Below are positions 1 to 38,732 of a DNA stretch of 38,732 nt, in pieces. The translations under genes and the position numbers were made by a program. The notes beneath the pieces are model-generated. The model worked only from the letters and a program-made list of their open reading frames with translations. It made no database searches and was not told the DNA's origin. Numbering within the stretch: the stretch's first letter is position 1; each line of letters opens with the position of its first letter. The stretch is from a virus. The stretch covers positions 1-38,732 of IMG/VR virus record IMGVR_UViG_3300046517_002961, one strand, 5' to 3'.

Positions 1-2988
1 CCCGGCCCGCACGAGGACTTGACTATTCGGCACCAGACAGGCCGCGGCGCTGTTGATGGTCCGTTTCGGCGTGTTGATGTTCTGCGCCCCATTGATCGTG
101 CAGTTGACGGTATCGTTGCCGGTGGGCGAGACGTAGAACGTCAGCACGGCGCCCGTCACCGTAAACTGAATGCCGTTCGAGAGCTGCCCGCCGACCGTGA
201 CGCGCACCTGGCCTGTGGTCGCCCCGACTGGGACGATCGTCGTGATCGACGTCGAAGACCATGCTGACGGCGATGCCGTCGTGCCGTTAAACGCCACGGA
301 GGACGTGCCCTGTGTCGTGCCGAAGTTCGCGCCGAGCAGCGTCACCTGCGTGCCGACCGGCCCGGTTGTGGTGCTGAGACTCGAGAGCACCGGCGCCGGC
401 GGCGGTGTCACGCTAAAGGGCAGGCCATTCGATGCCGTGCCGTTCACCGTCACGGTCACATTGCCGGTCGTGGCCCCGGCGGGCACCGTGGTGGTGATCG
501 ATGTCTTCGACCATGCGCTGACGACGGCCGTCGTCCCATTGAAGCGCACGATTGAACTATTTTGCTTGGACCCCCACGCGCTGCCTGTCAGTGTGACCGT
601 CGCGCCGACGAGGCCAGAGGGCACGCTAAGGCTCGCCAACGTCGGCGGCCCCTGGAGCGGATGCGGATACTGATACGGCGTATACCCAGGCTTCGCTGTC
701 GACGCACTCAGGAAATAATCGCGGCCCTGATGCAGAATCATTGCAGACGCGGCATCGTTCACGAAGATCGTCAAGGGCAAGCCGTTAACCGTGTTGTTCC
801 AGAAGTAGGCCGGATCGGACGTTTGCGGCTGCGGCGTATACGGCGGCGGTGAGGCGTTGAACGGCCCCGTGTTATCCATCCCGCGGCCAATCTGATCAAG
901 GCACGGCCACCCAGGCCCCTGTGCGTTCTGATTGCCATCCCACGGTTGCGTGCCGTCACAGAGGCCAAAGGAATTCACGCCATCGGAAAAGACGGAGCGC
1001 ACATTGTCAATAACGCCCGCCGTGTTGCCCACATTGCCGAAGGTGCCGGTATAAGTGTTGTTGAAAACGACGCCCGTGCCGCCACGAATCAGGAAGACGT
1101 GCGAGGTCGTGCCGTTCACGATATTCTCGTAAATCTCCCACTTGCGACAGGCCCGCGCATAGGCCCGCGCTGTGTGCGCTTCGGGATAGACATTCGTAAT
1201 CGTGTTATAGCGGAGGACATATTCGCCGGCATGCTGGCAGTCCATCATGTTGATCGCGGCAGGATCGCTCGCTGTAAACACGTTGTCTTCGACATAGACG
1301 GCATTGTCGGTGCCGAGGCCCAGCGCGTCCGAATAGAGCGTCGAGCCCTGCTCTTCTGGCAGTGACGGCGCGGCCGGCGGCGGGGCACTGCCCGCGCCAA
1401 GCGCCGCACGATAGACGATGATGCGTTGATTGTTAAAGGAGTTGTTGTCGACCAGCCCTTTCAGTTGGGACGTCAACGGGTTCACGCCGAAGGCTTGCTT
1501 ATTCGTATTGCTGGGGAAAATCGCCGTGCCCCACAAATTCCAGGCGAGGCTGCATGTTTGCGCATTATGGTCGATGCGAAAGCCCGACCCGATGACTTGA
1601 ATCATGCCGCAGGTGATATTAAAGCCCGTGATTCGTGCGCCTTGCTGCACTTGAATGACGGGACTGACACTCCCACCACCATTGAGATTGCCGTAGGGTG
1701 TCGCATCAATAAACGTCTGATTTGCGCCGGCACCCTGAATCGTGACGGGCCAGCCCGTCTCACCAACCGAGAGCTGATTGCTCCAACTACAATTGCCCGC
1801 CGGCACCGTCACAGTCAGAATCTTTGGTGAGGCATTAAAGGCAATGCCCATCGCATTCACGACGGACTGCCATTGACAGTCAACGGCCGCCACACTGCCA
1901 CCGCCAGCCGTCGTCACCGTAAACGTGAGGCCATTCGATTGCACGCCACCCACCGTGACGGTGACGGGTCCAGTCGTGGCCCCGACTGGCACCGTTGTGG
2001 CAATGGAGGTGGCAGACCAACTTAACGCCGTGGCCAGGAGGCCATTAAATGCGACGGTCGACGCGCCTTGGGTCGCGCCGAAATTCGTGCCGCTCACGGT
2101 CACGGCCGTGCCCACTGGCCCCGTATTAAAATTGAGGCTCGTGAGCACCGGCGGCGGCGGCGTCACGGTAAAGACAATCCCATTGGACGCAAAGCCGCCG
2201 ACGATGACTTGCACCTGTCCGGAGGACGCGCCCGCCGGCACCGTCACGGTAATCGATGTGGCCGACCAACTGGAGGCCGTGGCCGCCGTGCCAAAGAACG
2301 TCACCAACGATGTGCCTTGCGTGGCGCCAAAGTTCGATCCGGTGAGGATGACTGTCGTGCCCACCGGCCCAGACGGCACGCTGAGACTCGTCAGGATAGG
2401 CGCGGGCGTGGCCGTGACCGTAAACGTAATGCCATTCGTCGTGACGCCGCCCACCGTCACCGTGACCGGCCCAGAGGACGCGCCCACGGGCACGGCCGTG
2501 GTAATCGAGGTATTCGACCAGCTCGACGCCGTCGCGAGGATGCCGTTAAACCGAATGGTCGACGTGCCGACCGTCGCCCCGAAATTGGTCCCGGTCAGCG
2601 TCACGCTCGTGCCAATCGGTCCAGAGTTCACGCTGAGGCTGGTCAGCACCGCAGGCACAAAGGTGACGTTGTAGGTCAGGCCATTGCTGGGTTGCATGCC
2701 GACCGTGACCACCACCGGCCCCGATCCCGTTGTGGGCAGGGTCGGCACAATCGCCGTGATGTGCGTCGGATTCCAGAAGGTCGCGATCGCCGGCACGCCC
2801 CGGACGGTGACGATGCTGTTTTCTTGTTTGTTGCCGAAATTCTTGCCGGTGAGATCGAAGGAGGCGCCGACCGCACCGGAGGTCGGCGCAAGGGTATTCA
2901 GGACCGGGGGCGGATCCGGGCGAATGATAACCTGAGGCCCCACCGCCAGGGCCAGCAGGGCCAGCACCGCGGCGAGGCGTTCGAGCAT
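1..2988 (-). CDS. IPT/TIG-repeat and beta-helix adhesin or receptor-binding protein, 3' end missing
   Basis: The frame is open from ATG at 2988 to base 1, giving at least 996 codons, and the C-terminus lies outside the window. The N-terminus has a signal-peptide shape: MLER, then a hydrophobic run of about 13 residues. Four IPT/TIG Ig-like domains follow, each about 82 residues and rich in phrases such as VPVGASSGPVTVTVGG. Next comes a right-handed beta-helix (pectate-lyase-like) region with VTVPAGNCSWSNQ and repeated NN/DN turns, at roughly 1900-650. Two more IPT domains follow (about 640-160). A second beta-helix begins at the left edge (FYVSPTGNDTVNC). Beta-helix domains in phages usually bind or cleave surface glycans, and IPT domains act as spacers. 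The ATG directly follows the TAA of the upstream gene. Its place at the end of the head module suggests a tailspike or adhesin. The export signal is odd for a virion protein. A secreted host-derived protein is the alternative. Confidence 0.85.
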   Translation of the reverse strand, partial: MLERLAAVLALLALAVGPQVIIRPDPPPVLNTLAPTSGAVGASFDLTGKNFGNKQENSIVTVRGVPAIATFWNPTHITAIVPTLPTTGSGPVVVTVGMQPSNGLTYNVTFVPAVLTSLSVNSGPIGTSVTLTGTNFGATVGTSTIRFNGILATASSWSNTSITTAVPVGASSGPVTVTVGGVTTNGITFTVTATPAPILTSLSVPSGPVGTTVILTGSNFGATQGTSLVTFFGTAATASSWSATSITVTVPAGASSGQVQVIVGGFASNGIVFTVTPPPPVLTSLNFNTGPVGTAVTVSGTNFGATQGASTVAFNGLLATALSWSATSIATTVPVGATTGPVTVTVGGVQSNGLTFTVTTAGGGSVAAVDCQWQSVVNAMGIAFNASPKILTVTVPAGNCSWSNQLSVGETGWPVTIQGAGANQTFIDATPYGNLNGGGSVSPVIQVQQGARITGFNITCGMIQVIGSGFRIDHNAQTCSLAWNLWGTAIFPSNTNKQAFGVNPLTSQLKGLVDNNSFNNQRIIVYRAALGAGSAPPPAAPSLPEEQGSTLYSDALGLGTDNAVYVEDNVFTASDPAAINMMDCQHAGEYVLRYNTITNVYPEAHTARAYARACRKWEIYENIVNGTTSHVFLIRGGTGVVFNNTYTGTFGNVGNTAGVIDNVRSVFSDGVNSFGLCDGTQPWDGNQNAQGPGWPCLDQIGRGMDNTGPFNASPPPYTPQPQTSDPAYFWNNTVNGLPLTIFVNDAASAMILHQGRDYFLSASTAKPGYTPYQYPHPLQGPPTLASLSVPSGLVGATVTLTGSAWGSKQNSSIVRFNGTTAVVSAWSKTSITTTVPAGATTGNVTVTVNGTASNGLPFSVTPPPAPVLSSLSTTTGPVGTQVTLLGANFGTTQGTSSVAFNGTTASPSAWSSTSITTIVPVGATTGQVRVTVGGQLSNGIQFTVTGAVLTFYVSPTGNDTVNCTINGAQNINTPKRTINSAAACLVPNSQVLVRAG
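160..2905 (-). repeat. DNA repeats encoding six IPT/TIG domains in two blocks
   Basis: Four head-to-tail units with a period of about 250 bp occupy about 1925-2905. Anchor phrases, read on the plus strand, recur as gccattgctgg, gccattcgt, cccattgga and gccattcga near 2680, 2431, 2180 and 1932. Two further units lie at about 160-640. The beta-helix coding segment between the blocks has no such repeat. The units are diverged in DNA but clearly share protein sequence, consistent with old tandem duplication. Confidence 0.8.
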
Positions 2989-3498
2989 TTAAAACGGTTC
3001 GTAGAGAATGTGCGTCGACAGCGCCCCGGAGGTGCCGGTATCGTTCTTCGCAGACAGGGAGAGCTCGCCCAAGCTGGCCGTATTGCCCAACCCGACCGGC
3101 CGCGCCTGCGTGTTGCTGTAGTTCAGCCGGACGATGCCGCCAAACGCATTAAACGAAGGCGTCAGGAGATAGCCCTTTGTCTGCCGCTGCGGGCCGGTCC
3201 CGGCCGCCGTGAACGTGACCACGACGACGGCGAGCGCACTGACCGATCCATCGAGCGCGAGATCCGCCGCAGGGGCCGAGAGGGCGGTAGGGGCAATCGC
3301 AATGGTCGAATGCTGCGCCAGCACCATGTCATTGATGGACGAGGCCGACGCCTGCCCGCCCATGTAGAGTTCTTCGATGGCCCACCGCTGCGTGCCCGAT
3401 CCACCCTTCATCGCCATATACGTCGCATTGGCGAGAACGGAGGTATCGGCCGTGTTCGTCGGGGTCCAAGTCGTGAAGGTGAAAGAACGTAGAGCCAT
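2989..3498 (-). CDS. Predicted virion protein, unknown family
   Basis: Encodes 169 residues with no export signal or membrane segment. The composition is beta-rich (S/T/A/G/V), typical of phage capsid decoration or fibre-base proteins. It lies in the block of small genes between coat and the large adhesin. Its stop abuts the adhesin ATG, and its own start overlaps the stop of the zinc-ribbon gene by one base. Its C-terminal half (FNAFGGIVRLNYSNTQ, then GNTASLGELSLSA) faintly resembles the same region of the 167-residue protein at 5452-5955, which may be a distant paralogue. I cannot assign a function. Confidence 0.7.
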   Translation of the reverse strand: MALRSFTFTTWTPTNTADTSVLANATYMAMKGGSGTQRWAIEELYMGGQASASSINDMVLAQHSTIAIAPTALSAPAADLALDGSVSALAVVVVTFTAAGTGPQRQTKGYLLTPSFNAFGGIVRLNYSNTQARPVGLGNTASLGELSLSAKNDTGTSGALSTHILYEPF

Positions 3499-3815
3499 TA
3501 GAGTGATCTCCTCTTATCGAGCACAAGGTCGAGTTTACCGTCTCCGCAGGCGTCTATCAGTTCCTGCACCGTAAAACAGGCGTTCGTCGCGTGATACGTC
3601 GCTTCGCAGGCGCGGCAAATATAGCGCGCACATTTCGGGCATCGGCCGAGCGGCACGGTGCGAGTGGGGTTCAGGATGACGTGCCGCTGACAGTGGTTGC
3701 AGACGTGCAACGCAGATTCGAACGTCTTGCCCTCCGGCACCTCCGGCGTGCCCGGCGAGGCCCGATGGTCAATCAGGATGACGCCTTCGTAGGACCGCTG
3801 CGAATGGACCGCCAT
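3498..3815 (-). CDS. Small zinc-ribbon protein
   Basis: Encodes 105 residues with a cysteine pattern CNHC, then CPKC, ICRAC and a further Cys (about residues 38-80), enough for one or two structural zinc sites. The N-terminus contains EGVILIDHRASPGTPEVPEG. It sits inside the structural operon and overlaps its neighbours by one base at each end. It could be a minor virion component or a regulator. Nothing in the sequence decides between these. Confidence 0.7.
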   Translation of the reverse strand: MAVHSQRSYEGVILIDHRASPGTPEVPEGKTFESALHVCNHCQRHVILNPTRTVPLGRCPKCARYICRACEATYHATNACFTVQELIDACGDGKLDLVLDKRRSL

Positions 3816-4111
3816 TAGGCGGGCGCCACCTTGGGCGGCGTGATGATGTGCGGCGTCGTCGCCACTTGCATCGTCACGGCGATCGCGTTGGGGCCGATAA
3901 ACGTAAAGGCAATCAAGGTGCCATTCGTTTCGGCCGCCTTCGGAAAGTAGTTATACAAGCCGTTGCCTTCCGCTTGGATGGCCCCCGTGCCCAGCGTTTG
4001 CGTGCCGCCATCAATGGTGACGTAGACCGTCACGGTGCCGACGAAGGGCGAGCCGTTGCCCACGTCGAGCATCTGTGCGCCAATGACTTGGCCTGCGCCG
4101 CCTCTAATCAT
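3815..4111 (-). CDS. Free-standing copy of the gp4-like N-terminal domain
   Basis: Encodes 98 residues. It aligns along its length with residues 1 to about 90 of the gp4-like neck protein at the right end of the window. Both contain QVIGAQM, VYVTIDGG, AEGxGxYxYxP, AETNGxLI and FIG in the same order and spacing. The fold is probably an all-beta Ig-like module. Within the structural operon it may be a decoration or docking protein sharing a binding surface with the neck protein. The ATG at 4111 has only a weak upstream ribosome site. Homology to the gp4-like N-terminus is very clear. The role is inference. Confidence 0.8.
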   Translation of the reverse strand: MIRGGAGQVIGAQMLDVGNGSPFVGTVTVYVTIDGGTQTLGTGAIQAEGNGLYNYFPKAAETNGTLIAFTFIGPNAIAVTMQVATTPHIITPPKVAPA

Positions 4112-4165
4112 GGAAAGCGCCCGTAGTATACACCCTGCGGTGGATCTGTCTCAGACATCTACCAC

Positions 4166-5407
4166 CTAATGTGTCTCCGGCTGAGACGGCTTCGGCCCAA
4201 TGAGCTGATTACTGTTCTGCGCCCATTCCGCTTTGAACATGATCGGCCCCCCTTGGATGAGAGGCGGCGCGCCTTGCGCCGACCAGTTCGGTTGCCATTG
4301 CGCACCGATGGCGCGCTGATTCGCTGCACTCAGCGCCTTAACCGGAGGCGGCGCCGTGCCGATCGGTAATATGGCCGTGACGATGCTGACGGGGCGCGTC
4401 GGCAGGGGCGGCGGCGGTTCCCAGGCCATCCAGAGCAGCCGCGGCGGCGGCGTATAGGCCAGATTGACCGGGGGCGCCGTGAGCCAGGCGGCACACTTCG
4501 GCGCCCTCTGCGCGGGCCAGTCGGTTGGCCAGGACCGCACGAACTCCGACATCTCGGAGGCCGTGACAGGCCCGGAGGGCACCGGCTGATCGCCCGTCGA
4601 GGGCTGGACGACCCGAATCGGCCGCGACTGCGCCGCCCACTGCGTCGGCCATGAGGCGACCAGCAGCACCGTTTCCGCCGTCGTCAGCGGCCCTTGGGGC
4701 GTCGGGATATTGACGACGGGCGGGACATTCCACGCCGCATTCTTCGGCGCGGTCTGCGCCGGCCAGTCGGTCGGCCACGATCGATAGACCTCCGACAGTT
4801 CGGAGGCGGTGATCGGCCCTTGCGCGACGGGCTGATCGCCGGTTGTCTGCACAACATCGATCGGGCGCGATTGGGCGGGCCAATCGGTCGGCCACGATCG
4901 CACCAGCACGCCGATCTCGGTTGTTGTGAGCGGGCCTTGCGGTGCAGGTTGATCCCCCGTCGAGGGTTGCACCAGCGTGGCCAGCCGGGGCGGCAGCGTC
5001 CACCCCTGAGGCCAGAGCCGCCCGATCAGGATCTCCGTGGTCGTCGTCGACCCAGCGATCGGCCCCTGCGCCACCGGCGGACTCGCGCCCGCAATCCCGG
5101 GCGCGGTCTGCGCGGGCCACGTCGGCGGATTCCACCACACCGTGGGCAGTCGAAAAGCCTGCCGCGGCGCCGGCTGCTGCCCGGTCGGCAGCGTCAGCGG
5201 CGCAATCTTGACCTGTTGGTTATTCGGGGCTTGCAGGCGCGGTTCGAGCGAGGCCGGCCACGAGGCCAGAACGGCCACCATCGCCAGCGCTGATTGGACC
5301 TGTCGGCGTGGCGGTTCGTTCCCTGCGGTGGGTTGTGCGCGATGCGGGACCGGAGGGGCGTAGCTAGCGGTCGGCGGCGGCGGCGGCGGGTTGTAGAAAA
5401 ACGCCAT
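4166..5407 (-). CDS. Pro/Trp-rich tandem-repeat protein
   Basis: Encodes 413 residues. The N-terminus is a poly-proline stretch (FYNPPPPPPTASY). The centre (DNA about 4490-5150) holds roughly six units of about 40 residues, each built as GDQPxxQGPxTxxE followed by SWPTDWPAQ and RP or AP. Degenerate copies of the Trp motif occur on both sides, including ASWPAS near residue 48 and QWQPNWSAQ near the C-terminus. There is no signal peptide, membrane helix or recognised catalytic motif. Its place among late genes suggests a virion component, perhaps an extended fibre or linker. The ATG at 5407 has no Shine-Dalgarno sequence and is preceded by CACCTCCT and a strong hairpin. The family is unknown to me. 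Confidence 0.75.
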   Translation of the reverse strand: MAFFYNPPPPPPTASYAPPVPHRAQPTAGNEPPRRQVQSALAMVAVLASWPASLEPRLQAPNNQQVKIAPLTLPTGQQPAPRQAFRLPTVWWNPPTWPAQTAPGIAGASPPVAQGPIAGSTTTTEILIGRLWPQGWTLPPRLATLVQPSTGDQPAPQGPLTTTEIGVLVRSWPTDWPAQSRPIDVVQTTGDQPVAQGPITASELSEVYRSWPTDWPAQTAPKNAAWNVPPVVNIPTPQGPLTTAETVLLVASWPTQWAAQSRPIRVVQPSTGDQPVPSGPVTASEMSEFVRSWPTDWPAQRAPKCAAWLTAPPVNLAYTPPPRLLWMAWEPPPPLPTRPVSIVTAILPIGTAPPPVKALSAANQRAIGAQWQPNWSAQGAPPLIQGGPIMFKAEWAQNSNQLIGPKPSQPETH

Positions 5408-5411
5408 AGGA

Positions 5412-5442
5412 GGTGCCCATCAGCCCATAACCGATGGGCACC
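5412..5442 (-). promoter_or_regulatory. Perfect 10-bp inverted repeat directly upstream of the repeat-protein start
   Basis: GGTGCCCATC and GATGGGCACC form a perfect 10-bp stem with an 11-nt loop. It fills the gap between the stop at 5452 and the ATG at 5407. No U-tract follows, so it is not a standard intrinsic terminator. The minus-strand RNA reads CACCTCCT straight into the ATG, the opposite of a ribosome-binding site. A nested alternative pairing (GCCCAT with ATGGGC) is possible, so a structural switch, processing site or translational block can be imagined. Confidence 0.6.
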
Positions 5443-5451
5443 CTGAAGGAA

Positions 5452-5955
5452 TTAACCGATTTCGCGATACGCCAGCCCCCACGACCACGCCGTGAGCGCG
5501 CCAGGCGTCGAGGTGAATTCCAGCCCATGCCCCGACGTGTTGCTGGGCATCGACAGGATGGTTTCCGCCGGCGTCGGCACCCAGAGCCAGCCGTTCAGGA
5601 CGTTGAAGTTGTCGTTGTAGATGCCCACTTCCGTGCCGGCGCCGTTGCCCGTGGAGTTCGTGCCACAGGTGCCCGCCGCGCCTGATGCGCCGCCCGTGAG
5701 GTTGGCCGTCGGGAGGCCCGTCGAGGTCTTCGAAGGCGCTGTCGTCGTCAGGCCGGTCGGAAAGGCCGTGATCTTCGAATGGATCTTGATGCCCTGCTGC
5801 GCGGACGTCGCGTTTGCCCGCTGCGAGCACCAGCACCGCAGGATTTCATACCCGGGCACCGCGGCGCCGCCAGCCGCCACGTTCATAAACACGAGCTGTG
5901 GCGCCGCCACGACGGTGATGTTATCGACGGAAATCGTATACGTGCGGTCAGCCAT
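5452..5955 (-). CDS. Predicted virion protein, unknown family
   Basis: Encodes 167 residues, starting MADRTYTISVDNITVV, with a beta-rich S/T/G composition and no membrane segment. An AGGAG eight bases upstream supports the ATG at 5955. It may be a distant paralogue of the 169-residue protein at 2989-3498, since both carry an FN(A/V)-G motif in the C-terminal half. It resembles small capsid or tail accessory proteins in composition and context. I cannot name a family. Confidence 0.7.
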   Translation of the reverse strand: MADRTYTISVDNITVVAAPQLVFMNVAAGGAAVPGYEILRCWCSQRANATSAQQGIKIHSKITAFPTGLTTTAPSKTSTGLPTANLTGGASGAAGTCGTNSTGNGAGTEVGIYNDNFNVLNGWLWVPTPAETILSMPSNTSGHGLEFTSTPGALTAWSWGLAYREIG

Positions 5956-5968
5956 CGGAAGACTCCTG

Positions 5969-6226
5969 TTATCGCTGCGCGTGCATTACAAACGTCTGGC
6001 CCGGCCGCTCGTAATCAATTTCCTGTCCCGTGCGCAGATCGAGACACTGATACCGTTCCACCTGCCCCGTCCCGTGACACTTCGGGCACTCGATGGTCAA
6101 GTCTTCGCCCGTGAAGCGGTTGACGCCCATCCACATGCGGCCGGGATGCCGCTTGTAGTCGCTACAGGCAATGCACTTCATCCAGCCCACCGGGCGCGCG
6201 ATGAAGGGCACGACTTCCTGCGGCAT
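5969..6226 (-). CDS. Small zinc-finger protein
   Basis: Encodes 85 residues with CIAC near residue 18 and ECPKCHGTGQ near residue 48. This is a CxxC pair plus a half DnaJ-type CxxCxGxG motif, consistent with one zinc site. The start overlaps the stop of the upstream gene (TAATG). It is in the structural operon but could be a regulator or assembly factor. No family assignment. Confidence 0.7.
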   Translation of the reverse strand: MPQEVVPFIARPVGWMKCIACSDYKRHPGRMWMGVNRFTGEDLTIECPKCHGTGQVERYQCLDLRTGQEIDYERPGQTFVMHAQR

Positions 6227-6738
6227 TACGCGCTCTTCGCCTTCTTCGGCTCGAAGGACGCCAGCACGGCGTCCAAATCGTCGGCGGACAGTTCAGCCAT
6301 CTGCTCCTGAATCGCCAGCATGCGCGCTTTCTTCTGCCCGTCGATCACGAGCGCGCGATCGGTAGGCGACAACGCTTCGAGCATCGCCTTGATCTGCGCC
6401 GACTGATCCACCACGGCGGTGCCTGGGTCCACCTCGAGATAGCCCTGCGCGAGCAGGCGCTTATGTTCCGGCTCGCTCTGCACGGTGATCTCTTCGCCGG
6501 CGGCCGTCCATAACAGGCGCGGATAGGGGAAGGTCTTCCCCGCTTCGGCGTCATTGCGCGGCCCTTCGACCGACCAGAAGAACGTCGGCCGTGGATCGTC
6601 CTTCGTCGGCAGCAAGCGCAGATCATGCAACTGGCGCGGCCGGAAGGGCGAGCGCCCGCCTTGCAAATCGGCCGTGTTCAGCGATCCATCGGCAATCGCG
6701 GTTCTGATTTCTGCGAGCAGGTCAGGACTCAATGCCAT
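6226..6738 (-). CDS. Conserved-looking phage protein of unknown function
   Basis: Encodes 170 mostly hydrophilic residues. It starts MALSPDLLAEIRTAIADG and contains RPRQLHDLRLLPTKDDPRP near residue 33. The C-terminal third is helical and charged (AQIKAMLEALSPTDRALVID, then EPKKAKS). There is no signal, membrane helix or catalytic motif. The ATG follows the stop of the upstream gene directly. Position two genes after coat suggests an assembly or head-associated protein. Confidence 0.7.
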   Translation of the reverse strand: MALSPDLLAEIRTAIADGSLNTADLQGGRSPFRPRQLHDLRLLPTKDDPRPTFFWSVEGPRNDAEAGKTFPYPRLLWTAAGEEITVQSEPEHKRLLAQGYLEVDPGTAVVDQSAQIKAMLEALSPTDRALVIDGQKKARMLAIQEQMAELSADDLDAVLASFEPKKAKSA

Positions 6739-7527
6739 TTAGTAGCCCCGCAATTCGGATTCCACCACCGTATTGGTGCCCACAAACGATGTCCCGCCGT
6801 TGAACGAGACACCTAGGAAGCCGCCCGGTGTGCAATCAAAGGCCGACGACACCACGGAGAGTTGTCCCGTGCCTGCGGCACCAGTCGCCACGAGACCCGT
6901 GGCCGCGAGCGCATGCGTACAGGTGCAGATGCCAGCCATCACCGCGGCCGTCCCGCCGAGCCGGAAATGCGAGGTCACGGTAAAGATGCCCGTATCCACG
7001 GCGGCCGTGCCTGCGCCCCAGGTAAACGTCAGAATCGCGGGGTCAGCCACGGTGCCGAGCGTGCCATAGCGCACGATGACCGTGGCGGCTGCCGTGCCGG
7101 CCGCCGTCTTCACCATGTCAAAGACACAAATAAACCGCATGCCAGCTTGGAGCACGCCAGGCGCCACGGCCAGCGCGGATCCCGACAAATATGTATCCGC
7201 CGCATAGCCGGTTGATGATGTCACGCTCGCGGTGCTGACCGCTGAGTTCATCGCCTGATTGAACCCTGGCCCGATCTGATAGGTCGAGGGGAAATCGGCG
7301 GGGTTGCCATAAATGACCGGCGCCCCGTTCTCATGCGGTAGCGAAATCGAGCCCCCATATCCCGGCACCACGCCAACCGTGGGCGAGGTCGTCACATCTG
7401 TCACGCGGAAATATTCGTCTTCGCACAAGACGATCATCTTCGCCGCGAGGCCGGTGGCCGAGGTCAACTTCAGTGTCTTGTCGTTGGCGCCTTTGGCGAG
7501 CGCGAGGGTCGTGGCCGTGAGTGCCAT
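6739..7527 (-). CDS. Virion protein with duplicated N-terminal domain, long form
   Basis: Encodes 262 residues. Residues 1 to about 78 are clearly related to the same region of the next upstream gene: MALTATTLAxAK, LTSATGxxxKM, GVVPGYxGS, PH and VIYGNxxDF. The remainder is unrelated to that gene and beta-rich. Coupled starts (TAATG) link the two genes. Shared N-domain with variable C-domain is typical of proteins that dock on one capsid site and display different heads, such as decoration proteins or head fibres. That role is inference. Confidence 0.75.
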   Translation of the reverse strand: MALTATTLALAKGANDKTLKLTSATGLAAKMIVLCEDEYFRVTDVTTSPTVGVVPGYGGSISLPHENGAPVIYGNPADFPSTYQIGPGFNQAMNSAVSTASVTSSTGYAADTYLSGSALAVAPGVLQAGMRFICVFDMVKTAAGTAAATVIVRYGTLGTVADPAILTFTWGAGTAAVDTGIFTVTSHFRLGGTAAVMAGICTCTHALAATGLVATGAAGTGQLSVVSSAFDCTPGGFLGVSFNGGTSFVGTNTVVESELRGY

Positions 7528-8114
7528 TAAGCCACCGTGACGCCGTTCTGTGCCACGCAGGCCCAGACGCCGTTAGATGCTTTCAGTGTGCAACTATTGC
7601 CGATCGCGCCGCCGAAGGTGGCCACGTCGGTGGCCGCGGCGTTCCCGGCCATCGTGATCGTATGCGCCTGCGCCGTCGTGCTGATGAAGAGCAACGTATT
7701 CTGCTGATCAATCGCCGGCGCCGCCAGCGTCATCGCGCCGACGCCCGCTTTGGTGAGATAAATCAGCGCGACGTCGGAGGTCGGCACGGTGCCCGCGCCG
7801 CCAGGGCCGGTAATCGCGCCGCTGACGCCGAAGCTCTGACTCGTCACCACGCCTTTCGGCACCACGCCGACGTTGACGAAGTCGGACTGATTCCCGTAGA
7901 TGACTTGCGCGAGGATGCCATGCGGCCCGGCTGTCGAGCCGAGATAGCCAGGCACGACGCCCAGGACCGGCGTCAGCGCGTTGCTGGTGATCCGCATCCA
8001 TTCCCCGTCGACGATGGCCAGCATCTTCGGCAGGGCCCCGGTGGCAGAGGTCAGATTGATGACGATATCGTTGGTCGCTTTTGCGCTCGCAAGCGTGGTC
8101 GCAGTTAAAGCCAA
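7527..8114 (-). CDS. Virion protein with duplicated N-terminal domain, short form
   Basis: Encodes 195 residues and is the first gene after coat. The start is TTG at 8114 (reading MALTATTLASAK), with GGAG seven bases upstream, and the homologous neighbour begins at the matching ATG. The N-terminal 75 residues match the downstream paralogue. The C-terminal half (TLAAPAIDQQNTLLFIS, TITMAGNAAA, SCTLKASNGVWAC) looks like a small beta-sandwich or fibre head. Likely a capsid decoration or head-fibre protein. Confidence 0.75.
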   Translation of the reverse strand: MALTATTLASAKATNDIVINLTSATGALPKMLAIVDGEWMRITSNALTPVLGVVPGYLGSTAGPHGILAQVIYGNQSDFVNVGVVPKGVVTSQSFGVSGAITGPGGAGTVPTSDVALIYLTKAGVGAMTLAAPAIDQQNTLLFISTTAQAHTITMAGNAAATDVATFGGAIGNSCTLKASNGVWACVAQNGVTVA

Positions 8115-8169
8115 GGGACTACTCCAATCTAGAGGGTAACGGGCACGTTCTCACAAGACCTCTTCGGCC

Positions 8170-9414
8170 TTATCCGCACACTTTACATGCGAGTTCCTGC
8201 CGCAGCACCGCCGTGCCATACAGCACATCCAGGCGCTGAATCCACTGGTCCGTGGTCGCCACGTAATCGCGGATGCAGCGAATCGCCTTACCGGACTTCT
8301 TCGATGCCGCCCGATACGCGCGGTCCGTCCCGCCGGGAAGCGGCATATCAACCATCGCGAGCGTGCCGAAATTCTTATTCGCGACGATGTTGAATGGGGT
8401 CGACTTGCTCAGAATCGTGGAGAACGACGCCGCCGGCGTGTCATAGACATACACGGCCGTTGAGACGGCGGGCAAGTTCGTCACGTTCTGCAACTGCTGG
8501 CCCGGCCCATACATCGCCGGCGCAAACGGAATCACCATCGTGCCGCCGGAATCGCTGGTCGTCGCCGTCACGACAAACTGCTGCGGCGATCCCATGTTCG
8601 CGTAGTTCTGCGGATTGACCACGTTCACCGGCGTCGTCGTCGAGACGAACGAGATCGTATCGCCCGCGTTGAGCGTGCCCGTCGTCCAGCCCGTCGTGCT
8701 GATCGTCGTCGCGCCGTTCGCCGGCGCCGTGCCCACGACCGGCGTCGAGGAGCCGAGCGCCCCAACGGTCTGGACGTAGATATTTTGATCCATGTCCCAG
8801 TCCATGCCGAGGGCACCGGAGGGGATCATGCTGCCGGACTTGTATTGCGCGCTGATGGCGGCCGTGCTGTTATACAGCGTCTTCAGGTTGTCCATCAGGG
8901 TGAAATCGGCCGTGGGATTCAGCCACGCATAGCGATCTTCCGCGGGGCAGGCGTTGTTATCGAGCTTCACCTTGGCCAGCCCATAGGTCGTGAGCGTCGT
9001 CGGCGTCGTGCCGGGCGTCCCGACCGAATTGTTCAAGCCCTGCGCCAAGTTGCACACGTCCTGGTCGATCAGGTTGTTCAGGCGCACGATCTGCGGCTTC
9101 AGGACGCGCTCGCGGTAGTTGTCGATGTCGAGGGCGAGGTTCTGCGACGACACCTGCGTGTCAATGCCGCGCTGATACGACAGCGTCAGCGGCACGAACG
9201 TTTCGGTGATGGCTTCGATCTGCGCCGCTTGGCCGAGGCGCCCTAGATACCGGGGCGGTTTGCGAATGTTCAACGTCTGGCCGAGCACCGTGCCGCCGAA
9301 GTCGAACTGATCCGCATACTCGCTGTTGATGCGCATCATCAACCGGTCAGTGTTCTCAAGGACGTCGAGCGCTTCGTACGTTACGATGTCGTTGGTGAGG
9401 AACGTATTCGCCAT
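8170..9414 (-). CDS. Major capsid protein, P22 coat-like
   Basis: Encodes 414 residues. The N-terminus MANTFLTNDIVTYEALDVLE, the following LNIRKPPRYLGR, and VPLTLSYQRGIDTQVSS match the pattern of P22 gp5-type coat proteins (HK97 fold). The length fits the family. The central region (about residues 225-300) is threonine/valine-rich and probably the inserted I-type domain. The next gene upstream is scaffold-like, as in P22. The ATG at 9414 is the only start that keeps the conserved N-terminus. Confidence 0.92.
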   Translation of the reverse strand: MANTFLTNDIVTYEALDVLENTDRLMMRINSEYADQFDFGGTVLGQTLNIRKPPRYLGRLGQAAQIEAITETFVPLTLSYQRGIDTQVSSQNLALDIDNYRERVLKPQIVRLNNLIDQDVCNLAQGLNNSVGTPGTTPTTLTTYGLAKVKLDNNACPAEDRYAWLNPTADFTLMDNLKTLYNSTAAISAQYKSGSMIPSGALGMDWDMDQNIYVQTVGALGSSTPVVGTAPANGATTISTTGWTTGTLNAGDTISFVSTTTPVNVVNPQNYANMGSPQQFVVTATTSDSGGTMVIPFAPAMYGPGQQLQNVTNLPAVSTAVYVYDTPAASFSTILSKSTPFNIVANKNFGTLAMVDMPLPGGTDRAYRAASKKSGKAIRCIRDYVATTDQWIQRLDVLYGTAVLRQELACKVCG

Positions 9415-9429
9415 TGCGGCGCCCTACTC

Positions 9430-10404
9430 TTATCGACGTCCGCTCCGTTCGGCCTCCCGCCGCGCTTTATACGCGGCGTAATCGCCCTTGCGGGCGGCGT
9501 CGGCAGACGGGGTCGGTGTCGTTGGGCTACCGGACCCCACTGGCTGAATAGGGGCAGGCGGCGTGATCGTTCCGGCGGGAGGCGTCGAGGCCAGCGAGGC
9601 GGCGCCAGTCGTCGGGGCAACCGTGGAGAGCAGCATCCCGAATTCGATCGGGTTGGCGTTGGCCAGGCGTTGCGCCAGCGCGCCGTCCTTCACAATCGCA
9701 TACTGCACATGCTCACTCTGGGGATGCTGCAAGATCGCCTGAATCTTCGCGTGATCCATCGGCACTTGCGAGCCCGGCCCGGTCGTGCGCATCGCATCGA
9801 AGTCCGCATAGACTTTCCGCCCCTTCGCCCAGGTGCTTTCGGCGTGCGAGAGAAAGTCGCGAGAGGCCCGATCCGCTTCGATGCTGCTCCGGATGCGGGC
9901 GTCGATGCCGGATTGCTGTTCTTCAGCGACCCAGCGCGCAGAGTCTAGCACAAATTCTGCGTAGGTTTTATATTTCGTGCCAATTTCTTCTTCGGTCGGC
10001 TGCGCACGTAACCCCGAAGGGTGCCCCGAATCTCCCCGTTCGGGGCCAGACGGTGAAGGCGGCGCCGGGGCCGCAGCAGCACCCGGGGCGGGCGCGGGCG
10101 GGGTGGACGCCGTAGGAGGCTGAACCTGTGCCCGAAGCTCCGCCAGCTCGCGCTGGTAGGTGGCCGCTTGCGCTTCGGCCTCCTTTCGGGCTTTCGTCAG
10201 TTCAGCAAAACGAGCTTGACCTCGTGACTGTTTGACGGGTTCGGCTGGCGCGGCGGGTGTCTCGGTTGGCGCAACCGGCTCCGGCTCATGCCGATCCATC
10301 ACCTCCGCCAGCGCCTCCGACGTCACGCCGACGCCGCTCAGCGTGCGGCCGTCTGACGATTCATGCGTGCTGATGGCGTTGACGTCCGGTGCTGCCGTCT
10401 CCAT
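9430..10404 (-). CDS. Scaffolding protein
   Basis: Encodes 324 highly charged, low-complexity residues. A coiled-coil segment (ARFAELTKARKEAEAQAATY) lies near residue 63, followed by a Pro/Ala linker. A helical region carries KVYADFDAMRTTGPGSQVPM. The C-terminus is basic (AAYKARREAERSGRR), as expected for a coat-binding tail. It lies 15 bases upstream of coat and downstream of portal, the P22 scaffold position. Assignment rests on position, composition and C-terminal charge rather than a catalytic motif. Confidence 0.8.
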   Translation of the reverse strand: METAAPDVNAISTHESSDGRTLSGVGVTSEALAEVMDRHEPEPVAPTETPAAPAEPVKQSRGQARFAELTKARKEAEAQAATYQRELAELRAQVQPPTASTPPAPAPGAAAAPAPPSPSGPERGDSGHPSGLRAQPTEEEIGTKYKTYAEFVLDSARWVAEEQQSGIDARIRSSIEADRASRDFLSHAESTWAKGRKVYADFDAMRTTGPGSQVPMDHAKIQAILQHPQSEHVQYAIVKDGALAQRLANANPIEFGMLLSTVAPTTGAASLASTPPAGTITPPAPIQPVGSGSPTTPTPSADAARKGDYAAYKARREAERSGRR

Positions 10405-10407
10405 GCG

Positions 10408-10629
10408 TTAGCCCTTCTTCGGATGCAGATATTTTCCAAGATTTTTGTGGGGATGCGCACCGTTGGCCTTCGCCACATGCACCGGCTTGCCCTTCATGCT
10501 GCCAGAAGCAAAGTCGTGCAATTGCTGATGGCTCATGCCGAGCACGCCCTTATTTTTCGAAGACACGGCGCTGGGATTGTGTTCAGCCATCGCCATGAGT
10601 TTTTGCTGGGCCCGTGATTTACTAGGCAA
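10408..10629 (-). CDS. Small basic DUF3008-like phage protein
   Basis: Encodes 73 residues. MPSKSRAQQKLMAMAEHNP followed by a basic, Gly/His-rich tail (LGKYLHPKKG) resembles the small DUF3008-type proteins found beside phage structural genes. The start is TTG at 10629, overlapping the stop of the sorting-signal gene by eight bases. AGGA seven bases upstream, lying inside that gene, supports it. Function is unknown. The positive charge suggests nucleic-acid or scaffold contact. Confidence 0.65.
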   Translation of the reverse strand: MPSKSRAQQKLMAMAEHNPSAVSSKNKGVLGMSHQQLHDFASGSMKGKPVHVAKANGAHPHKNLGKYLHPKKG

Positions 10630-11287
10630 TTTTTAATCCTCGCTTGAGAGCCACTAACCCCAATAACGCCGTGGCCAATAACACGAACGACGACCCCGCA
10701 TCGGACACCGTCGCAAACGCCATCGTCTGCGTCCCCGCCATGAAATCCACCAGCGGCCCATAGGCCGTATCGACATCCCGGCTCACGGTCAGCATCCCAT
10801 TCAGTGCCGAGCCCTGCCCGCAGCCTAGGCTGGCCGACTGGAAGCCATTCGCCCTGACGCCGGGGCCATCCTCCAGCCACACGCCGGCCGAGGAGCCCGC
10901 CGATTCGTTGAAATATTGGCTCGTGCACGTCGCTTGCAGCGCATAGGGCACGCTGACCGTGACGGTCCCCACGCCGGACCCATACAGCCAAAAGTCCAGC
11001 ATCGTCATCGTGCTGGCCTGCGCCTGCTGGTTGGATGTCTCCAGTGCCTGCGCCCGCGCGCTGGTCGACAGCATCCCGTCCACAATGGACGCCGTCGCGC
11101 CCGGCGTGGCGTTCACCCATATCAGCGGCGGCATTGGATAGACGACATCCGACACCACGACACTGCCGCTGACCGTGAAGGCCCAGCCTGACCAATCCAG
11201 CGAGGCCGAACTGAGGGCGAACGAACTCGCCCAGAGCGGCGACGCACAGAACACCAAAATCGTAAGCAAGAGGCCCCGTTGTTTCAT
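10622..11287 (-). CDS. Secreted protein with VPDSG/PEP-CTERM-like C-terminal sorting signal
   Basis: Encodes 221 residues from ATG 11287; the reading frame is open further upstream. The N-terminus MKQRGLLLTILVFCASPLWA is a classic signal peptide with an AxA-like end. The body is Ser/Thr/Ala/Gly-rich and beta-like, with one Cys pair. The C-terminus is VSDAGSSFVLLATALLGLVA, then LKRGLKIA: a short V-[PS]-D-[SA]-G motif, one hydrophobic helix and a basic tail. That tripartite pattern matches VPDSG-CTERM signals, which host exosortase-type transpeptidases process. Phages rarely carry them. It is probably a moron acting on the host envelope. A simple C-tail membrane anchor is the alternative. Confidence 0.7.
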   Translation of the reverse strand: MKQRGLLLTILVFCASPLWASSFALSSASLDWSGWAFTVSGSVVVSDVVYPMPPLIWVNATPGATASIVDGMLSTSARAQALETSNQQAQASTMTMLDFWLYGSGVGTVTVSVPYALQATCTSQYFNESAGSSAGVWLEDGPGVRANGFQSASLGCGQGSALNGMLTVSRDVDTAYGPLVDFMAGTQTMAFATVSDAGSSFVLLATALLGLVALKRGLKIA

Positions 11288-11327
11288 TTCATACACCCTT
11301 TTGGTCGCCTTCATGCGACACTGCGCC

Positions 11328-11507
11328 ATGATTGAACTACTCCTGATCCTCGTCATCTGCGGCGTCGCCCTCTACCTCGTCGAGACGTATATCCCTATCA
11401 GCCCGCCCATTCGCGTCGTCATCCGCATCGTCGTCGTGCTCTTCCTCGTGCTCATCCTGCTCCGGGCCTTCGGCATCGGCGATGTCCCCATCCCCAGGGT
11501 GCGGTGA
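11328..11507 (+). CDS. Small two-helix membrane protein (Thivi_2564-like)
   Basis: Encodes 59 residues. MIELLLILVICGVALYLVE forms one hydrophobic helix, YIPISPPIRVVIR a short loop, and IVVVLFLVLILLRAF a second. The helix-IP-helix layout resembles the Thivi_2564 family of small bacterial and phage membrane proteins. It is plus-strand inside an otherwise minus-strand late operon and is divergent from the sorting-signal gene with 40 bases between starts. The ATG at 11328 lacks a clear ribosome site. Function is unknown. A holin-like or superinfection-exclusion role is possible. Confidence 0.6.
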   Translation: MIELLLILVICGVALYLVETYIPISPPIRVVIRIVVVLFLVLILLRAFGIGDVPIPRVR

Positions 11508-11534
11508 TGCGCTCATGGTAGACTCTCCCCCGTC

Positions 11535-11774
11535 GTGAAGAAACGCCAACCCGCCACACTCACTCATCGCGTCATCCGACTGGAAAAACTTGTCGAGGAG
11601 CTTATGTCCACTGCTGCCGATCTCACTGCCGCCGTTGCTGCCCTGACCGATGCCGTCGCGAAACTGCCGGCGCCCCAACCGCAACTAATCACCCAGGCCG
11701 AACTGGATGCCGCCACGACGGGCGTCACCGCGGCCACGGCGGATATTGCGTCAAAGACGCCTCCAACACCATAG
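11535..11774 (+). CDS. Small coiled-coil protein
   Basis: Encodes 79 residues from GTG 11535, or 56 from ATG 11604, which has GAGGAG three bases upstream. The heptad pattern runs from HRVIRLEKLVEELMSTAADL through ALTDAVAKL. It then becomes Pro/Gln-rich and ends TAATADIASKTPPTP. The continuous heptads favour the GTG start. It follows the membrane gene on the plus strand and converges on the minus-strand 67-residue gene, with 50 bases of overlap. Such proteins are common as small phage structural or accessory factors. No function can be assigned. Confidence 0.5.
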   Translation: MKKRQPATLTHRVIRLEKLVEELMSTAADLTAAVAALTDAVAKLPAPQPQLITQAELDAATTGVTAATADIASKTPPTP

Positions 11775-11928
11775 CCGCTTCGTATTCCATCACGGCCTCT
11801 CGCGCCTTCAATACAGCTTCCGGGCTGCGTGCAAAACACTTCAGCCCGGGGCTGAGCTCCATATACAGCTTCGTTTTCATGCCCGGCGACAATTCCACTT
11901 CGCGCGGCTCGGGCATCAGCCTTGGCAT
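11725..11928 (-). CDS. Small hypothetical protein
   Basis: Encodes 67 residues with a duplicated phrase, VELSPGMKTKLYMELSPGLK, and a helical C-terminal half (EAVLKAREAVMEYEAAMVLE). The ATG at 11928 overlaps the upstream stop by one base (TAATG), which supports it as a genuine coupled gene. Its 3' end overlaps the convergent coiled-coil gene. I recognise no family. Confidence 0.5.
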   Translation of the reverse strand: MPRLMPEPREVELSPGMKTKLYMELSPGLKCFARSPEAVLKAREAVMEYEAAMVLEASLTQYPPWPR

Positions 11929-12149
11929 TACTTCCCGTCCCGTAAGACTTCCAACTTGGCCTCAAGCTCGCGGATATCGGACGCCGCATCCTGCACGGCG
12001 TGCCAGTCGCCTGCCTCCAGCTTGATCTGACAGTAGGCAATTAGGCCCGCTTTCCGCTTCTGGAGTTCAGTGGTCAGTCGCCCCTGCGGCGCGGGCGCAA
12101 AATTCGTCGCCGTAGTCATCACGTTTTCCCATTCAGGGGCTGGTATCAT
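11928..12149 (-). CDS. Small helical phage protein
   Basis: Encodes 73 residues and is mainly helical: ELQKRKAGLIAYCQIKLEAG and AVQDAASDIRELEAKLEVL. The ATG at 12149 overlaps the portal stop as ATGA and has GGAAGTGG just upstream, so it is preferred to the internal ATG at 12119. It directly follows portal in the late operon. A role in head or neck assembly is plausible but unproven. Confidence 0.65.
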   Translation of the reverse strand: MIPAPEWENVMTTATNFAPAPQGRLTTELQKRKAGLIAYCQIKLEAGDWHAVQDAASDIRELEAKLEVLRDGK

Positions 12150-14500
12150 GCGCCACTTCCATTCGGCTGCGCTTCAGCGGCCGCCTCTTGCGCCTGCTGC
12201 GCCATCTCCGCCTGGTGCTGCTGGTCGCTCTGCTGCGAGGCCGCCGCCGCCGCCTGATCCGCCTGTTGCGAGTGCTGCGCAGTCTGCGCTTGTTGCGCGC
12301 CTTGTGTCAACGCATGCTCATGCGCCTGCGCCGCCTGCGCCAACTCATGCTGGTGCTCCATCGCGGCCATGCCGACCTCATGGGCCATCTGCAGTCCCGT
12401 CGCCAGCCGCTCTTCTGCGGCTTCCGCCTGCGGATCCATGACCGACTTGGCGGCCGAGATGCGCGCGACGGCAATTTTCGTCGCATTATCCATCTCGGCA
12501 ATTTTCAACTTCGTGGCCATATCCGCCTGCGCCTGCTGTGCGTCGGCTTGCGCTTTCGCATGGGCAATCTGAATACTGCCTTGCTGCTTCGCCTGCTCCG
12601 TCTGGATGAACTGCTGCGCCTTCTGCAACTCCGCCTGCATCTGCTGCATCTGCGCCTGCACCGCCGGCGGAATCTGCGGCTGATCGTTCTTGTCCTGCAA
12701 CTGCGGCGGCAGCGCGTTCCGCAACTTCTCCGCAATCTTGTGCGAGCCCGGAAACGACAACTGCTCGACGTAATCCGGCGTGGCGACGGCGGCCATTTCC
12801 GGCGGCAGATGCGGAATCAATTCGCCCAGGGCCATCGCGCCTTCTTCGCGCTTCGTCGCCGTCGCCTTGCCGACCGACACCGTCACGGCGTAGCGCCCGT
12901 TGTTCAAGTCGTAAAACTTGTGCAGGCTGCCCTCTAACTGCGCCATTTCAGGAGTCACGTCGGGCGGCGACGGCTGCGGTTGCCCGTTCGGGCCTTCCTG
13001 ATACGGCTTGCCCACCATCACCTGTTCGGGCTCATCATCCATGCCCAGAATGTGAATAATTTGCCCCTTCTGCGTAATCTTCGGGATAATCTCGACCGCG
13101 AGTTCGCCCGCATAAATCAGCGCCCGCTTCACGTTGTCGGGATAGTTGCTGTTCGCTAGATCGCTCTGCGCCTGCAACGCCTGCAACGCCCGCCCGCTCC
13201 GCTCATTCGGATTCGTGTTCCCGAGGCTCGCATCGCCCGTCGATGTCGTCGCCTTAATCGCATCCTCACTCACCCGCATCAATTCGACGGCGGCCTGAAT
13301 CGGCGGCTCTGTCGTATCGAGCATCGGCTTCGGGTATTCCTTCCCCTCCGCGTCCCAGGCGTCATAGGGCAGATAGGCGTGATTGATGATGTTGCGCGTC
13401 TGCCAAATCTGCTTATAGTTCGCGACACTCGGCCCGGCGATAATGGGCGCGTTCTTCGGCGCCAGCGCGAAAATCTCCACCGCGCCGCTATACGTGTAGT
13501 TCACCATCCGCTGCGCGTCCATGCCCTCTTCAATCACGCCGCGCAGCCACACCTTCCCGTCCACGTTCAACTCTTCACCGAGCACCGGGATCAGGGGAAT
13601 CCTCGAGCCCGCCCAGTCAAACGATTGCAGCGACTGCACGGCGTTGATGATGTCGCACTTCACACTCGGCACCGACATCACCCGTTCGGCCTTGATCTTT
13701 GCCTTGTCGTCTGGCTTCTCCTCGACCACGGACCCATCGGTCAACTGATACAGGTGCCGCTTCGTATACACGATCCGGTAATACTCCGCCACGCGCACCG
13801 CGTCCGTGCTGACCCACGATTTCCACGCCGTCACATCGCCCGTCGTGGTAAATAACTCCAAGTCTTTGATGTCCGCATTGGGATATTTGCGCTCGTGCTC
13901 GTCCTTGCTGATGTCTTCCGTGACGAGCATCCACTGCGCATCAGACCGCGTCGGCCGCACGGCTGAGGGGTCGCAATACACCGTCAGGTTGTTCGTGATG
14001 CGCTCCATGAACAGCGCCTGCCACATCACCTCGTCGGTCAACGCCCCGTCCCACGTCTCGTTGATGTAGTCCGTGCGCAGGCGGAACCACCCGATCCCGC
14101 CCTCAATCGCCTGGTCGGCCGCCCACTCGACCGGCGATTCCCCGCGCGAGCGGTTCATCATCCACCGCAGATAGCCCTTGAAGATATCCGCCGTGTCCGT
14201 GTTGCTCTCGCCGCCCGCCGGCAGCACGTCAAAGCCGAAGCTGGCATTCTTGATGGTATTCGAGACTTGCCGCACCGGCTGACTGAGGCGATCGACCACG
14301 AGGCAGGGCCGCGGCGGCTGCGGCGCCATCCCCTGCAAACTGCTGCCCCCTTCCCGGGCAATCCGAATCGCGTCCGGCCATTGCTGGCCCACGCGAAACT
14401 GCTTCGCGAGGACGATGCGCTTGCGCTGCGCTTCTTCGGCTTCCGCCGCGCGGTTCCAGCGTTCCCGCGCTTCGCGAATCAGTGCCTCGTCTTTCGCCAT
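12146..14500 (-). CDS. Portal protein, P22 type
   Basis: Encodes 784 residues, the size of P22-like portals. The N-terminus is AREGG-containing and followed by PRPCLVVDRLSQPVRQVSN, which resembles the family's conserved early segment. The wing and stem regions span the middle (IPLIPVLGEELNVDGK, MRVSEDAIKATTSTGD). From about residue 625 the chain is a long Gln/Ala-rich helical barrel-like extension ending AEAQPNGSGA. It lies between large terminase and scaffold as expected. It forms the dodecameric DNA channel at the packaging vertex. The Q-rich tail would project into the capsid. Confidence 0.9.
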   Translation of the reverse strand: MAKDEALIREARERWNRAAEAEEAQRKRIVLAKQFRVGQQWPDAIRIAREGGSSLQGMAPQPPRPCLVVDRLSQPVRQVSNTIKNASFGFDVLPAGGESNTDTADIFKGYLRWMMNRSRGESPVEWAADQAIEGGIGWFRLRTDYINETWDGALTDEVMWQALFMERITNNLTVYCDPSAVRPTRSDAQWMLVTEDISKDEHERKYPNADIKDLELFTTTGDVTAWKSWVSTDAVRVAEYYRIVYTKRHLYQLTDGSVVEEKPDDKAKIKAERVMSVPSVKCDIINAVQSLQSFDWAGSRIPLIPVLGEELNVDGKVWLRGVIEEGMDAQRMVNYTYSGAVEIFALAPKNAPIIAGPSVANYKQIWQTRNIINHAYLPYDAWDAEGKEYPKPMLDTTEPPIQAAVELMRVSEDAIKATTSTGDASLGNTNPNERSGRALQALQAQSDLANSNYPDNVKRALIYAGELAVEIIPKITQKGQIIHILGMDDEPEQVMVGKPYQEGPNGQPQPSPPDVTPEMAQLEGSLHKFYDLNNGRYAVTVSVGKATATKREEGAMALGELIPHLPPEMAAVATPDYVEQLSFPGSHKIAEKLRNALPPQLQDKNDQPQIPPAVQAQMQQMQAELQKAQQFIQTEQAKQQGSIQIAHAKAQADAQQAQADMATKLKIAEMDNATKIAVARISAAKSVMDPQAEAAEERLATGLQMAHEVGMAAMEHQHELAQAAQAHEHALTQGAQQAQTAQHSQQADQAAAAASQQSDQQHQAEMAQQAQEAAAEAQPNGSGA

Positions 14501-14506
14501 TAGCGA

Positions 14507-14650
14507 TTACGAGACATGATGCGTGTGCTCGCGGCTCATCATCAATTCGCGTTCCGCCTTCCGCTGCCGCCGCTCGCACGTCGTCGACCAGAGGCCCACC
14601 GCCAATAGCACGGCCAAGACACTCGCCCACGCGAGATAGACCAGCATCAT
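14507..14650 (-). CDS. Single-pass small membrane protein
   Basis: Encodes 47 residues, starting MMLVYLAWASVLAVLLAVGL. One N-terminal transmembrane helix is followed by a charged tail (CERRQRKAERELMMSREH) ending HTHHVS. The ATG overlaps the stop of the upstream gene by four bases (ATGA), and the stop is six bases before the portal ATG, so it fills the only space available. The topology suggests a short membrane anchor. Possible roles include holin-like or exclusion functions. Confidence 0.6.
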   Translation of the reverse strand: MMLVYLAWASVLAVLLAVGLWSTTCERRQRKAERELMMSREHTHHVS

Positions 14651-15015
14651 CGTGTCATCCCCTTCAACGCTTCGCGCTCCCCTTCAATCTCCGGCATCGC
14701 CTGCCGCATGACCGCCCGCCACTTCAACAGGTTCTTTGGATACCGCAACAACTCCACCTGCGCCCACGTCGGCGCGGCCAGCAATTGCAGATACGTGAAG
14801 ATCGCATTGAGGGCGCCATCGTCTTCCCCAATCCGATAGCCGCGCCAGATGTCACCCGCCACACGCCCCCACTTCTCGCGGCCCTCGCACACAATCGTCA
14901 ACAGCTTCGGCCGGTCGCGCTCAATCTGGCGCAGGAAGTCTTGAATCGCATCCGTCAGCGCCCGCTCGCGGGTCGTGGAATACCCCACCACGGGAAGGTC
15001 AGGCAAATGGAACAT
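14647..15015 (-). CDS. Hypothetical phage protein between terminase and portal
   Basis: Encodes 122 residues from ATG 15015, chosen because AGG lies seven bases upstream and the longer frame would begin inside the previous gene with a poly-Cys stretch. The sequence is helical and charged: ALTDAIQDFLRQIERDRPKL, IVCEGREKWGRVAGDIWRGY, then LLKWRAVMRQAMPEIEGERE. There is no membrane helix or known motif. Conservation of position suggests a packaging or portal accessory role, unproven. Confidence 0.6.
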   Translation of the reverse strand: MFHLPDLPVVGYSTTRERALTDAIQDFLRQIERDRPKLLTIVCEGREKWGRVAGDIWRGYRIGEDDGALNAIFTYLQLLAAPTWAQVELLRYPKNLLKWRAVMRQAMPEIEGEREALKGMTR

Positions 15016-15028
15016 GCGCGCGCCTATC

Positions 15029-15241
15029 CTACACCCGAAACCACAACAGCAGCAGGACGCCGACAACCACGATCCACAGAAGCATGGCGCCCCCTATCCA
15101 CCAGAGCACGCTAGCCACACCGACCGAGAGGAGCCCTATCGTGATGGCAGCAGGATCGCCCTGCGCCACGCCGCGCCACACCCGCAGATTGCGCGCCACG
15201 ACGTCCTGCGAGACGTCCCGCATCCGTTGCAGGACCGTCAT
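15029..15241 (-). CDS. Two-helix membrane protein
   Basis: Encodes 70 residues. The N-terminal half is soluble and charged (MTVLQRMRDVSQDVVARNLR). The C-terminal half has two hydrophobic helices (ITIGLLSVGVASVLWWIGG and LLWIVVVGVLLLLW) ending FRV. The start overlaps the upstream stop as ATGA. Holin-like size and topology, but such proteins also act as exclusion or assembly factors. Confidence 0.6.
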   Translation of the reverse strand: MTVLQRMRDVSQDVVARNLRVWRGVAQGDPAAITIGLLSVGVASVLWWIGGAMLLWIVVVGVLLLLWFRV

Positions 15242-15417
15242 TGAACGGTCACAGGCGGGGGCGCCTCAATCGGCATCCCCAGTTGCTGAAAGATTTGCTC
15301 GAACAGTGCCCGTTTCTGTCGACAGGCCTCGTGTTCCCGGCAATCCCAAAACTCCAACGTCGTCGCCAGCCGCACGAGCGTCTTCACGGCCGCATGCAGG
15401 TCGACATCCTCAGCCAT
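15238..15417 (-). CDS. Small hypothetical protein downstream of large terminase
   Basis: Encodes 59 residues. It starts MAEDVDLHAAVKTLVRLATT, contains FWDCREHEACRQK with two Cys, and ends in a Pro-rich APPPVTVQ. It fits exactly between the terminase stop (three bases away) and the next start (ATGA overlap), so it is likely real. The function is unknown. Confidence 0.6.
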   Translation of the reverse strand: MAEDVDLHAAVKTLVRLATTLEFWDCREHEACRQKRALFEQIFQQLGMPIEAPPPVTVQ

Positions 15418-15420
15418 CGG

Positions 15421-16920
15421 TCACCCCATCCACGACTGACTAAACCCGCTAAACGCTGGCTGCGGCACCGGCTCCTCTTTCCGCTTCTTCGCCACCGTCT
15501 GCGCAAACGTCAGCGCCAGCGCGTCCCCCTCATCCGGGCTTGGCACGTCCCGCGCCTTCATCTCCTTCTTGCTCTCCAACCATACGCGCTGTTTCAAATC
15601 CTCCCGCAAGCCGGGCGCCGTGAGGTCGTTCTCCAGCCGCGGCGACGTATCAATCGCTCCGTTGACCAACCAATCCTTCATCCGGCCCCACATCAGATCC
15701 CGCATATACCGATATTTCTTGTCTGGCGAATCCGCGCCAAAGTTCACTTCAAGCAGGTTCGTGTAACCAAGCTCTCGGAGGCGCGTCCCGATGCTGCCGG
15801 CAATGCCGGCACTGTCGAGGAACAACATAGATACACGATGTCCTCCGTAGGTTCCACCCAATACGTCAGAGAGACGGTTGGTGAGCACCGAAGGGTCACG
15901 CGTGAGTTCGCCGGCAATACGGATAGCAGGGATTGCGCGAGCATCGCGCCCTCTTCTAAATCTGATGACGTTGGAATCCTTACCCCCCCATGCCAAATCG
16001 CATCCAGCGACCAGCGGTTCATCATCCAGCACCTCCACCTTGCGCTTCTGCGCATCCCGCACCCTGATCGCATCGATAAACTGCGCATCTTCCGCATTCG
16101 GCGGCAGCCCTCTGACGCGCACCCGGAAGCGGTCGCTGTCCTCGCCCCAGTCTTCCAACTGCTCCGCAATCAGCCCCTTATTCGGAAACTGACACGTCCG
16201 CGCATCGATCACCCAGGTCTTCCACCCGCGCCCCTTCCCGGCGAACACGATGTCATGAAAGCTGCCGCGGCGCCGCGTCGGGTTGCCAAACAGGAACTGC
16301 ATGGCCTCGCCATCCGTCAGACCGCCCTCTTGCACCTCGTGGATGACCTCAGGGACGTTCGAATCCTCGTCGTTGATGTAGAAGCTGGTCGACGCCGCGT
16401 TGTGCTGCCCCGCGAAGCTCTCGCTGTTATCCGGGTCGCACGTCTGCGGGCTGCACTTCCATTCCGCGCGATGTCCCGTCCGATACATGATGCTCGTGTT
16501 GATCTCGAACCAGTCGGCCGTGATGGCCCGCTTCGCCCATGTCGTAATACTCGGCCACGTCTTGTCTTGCAGCTGCGGGCCTGTGTTCGCCGTGATGACG
16601 CCTTTCGCATGGCGCCTGGTCGACATCAGGAACGCGACGAGCATCCCCGTCAATGCGCCCTTGCCGATGCCGTGACCGCTCGAGACGGCCGCGCGAATGG
16701 GCATCACCGGATGCACGCCATCAAAGTCGCGTGTCTTAATCTCGTGCCCGAGCCACTCGAGGAATTCGCACTGCCAGACGTCCGGCTCGTGGTAATGCTT
16801 CAGCGGACCGTCTTCACCCCACGGGAAGGCGCCCATGACCCAGGCGAGTGGCTCCTGATACATCGACGCGCACCAGTCCACGAGGTCATCGTCGTAGCTG
16901 CGCGAGGTGGACGGCATCAT
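15421..16920 (-). CDS. terL: Terminase large subunit
   Basis: Encodes 499 residues and is the packaging motor. The N-terminal ATPase has a Walker A variant SGHGIGKG at residues 81-88 and a Walker B-like FYINDEDSNVP at 180-190. The C-terminal RNase H-like nuclease shows GCDLAWGGKDSN with D308, LFLDSAGI with D369 and SPDEGDALAL with D463/D466. Two ATGs, at 16920 and 16917, are possible starts. The first begins one base after the encoded CCA of tRNA-Gln and overlaps the stop of the tRNA-spanning ORF as ATGA. There is no Shine-Dalgarno sequence. Cleavage at the tRNA 3' end would leave it nearly leaderless. Confidence 0.93.
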   Translation of the reverse strand: MMPSTSRSYDDDLVDWCASMYQEPLAWVMGAFPWGEDGPLKHYHEPDVWQCEFLEWLGHEIKTRDFDGVHPVMPIRAAVSSGHGIGKGALTGMLVAFLMSTRRHAKGVITANTGPQLQDKTWPSITTWAKRAITADWFEINTSIMYRTGHRAEWKCSPQTCDPDNSESFAGQHNAASTSFYINDEDSNVPEVIHEVQEGGLTDGEAMQFLFGNPTRRRGSFHDIVFAGKGRGWKTWVIDARTCQFPNKGLIAEQLEDWGEDSDRFRVRVRGLPPNAEDAQFIDAIRVRDAQKRKVEVLDDEPLVAGCDLAWGGKDSNVIRFRRGRDARAIPAIRIAGELTRDPSVLTNRLSDVLGGTYGGHRVSMLFLDSAGIAGSIGTRLRELGYTNLLEVNFGADSPDKKYRYMRDLMWGRMKDWLVNGAIDTSPRLENDLTAPGLREDLKQRVWLESKKEMKARDVPSPDEGDALALTFAQTVAKKRKEEPVPQPAFSGFSQSWMG

Positions 16921-17165
16921 TTGGCTGAGGATGTTGGAATCGAACCAACGACTTCGACGTTCAAAGCGTCGCGCTCTCCCACTGAGCTAATCCCCAATTT
17001 TTCGATGAGCGCCTTCGCTGCGATCATCTCATCACAAAATGAATCACATCCTTGATCGCGTGGGTTATCGCATTGTTCAACGACGTCCACGAGCGCCTTC
17101 AGCGCGGCGATGAGTTCGTCTCGTTCTTCCATCATGGCTTCAGCGTTAGCACTGCCTGACGTCAT
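16917..17165 (-). CDS. Small ORF that reads through the tRNA gene
   Basis: Encodes 82 residues. Residues 1-56 look like an ordinary small helical protein: MMEERDELIAALKALVDVVE, two Cys (CDNPRDQGC) and EMIAAKALIEK. Residues 57-82 are the tRNA-Gln sense strand read in frame (LGISSVGERDALNVEVVG and onward). The start overlaps the upstream stop as ATGA and the stop overlaps the terminase ATG as ATGA, so translational coupling spans the tRNA. It may be a real gene whose 3' end was replaced by, or co-opted from, the tRNA. Alternatively only the 5' part is real, or the frame is accidental. Confidence 0.5.
   Translation of the reverse strand: MTSGSANAEAMMEERDELIAALKALVDVVEQCDNPRDQGCDSFCDEMIAAKALIEKLGISSVGERDALNVEVVGSIPTSSAK
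16922..16996 (-). tRNA. tRNA-Gln (anticodon UUG), CCA encoded
   Basis: A 75-nt cloverleaf that closes completely. The acceptor is TGGGGAT pairing with ATCCTCA, with one G-U. The D arm is GCTC/GAGC, the anticodon arm is CGACG/CGTCG around loop CTTTGAA (anticodon TTG), and the T arm is GTTGG/CCAAC around TTCGATT. Discriminator G73 and the U1-A72 pair are the known bacterial tRNA-Gln identity features. The 3' CCA is encoded. It lies one base upstream of the large-terminase ATG on the same strand. Confidence 0.95.
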
Positions 17166-17311
17166 TGCACCATGGCGGGCACCAGCACGCGCCTCGCGAA
17201 TTCCTCAGGTGGCAGGGTCGGCGCATCCTCAAACGACACCGAGCGCACGCGGCCATCGGGATCCGTGTAGATGAGGGAAAACCCGAGGGGAAACCCGAGG
17301 GGGATTGTCAT
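17162..17311 (-). CDS. Small hypothetical protein with internal tandem repeat
   Basis: Encodes 49 residues. It begins MTIPLGFPLGFSLIY, the duplicated PLGF arising from a perfect 12-nt tandem repeat (CCCCTCGGGTTT twice, at 17279-17302). It continues TDPDGRVRSVSFEDAP and ends VLVPAMVQ. The start overlaps the small-terminase stop as ATGA and the stop overlaps the next ATG as ATGA. The packing supports a real gene. No function is evident. Confidence 0.6.
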   Translation of the reverse strand: MTIPLGFPLGFSLIYTDPDGRVRSVSFEDAPTLPPEEFARRVLVPAMVQ

Positions 17312-17730
17312 GGCTTCAACTTCAGCAACGATCGCTCCTTCGCGCGATCGAGCCTCGCCGTATTATCCGCCCGAATCTCAATCTCCTGCACTTGTTCTTT
17401 CGGTCGGTCAATCGCGCGGTTCAGCAAATCCGTGAACGCCTGCACGGAGGGATCCTTTTGCCAGACTTCAATCACGGCATCATCGCGCACACCATCGGGG
17501 CCGATGCGTTCGAACTTGCCGGTCTGCGGGTCGCGAGCCACGAGATACTTCAAGCCTTGCGCGTTGGCCACCTGCGCCGCGATGAGGACGTCGAGGTGCT
17601 TGGTGATTTCCTGGCGCACCTTTTCCCGCGCGGCTTCCTTCGCCAGTGTCGAGGGCCATTTGGTGCCGACGGGTCGTCCGGCGCCTGGACGTTTGCCTCC
17701 GTGATTATTTTTCAAGTAATTGTCAAGCAC
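17308..17730 (-). CDS. terS: Terminase small subunit-like protein
   Basis: Encodes 140 residues. The N-terminal KNNHGGKRPGAGRPVGTKW motif, followed by helical KEAAREKVRQEITKHLDVL, is typical of a group of phage small terminases that recognise the packaging site. The charged C-terminus (ARLDRAKERSLLKLKP) could contact the large subunit. The start is GTG at 17730, overlapping the previous stop by one base. It lies two small genes and a tRNA upstream of terL. Family assignment by motif and context is good but not certain. Confidence 0.75.
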   Translation of the reverse strand: MLDNYLKNNHGGKRPGAGRPVGTKWPSTLAKEAAREKVRQEITKHLDVLIAAQVANAQGLKYLVARDPQTGKFERIGPDGVRDDAVIEVWQKDPSVQAFTDLLNRAIDRPKEQVQEIEIRADNTARLDRAKERSLLKLKP

Positions 17731-17915
17731 TATGCCATAGCTTGCGGTGGCTGGCTATCCTGGGCGGCCTTCATCCAGTCGCGAAAGAGCATGTGACAGG
17801 GTCGGCAGAGGTCGATGGGCCACTGATGGTTGGTCATGGTATCGGTCGAGGTGAGTTGATAGGGCTTCCCTGGAATCTCGCGCCGGCAGCGGTCACAGAA
17901 ATGCACAATAGCCAT
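17730..17915 (-). CDS. Small zinc-finger protein upstream of small terminase
   Basis: Encodes 61 residues from ATG 17915. A frame start at 17945 would add ten residues. It has CDRC near residue 7 and LCRPCHMLFRDWM near residue 38, giving a CxxC-CxxC zinc knuckle. The AAGGA about 12 bases upstream of 17915 is a weak guide, so the start is uncertain. Leading the terminase operon just after the repeat-rich gap, it could be a regulator or packaging accessory. Confidence 0.6.
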   Translation of the reverse strand: MAIVHFCDRCRREIPGKPYQLTSTDTMTNHQWPIDLCRPCHMLFRDWMKAAQDSQPPQAMA

Positions 17916-17945
17916 TATTTTATGATTTCCTTTCGATTTCGCCAT

Positions 17946-18103
17946 CTAACTGTTGCAGTTTATCCACCACCTCCACCTTTTTCGGCTTTTTGTAACTACT
18001 ACGCTATTTTACATACATACGTATATACAGGTGGATAGGTGGATAGGTGGATAAAGGGTAATGTTTAGGCGGGTATTTTTGTTATCCACCAGCCTCCACC
18101 TCG
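17946..18103. promoter_or_regulatory. AT-rich non-coding gap with GGTGGATA repeats, candidate origin, pac or control region
   Basis: This 158-base gap holds no gene. It contains a tandem array of three perfect 8-mers GGTGGATA (18030-18053) and the inverse TATCCACC at 17961-17968 and 18083-18090. A sixth copy at 18129-18136 lies inside the helicase gene. The two inverse copies sit in near-identical longer repeats (TTATCCACC plus CTCCACC, at 17960 and 18082). The centre is AT-rich, with the palindrome ATACGTAT at 18017-18024. Its position between a helicase gene and small terminase fits an iteron origin or packaging site. Binding sites for a transcription factor are equally possible. Confidence 0.55.
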
Positions 18104-18136
18104 TCATTTTGAGGCCTCTAGTTCGTCAGGTGGATA
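17960..18136. repeat. Six copies of an 8-bp iteron-like motif
   Basis: GGTGGATA on the plus strand at 18030, 18038, 18046 and 18129; reverse complement TATCCACC at 17961 and 18083. The first three are directly abutting. Variant CTCCACC copies flank both reverse-oriented sites. Such clustering in 177 bases is far above chance for GC-rich DNA. Confidence 0.8.
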
Positions 18137-19312
18137 CCAGACTTTCGTCGGCGGATGACGCTTCCATTTGGCGAGTTTTAGAATGCTGGCAATGCGCATC
18201 TCGTGTGATTTCAACATCTTATCTGCGGTAAGTCCAATAGCAGAGGTCATCACATCCTTGATGGTGATGGACGCAGATCCTTGAAGTATTTGGAGCCGCG
18301 CCCACGGCAGCACGAGATGGGTCCATTCGTCAAAATGCTGGCGATTAGATTGCTCGACGGCGGCGCTGTCAGGCATCTGCCACCACGACACGCCGGCATG
18401 GAACGCGACGACGGCTTCCGCGAAGAGTTGGTCACGGGCGGCGGCGAGGCCTTTGAGGTCAATGTCACCGCAGACGATCGGCCAGAAACGACGGCCGCCG
18501 GTATCATCAGCCAGCCAGTTATCCGTATTCGTCGTGCCCGCAAAGACGCATTGCCGCGGGATATCGGTCGTGCGGCGGCCATAACTGGCGCGATACGTAT
18601 CAATTTGCCGTGAGAGCATGCCTTTGACGTGCGAGCTTTCCGATTTGGACAACGAGTTGAGTTCGCACAACTCCACGACCCACTTGCCCCGCAGCGCTTG
18701 GAGAAAATCTTTCGAGCCGGCGGCTTCATCAATGGCGGCATACCACGGGCCCCCCACGATTTGCAGCGCGGAGGATTTAAAGATGCCTTGTTGGCCTTCG
18801 AAGACGGGCATCGTATCGACCTTACAGCCAGGACAGAGGACACGAGCGACGATGCTGATGAAGAAATTGGCGGAGGCGGCGCGCACATAGAGGGAATCTT
18901 GCGACGTGGCGCCCCAGAAATCCTCAAAGGCATGGGCGATGTGCTCGATGCCATCCCACGTGGTGATCTTCAGATAATCACGCGCGGCATGGCGCGCGCG
19001 TCGGCGCGCGACGAGATCCACGGCATCAGAGACGAGATGTTTCGCGAGGCGCACCATGCCTGTGGTGTCCTGCATATGGACGGTGAGCGCGACATCATCA
19101 TCATCGCGCCATTCACGGGGCATGCTATTCACATAGACGATCCGTCCAGCGAAGTCGTCGTAATAGAGCTTGTCGGCGCTCCACGCGGGATCTTGTTCGA
19201 TGACGCGCACGGCATTCGTGAGGGTGGCATAGGGGGCTTTGCCGGGCCCAGGCGAATCAAGAATCACGCTCCAATTGGGCGGATGAGCAGAGGCCTTCTG
19301 GGCGCCGCTCAT
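18104..19312 (-). CDS. VapE-like replicative helicase/primase-type ATPase
   Basis: Encodes 402 residues of the virulence-associated E family. EGQQGIFKSSAL (about 172-183) is a shortened Walker A of the family type. WVVELCELNSLSK (211-223) is the Walker B region, FAGTTNTDNWLADD is sensor-like (258-271), and GGRRFWPIV (272-280) is the usual arginine-finger motif. The upstream region (YYDDFAGRI, ITTWDGIEHI) is also family-like. No separate primase catalytic domain is visible. It probably unwinds DNA during phage replication. The start at 19312 overlaps the previous stop as ATGA. It is the only obvious replication protein in the window. Confidence 0.88.
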   Translation of the reverse strand: MSGAQKASAHPPNWSVILDSPGPGKAPYATLTNAVRVIEQDPAWSADKLYYDDFAGRIVYVNSMPREWRDDDDVALTVHMQDTTGMVRLAKHLVSDAVDLVARRRARHAARDYLKITTWDGIEHIAHAFEDFWGATSQDSLYVRAASANFFISIVARVLCPGCKVDTMPVFEGQQGIFKSSALQIVGGPWYAAIDEAAGSKDFLQALRGKWVVELCELNSLSKSESSHVKGMLSRQIDTYRASYGRRTTDIPRQCVFAGTTNTDNWLADDTGGRRFWPIVCGDIDLKGLAAARDQLFAEAVVAFHAGVSWWQMPDSAAVEQSNRQHFDEWTHLVLPWARLQILQGSASITIKDVMTSAIGLTADKMLKSHEMRIASILKLAKWKRHPPTKVWYPPDELEASK

Positions 19313-19545
19313 GACTCGCGCTGCTGTTGGGATTTAATGAGAAGTTCTGCGCCGATTTGTTTGCCGATTTTAATGAATGTTTCAATGTCAGGATGGCGCG
19401 GGCCGGGCACCTCCTCCAGCAGCATACAGGCGGCCGTGACGGCCGCTATGAATTGTTCGGGGAGTGGGGCGTCGGCCGCGCACGCAAAGATGCGATTCGT
19501 GAGCGTGGCCACGCGGTCGTAAATGTCGGGAGCAGCGGTTGTCAT
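19309..19545 (-). CDS. Small helical protein leading the helicase operon
   Basis: Encodes 78 residues and appears all-helical: YDRVATLTNRIFACAADAPL, AAVTAACMLLEEV and TFIKIGKQIGAELLIKSQQQ. The ATG at 19545 has a strong AGAGGTGA five bases upstream, and the stop couples to the helicase as ATGA. It may be a helicase partner. I see no known motif. About 90 bases upstream are non-coding and include a TCGTGC/GCACGA inverted repeat. Confidence 0.65.
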   Translation of the reverse strand: MTTAAPDIYDRVATLTNRIFACAADAPLPEQFIAAVTAACMLLEEVPGPRHPDIETFIKIGKQIGAELLIKSQQQRES

Positions 19546-19637
19546 GAATCACCTCTTATCCAGGTGTGAAGAAGTGGCGGGCTCGTGCCGTGGGATAAGC
19601 ACGACGCGACAGGGGCCTTGGGGGGCGCCCGCCGTCA

Positions 19638-19760
19638 CTACTCTACCTTACTCGCAGCGGCTTCGCTCTGTTCGTTTCCTACCAACTGCGCGCGCAGCCA
19701 CTCAATCGTCTCAATCATCATCAGCTGCTTCGGCGTGAATTGAAACACTTTATGGAACAT
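19638..19760 (-). CDS. Short fragment homologous to the C-terminus of the DUF559-like nuclease
   Basis: Encodes 40 residues from ATG 19760, with GGAAGC directly upstream. FQFTPKQLMMIETIEWLRAQ matches LQFTPKQLQSIEAIDVIRRA at the end of the nuclease encoded at 20192-20623. It lies immediately after, and overlaps, the HNH gene that separates it from the nuclease. It may be a translated small protein or the leftover 3' end of a nuclease gene displaced when the HNH gene arrived. Confidence 0.5.
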   Translation of the reverse strand: MFHKVFQFTPKQLMMIETIEWLRAQLVGNEQSEAAASKVE

Positions 19761-20256
19761 GCTTCCAATTCCTGCGGATTCCGATGTAACGAATAGCCAC
19801 TTTAGAAAGGCCGTAATCGCGCCCAATTTGTGATAGCGACTGTCCAGCGGCGATCCGCTGCCTAATGATGGGGACATCCGCAGCGGTTATTTTCGCGGTA
19901 TTGACGTCCTCGCCTTTCGCGCGCCGCTCTGGCCGAGTTCGTGCGCCGAGTGCCTGTCGGCCTTTGCGATGACAATCCACGCGATTATCTTTCGCGGTGC
20001 CGAGAAACAGATGACTGGGGCGCACGCACAACGGCACATCGCAATGGTGGCAAACCTGCAATCTGTCAGGAATAGGGCCAATATTCCACACATAACTTAA
20101 GCGTGATGCCGTCCATTGAACGCCATGCAGCTTAAAGGCGCCATATCCGTTCTGTGATCTAGCGCCCACCCAGAGCCAGCACGTCTCGGTTTTATTTACC
20201 TTCGCCCAGAATCTGGTCAGGGCTGGACCGTTGCGTAAGCGCGCGTCGAATGACAT
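19750..20256 (-). CDS. HNH homing-type endonuclease with C-terminal DNA-binding helix
   Basis: Encodes 168 residues from ATG 20256, with AGAGG six bases upstream. The N-terminal HNH_3-type domain shows RFWAKVNKTETCWLWVGA, RLSYVWNIG, and the metal/zinc core VCHHCDVPLCVRPSHLFLG. The C-terminal part (KITAADVPIIRQRIAAGQSL, SQIGRDYGLSKVAIRYI) is a helix-turn-helix that would give site specificity. It overlaps the 3' end of the DUF559-like gene by 65 bases and runs ten bases into a second copy of that 3' end. This is the signature of a free-standing homing endonuclease. Confidence 0.88.
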   Translation of the reverse strand: MSFDARLRNGPALTRFWAKVNKTETCWLWVGARSQNGYGAFKLHGVQWTASRLSYVWNIGPIPDRLQVCHHCDVPLCVRPSHLFLGTAKDNRVDCHRKGRQALGARTRPERRAKGEDVNTAKITAADVPIIRQRIAAGQSLSQIGRDYGLSKVAIRYIGIRRNWKHVP

Positions 20257-20623
20257 CAATAGCCTCTATGGACTGTAGTTGCTTGGGAGTAAATTGGAGA
20301 ACGATGAACCCCTCTAATTGCGCGAGATTCAGCTTCTCGTAATCGCGCTGGAGGCCTTTGCGCGTGCTGTGGTCGCGGAAGCCCTGCTGCTCGACGGCGA
20401 CCTTCGCGCAGGGCCAGGCGTAATCGAAGCGAAAATCACGATCTGGTAAAAATAGGACTTCTCGAGCGGGGATGGGGAGCTTCGCCGCGGCGCAGAGCTC
20501 AAGGAAGCGGTCGAAGGGCTGCGTGTAGGGGCGCAGAGGCAAGGGGAGGGGCGGGGCGAGGCCATCCATGCGCCGGCGGAAGGCGGCATATTCTTCGACC
20601 GTCCACCGCAGGCCGTTAGGCAC
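20192..20623 (-). CDS. DUF559-like PD-(D/E)XK nuclease
   Basis: Encodes 143 residues from GTG 20623. The longer frame to 20788 conflicts with the well-supported upstream gene. RWTVEEYAAFRRRM precedes the nuclease core: FDYAWPCAKVAVEQQG supplies the D and E/Q of the active site and DYEKLNLAQLEGFIVLQFTP the later Lys region. This resembles Vsr/DUF559-type endonucleases. It may act as a resolvase or debranching nuclease in replication or packaging. The HNH gene starts inside its 3' end. Confidence 0.7.
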   Translation of the reverse strand: MPNGLRWTVEEYAAFRRRMDGLAPPLPLPLRPYTQPFDRFLELCAAAKLPIPAREVLFLPDRDFRFDYAWPCAKVAVEQQGFRDHSTRKGLQRDYEKLNLAQLEGFIVLQFTPKQLQSIEAIDVIRRALTQRSSPDQILGEGK

Positions 20624-20828
20624 GCACCGGCCAATCGTTTTCACCCCACGGGAGCACGTCGTCGCCGGGTGCGCGCCGCTGACGAGGCCGAGGTTCATCA
20701 ATGGGTTCATGTTGATGGATGGGGCAGAATCCCGAAGCGTCAGCCAGCGCAAGGCAGCGCCATTCCACATATGTATCGGCAAGGCCATTCAACAACCCTC
20801 GATGCAGAATCTTTTGACAACTAGCCAT
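20616..20828 (-). CDS. Small Cys/His protein
   Basis: Encodes 70 residues from ATG 20828, which has a strong AAGGGGG five bases upstream. MASCQKILHRGLLNGLADTY is followed by EWRCLALADASGFCPIHQHE, giving a C-C-C-H set suitable for zinc. The C-terminus is charged. It overlaps the next start by eight bases. Probably a regulator or nucleic-acid-binding protein of the early region. Confidence 0.65.
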   Translation of the reverse strand: MASCQKILHRGLLNGLADTYVEWRCLALADASGFCPIHQHEPIDEPRPRQRRAPGDDVLPWGENDWPVRA

Positions 20829-20841
20829 ATAGTCCCCCTTT

Positions 20842-21054
20842 TCATGTGGGCAGCTGCGACCGGACGTAGCGTTGAATTTCTTCGCGGCGATCGGCAATCT
20901 GCTGGCGCAGCGCCCCGTGCTGTTTCATCAGTTCGGCATTCTGCGCCAGCGCCACTTGGAGCATCTCGCGATACGTGCGCACCTCGTCTTCGAGGCGCAG
21001 AACGTCCACTGAGAGGTATTCGAGCACGGCTTGGCGCGCGGCCTCGTGGCTCAT
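20842..21054 (-). CDS. Small coiled-coil protein
   Basis: Encodes 70 residues from ATG 21054, which overlaps the previous stop as ATGA. MSHEAARQAVLEYLSVDVLR runs into a heptad region through VALAQNAELMKQHGALRQQI and ends YVRSQLPT. This is a typical small phage early protein. Function unknown. Confidence 0.65.
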   Translation of the reverse strand: MSHEAARQAVLEYLSVDVLRLEDEVRTYREMLQVALAQNAELMKQHGALRQQIADRREEIQRYVRSQLPT

Positions 21055-21302
21055 GTTTCCGACCAATGGACGCGCACCTCAAGGCCGGCATCATGGCACC
21101 AGAGAAAATCCTGATCAGGATCCCCGATCAGTGGCTCCTCATGGTGCATGCCATTCCAGACGGTATACCCCGGCGCCACGCCTTGCCGCGGGGAGACACC
21201 TAATCGCAACTCCAGAGCCCCCGAGGGAAATCGCCGGACCATCAGGCAGCCGGGCTGATCATTCGGGTTAAATATCTGAATAGAGGAGATCTGTTTGCTC
21301 AT
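21051..21302 (-). CDS. Small hypothetical protein, first of the leftward early genes
   Basis: Encodes 83 residues, starting MSKQISSIQIFNPNDQPG, predicted mainly beta, with GVAPGYTVWNGMHHEEPLIG near the middle and FLWCHDAG near the end. It is coupled to the next gene by ATGA. It is the leftward gene nearest the divergent gap, so its expression likely starts there. No family recognised. Confidence 0.6.
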   Translation of the reverse strand: MSKQISSIQIFNPNDQPGCLMVRRFPSGALELRLGVSPRQGVAPGYTVWNGMHHEEPLIGDPDQDFLWCHDAGLEVRVHWSET

Positions 21303-21439
21303 GACCCGAACCAGTATGTCCCCGCTGTCAATGCCCCAATACCGTGTGGCTAAGTTCTTGCCTCCTCGCTAGATATGGGGGGTATTCGTGCTACTCTCTC
21401 CCCACAATTACGAGTGTGGCGCCTGCCATTCAAACCGTT
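21303..21439. promoter_or_regulatory. Divergent intergenic region
   Basis: This gap of 137 bases separates leftward from rightward genes, so it should contain promoters in both directions. I find only weak candidates: minus-strand TTGAAT with TAATTG 17 bases on, and plus-strand TTGCCT near 21357. An isolated TTGACA on the minus strand near 21330 lacks a partner at the right distance. The assignment rests on gene orientation. Confidence 0.4.
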
Positions 21440-21721
21440 ATGACCCTAGAGGCTGGATGGGTAAGCCTACTCTTACTCGTCGGCGGCCTGGCCCTCCAAG
21501 GGTTGTTCTGGGTGTTTACACAGGGGCAGGTGGCGAAGGATCTAACGAAACTGAACGACCGCTTTGATGATGCCAGCGAGCGCAGCAGCCGCCAAATGAG
21601 TGAGATTCAAAAGAAAATCGGGGATCTAGAATTGAAGCATGGCGAAATCGAGGCGCATTTGACCTATGTCGATCGCAACATCACGCGGCTGGAACAGCGG
21701 CGAAGTATGAGGAGTGAATAA
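21440..21721 (+). CDS. Single-pass membrane protein with coiled coil
   Basis: Encodes 93 residues from ATG 21440; a GTG at 21416 is the alternative. One N-terminal helix (WVSLLLLVGGLALQGLFWVF) is followed by a long cytoplasmic or periplasmic coiled coil (LTKLNDRFDDASERSSRQMS through RNITRLEQRR). The layout resembles inner-membrane spanin or holin-accessory proteins. Its stop abuts the next ATG. It may belong to a lysis group with the holin-like gene at 23150. Confidence 0.6.
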   Translation: MTLEAGWVSLLLLVGGLALQGLFWVFTQGQVAKDLTKLNDRFDDASERSSRQMSEIQKKIGDLELKHGEIEAHLTYVDRNITRLEQRRSMRSE

Positions 21722-23005
21722 ATGGCCTTTGTCGTCTGGCATGTGCAAGATCCGGACGGGAAACCGATTGGCGGCGCCGTCGTCAGTGGGACATCGACCA
21801 CGATGGGCGACTGGTCGGCCGTCACGAATGCCTGCGGCGATTGCAAAACGTCACTCGGCCCGGCCATGTATACCATGACGTTTCAAGCCTATGGGTTTGT
21901 GACGCGCACGTATCCGGCGGCGATTGCCGACAGCGGCGAAATCATCACGGGCCTCGAACGCGGGGCCGCGACGTTGCCTTTTCCGCCGCCCACACGGGAT
22001 GAAGCGCTCGCCATCCGTGTGGGCTTTCAGGGCGAGACGGTGATCACGAACGAATTCGGCAGCTTCCCGGCGTTTGGCCCCGAGACGACGTCGCTATCCG
22101 ATAACGATTTGCATTCCTATTGCGCCCAGCTCGCGGCTCGAGGCTGGACGCACGGCGAGATTGCGATCAGCTGGGAATATGATGAGCCGCGATTCCTCAT
22201 GCCGGTGCCGGGACGCGATCTGACGGGCGATCTGCCCGAGCTCGCACGGCGCATCGTGATCATGTTGCAGCACTTCAAAGCCGTCTGCGTGTTTCTCGCA
22301 GGCGATGGCATGAGCGCGAAGCCGAATCCAGATGGGACGTATCCCTACAATGATCCGACTGGACACACCTATGGGTATGAGTGGCTGGGGCAAGCCTTTC
22401 CGCACATCGGGACGTATCTCAAAGAGGGCAACCCCTATGGTGATCTCACACAGTATTGTGTCTTTGTTCCCGGCTACGATGGTGTCTTCTACGGGTGGGG
22501 CATTCCCGGGGAGATTCCAGACCAGCAGCCAGATCGTGTCGTCAACTTCGGCCAATTATTTAGGTCCGTCCTTCCTGACGGCTATTTGGGCATCGAACAT
22601 TCTACGGGGAAAATTCCTGTAGGCGAAGGCGGGAGTGATTGGGCAGCGAATGGCCGGATGATGGTCTACGATGCCGTGTTGTCTGAATTCACCTGGCCGA
22701 CGACGGGGGGCCAAGTTTGGCAAGTCGTGCATCGGCTCATTCAGCCTTACAACATGCCACCCGATCAACAGGCGGCGATTGACGCAGGGCCAGGCGCACC
22801 GGGAAGCGCGCAAGAAGCACTCTACAAACAGGCCAACGACATCAATCCGCCGTTTTATCTGGGGCACGACAATCCGCGCGGCCCCATCTTCTATTGCGCC
22901 TATGAATATGCGACCTATCAGTGGACGCGCGGCCAGGTGACGGCCGAGCAAGTGCAAAACTCCCGTGATTACTTCTCGGTCATGGGCTGTCAACACGTGT
23001 GTTAG
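21722..23005 (+). CDS. Ig-like (carboxypeptidase-regulatory type) plus TIM-barrel-like protein
   Basis: Encodes 427 residues. AGGAG seven bases upstream supports the ATG. Residues 1-80 form a CarboxypepD_reg-like fold (VQDPDGKPIGGAVVSGTSTT, YTMTFQAYGFVTRTYP). The rest alternates strands and helices as in glycoside-hydrolase barrels, with acid-bearing strand ends such as EIAISWEYDEPR, VFLAGDG, FVPGYDGVFYGWG and LGIEHSTG. I cannot assign a family or confirm catalytic pairs. Position next to holin-like genes fits an endolysin or host-surface glycosidase. A fibre protein is the alternative. Confidence 0.65.
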   Translation: MAFVVWHVQDPDGKPIGGAVVSGTSTTMGDWSAVTNACGDCKTSLGPAMYTMTFQAYGFVTRTYPAAIADSGEIITGLERGAATLPFPPPTRDEALAIRVGFQGETVITNEFGSFPAFGPETTSLSDNDLHSYCAQLAARGWTHGEIAISWEYDEPRFLMPVPGRDLTGDLPELARRIVIMLQHFKAVCVFLAGDGMSAKPNPDGTYPYNDPTGHTYGYEWLGQAFPHIGTYLKEGNPYGDLTQYCVFVPGYDGVFYGWGIPGEIPDQQPDRVVNFGQLFRSVLPDGYLGIEHSTGKIPVGEGGSDWAANGRMMVYDAVLSEFTWPTTGGQVWQVVHRLIQPYNMPPDQQAAIDAGPGAPGSAQEALYKQANDINPPFYLGHDNPRGPIFYCAYEYATYQWTRGQVTAEQVQNSRDYFSVMGCQHVC

Positions 23006-23013
23006 GAGGCGAC

Positions 23014-23148
23014 ATGGCCAGTCTGAGTGAAATTCTCCAAATCATTACGCTCGTGCGCGACATCATCGCGGCGTTGAGCGCCATGGGCCTCAAGGTCAAC
23101 GGCGAAGTCCACATTGACCAGATTTTGGCGTTGATCCCGAAAGCCTGA
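23014..23148 (+). CDS. Very small helical protein before the holin-like gene
   Basis: Encodes 44 residues, MASLSEILQIITLVRDIIAA and onward to LALIPKA. GGAGG five bases before the ATG is one of the strongest ribosome sites in the window. It is amphipathic rather than a clear transmembrane helix. It may be a lysis regulator. The small size limits inference. Confidence 0.6.
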   Translation: MASLSEILQIITLVRDIIAALSAMGLKVNGEVHIDQILALIPKA

Positions 23149-23149
23149 G

Positions 23150-23416
23150 ATGCAAGCCTTTGCGACGTTCATCCGCACGGAACCCGTGCGCGCCATGGCC
23201 ATCCTGAACGCCATCATCGTGGTGGCCGTGGCCTTTGGCGCCAAGCTGACGCTGCCGCAAATCTCCGCGATTGGCGCCTTGGCGGCGGCCATCTTCGGGG
23301 TCGGCAGTCAAATCACGCGCTCGGCCGTCCAGCCGATTGCGAAGATGGAGCCCGCGCAAGCCGTGCAGGTGCTGGAGCAAGCGAAGGCTGAAGAGACGCC
23401 GCCCGCCAAGCCCTAG
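23150..23416 (+). CDS. Holin-like membrane protein
   Basis: Encodes 88 residues. Two hydrophobic helices, AMAILNAIIVVAVAFGAKL and IGALAAAIFGVGSQI, are separated by a short turn. The C-terminal tail is charged and Glu/Lys/Pro-rich. FATFIRTEPVRAM at the N-terminus resembles a common class of phage holin-like proteins. It starts two bases after the previous stop. Confidence 0.6.
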   Translation: MQAFATFIRTEPVRAMAILNAIIVVAVAFGAKLTLPQISAIGALAAAIFGVGSQITRSAVQPIAKMEPAQAVQVLEQAKAEETPPAKP

Positions 23417-23419
23417 CAC

Positions 23420-23448
23420 TTGCATCTGCCAAGCGCTTCGACTAGGCT
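23420..23448 (+). promoter_or_regulatory. Promoter with palindromic spacer (first copy)
   Basis: TTGCAT at 23420-23425, then a 17-base spacer, then TAGGCT at 23443-23448. The spacer contains GCCAAGCGCTT, with palindromic core AAGCGCTT, also present in the second promoter. Predicted transcription would start almost at the ATG at 23457. Alternatively GCCAAGC (23428-23434) and GCTTGGC (23446-23452) can form a 7-bp stem after the holin-like gene. The hexamers alone are weak. The shared layout is the stronger evidence. Confidence 0.5.
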
Positions 23449-23456
23449 TGGCGGAT

Positions 23457-23594
23457 ATGTCGAAGAACATCCACGCCCAAGCCCTTGGCCGTCTTGGCGG
23501 CAAAGTCTCGAGCCCCGCGAAGACGGCGGCCGCCCGCCGCAATGCCAGCCTGCCCCGCAAACGCAGCAAAAAGCTGAGGAAAAGGGCTGCTTGA
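23457..23594 (+). CDS. Small basic protein
   Basis: Encodes 45 residues: MSKNIHAQALGRLGGKVSSP, then AKTAAARRN, ending in an Arg/Lys tail. The LGRLGGK plus AKTAAAR pattern is common in short phage and plasmid basic proteins, which probably bind nucleic acid. It sits between the two promoters and has no obvious Shine-Dalgarno sequence, consistent with near-leaderless expression. Confidence 0.6.
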   Translation: MSKNIHAQALGRLGGKVSSPAKTAAARRNASLPRKRSKKLRKRAA

Positions 23595-23619
23595 CAAGAG
23601 CCAAGCGCTTTGCTACATT
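23591..23619 (+). promoter_or_regulatory. Sigma70-like promoter with palindromic spacer (second copy)
   Basis: Consensus TTGACA at 23591-23596, exactly 17 bases, then TACATT at 23614-23619. The spacer carries GCCAAGCGCTT (23600-23610), the 11-mer found in the first promoter. The -10 element ends six bases before the ATG at 23626, so transcription should begin on or next to the start codon. It lies at the head of the coupled early operon running to 28548. AAGCGCTT in the spacer would be well placed for a repressor. Confidence 0.75.
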
Positions 23620-23625
23620 AGGCGC

Positions 23626-23877
23626 ATGGACAACATTTCAAAGCATCTGTTCGCCACCCTCACGGCGCTGTCGCGGGCCGAAGCCGCGATGGTCGCCAAC
23701 GTTCGTCGTCGTCGCTACGCCGTCCGCCTCACGTCTGGCATCTACGCGAGCCCCAATCGCCACTGGACGCAGGACACGGCGCAGGCGCAAGTCTTCGACA
23801 TGATCACGTCCGCGAACATCTACGCCGTGAATGAGCTAGGCCTGGAACTGGACGATTTCACCGTGGAGGTGATCTAA
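23626..23877 (+). CDS. Small hypothetical protein, first gene of the early operon
   Basis: Encodes 83 residues, starting MDNISKHLFATLTALSRAEA, with a basic patch (VRRRRYAVR) and an acidic C-terminus (GLELDDFTVEVI). It has no ribosome-binding site. The promoter places the transcript start at the ATG, so it is probably translated leaderless. Next gene overlap is one base. No family recognised. Confidence 0.65.
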   Translation: MDNISKHLFATLTALSRAEAAMVANVRRRRYAVRLTSGIYASPNRHWTQDTAQAQVFDMITSANIYAVNELGLELDDFTVEVI

Positions 23878-24065
23878 TGCGCTACGCGACACAACCCGGC
23901 GCCGACATCGACGACAGCTTGAGCCGTGAACCCGAGCCCGCGAGGTGCGAAACGTGCGGCGAGGACATCGAGGGCACCGTCTATGCGCGCACGTCCGGCG
24001 GCGTGTTCGCCTTCTGCTGCGATGCCTGTTACCGCGCGTTCGTCCAGGCGCAGGAGATGAACTGA
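23877..24065 (+). CDS. Small zinc-ribbon protein
   Basis: Encodes 62 residues with CETCGEDIEG near residue 24 and FCCDACYRAF near residue 46, a treble-clef-like CxxC-CxxC arrangement. It is coupled to its neighbours by one-base overlaps. Likely a nucleic-acid-binding or host-interaction early protein. Confidence 0.7.
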   Translation: MRYATQPGADIDDSLSREPEPARCETCGEDIEGTVYARTSGGVFAFCCDACYRAFVQAQEMN

Positions 24066-24178
24066 TGTTCCGCGTGGACGGCGTGCGGATGCCGTGGCTG
24101 GATATCGTCATCATCATCGTCATGGGCCTGCTGTGCGGCGTGGCCGTGGGCCTGTGGATGCTCGCGGGGCTGCCATGA
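24065..24178 (+). CDS. Tiny single-pass membrane protein
   Basis: Encodes 37 residues: MFRVDGVRMPWLD followed by one hydrophobic helix (IVIIIVMGLLCGVAVGLWML). TGATG overlap at its start and ATGA at its end support it as a coupled gene. No function known. Confidence 0.6.
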   Translation: MFRVDGVRMPWLDIVIIIVMGLLCGVAVGLWMLAGLP

Positions 24179-24288
24179 TGCGCGCCCTGTGGTCGATGCT
24201 TCTCAGATGGATTTTCGAGCCGTCGTTCAATCCGCAGATGAGCGACGAATGGCAAAAAAACCACCTGTATACGTCGGGGAAATCATGA
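24175..24288 (+). CDS. Tiny hypothetical protein
   Basis: Encodes 37 residues (or 36 from ATG 24178), MMRALWSMLLRWIFEPSFNP then a hydrophilic tail ending YTSGKS. The N-terminus may be an amphipathic helix. The only support is exact coupling: ATGA overlaps at both ends. Confidence 0.45.
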   Translation: MMRALWSMLLRWIFEPSFNPQMSDEWQKNHLYTSGKS

Positions 24289-24425
24289 GCCAAACATTTG
24301 AAGTCATGCGAATGCTCTGCAAATGGTGCAACTCCCCTTGCTGGCTTGGTGTTAAGGCATACGCCTATGGCCTCGCGCCGGAATGCTTCGACTGCTGGCT
24401 GTCTCATCAGGAGAAGCGCAAATGA
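24285..24425 (+). CDS. Small Cys-rich protein
   Basis: Encodes 46 residues from ATG 24285, which has GGGGA five bases upstream; an ATG at 24249 is possible. MSQTFEVMRMLCKWCNSPCW followed by ECFDCW gives five Cys in a CxxC-CxxC pattern. It overlaps the exonuclease-annealase ATG as ATGA. Probably a zinc knuckle of unknown role. Confidence 0.6.
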   Translation: MSQTFEVMRMLCKWCNSPCWLGVKAYAYGLAPECFDCWLSHQEKRK

Positions 24426-25993
24426 ACGACAAGCAAATCGTCCTCGTCGACTTCAGCAGCATTGCCCATCCGATTTGGCATATGGCCGCGAGTGATCCGA
24501 ATCCGGACGCCACGTCCATCGGCATCATCGCGAAGGTGCGGGCCCTGACATCTGGCCAGCCACATGCCGCCATCTGCTTGGACAGCAAGGCGAGCTTCAG
24601 GAAGGAGCTGGATGCGACCTACAAGGCAGCGCGCGAATCAAAGCCCGCCCCGTTTTTCCATCAATGCGCACTCGCCATTGAGGCGTTGAAGGGCGACGGG
24701 TTCCCGCTGTGGGAGGCGTATGGCTTCGAGGCCGATGATGTCATCGCCAGCACCGTGCATCGCTTGCGTGACTACCCCGCTATCATGCCCGTGCTCATCG
24801 TCAGTGCCGATAAGGATTTGCTGCAGTTAGTGACGGAGCACGTCAGCGTGAAGTCGCCCGTGACTGGCAACGTGATGGACCAGGCCGCCGTGCGCGAGAA
24901 ATTCGGCGTCGATCCGCAGCAGATGGGTGACTACCTGACGCTTGTCGGGGATGCGAGCGACGGCGTTACTGGAGCAAAGGGTGTTGGCTCGAAAACGGCT
25001 GCTGCGCTGCTCAATACTTATGGCAATGTCGATGATATCTACGCAGCTATGGATATTGGGGCGGCGACGACCACGCCCGCGCAGACTAAGAACATGCAAG
25101 ACTTCCGCGAACGCCTGCCGATTGTGCGCCAGTTGATTGCCCTGCGCACTGATGCGCCTATTGACTTTGCCGCCGTGCTGAAGGACCGTCAGCCGACCGA
25201 TAGCGAGGATGAGATTATGCAGGACATCGAAGACGCGATGCCGACGATTGAGAGTGACCTCGGCTATCAATACGACGTGGCAAAAACTGCTAAAGTGGCG
25301 CGCGAAAATGGCGCGGCGTCTGGCCTCGGTCCGTTGACAGCCGTGAACATTAAGCCGCCATCCGCCACAGATTTGCGCGATTACGCATTGAAGTCGGGAG
25401 CCATCAACGTGCCGCCGGGTTCCTCAGCACAAGAGGTCATCGGTCGGCTGGTGCCAGAGCAGGAAGACACCCAACCACCGCGCATGTCGCTCGTGCCGGT
25501 CAACGGCGATTACGAACGGCAACTGGAGCCGCAGAGCATGAATCAAGCCGTTCAGTTGGCGCAATTGCTGTTCAAGGCGCGACTGTTTAGTGCCTACGGC
25601 ACGCCAGAGGCGGTATTGAGCACGGTCCTCTCAGGGCGCGAATTAGGCCTCTCCGCAATGGCCAGCCTACGGGCCTTCCACATTGTCGAAGGCAAGCCCA
25701 CGATGGCCGCTGATGCCCTGCGTGCGCTCGTGCTGAAGTCTGGGAAGGCGAAGTATTTTCGTTGCACAGAACGCACAGCGGAACGTGCGACATTTGAAAC
25801 CCAGCGCGGTGACGATCCACCGTTCTCGTTGTCGTATACCGTCGCTGAAGCCCAAGCCGCAGGCGTGGTCAAGCCCAATAGCGGATGGGTGAAACACAGT
25901 GCAGACATGTGCATCGCGCGGGCCTCGTCAAAACTGGCGCGGCTGGTTTACCCTGATGTCGTCGCGGGCCTGTATGCGCCTGAGGAATTCTGA
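24422..25993 (+). CDS. Fused FEN-type 5'-3' exonuclease and RecT-like annealase
   Basis: Encodes 523 residues from ATG 24422, with AGGAG eight bases upstream. Residues 1 to about 215 are a 5'-nuclease: VDFSS (D10), CLDS (D54), FEADD (E103-D106), SADKD (D130, D132), GDASD (D177, D180) and helix-three-turn-helix GVTGAKGVGSKTA. The metal-site acids appear intact. A linker of variable charge follows (about 250-355). Residues 365-523 match RecT-family annealases: SMNQAVQLAQLLFKARLF, GRELGLSAMASLRAFHIVEG, then YTVAEAQAAG and YPDVVAGLYAPEE. The frame is unbroken. The natural job would be resection plus strand annealing for replication or recombination. Separate proteins are the norm for such pairs. 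Confidence 0.85.
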   Translation: MNDKQIVLVDFSSIAHPIWHMAASDPNPDATSIGIIAKVRALTSGQPHAAICLDSKASFRKELDATYKAARESKPAPFFHQCALAIEALKGDGFPLWEAYGFEADDVIASTVHRLRDYPAIMPVLIVSADKDLLQLVTEHVSVKSPVTGNVMDQAAVREKFGVDPQQMGDYLTLVGDASDGVTGAKGVGSKTAAALLNTYGNVDDIYAAMDIGAATTTPAQTKNMQDFRERLPIVRQLIALRTDAPIDFAAVLKDRQPTDSEDEIMQDIEDAMPTIESDLGYQYDVAKTAKVARENGAASGLGPLTAVNIKPPSATDLRDYALKSGAINVPPGSSAQEVIGRLVPEQEDTQPPRMSLVPVNGDYERQLEPQSMNQAVQLAQLLFKARLFSAYGTPEAVLSTVLSGRELGLSAMASLRAFHIVEGKPTMAADALRALVLKSGKAKYFRCTERTAERATFETQRGDDPPFSLSYTVAEAQAAGVVKPNSGWVKHSADMCIARASSKLARLVYPDVVAGLYAPEEF

Positions 25994-26397
25994 TGACCGC
26001 TTACGAATTAGAAACGGTCGGGCTCCTGAAACGCATTGACGCCACGCTGGCGGAGTTGCTGGCGCTGTCCAAGTCGAAGCGTGCCGCAGCCCCCCTGCCA
26101 CCGGCCGCGATTGACTTGGAAGGCCCTTACGGCGATCCGATCATCAAGGCGAAGGATCCGCGCGACTGGCCCGGGCCGTCAATGAGTGGGCGTCACCTGT
26201 CCGAGTGCCCGCCGGATTACCTCGACCTGTTGGCTGCGCGCTATGACTACTTCGCCGGCAAGGAAACGGACGAGAAGAAGAAGCGGTATGCCGTCATCGA
26301 TGCCGCGAAGGCGCGGGCCTGGGCGGCACGGCTGCGGAGCGGCTATCTGCCGAAGCCCGCTGAGCCGATGGTTGAGAGCGGGGACATCAAATGGTGA
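25993..26397 (+). CDS. Conserved-looking phage protein coupled to the recombination gene
   Basis: Encodes 134 residues. Start overlaps the previous stop by one base. An N-terminal helix (ELETVGLLKRIDATLAELLA) precedes a segment with YGDPIIKAKDPRDWPGPSMS and SECPPDYLDLLAARYDYFAG, then a basic helix. I recall similar proteins beside phage recombination genes. A function as recombination or single-strand DNA partner is inferred from position only. Confidence 0.7.
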   Translation: MTAYELETVGLLKRIDATLAELLALSKSKRAAAPLPPAAIDLEGPYGDPIIKAKDPRDWPGPSMSGRHLSECPPDYLDLLAARYDYFAGKETDEKKKRYAVIDAAKARAWAARLRSGYLPKPAEPMVESGDIKW

Positions 26398-26561
26398 GGA
26401 CCGTTGACGAGTGTATTAGGCGGCTTGAACTGCTGGCCGCTGCATGGCGCACACGGGCGAGTGAGCTTGACCGCTATAGTCCTGCGGGCGTGGCCCTTCG
26501 TGAGTGCGCCTCTGATCTCGCGGATCTCGCGGACTGGTTGGCAGAAGAGACGACGCCATGA
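26394..26561 (+). CDS. Small helical protein
   Basis: Encodes 55 residues from GTG 26394, overlapping the previous stop (GTGA). RTVDECIRRLELLAAAWRTR, then LRECASDLADLADWLAEE. It shares a W-x-x-RA, then CA-D(L/V)A pattern with the N-terminus of the protein at 27036, so the two may be related. Coupled by ATGA to the next gene. Confidence 0.6.
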   Translation: MRTVDECIRRLELLAAAWRTRASELDRYSPAGVALRECASDLADLADWLAEETTP

Positions 26562-26698
26562 CGTCCTGCATTTTGTGCCAGCAGACCGGCAAGATGGTCA
26601 CGCGGGGGCCGGATGAGCAGTCCTACTGGTGCTTAAGGTGTCTCAAGGCGTGGTTTTTTGAATTCTATCAATCACTTGGTCAGCCGAGGCAAATGTGA
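26558..26698 (+). CDS. Small zinc-knuckle protein
   Basis: Encodes 46 residues: [17 protein letters not shown], then [18 protein letters not shown]. This is a CxxC-CxxC zinc site with an aromatic C-terminus. It is coupled to both neighbours. Role unknown. Confidence 0.6.
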
Positions 26699-27039
26699 CA
26701 ATCCTTAGAAAGCCCATTGGCGAACGCTTTTGGCCGCGCGTGGATAAATCTGGTGATTGTTGGATATGGACAGGCACTGTAAATAGCAAGGGGTATGGGA
26801 AGGTCTCTTGCGGTGGTCATCAAGGCCGAATGCTCTATACGCACCGTCTGGTGTGGGAATTCGTAAATGGGGTCATTCCAGATGGTTCGTTGGTATGTCA
26901 TCACTGTGACAATCCGCGCTGCGTCAACCCAGCACATCTCTTCCTAGGCACCCCCTTCGATAACAGCGCGGATATGCAGAGAAAGGGTCGGGCGAAATTT
27001 GGTGGCCGAAACCATGCACCGCGAGAGGCCAATCCATGA
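26695..27039 (+). CDS. HNH endonuclease, second copy type
   Basis: Encodes 114 residues from GTG 26695. [30 protein letters not shown] and the core [19 protein letters not shown] belong to the same HNH_3-like family as the gene at 19750. No C-terminal helix-turn-helix is present, so it is shorter. Base composition is visibly more AT-rich than its neighbours, suggesting recent arrival. It is threaded into a coupled operon without breaking it, overlapping both neighbours by a few bases. Confidence 0.88.
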
Positions 27040-27650
27040 CGGACGACGTCCGCACCCGACGACTCCGAGAGCTAGCCGAGAAGTGGCGAATGCGCGCGGA
27101 TGCTCTCTACGCGTTGATGCGAAAGTCTGAACATCCCGAAGCCGACGCATGGGCCATGTGCGCTAACGACGTGGCGGCCGTGCTGGACACCGAGGGGAAC
27201 CAACAGGCAGATGTGTCCTGTGAGGCGTGTGATGCGGGTTATCGCCTGGTGGCTGATGGCATCCATTACGACGACGCGAGAGGCGGTCAGACATGGGGCG
27301 TATGCCGAAAGGTAGTCGAGCAACTACGACAACCGCCCATGAAACCAGTCTGTCCGCTTGGTTATAACTGCTTTCCGCCACGCGTGGACACCGAGGGGGA
27401 CCGACCCTTCGAGAAACTAGCGGCGAGTCAAGTCGATCTGCCAGTCGAGGTGGCAAAGTTACTGAACGACAATCTTCGGACGCTTTACGACCGCGCGGCC
27501 ACCGAGGGGGACCGACCGGCCCAATTGCCCTGCGGGTGCTACATCGCGCAGTGTCCGACGCATCGCGGTCAAGCCGCCCCGGCCCACATCCGGATCGCGC
27601 TGGAAAGGAGGGGGGCCGACCGGCTCCCTGATCCTCCGGTGCAGCCATGA
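27036..27650 (+). CDS. Modular small-domain protein with repeated TEGDRP linkers
   Basis: Encodes 204 residues. A helical first module ([30 protein letters not shown]) is like the 55-residue protein at 26394. Next come a Cys module ([14 protein letters not shown]), a Pro/Cys segment ([13 protein letters not shown]), a charged helix ([20 protein letters not shown]) and a second Cys module ([15 protein letters not shown]). The breaks carry TEGNQQ, TEGDRP and TEGDRP, encoded by near-identical DNA (ACCGAGGGGGACCGACC at 27390 and 27501). It looks assembled from small modules. Function unknown. Confidence 0.6.
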
Positions 27651-27832
27651 CCGACGACGAAGCACTCTCGAAGGACGACACGTTGCAGGCGCTGAGGAAA
27701 GATGCGCTGAAGTTGAAAACAACAGTCCTGACGGTGGCAGGCAAGCGCGGACCTGTTCTAGTCGAAATGAACGACGTGCTCCAGCTTCTGACGAAATACT
27801 TTCACGGTGGCTATCCTCCGGTGCAGCCATGA
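27631..27832 (+). repeat. 20-bp direct repeat at two gene junctions
   Basis: ATCCTCCGGTGCAGCCATGA is identical at 27631-27650 and 27813-27832. In each case it ends one gene with the residues PPVQP and supplies the overlapping ATGA start of the next. The intervening 182-base unit is exactly one gene long, so it could be an insertion or duplication by recombination at this sequence. Confidence 0.85.
27647..27832 (+). CDS. Small hypothetical early protein
   Basis: Encodes 61 residues: a helical start (DEALSKDDTLQALRKDALKL) and a beta-like middle (TTVLTVAGKRGPVLVEMNDV), ending HGGYPPVQP. ATGA overlaps at both ends. It is the cassette lying between the two copies of the 20-bp repeat. Function unknown. 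Confidence 0.6.
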   Translation: MTDDEALSKDDTLQALRKDALKLKTTVLTVAGKRGPVLVEMNDVLQLLTKYFHGGYPPVQP

Positions 27833-28035
27833 GAGCCACGATTTACGTCGGCAGCAGCAAGAGCAACAACGCAGACATCGGCCGCAGCCTTGGGCTTGAG
27901 GGGGACGCCCTGGATACTTTCTGCTATGCCTGTTACGAAGTGGGGCTAGAAGTGGAAGTTGATCCGCAGACGGGCAAGGCGGAAATCATGGCCGTCGATG
28001 GGCGTGTCGTAGAACCGAATGATCTGATGCCGTAA
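27829..28035 (+). CDS. Small hypothetical early protein
   Basis: Encodes 68 residues, MRATIYVGSSKSNNADIGRS, then LDTFCYACYEVGLEVEVDP and a C-terminus resembling a short beta hairpin (GKAEIMAVDGRVV). Coupled start. No family recognised. Confidence 0.6.
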   Translation: MRATIYVGSSKSNNADIGRSLGLEGDALDTFCYACYEVGLEVEVDPQTGKAEIMAVDGRVVEPNDLMP

Positions 28036-28060
28036 ACTCGACAGCCAGGAGAGGTGAATT

Positions 28061-28231
28061 ATGCTACACGCCCTCATCCGCGCCGGTCGCTGGAGTGATC
28101 TCCCCGCAGAACCGTGGGTCCGTCCGGCCCTTCGTCTTTGGAGTGCCACATGCCTCGTTTGCGTGCTCGGCGGGATCGCCCTGACGGATATGGGCACCTT
28201 TTGGGATTTCTTCTATGCGTTCTTTTGCTAG
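28061..28231 (+). CDS. Small membrane protein overlapping the spanin-like gene
   Basis: Encodes 56 residues with a strong AGGAGAGG before the ATG. MLHALIRAGRWSDLPAEPWV precedes one hydrophobic helix (ATCLVCVLGGIALTDMG) and an aromatic C-terminus. It shares 82 bases, in another frame, with the spanin-like gene. Nested arrangements are known for lysis genes. Confidence 0.6.
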   Translation: MLHALIRAGRWSDLPAEPWVRPALRLWSATCLVCVLGGIALTDMGTFWDFFYAFFC

Positions 28232-28548
28232 TCAGCCTCGCGTATCTGCGTGCACAAGAGGTTAGCAGCGAAGATAAGCTGCGCCTCCAAGTCGTGCTGC
28301 TCAAAAGCCAGCTAGCCGACGCGCTGAAGGCACATGCCAAATGCGAGGCCGAAGGCAGTCAGGCGACGAAGCAGTTACAGGAGGCGCAGACGGAAGGGCA
28401 GGCGTTAATCAAGGCGCTGGAGGCCCGCGGGCTGACCGTCAATGCTCAGAATGAGATTGTGCCGTCAGCGCCCGTTCCAGCGCCTCAATCCGCCGCTCCT
28501 GATCCTGCACCACCGGCACCAGATACGCCGGCACGCGGTCATAAGTGA
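28150..28548 (+). CDS. i-spanin-like protein
   Basis: Encodes 132 residues from ATG 28150, with GGAG six bases upstream. A short basic N-terminus precedes one transmembrane helix (GHLLGFLLCVLLLVSLAYLR). A long coiled coil follows (EDKLRLQVVLLKSQLADALK, TKQLQEAQTEGQALIKALEA), then a Pro-rich tail. The architecture fits the inner-membrane subunit of a spanin pair; I do not see the outer lipoprotein partner. The last 110 bases run antisense into the tail-fibre gene. Confidence 0.65.
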   Translation: MPRLRARRDRPDGYGHLLGFLLCVLLLVSLAYLRAQEVSSEDKLRLQVVLLKSQLADALKAHAKCEAEGSQATKQLQEAQTEGQALIKALEARGLTVNAQNEIVPSAPVPAPQSAAPDPAPPAPDTPARGHK

Positions 28549-29671
28549 CCGACTGGAGCCGCCCATGTTCATCGTAAACCGCCAACGACGGATTCGCCTG
28601 TTGGACTTCCTCTGCGATGAACCCCGCCCACTCCCGTTGGTCCGTATCCACAGTGCTGTGATAGGTCACGCCGCGCAAGCCCATGATCGTGCGCTGCGCG
28701 TCCGACACCGCAATCGGTTCGATGTCATGTTTCGCGGCACGCAGCGACGTCACAATCCTTAATACATTTCCATTCGCCCCGTTGATATTCGCGGCCGACG
28801 CCGTCGTCCCCCAGGTGCCCATCGAAAACCCGGCATCTTGCATCCCGGTTGTATTGCCGCCGGCCGCATTGATGGCCGTCATATTGATCTGTCCGGCGGT
28901 CATCACGGCCGTAAACGTGGAGGCGCCCACGACGGCGAGGCCACCGGCAAACGCGCCCGTCCCGCCATTCGTCACGGAAAAGACAGAACTGCCGGCGATG
29001 CCGACGTTGCGACCCGACCAGAAATTGAGGTTCCCGGCGCCATCCGTGCCAAGGCCAGAGGCATACGTCGTGCCGTCCGAAAACATGACCGTGGAGGCCC
29101 GGCCACCCGTGCCGCTGATGAATTGCCCCACAATCGTGGACACGGGGCCATCCGAGCCCACGAGCACGAGTGGAAGTTGCGCCGCGCCGCTCGAGATGAA
29201 TTGCTGCATCGTCCACGTATTCGGAGAGCCGAGGAGGCCGACGCCGGTGAGGCCGGTGCCTGAGCCGGTAAACGTCGTGGCGGCCACCGTGCCCGCCATC
29301 GTCACGGTCGTGCCGGATTCCGTCAGGAGGCTGTCGGACAGTGACGTGGCCGAGGTGAATTTCGACAACTTCCCCGTCGTGCCACTGACTGAGGAGCCCG
29401 CCGCGAGCCCGACGCCATTGAAGAACAACGAGCCGGAAATGGAATAGAGCTTATTCGTCGTGATGGCGGGGGCGCCTTGACTGGGGAGGACCACAGCGGC
29501 CGTCGTGATGCCGCTCCCGGCCAACGGTGCGCCGCTGCCGAGCGGGCAGGCGACACAGATAGACGTCGCCGCCGGGGAGGTCGTGACCAGCGTCGTAAAC
29601 GCTCCCGGGCGAGGCTGGGCGGAGACTGAAGCCGCGATGAGCAGGAGCCCGAGCGTGAAGAAGGTTTTCAT
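28439..29671 (-). CDS. Tail fibre with signal peptide and C-terminal S74 chaperone/peptidase domain
   Basis: Encodes 410 residues. MKTFFTLGLLLIAASVSAQ is a strong signal peptide. The shaft is Ser/Thr/Gly-rich with fibre-type motifs (NKLYSISGSLFFNGVGL, GTTGKLSKFTS, TGSGTGLTG). From about residue 303 the chain is a peptidase S74 (intramolecular chaperone) domain: SLRAAKHDIEPI with S309 and K314 five residues apart, as in the family's Ser-Lys dyad, then WAGFIAEEV and a coiled coil ending RRIEALERAL. Self-cleavage before S309 would release the last 102 residues after trimerisation. It lies last in the tail operon. The export signal is unexpected for a virion fibre. Confidence 0.88.
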   Translation of the reverse strand: MKTFFTLGLLLIAASVSAQPRPGAFTTLVTTSPAATSICVACPLGSGAPLAGSGITTAAVVLPSQGAPAITTNKLYSISGSLFFNGVGLAAGSSVSGTTGKLSKFTSATSLSDSLLTESGTTVTMAGTVAATTFTGSGTGLTGVGLLGSPNTWTMQQFISSGAAQLPLVLVGSDGPVSTIVGQFISGTGGRASTVMFSDGTTYASGLGTDGAGNLNFWSGRNVGIAGSSVFSVTNGGTGAFAGGLAVVGASTFTAVMTAGQINMTAINAAGGNTTGMQDAGFSMGTWGTTASAANINGANGNVLRIVTSLRAAKHDIEPIAVSDAQRTIMGLRGVTYHSTVDTDQREWAGFIAEEVQQANPSLAVYDEHGRLQSVTYDRVPAYLVPVVQDQERRIEALERALTAQSHSEH

Positions 29672-30354
29672 TAGGCGGTTTTCACTAACTGAATGGCCCA
29701 GGCAAAGCCCGAGCCCGTATCGACCTTAGCCTTGATGCCGTAATTCTTGACGGCGCCCGGCGCGGCAAAGACAATCGCCCCGCTCGTGGCGACGTTGCCC
29801 GCCGCATTCGACCCCAGCATCTCCGCAATCGGCGTATCCGGCGCGCCGTCTGTGAGATTCACTAAGGCCACCCCGACTTGTGCCACGCCGAGCGTGCTCA
29901 AGAGCATGCCCTGCAGCTTATAGGTGCCAGGGGCGAGCGTGGCGCTATCCAACGGAAAGATCGCCGTGCCCGCGTGGCAACTGGCGAAGGTGGGGCCAGA
30001 CGGATAGCCGGTCGTAATGGGCGAGGTCGGATCCCCGAAGAAGTTGAAGACATCATAGACGCCGGACGTCACGAGGCCCACCGAGGGCACCGGATCCGTG
30101 GTGTCCACGACGACGCCGAGGGCATCCGTGAGGATGAATTTGTAGCTCGTCGCCGCCAAGTAAATCTTGTAACGGCCCCCGGCTGACAAGACGATGGGGT
30201 TCGTATTCGGCACGAGCAGATCGGCATCCGTATACGTCGTCGCCGGCGTCGAGGTGCCCGCGGCATAGGTCCAGAGGAACCCGCCATCGAGCGGGAAGGC
30301 GTCATCGTCCAAGCCTTGCGGGAAGGCATACGGGGCTAAGGTTCCAAGGCTCAC
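29671..30354 (-). CDS. Tail fibre adaptor or head-binding protein
   Basis: Encodes 227 residues from GTG 30354 (GTGA overlap). The first 90 residues (GGFLWTYAAGTSTPATTYTD, NPIVLSAGGRYKIYL, YKFILTDALGVVVDTTD) match the common head-binding or adaptor module of podophage tailspikes and fibres. The C-terminal 110 residues form a separate beta-rich domain (YKLQGMLLSTLGVAQVGVAL). It lies directly upstream of the S74 fibre, so it probably attaches that fibre or the adhesin to the virion. Confidence 0.75.
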   Translation of the reverse strand: MSLGTLAPYAFPQGLDDDAFPLDGGFLWTYAAGTSTPATTYTDADLLVPNTNPIVLSAGGRYKIYLAATSYKFILTDALGVVVDTTDPVPSVGLVTSGVYDVFNFFGDPTSPITTGYPSGPTFASCHAGTAIFPLDSATLAPGTYKLQGMLLSTLGVAQVGVALVNLTDGAPDTPIAEMLGSNAAGNVATSGAIVFAAPGAVKNYGIKAKVDTGSGFAWAIQLVKTA

Positions 30355-31265
30355 GGCGTGGCTCCATACTTCGGCATCAGCGATTTCTGGCCCTTGCGTG
30401 CCCTGGCGGCCATGTCGGCGTTCATCTCGGCCTCAGACGGCGTCCCGAGGCGTTTGGCGAGCTCCGCCGCCGGATTCATGGGCGCGGGCGGGCGATTGCC
30501 GAGGACGGTCTGGAGGGCTTGATCCGGGGCCACGCCGCGCTTGATGAGCATGGCCGCGTTGTTCACTTCGGCCGCCTGCGGGGCCACTTTCGCCGTATCG
30601 AAGGCCTTCAGGGCCGCCTTGAAGGCGTCCGGCGTCGACATTGGCACGGAAGCCGCGGCAGCCGCCTCAGGAGCCGCCACGGCTGGCGAGGCGGGCGCAG
30701 GTGAGGCGACCGGGGCAGGTGTAGGGGTCTGGGCCTGTGCGGGCACTGGAGCCGCTTGGGCTGGCGCAGGAGCCGCCGGCGGGGCTTCAGGCGGCGCGGC
30801 CTTGCCCTTATAGGCTTCCACGATATCGTTGATGATGCTGGCAGCTTCCTGTGGTTTCTTGACGAAGCTTGGTTTGATGAATTCCAGAAGCTTCCCGGCC
30901 AATTTCTCCCCCACGGTCGCCTTAAGGCTACTCACCGCCCCGCTGACGGCTTTCGCAGCCAGTGGCCCGCCAACGACGGCGACTTGTGCCAGCCCAGCGG
31001 GGGAAAGGATTGAATCGATGGCATCGACGCCAGTCGGCCGCCAGAGCGGCGTCTCCAGTTTTTCACGCAAGGCCGGACCGACCGGCGAGGCGAGGTCATT
31101 CGGGTCATTGCTCTTCAGATACTCCATCGTCGCCGCAGTCGGGTTGGGCGAGGCTTTGATCTGGTCGAACGTGGAGCGCGGATCAGCAGGCGGGGCCGCG
31201 GCGGCGGGTTCTGACCAGCCTTCCTGCTGTAATTGCTCCAGCGTTTTGCCCGGCCCTACTGCCAT
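30351..31265 (-). CDS. Putative ejection/internal virion protein with Pro/Ala linker
   Basis: Encodes 304 residues. The N-terminus is polar (MAVGPGKTLEQLQQEGWSEP). The middle has a hydrophobic, helical segment (SILSPAGLAQVAVVGGPLAA, SSLKATVGEKLAGKLLEFIK), then a Pro/Ala linker (PAPAQAAPVPAQAQTPTPAP). The C-terminus is basic. Composition and the neighbouring helical genes suggest a DNA-ejection protein. It overlaps the upstream gene by ten bases. Confidence 0.6.
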   Translation of the reverse strand: MAVGPGKTLEQLQQEGWSEPAAAAPPADPRSTFDQIKASPNPTAATMEYLKSNDPNDLASPVGPALREKLETPLWRPTGVDAIDSILSPAGLAQVAVVGGPLAAKAVSGAVSSLKATVGEKLAGKLLEFIKPSFVKKPQEAASIINDIVEAYKGKAAPPEAPPAAPAPAQAAPVPAQAQTPTPAPVASPAPASPAVAAPEAAAAASVPMSTPDAFKAALKAFDTAKVAPQAAEVNNAAMLIKRGVAPDQALQTVLGNRPPAPMNPAAELAKRLGTPSEAEMNADMAARARKGQKSLMPKYGATP

Positions 31266-32617
31266 GTCTTGCCGCCATCGGTTGAGACGACTTGTCTCCG
31301 CTCTCCCTTACTGTTCGTCAGGACTTTGATTTGCCGTAACGGATTGAGGCTTACGGCTTCGAGCTTCTGTCGGCGGTCGTCTTCTAATTCCGTCGGGGCG
31401 AGGTTGCGCAAATAGGCCATCTCGCCTTCCCGGTTCGTTTCGGCCGTCTTGCCCTGCCGCTCGATAGATTCCTTCATAAACTTCGTCAAGGCATCCGTAT
31501 TCGCGGCCACGGGTTGCCCGGTCAGCCATGTCAGAGCCCCAGCCACATCGCCCTTCGCTGTGCGCTGCTGAAATTCGCGCATCAAGCCTTCGCCGGCTGG
31601 GCTGCTCCCAGCCGTCAGCTTCGCCAGGCCCATCGCTAACTCATTCATCTGCACGCGCGGAATATCGTAGCCGCCTGTTTTCGGGTTATAGGTCTGTTCG
31701 AACAGCGATAGCAGGTGATTCGCCTGCTGCACTTTGGCATCTTCAAGGCCGATCCCGCCTGAACGACTAGACATCCCCCGCAACAGCGCCGTGCGATATT
31801 GCTGCTCCAGTTTGCCCTGATCTGGCGCCGCAGATTTATTGCGCTCGATGGCGACTCGCTGGGCCTCAAGATTGACGCGCTGTTGTTCTAAGGTATTGCG
31901 CGTGGCACCCTGTGCCGTCGCGGCCTGCCGCGCGACAGCTTCGGCCTGCTGGTTGGCCGTCAGGCCCGTGGGCGACGTGCCGGCGTTGATCTTCTGCTCC
32001 TGCGCGGATTTGGCCGCCGCCCCTGGAATCTCCGCCGCTGTCTTCAGATCGGACTGCTTCTGCCAGCCCTGCACTTGCTGCTTGATCCAGTCCGGCCCGT
32101 TTTTCAGCGCCTCTTGCCGCATAAGGTCCGCTTGCGCCTTGAAGTCTGGCACTTTCGCTTCGATGACTTTCAGCCCCGTTTCGAAGGCGAGCGGGTTGTA
32201 CTCATGCGCCGCGACCTCATTCGCCGCCGCGCTGATCAAGTTCTGCGTCGATTCCTGCGCCTTGCCCATCGCTTCTTTGTAATGCGCGACCGATTCGTTA
32301 TGCTTATCGGCCGCCTCTTGAATCTTCGCCACGCTCGCATCGAAGGCCGCGAGATGTTCCGGCGCCTTGGCCTGAATCTGCGCCCGCACGGCGTCCGGCG
32401 TCAGATTCGCGTTGCCGATAATCGCGTTGAAGGTGTCGGCGGATTGTTGCTGCTTCTGCCGCTCAGCGATCTGCTGCTGCCGCTCTTGTTCCAGCGTCTT
32501 CGCGGATTGGATCTCCTGCTGCTGCCGCTGTAGCAGACCAATCTGCCCCAACGCCTGAAAGGGCGAATTGAAGCCCTGCGGGGGCGGCGTCTGGTAGATG
32601 GAGGTATCGATCGGCAT
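31256..32617 (-). CDS. Putative ejection protein, long coiled coil
   Basis: Encodes 453 residues, nearly all helical, with Gln/Ala/Glu-rich coiled coils (LLQRQQQEIQSAKTLEQERQ, then IQEAADKHNESVAHYKEAMG, and RNTLEQQRVNLEAQRVAIER). It ends RQVVSTDGGKTWQ. There is no signal peptide. The size and composition fit P22-type ejection proteins such as gp20 or gp16, which form a channel for genome entry. Exact correspondence cannot be assigned. Confidence 0.65.
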   Translation of the reverse strand: MPIDTSIYQTPPPQGFNSPFQALGQIGLLQRQQQEIQSAKTLEQERQQQIAERQKQQQSADTFNAIIGNANLTPDAVRAQIQAKAPEHLAAFDASVAKIQEAADKHNESVAHYKEAMGKAQESTQNLISAAANEVAAHEYNPLAFETGLKVIEAKVPDFKAQADLMRQEALKNGPDWIKQQVQGWQKQSDLKTAAEIPGAAAKSAQEQKINAGTSPTGLTANQQAEAVARQAATAQGATRNTLEQQRVNLEAQRVAIERNKSAAPDQGKLEQQYRTALLRGMSSRSGGIGLEDAKVQQANHLLSLFEQTYNPKTGGYDIPRVQMNELAMGLAKLTAGSSPAGEGLMREFQQRTAKGDVAGALTWLTGQPVAANTDALTKFMKESIERQGKTAETNREGEMAYLRNLAPTELEDDRRQKLEAVSLNPLRQIKVLTNSKGERRQVVSTDGGKTWQ

Positions 32618-32619
32618 GG

Positions 32620-34260
32620 CTAGAGCGCGGCCTGTGGGCCTTGATCAGTCGGTTTTTGAAACAAGCCTGGATTGTATTCTGAGCCTGGGTTATAACTCGC
32701 CTGCCCCGTCTGCGATGGCAATTGCCCGGCGGCGTAGAGCCCTGCGGCGCCTTGCGGTTGCTGATACTGGTTATAGAGCGACAGGCCCGCGCCGTAATTC
32801 GCGAGATTCCCCAGCGTGCCGCCCCAGTTCTGTCCTTGTTGCTGCGATCCGGCCGCGGCAGCATTGCCGATGCCCTCATAGGCGTTCGTCGCCTGGTTGC
32901 CGTAATTGATGCCCGCCGCGCCCATCTGGCCATTGGCCTGCATCCCGAGCTGCGCGAGCGAATAGTTGTTGTTGAATTGCTGCTGGTTCGCGCCCTGGTT
33001 CATCTGCCACGTATTCGCCGCCTGTCCGTAGTTCTGCCCCTGCTGATTCAAGCCGAAATTGGCATATCCAAGGCCGAGATTTCCCTGTCCGAGCGCCAGC
33101 GAATTGGCCCCCTGCTGATAGCCCAACCCCAACTGCCCTTGCCCCAGCGCATTCTGCACGTTGGCCTGATAGGCATTGAGGCCGGTCTGCGCGTTCAGGC
33201 CATACGCGCTCGCGGCGTTCGCCTGATTCGCTTGCTGCGTGTTGAACCCCATGCCAGCATTGAACTGACCCGCTTGCAGGTTCGCGCCCTGGTTCGCCAG
33301 CGCCGCCTGCTGCTGATACTGATTCGACAACCCATACGCCTGCGCATTCGCCGCATTGTTGGCCTGTCCAAACGCCAGCGTGTTGCCCGTGTTCGTCTGA
33401 TACTGATTCAGGCTGTTGTTATACATCTGCTGGTATTGCTGGCCCGCGAGATTCGCCGCCTGATCCTGCAAGGCTTTCCACTCATTCGACCCGCGCGCAA
33501 TGCCTGACGCCGCCCCTGAATTGACCAGCGACTGCATCGCCTGCTGCTGGGCATACTGGAACTGCGGATTGTTCTGCATATCCGCTTGGGTTGGCGCCTG
33601 GAAGCCGGTCGGGTTCGCTAGCGTCTGCGCCTGCAAGGCTTGCGGCCCCTGCACTTGCTGCGGCGTGACGTTCCCCGGCTGCTGAATCTGCTGGGGCGTA
33701 TACGGCGCCGGGGCCTGATACGCGCCCTGCTGTGGGGCATTCTGAAAGTCTTGCCCAGCCTTCGGCACTTGCGGATTGGCCAATGTGCCAGGGTTGCCAC
33801 CTGATTCCGGAGGCACCGTCCCAGCGAGCTCCCCGCCGATCCGTCCGTTCTGCCCATATTGGCCAGGGCCAAACCAATAGGCGATATTCTGCGGCGTCAT
33901 GCCGCCTGTCTGCTGAATCTTCTGGGCCATGTAGGCGATGTCGGTCGGCCCTGAGCCCGGCGCGCCGGGCGTCTTGCCTTGCGACTGATAGAACTGCGTC
34001 AGCGCCTGCATAACGTCGCTGCCCGGAGCGGGCATCCCGCCCCCACCACCCGGCTGGCCGCCGCCGGTCTGCTGCGTCAGCCACGAGGGCGCCCCGCCCT
34101 GAAACTGCTGCGTCATCGACCCATCGGCGTTGCGCGTGAAGTATTGGCCGCCCTGCGAATACACGGGCACGCCATCGGGTGCCGTGGCCACCTGCGCCAT
34201 CCCCTGCGGCTGACCCTGCTGATTGACGCCAGCGACTTGCTGATCGAACCAGTCGGCCAT
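32620..34260 (-). CDS. Q/N/G-rich virion protein, putative ejection protein
   Basis: Encodes 546 residues from ATG 34260, with GGAG six bases upstream. The sequence is dominated by Q, N, G and A with no hydrophobic helices. From about residue 280 it carries irregular short repeats of AN-Q-A-GLN type (for example LNAYQANVQNALGQGQLGLG and YANFGLNQQGQNYGQAANTW). Such composition is seen in phage internal or ejection proteins and in prion-like linkers. It is coupled to neighbours on both sides. Confidence 0.65.
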   Translation of the reverse strand: MADWFDQQVAGVNQQGQPQGMAQVATAPDGVPVYSQGGQYFTRNADGSMTQQFQGGAPSWLTQQTGGGQPGGGGGMPAPGSDVMQALTQFYQSQGKTPGAPGSGPTDIAYMAQKIQQTGGMTPQNIAYWFGPGQYGQNGRIGGELAGTVPPESGGNPGTLANPQVPKAGQDFQNAPQQGAYQAPAPYTPQQIQQPGNVTPQQVQGPQALQAQTLANPTGFQAPTQADMQNNPQFQYAQQQAMQSLVNSGAASGIARGSNEWKALQDQAANLAGQQYQQMYNNSLNQYQTNTGNTLAFGQANNAANAQAYGLSNQYQQQAALANQGANLQAGQFNAGMGFNTQQANQANAASAYGLNAQTGLNAYQANVQNALGQGQLGLGYQQGANSLALGQGNLGLGYANFGLNQQGQNYGQAANTWQMNQGANQQQFNNNYSLAQLGMQANGQMGAAGINYGNQATNAYEGIGNAAAAGSQQQGQNWGGTLGNLANYGAGLSLYNQYQQPQGAAGLYAAGQLPSQTGQASYNPGSEYNPGLFQKPTDQGPQAAL

Positions 34261-34391
34261 CAGCGTCTCCGCTCCCAATTGTGGACACAGTCAGTCACGA
34301 GGCGCCCCGTTACGTGTCGATGCCATGCGGCATACGCCGCGCGCCACCGAAGCACGTCCTGCCAATCCATCCAGCGAGTTAAAAGCGCCAC
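34260..34391 (-). CDS. Very small protein between ejection genes
   Basis: Encodes 43 residues from GTG 34391. It starts VALLTRWMDWQDVLRWRAAY, then AAWHRHVTGRLVTDCVHNW, ending RRR. It contains five Trp residues. The stop overlaps the next ATG as TGATG, and the GTG lies just after the previous stop. The packing makes a real gene plausible. No known function. Confidence 0.5.
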   Translation of the reverse strand: MALLTRWMDWQDVLRWRAAYAAWHRHVTGRLVTDCVHNWERRR

Positions 34392-34392
34392 A

Positions 34393-34866
34393 TTAGCCCA
34401 TCACTTTCGCGCCGCGCTGCATCGCTTCCGGCACCCGCGCCCGAGGGAACCCCTGAATCGTCCGACCGTCCGGCGTCTGAATCGTCACGGTGTCGCCCTG
34501 CCCGCCCGGCGTCGGCATCCCGGCTTGTGGCCCCGGAGGCGCGCCCAGCGTGCCCATCGACGGCATCTGCTGCGAGGGCATCTGGGGCAGGTTCGGCTTC
34601 GGCACGCCCTGCTGATAGTTCGCTGGGCTGAACTGGTTCGCGGGCTGCGCGGCCATCTGCCCAAGGCGTCCGAGCGTCATCTGTCCGGCCTGCTGATACG
34701 GCGCGGCCGCCTGCTGCTGGTTGCCATAGACCTGTTGCTGCACGGCCAGCGCCTTTTGCGCGGCGTCCGTCTGCGCATCGACGGCTTTCGTCGTCTGATG
34801 ACTCTTAATCGCGGCTTCCCCGATGCCGCCCGCCACGCCGATAATGAGCGGAATAATCGCAGGCAT
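34393..34866 (-). CDS. Putative ejection protein, P22 gp7-like N-terminus
   Basis: Encodes 157 residues. The hydrophobic, glycine-rich N-terminus (PAIIPLIIGVAGGIGEAAIK) followed by a Gln-rich coiled coil (AQKALAVQQQVYGNQQQAAA) is a common start of P22-type DNA-ejection proteins. The rest is Pro/Gln/Met-rich (QMPSQQMPSMGTLGAPPGP). It is the first of the ejection group after the GNAT gene. Shorter than P22 gp7. Confidence 0.65.
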   Translation of the reverse strand: MPAIIPLIIGVAGGIGEAAIKSHQTTKAVDAQTDAAQKALAVQQQVYGNQQQAAAPYQQAGQMTLGRLGQMAAQPANQFSPANYQQGVPKPNLPQMPSQQMPSMGTLGAPPGPQAGMPTPGGQGDTVTIQTPDGRTIQGFPRARVPEAMQRGAKVMG

Positions 34867-35226
34867 CTAAGACATCCTGACTGGCACGGCGAAATGCTCG
34901 CCGGGCAATGGCACGCCATGACCGTGCAGAATCAAATGTTTGACCTCGTCCGTGACGGCCGTCGTGCAGACGACGCGAATCCCCAGCCGCGCGCACTCGG
35001 CCTTGACGGCATGCCAGAGGCGCCCGAAGACCGTTGTCTTGCGGAAGGCCGGATGCACCCAGAGGCATTCGACATGCCAGACCGGCATCAGCACATGACA
35101 GGCGATAATCGAGCCGTCGTCGTGCTCCACCACGACCGCCCGCGAGCCATCCGGAAAGGGCACGCCTGCGGCTTCCGTGTCAGCCAGTCGATACCACTCG
35201 TCAGGCGGCAGGATGCGCGTGATCAT
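34867..35226 (-). CDS. GNAT-like acetyltransferase in the neck module
   Basis: Encodes 119 residues from ATG 35226, with AGGGGAG just upstream. The longer frame to 35283 has no ribosome site. ITRILPPDEWYRLADTEA, then VVEHDDGSIIACHVLMPVWH and LWVHPAFRKTTVFGRLWHAV follow the GNAT layout, with a weak acetyl-CoA loop (FRKTTVFGRLW). GNAT-like proteins are known beside phage internal virion genes. The activity cannot be judged. A structural derivative of the fold is possible. Confidence 0.7.
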   Translation of the reverse strand: MITRILPPDEWYRLADTEAAGVPFPDGSRAVVVEHDDGSIIACHVLMPVWHVECLWVHPAFRKTTVFGRLWHAVKAECARLGIRVVCTTAVTDEVKHLILHGHGVPLPGEHFAVPVRMS

Positions 35227-35326
35227 GCTACGCTCCCCTGACTCTGTGGCTTGAGGTAGCTCATAGTAGAGCGGTTCGCCCATTGGCGTTCAGTAGGCCG
35301 TTCGAATCGGCCCCGAGGCCACAGAG

Positions 35327-35605
35327 TCATTTTCCGATCACCGTCCAATTCGTGCCGTTATATAGGGCGGCGACGGTGAAGGCGCCCCCGCCCGTCACCA
35401 CGTCGCCCCAGCCATTGACCGTCGAATCCGTCACCATGAACACCATGCCGACCACCGGCTGCGGCAATGCGGCAAAGGCCACAGGCACCGAGTTGCCCGG
35501 CGTGCCATTCACGGCCGCACGCAGCCCCGTAAACCACTGCGACCAGATGTAGTGCAGCAGGTGCCCCTCGAGCGGCGGCGTCTGTTGCGGAAACGGCGTG
35601 ATCAT
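35327..35605 (-). CDS. Small tail/neck protein
   Basis: Encodes 92 residues: MITPFPQQTPPLEGHLLHYI, then WSQWFTGLRAAVNG, ending AALYNGTNWTVIGK. The aromatic-rich start and the GTNWTV end are often seen in small podophage tail proteins. It is coupled to the peptidase gene by ATGA. About 100 bases separate it from the next start and hold only a short GGCC/GGCC inverted repeat. Confidence 0.6.
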   Translation of the reverse strand: MITPFPQQTPPLEGHLLHYIWSQWFTGLRAAVNGTPGNSVPVAFAALPQPVVGMVFMVTDSTVNGWGDVVTGGGAFTVAALYNGTNWTVIGK

Positions 35606-35934
35606 ACGTGGAGGTGCGCCCCCATCTCCGCATGGGTCAATCCAAAATAATGCCCGAGTTCGTGTAACACGGTTTCTTCAACAGCGGCCCTGAGCCGTTG
35701 CGTATCGTCGCCGCAGGAACGCGTCAAGGCTTGGGCATAAATCACGATTTCGCTAGGCGAGGTCGCCACCCTGAACATGCTCGACCCCGTGACCGGCTCA
35801 CCCTGAAAGCGCCCCGCACACGCCGTCTGCGGATCATCCGTATCAACGAGGACGATTAAGTTCTGCAGCCGTTTCTTGAATTCAACGGGTAAGGCATCCA
35901 GAACGTCATCGACAATCGCTTCAATGTCACTCAT
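35602..35934 (-). CDS. Metzincin-like zinc metallopeptidase (zincin-like family)
   Basis: Encodes 110 residues. TVLHELGHYFGLTH near residues 89-102 is a full HExxHxxGxxH zinc-binding motif with the catalytic Glu. The upstream helices and strand (DDVLDALPVEFKKRLQNLIV, EIVIYAQAL) follow the bacterial zincin-like family PF06262 as I recall it. There is no signal or propeptide. It overlaps the gp10-like gene by ATGA. It could process virion proteins or attack a host target on entry. A purely structural role is possible. Confidence 0.85.
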   Translation of the reverse strand: MSDIEAIVDDVLDALPVEFKKRLQNLIVLVDTDDPQTACAGRFQGEPVTGSSMFRVATSPSEIVIYAQALTRSCGDDTQRLRAAVEETVLHELGHYFGLTHAEMGAHLHV

Positions 35935-37361
35935 GACGTCCCCACCGTGACATCAATCAGGCAGTCCACGAACCGCGAGGCCACGGGGTCCGTATCGATG
36001 AAGCGGTCCACCCGGTTGCGCGCCTGCCCGCACTGCGTCCAGCGCACCCGCGTGTCATACGCGCCAATTGCCCCCGCCGAGGCCCAATACTCATTGCTCC
36101 ATGTCTGCCCGCCATCTTTGCTCGTCTGCCGCATGATCTGCGGATCCGAGCCCTGCCCCAGCGACAGCCCCTGCCCAACGTCCATCACCAACTGAATGGC
36201 ATGGGTCGTGAACCGCTTCTGGTCAAACGAGAGCCGCGGCGGCTGGCGCAGCCGACGAATCGCCGCCCCGTCCACGTCGGTAAACAGCGTGGTGCTCATC
36301 CGGTAAATCGCGCCCGTGAGCCGATCCTGCACCAGATTGCGCGTCAGATCGGAGGCGAAGAACATCGCCCGATAGGCCAGCCATGCGGCGTTGGTCGTAT
36401 CCCAATACAGCCGCTCGTGGAACAGGCCCGTCGCCTGGTCAAACACCCAGGTCCGTTCGGCACTCGGAAACGTCAGCACATAGAACGTATGGCCGTTCTC
36501 TTGATAGCTGAACGCGACGGCATCGGAGAGATCGCCATACGTCGCAATCGACGCCTCAATCGCATGCGTGCTGATGCGCCCCGCCGTATACCCCGACACG
36601 CTGACGATCTGGCCCTTCCCCTGCTCGTTATGCGACAGCCAGATCAGTGACTTATCCAGCCGGGCGCCGGAATAGGTCGCCGCCGTGCCGGTCTGCATGA
36701 AGGCTTCCTGAATCGGCGCGAAGGGAAACGGTGATGTCCCGGCGTCATACAACACATCGGACGTGTGCTCCCCAAGGGCATAAATCAGGCGATTGACCAC
36801 ATACAGTGATTTCCAGGGGTCGCTGCCCGCCGTGCGCTGGAGGATGGCCGTCGAGATCGTATTGAAATCTTCGAACGCCGTGACTTGGAGCGTGGACGAG
36901 GCCGCATCGAGGATGACGCCAAAGCCATCCAGAAACCCGCACATCGTCGCGCCGAGCACGACCGGCGTGGTAAAGGCGTTGGTGTTGAGGTCGAGCACGT
37001 AAAACTGGTTGCCGCTCGTCAGGGCCAGTTGATGCCCCGCCGCGCCATTGCTCATGAACGTGACGGGGTTGCCGTCCCGCGCAATCACGCCGCGCGCCGT
37101 CGCCACGTCGCCGGCCGTCAGTTCGTAGAGCGTAAAGCCGGTCACGAAGAATGTGCGCCCCGATTCGGAAAACATCCCGGCGCCAAAATTCGGCGTCGGC
37201 GCGCACACGAGCGCGAAGCCGGGTGCCTGCAAGAGCGCCCACGGCGTCGGCGCTGTCTCCGATTCGTTCTTTTCGGGAAAGCGATTGATGCAGCGCTCCG
37301 CATCGGCCAGATACGACTGGCTCTGATACGACGGCCCGACGAAACCCGGATAGGAGGGCAT
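35931..37361 (-). CDS. Neck/packaged DNA stabilisation protein, P22 gp10-like
   Basis: Encodes 476 residues, the usual size. GFVGPSYQSQSYLADAERCI with NRFPEKNE at the N-terminus, repeated beta-strand segments, and the C-terminal RNRVDRFIDTDPVASRF stretch fit P22 gp10-type proteins, which close the portal channel. It lies one small gene downstream of the gp4-like gene as in P22. Start directly follows the upstream stop. Confidence 0.85.
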   Translation of the reverse strand: MPSYPGFVGPSYQSQSYLADAERCINRFPEKNESETAPTPWALLQAPGFALVCAPTPNFGAGMFSESGRTFFVTGFTLYELTAGDVATARGVIARDGNPVTFMSNGAAGHQLALTSGNQFYVLDLNTNAFTTPVVLGATMCGFLDGFGVILDAASSTLQVTAFEDFNTISTAILQRTAGSDPWKSLYVVNRLIYALGEHTSDVLYDAGTSPFPFAPIQEAFMQTGTAATYSGARLDKSLIWLSHNEQGKGQIVSVSGYTAGRISTHAIEASIATYGDLSDAVAFSYQENGHTFYVLTFPSAERTWVFDQATGLFHERLYWDTTNAAWLAYRAMFFASDLTRNLVQDRLTGAIYRMSTTLFTDVDGAAIRRLRQPPRLSFDQKRFTTHAIQLVMDVGQGLSLGQGSDPQIMRQTSKDGGQTWSNEYWASAGAIGAYDTRVRWTQCGQARNRVDRFIDTDPVASRFVDCLIDVTVGTS

Positions 37362-37694
37362 TTACGACAGGCCGAGACTCACGGTGAGGGCGGAGGCGGG
37401 CGCACTCGACCCGGCCGCCGTGGTCGTCGCGGCCATCCAGAGGCCATCCTTGAAGTAGAGCCCCCCACCATCCTGCACGGCCAGCGTTTTACTGGCGAGG
37501 GTCGCCAAGCCCACCTGATACTTGGGCACCGTCGTGCCCACGGTCGGGGCGATGGCCGTATCGTAAAAGCTGACATACGAGGCGGCGGCGGCGGCGTTGT
37601 AGATGTCGTAATCGAAAATCTTGCAGGGCCCACTGACGAAAATCGCCGTGGCCAGCAAGCCGGACGTGCCATTGACGAGAACGGGACTAGCCAT
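37362..37694 (-). CDS. Small beta-rich virion protein
   Basis: Encodes 110 residues from ATG 37694, with GGAG six bases upstream. SGPCKIFDYDIYNAAAAASY, then VSFYDTAIAPTVGTTVPKYQ and GGGLYFKDGLWMA form a compact beta sandwich pattern seen in small phage structural proteins. Lying between the gp4- and gp10-like genes, it is probably a neck component. Confidence 0.65.
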   Translation of the reverse strand: MASPVLVNGTSGLLATAIFVSGPCKIFDYDIYNAAAAASYVSFYDTAIAPTVGTTVPKYQVGLATLASKTLAVQDGGGLYFKDGLWMAATTTAAGSSAPASALTVSLGLS

Positions 37695-37703
37695 GCGCTG
37701 CTC

Positions 37704-38732
37704 CTATCGGTTGCCGCTGCTCGTGTTCCCCGTGAGGTAATTCCAGCCCGCGCCGAAGTTCGGCACGAGTGCCGGATCGATGGACATCGCCCCAGGATCA
37801 ATATTCGGCTTCTTCATGTTCTCAAAGGCCGCCGCCGCCATGCGCGGCAGCAAGGGCGGAATCTGCACGCCCATCGGACTGCACAAACGCAAGGCGAGCT
37901 GGTAGAGGAACGCGTCCTGATACCCGGGCGGCCCTTGCAGGATGCTGTTGAGGCTTGCGGGCACGCTCACGGCCTGCGGCGTATAGAGGACAATCGACAG
38001 ACTCTGCGGCTGCGGCCAGAGAAAGAGCGTGCCGAAGTTGTCCGTGAGGTTCGTCTGGTAAAAGCTCTGCGTCGGCAGCGCCGAGGGCAAGCCCTTAATG
38101 GAGAGGGACGAATAGGCGTCCTCGTCCATCATCCCAATCGGCACTTCAATCGCCGGCGACGAGCCGGGAATGATGAAGCTGATCGCGTTCATCCACATCG
38201 GCCGCACCATGTCGACCGTCTGCCCAGGCCCGACCTGCACGCTGGAGGTCGACGCTGGCCACGTAAACGTCGTCTGCAACTGGAGCGACAGCGTCAGCCG
38301 ATCAGCCGCCCACGTGTCAATCATCGTCTGGACGCGCCGCAGCCCCAGCGCAATCTGCCCGGCATTCGCCTGCTCGCCTGGCTCCAGCACGCCGATCTCC
38401 ACGAGCGCATCCGTGATGAGCGCCCGCACCGTAAACGCCAGGGCAAAGCCCGTGATGGGCGACGTGGCGGCCACCGGGGCGACTTGAATCGTCGCCGGCA
38501 CGGCGCCGGTGCCAATGAACGTATAGCCGATGAGGGCGCCATTCGTCTCGGCTTGCGAGGGCCGGTAGCTGTAATAGCCGTGGCCTTCCGCCGTCGCCGC
38601 GCCGGTCGTCCCCGGTGCCTGGATGCCTCCGTCAATCGTGACGTAGACGGCGACCGCTCCCACATAGGCGGCACCCGTCGAGGCGTCGACCATCTGCGCG
38701 CCAATGACCTGATTCGGCTGGTTAATGACCAT
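37704..38732 (-). CDS. Tail accessory factor, P22 gp4-like, with extra N-terminal domain
   Basis: Encodes 342 residues from an ATG that is the last codon of the window, so an N-terminal extension cannot be excluded. Residues 1 to about 90 are the beta module also encoded alone at 3815-4111. Residues 98-340 fit P22 gp4: AFTVRALITDALVEIGVLEP, then LRRVQTMIDTWAADRLTLSL and a C-terminal helical pair. gp4 builds the ring below the portal. The fusion adds a domain not present in P22 gp4. Confidence 0.85.
   Translation of the reverse strand: MVINQPNQVIGAQMVDASTGAAYVGAVAVYVTIDGGIQAPGTTGAATAEGHGYYSYRPSQAETNGALIGYTFIGTGAVPATIQVAPVAATSPITGFALAFTVRALITDALVEIGVLEPGEQANAGQIALGLRRVQTMIDTWAADRLTLSLQLQTTFTWPASTSSVQVGPGQTVDMVRPMWMNAISFIIPGSSPAIEVPIGMMDEDAYSSLSIKGLPSALPTQSFYQTNLTDNFGTLFLWPQPQSLSIVLYTPQAVSVPASLNSILQGPPGYQDAFLYQLALRLCSPMGVQIPPLLPRMAAAAFENMKKPNIDPGAMSIDPALVPNFGAGWNYLTGNTSSGNR

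Follow-up and report, generated by a model that had tools for sequence, protein, structure and literature searches.

Can a single viral gene encode both the 5' exonuclease and the strand annealase of a phage recombination system? In published accounts, the exonuclease and the annealase are two distinct proteins (PMC5052646, PMC7496540, PMC9772228), in agreement with what a sequence-only reading of the present locus had stated about known phage systems. The same reading claimed that here the two activities are joined in an unbroken frame of 523 codons. We analyzed the whole stretch of DNA containing this frame (hereafter the window), an IMG/VR virus record of 38,732 bases. The source virus is known from metagenome DNA alone and is probably a soil phage. 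The frame was indeed unbroken over its full length (Table 1), and an alternative upstream ATG at 24383 would yield a product of 536 aa.

Table 1. Coordinates of the fused gene, its predicted parts and the gene that follows it in the window
Feature	Position	Strand	Evidence or remark
Fused FEN–RecT gene, 523 aa	24422..25993	+	ATG start, TGA stop; full-length homologues in IMG/VR
Shine-Dalgarno AGGAGA for the full-length gene	24409..24414	+	Sequence; 7 nt 5' of the ATG
FEN/T5-type 5' nuclease domain, residues 4-258	24431..25195	+	Pfam, invariant acids, PDB fold matches, residue alignment
Helix-3-turn-helix (HhH) segment, residues 182-212	24965..25057	+	PF14520, E 9e-4, 20.1 bits, below the cut-off of 27
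Flexible linker, residues 259-364	25196..25513	+	pLDDT mostly about 45-60
Candidate internal start: gaggatgag as Shine-Dalgarno (25205-25213), ATG in frame (25217)	25205..25219	+	Suggestive; free annealase of 258 aa predicted
RecT/Redβ-type annealase domain, residues 366-523, up to the stop codon	25517..25990	+	PHROG, AF2, Redβ 7ujl as top match
134-aa gene, translationally coupled	25993..26397	+	TGATG overlap with the stop codon of the fusion; homologues likewise placed in about 15/45 loci

AlphaFold, supplied with 50 diverse aligned relatives, returned two confident domains (residues 1-255 and 365-523, mostly >90), and the residues between them (260-360) were mostly of low confidence. The chain is laid out as a FEN-type 5' nuclease, a disordered linker and a RecT/Redβ-type annealase. 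With separate profiles, one per half, we identified in IMG/VR 73 distinct open frames that, like the window protein, have both domains and have them in this order; at 60% identity they fall into 44 clusters. The fusion recurs in viral metagenomes, where the sequence-only reading had proposed to look for it. We are nearly certain that nuclease and annealase form a two-domain architecture in a single chain.

The N-terminal half had been read as a FEN/T5-type exonuclease with all metal-site acids and a helix-three-turn-helix, and both parts of this claim held. Two Pfam families were matched above their curated cut-offs, PF02739 at residues 6-162 (E 1e-28) and PF01367 at residues 163-251 (E 5e-22), and each was matched by 50 of 50 fused members at E 0.01 or better. 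The metal-site acids D10, D54, E103, D105, D106, D130, D132, D177 and D180 were invariant across 50 diverse fusions, as were R60, Y67, K68 and R71. Fold matches were obtained with E. coli ExoIX (Z 28, TM 0.90 on the target), plastid exonuclease 1, M. smegmatis FEN, T5 FEN (Z 25) and the Taq 5' nuclease; for ExoIX, T5 FEN and Taq, Z spanned 20-28. ExoIX, the nearest fold, lacks several metal acids that the window protein has in the residue alignment, and over the aligned stretch the window protein carries the complete acid set of Taq; its two-metal active site is complete. The helix-three-turn-helix segment, whose match to PF14520 is below cut-off, falls within the PF01367 match and the FEN fold matches. 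Judged from its sequence, the N-terminal half is a FEN-type 5' nuclease with intact catalytic residues and predicted activity.

When the whole model was used for the fold search, FEN matches alone were returned; hence, the annealase domain was modeled and searched separately. The C-terminal 158 residues alone were predicted with a pLDDT of 94.4 and a pTM of 0.85, and the model contains the annealase fold (a predicted β-hairpin, helix, three-stranded sheet and long helix). λ Redβ (7ujl, 5e-5) was the sole Foldseek match below 1e-3, with Listeria RecT (7ub2) ranked second, and VIA-align against Redβ gave Z 9.0 over 130 of the 158 residues. When the sequence profile of the domain was compared with the PDB, Redβ alone was found (E 1.1e-5), and the match ran through the conserved region from a Trp (W489) to the final Glu-Glu. 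In PHROGs, residues 369-522 matched the RecT-like annealing proteins phrog_4171 (E 9e-16) and phrog_561 (E 4e-14). Pfam RecT (PF03837) gave no match to the window protein at E 1, and matched 31 of the 50 fused relatives. Motifs GRELGLSAMASLRAF and YPDVVAGLYAPEE both lie within this domain. The RecT-likeness proposed for the C-terminal part is thus supported by the PHROGs, Pfam and Redβ profile matches, and structure prediction yielded the annealase fold there.

The C-terminal region of Redβ takes part in exonuclease binding (PMC5052646), and a 2024 survey of SSAPs describes an N-terminal annealing domain and a C-terminal region for partner proteins (PMC11783212). In the window protein the annealase itself sits at the C-terminus. 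The tail beyond the annealase core measures 0-15 aa in all 44 fused clusters, compared with 61-189 aa in free RecT. The fusion inverts the SSAP layout: its N-terminus is occupied by the nuclease, and the docking region has been lost.

Cultured phages encode their relatives of the window annealase as separate genes. In the majority of the phage loci inspected, recT lies directly downstream of an exonuclease gene annotated as RecE, exonuclease VIII or Cas4. Loci with an exonuclease followed by RecT were those of Gordonia phages Wizard and Howe (in Howe, with an HNH gene between the two), Microbacterium Appa, Arthrobacter Vibaki and Mufasa8, Propionibacterium Anatole, Mycobacterium Luna22 and Thermobifida P1312. 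RecT had no such annotated neighbor in Salinibacter phage 2_1, Komagataeibacter phiKX1 or Verrucomicrobia P8625. In an unfused IMG/VR relative (L042), the gene upstream of RecT belongs to Pfam YqaJ. The order in most of the free relatives, nuclease and then RecT, is the domain order of the fusion. The order is reversed in another IMG/VR relative (L128, 4522-6744), where separate recT, HNH and FEN genes have overlapping or nearly overlapping ends; RecT and FEN were confirmed by Pfam and HNH was assigned from the sequence. In the tree, the FEN of this locus branches with those of polymerase I and with free-standing phage FENs.

We consider it probable that the window protein is a single-polypeptide phage exonuclease–annealase ('SynExo') recombinase that couples resection to annealing. 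At ends or gaps in phage DNA, the nuclease would resect the 5' strand; the tethered annealase cores would be placed on the 3' single strand as it emerges and would oligomerize there (presumably as a ring). The annealase would then pair the 3' strand with a complementary strand, leading to recombination, concatemer formation or repair. In such a scheme the covalent tether would replace the docking of λ exonuclease by the Redβ C-terminal domain, and the FEN-type nuclease would stand in for the λ-Exo type. An SSB gene lies directly 3' of one fused relative (L094).

Nucleases of the FEN class also act as flap endonucleases and in primer removal, and roles other than resection are therefore possible. 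The main rival is post-annealing flap trimming, in which the annealase targets a flap endonuclease that trims 5' flaps after annealing at replication forks or gaps, with no prior resection of ends. Redβ-type annealases work on the lagging strand, and the closest solved nucleases (ExoIX, M. smegmatis FEN and T5 FEN) are flap endonucleases, both of which suit this rival. However, gene order and the loss of the docking domain both show a parallel with exonuclease–annealase pairs, and no separate resecting nuclease was recognized among the window genes covered by a non-exhaustive scan. We regard flap trimming as unlikely. Less probable still is a role in primer removal during phage DNA replication, with the annealase domain serving merely as a tether to ssDNA. 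The closest family names of the nuclease, DNA polymerase I 5' nuclease and PRK14976, point in this direction, but no DNA polymerase was recognized among the window genes scanned, and the annealase core is kept whole, including the elements that align with Redβ, which exceeds the needs of an ssDNA tether. The chance that the fusion is an assembly artefact or a fortuitous joining of neighboring genes is negligible: no point in its favor was found, and the 73 distinct fused frames come from many separate metagenomes with identities down to about 30%.

These independent full-length homologues, on dozens of contigs, rule out misassembly, a frameshift or a chance joining. Neither of the two outcomes that the sequence-only reading had named as refuting it was seen, since the C-terminal part also has an annealase fold. 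The fusion is real and shared by dozens of related uncultivated phages. No single place covering 80% of the protein was found in 50,697 GenBank phage records or in 72,556 plasmids. Among 794 bacterial genomes of two phyla, RecT-like matches were present in 7, all unfused. A scan of genome contigs for the fusion gave FEN-domain matches only, mainly of the polymerase I type, so prophage copies of the fusion may exist.

Divergence in the FEN half tracks divergence in the annealase half (r 0.83 over 2,485 pairs), apart from a few swaps at the linker. Two relatives (L033, 6831-8492, and L035, 3175-4647) share 99% identity in the annealase and 54% in the nuclease, a contrast that suggests domain swapping at the linker. 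In the trees, a single label change suffices for the fused FENs and likewise for the fused annealases, with weak support (57/87 for FEN and 70 for RecT), and each tree is weakly consistent with a single origin of the fusion.

The linker varies from 37 to 201 aa among relatives, and in the window it contains a Shine-Dalgarno-like stretch followed by an in-frame ATG (Table 1), from which a free annealase may also be made. An ATG is comparably placed in 20 of the 44 clusters (ATG only), and 16 of the 44 have no ATG in the first 25 linker codons. In-frame ATGs were frequent in these 25 codons, and a strong Shine-Dalgarno match accompanied 15 of 43; the corresponding numbers were 2 of 41 for the remaining linker, 7 of 154 within the FEN domain and 5 of 272 within the annealase. 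A synonymous shuffle of the whole linker gave no significant signal for an internal start (160/500). For the first 25 codons, a stretch picked after inspection, the mean strength was reached in 21 of 1000 synonymous (codon-choice) shuffles, and the observed counts were never reached when codon order was shuffled (0/1000 and 0/2000). The acidic peptide encoded there accounts for much of the signal. The evidence for an internal start is suggestive only, given the post hoc choice of the stretch, the acidic peptide and the 16 clusters that lack an ATG there.

With a FEN on each annealase subunit, the oligomer could become crowded unless a free annealase is also made, and such a product would remove this stoichiometry problem. 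It is possible, though we hold it doubtful, that the gene encodes a two-for-one recombinase: the fusion plus a free annealase from the ATG at 25217, with a few nuclease-bearing subunits seeding oligomers of free annealase. The FEN-type nuclease would then replace nucleases of the λ-Exo type in a self-contained system of uncultivated phages.

The sequence-only reading was also correct that the following gene, for 134 residues, is coupled to the fusion, as their TGATG overlap shows; of the third partner that the reading saw as possible in it, the analysis supports no more than a conserved, coupled neighbor. Its product gave no family match and no match in GenBank phages, and carries the motif PRDWPGPSMSGRHLSECPPDYLDLLAARYDYFAGK. 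Two HNH_3 endonuclease genes flank the recombination region on opposite strands (19750-20259, minus; 26695-27039, plus). The gene at 20192-20788 (minus) encodes a 198-aa protein of phrog_503, and several loci have homologues of it close to the fusion. The 427-aa protein encoded at 21722-23005 (plus) has an N-terminal stretch that resembles a carboxypeptidase-regulatory domain (29 bits, below the Pfam cut-off); homologues of this protein lie near the fusion in 6 loci, and it is unusual for a replication/recombination region. A tRNA-Gln (ttg) gene at 16922-16996 (minus) adjoins the terminase large subunit gene (15421-16920).

In the standing model for λ Red, the annealase is loaded directly onto the strand made by its exonuclease (PMC9772228, PMC5052646), and most work has treated the two enzymes separately (PMC7496540). 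With a naturally occurring covalent fusion, the direct-loading model becomes testable by cutting the linker, killing the nuclease or changing the length of the linker. The fusion further indicates that (i) a different nuclease fold may be able to fill the exonuclease role; (ii) there is an exception to the N-terminal placement of SSAP annealing domains; and (iii) dsDNA recombineering in laboratory bacteria gains a candidate that is compact and encoded by one gene. In the literature searched, whose coverage is incomplete with many subscription papers outside it, no description of a FEN–annealase fusion was found; the fusion is apparently unreported so far and a variant of the exonuclease–annealase recombinases.

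Among known systems, the closest cultured-phage relatives of the annealase are RecT proteins that follow a YqaJ/RecE/Cas4-type exonuclease in actinophages and others, as in Gordonia Wizard (pair gp53-54), Microbacterium Appa (pair 38-39) and Thermobifida P1312. There the nuclease gene likewise lies directly upstream of recT and usually overlaps it, but the genes are separate, the nuclease is annotated as RecE, exonuclease VIII or Cas4, and RecT has a C-terminal extension. The L128-type locus resembles the fusion in having RecT and FEN in one operon-like cluster, but they are unfused and in reversed order. T7 gp6 is a FEN-family 5' exonuclease that acts in phage recombination and works with the strand-annealing gp2.5; these are separate proteins, and gp2.5 is an OB-fold SSB rather than a RecT/Redβ annealase. 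The earlier statement that the nuclease of known systems has another fold is therefore true of λ and Rac, but fails as a universal rule, given T7 gp6 and the separate RecT and FEN of L128. λ Exo/Redβ and RecE/RecT likewise encode a 5' nuclease together with an annealase of the RecT/Redβ class, and Redβ is the nearest solved structure to the annealase domain of the window. SynExo systems comprise a 5'-3' nuclease and an annealase as one encoded unit, and both predicted domains lie here in one gene; they are also two separate interacting proteins, whereas the window and its relatives have a single open frame. The λ and Rac systems use two proteins, another nuclease fold (toroidal λ Exo, RecE) and a C-terminal docking domain on Redβ; in contrast, the window protein is one chain with an N-terminal FEN-type nuclease and without the C-terminal domain.
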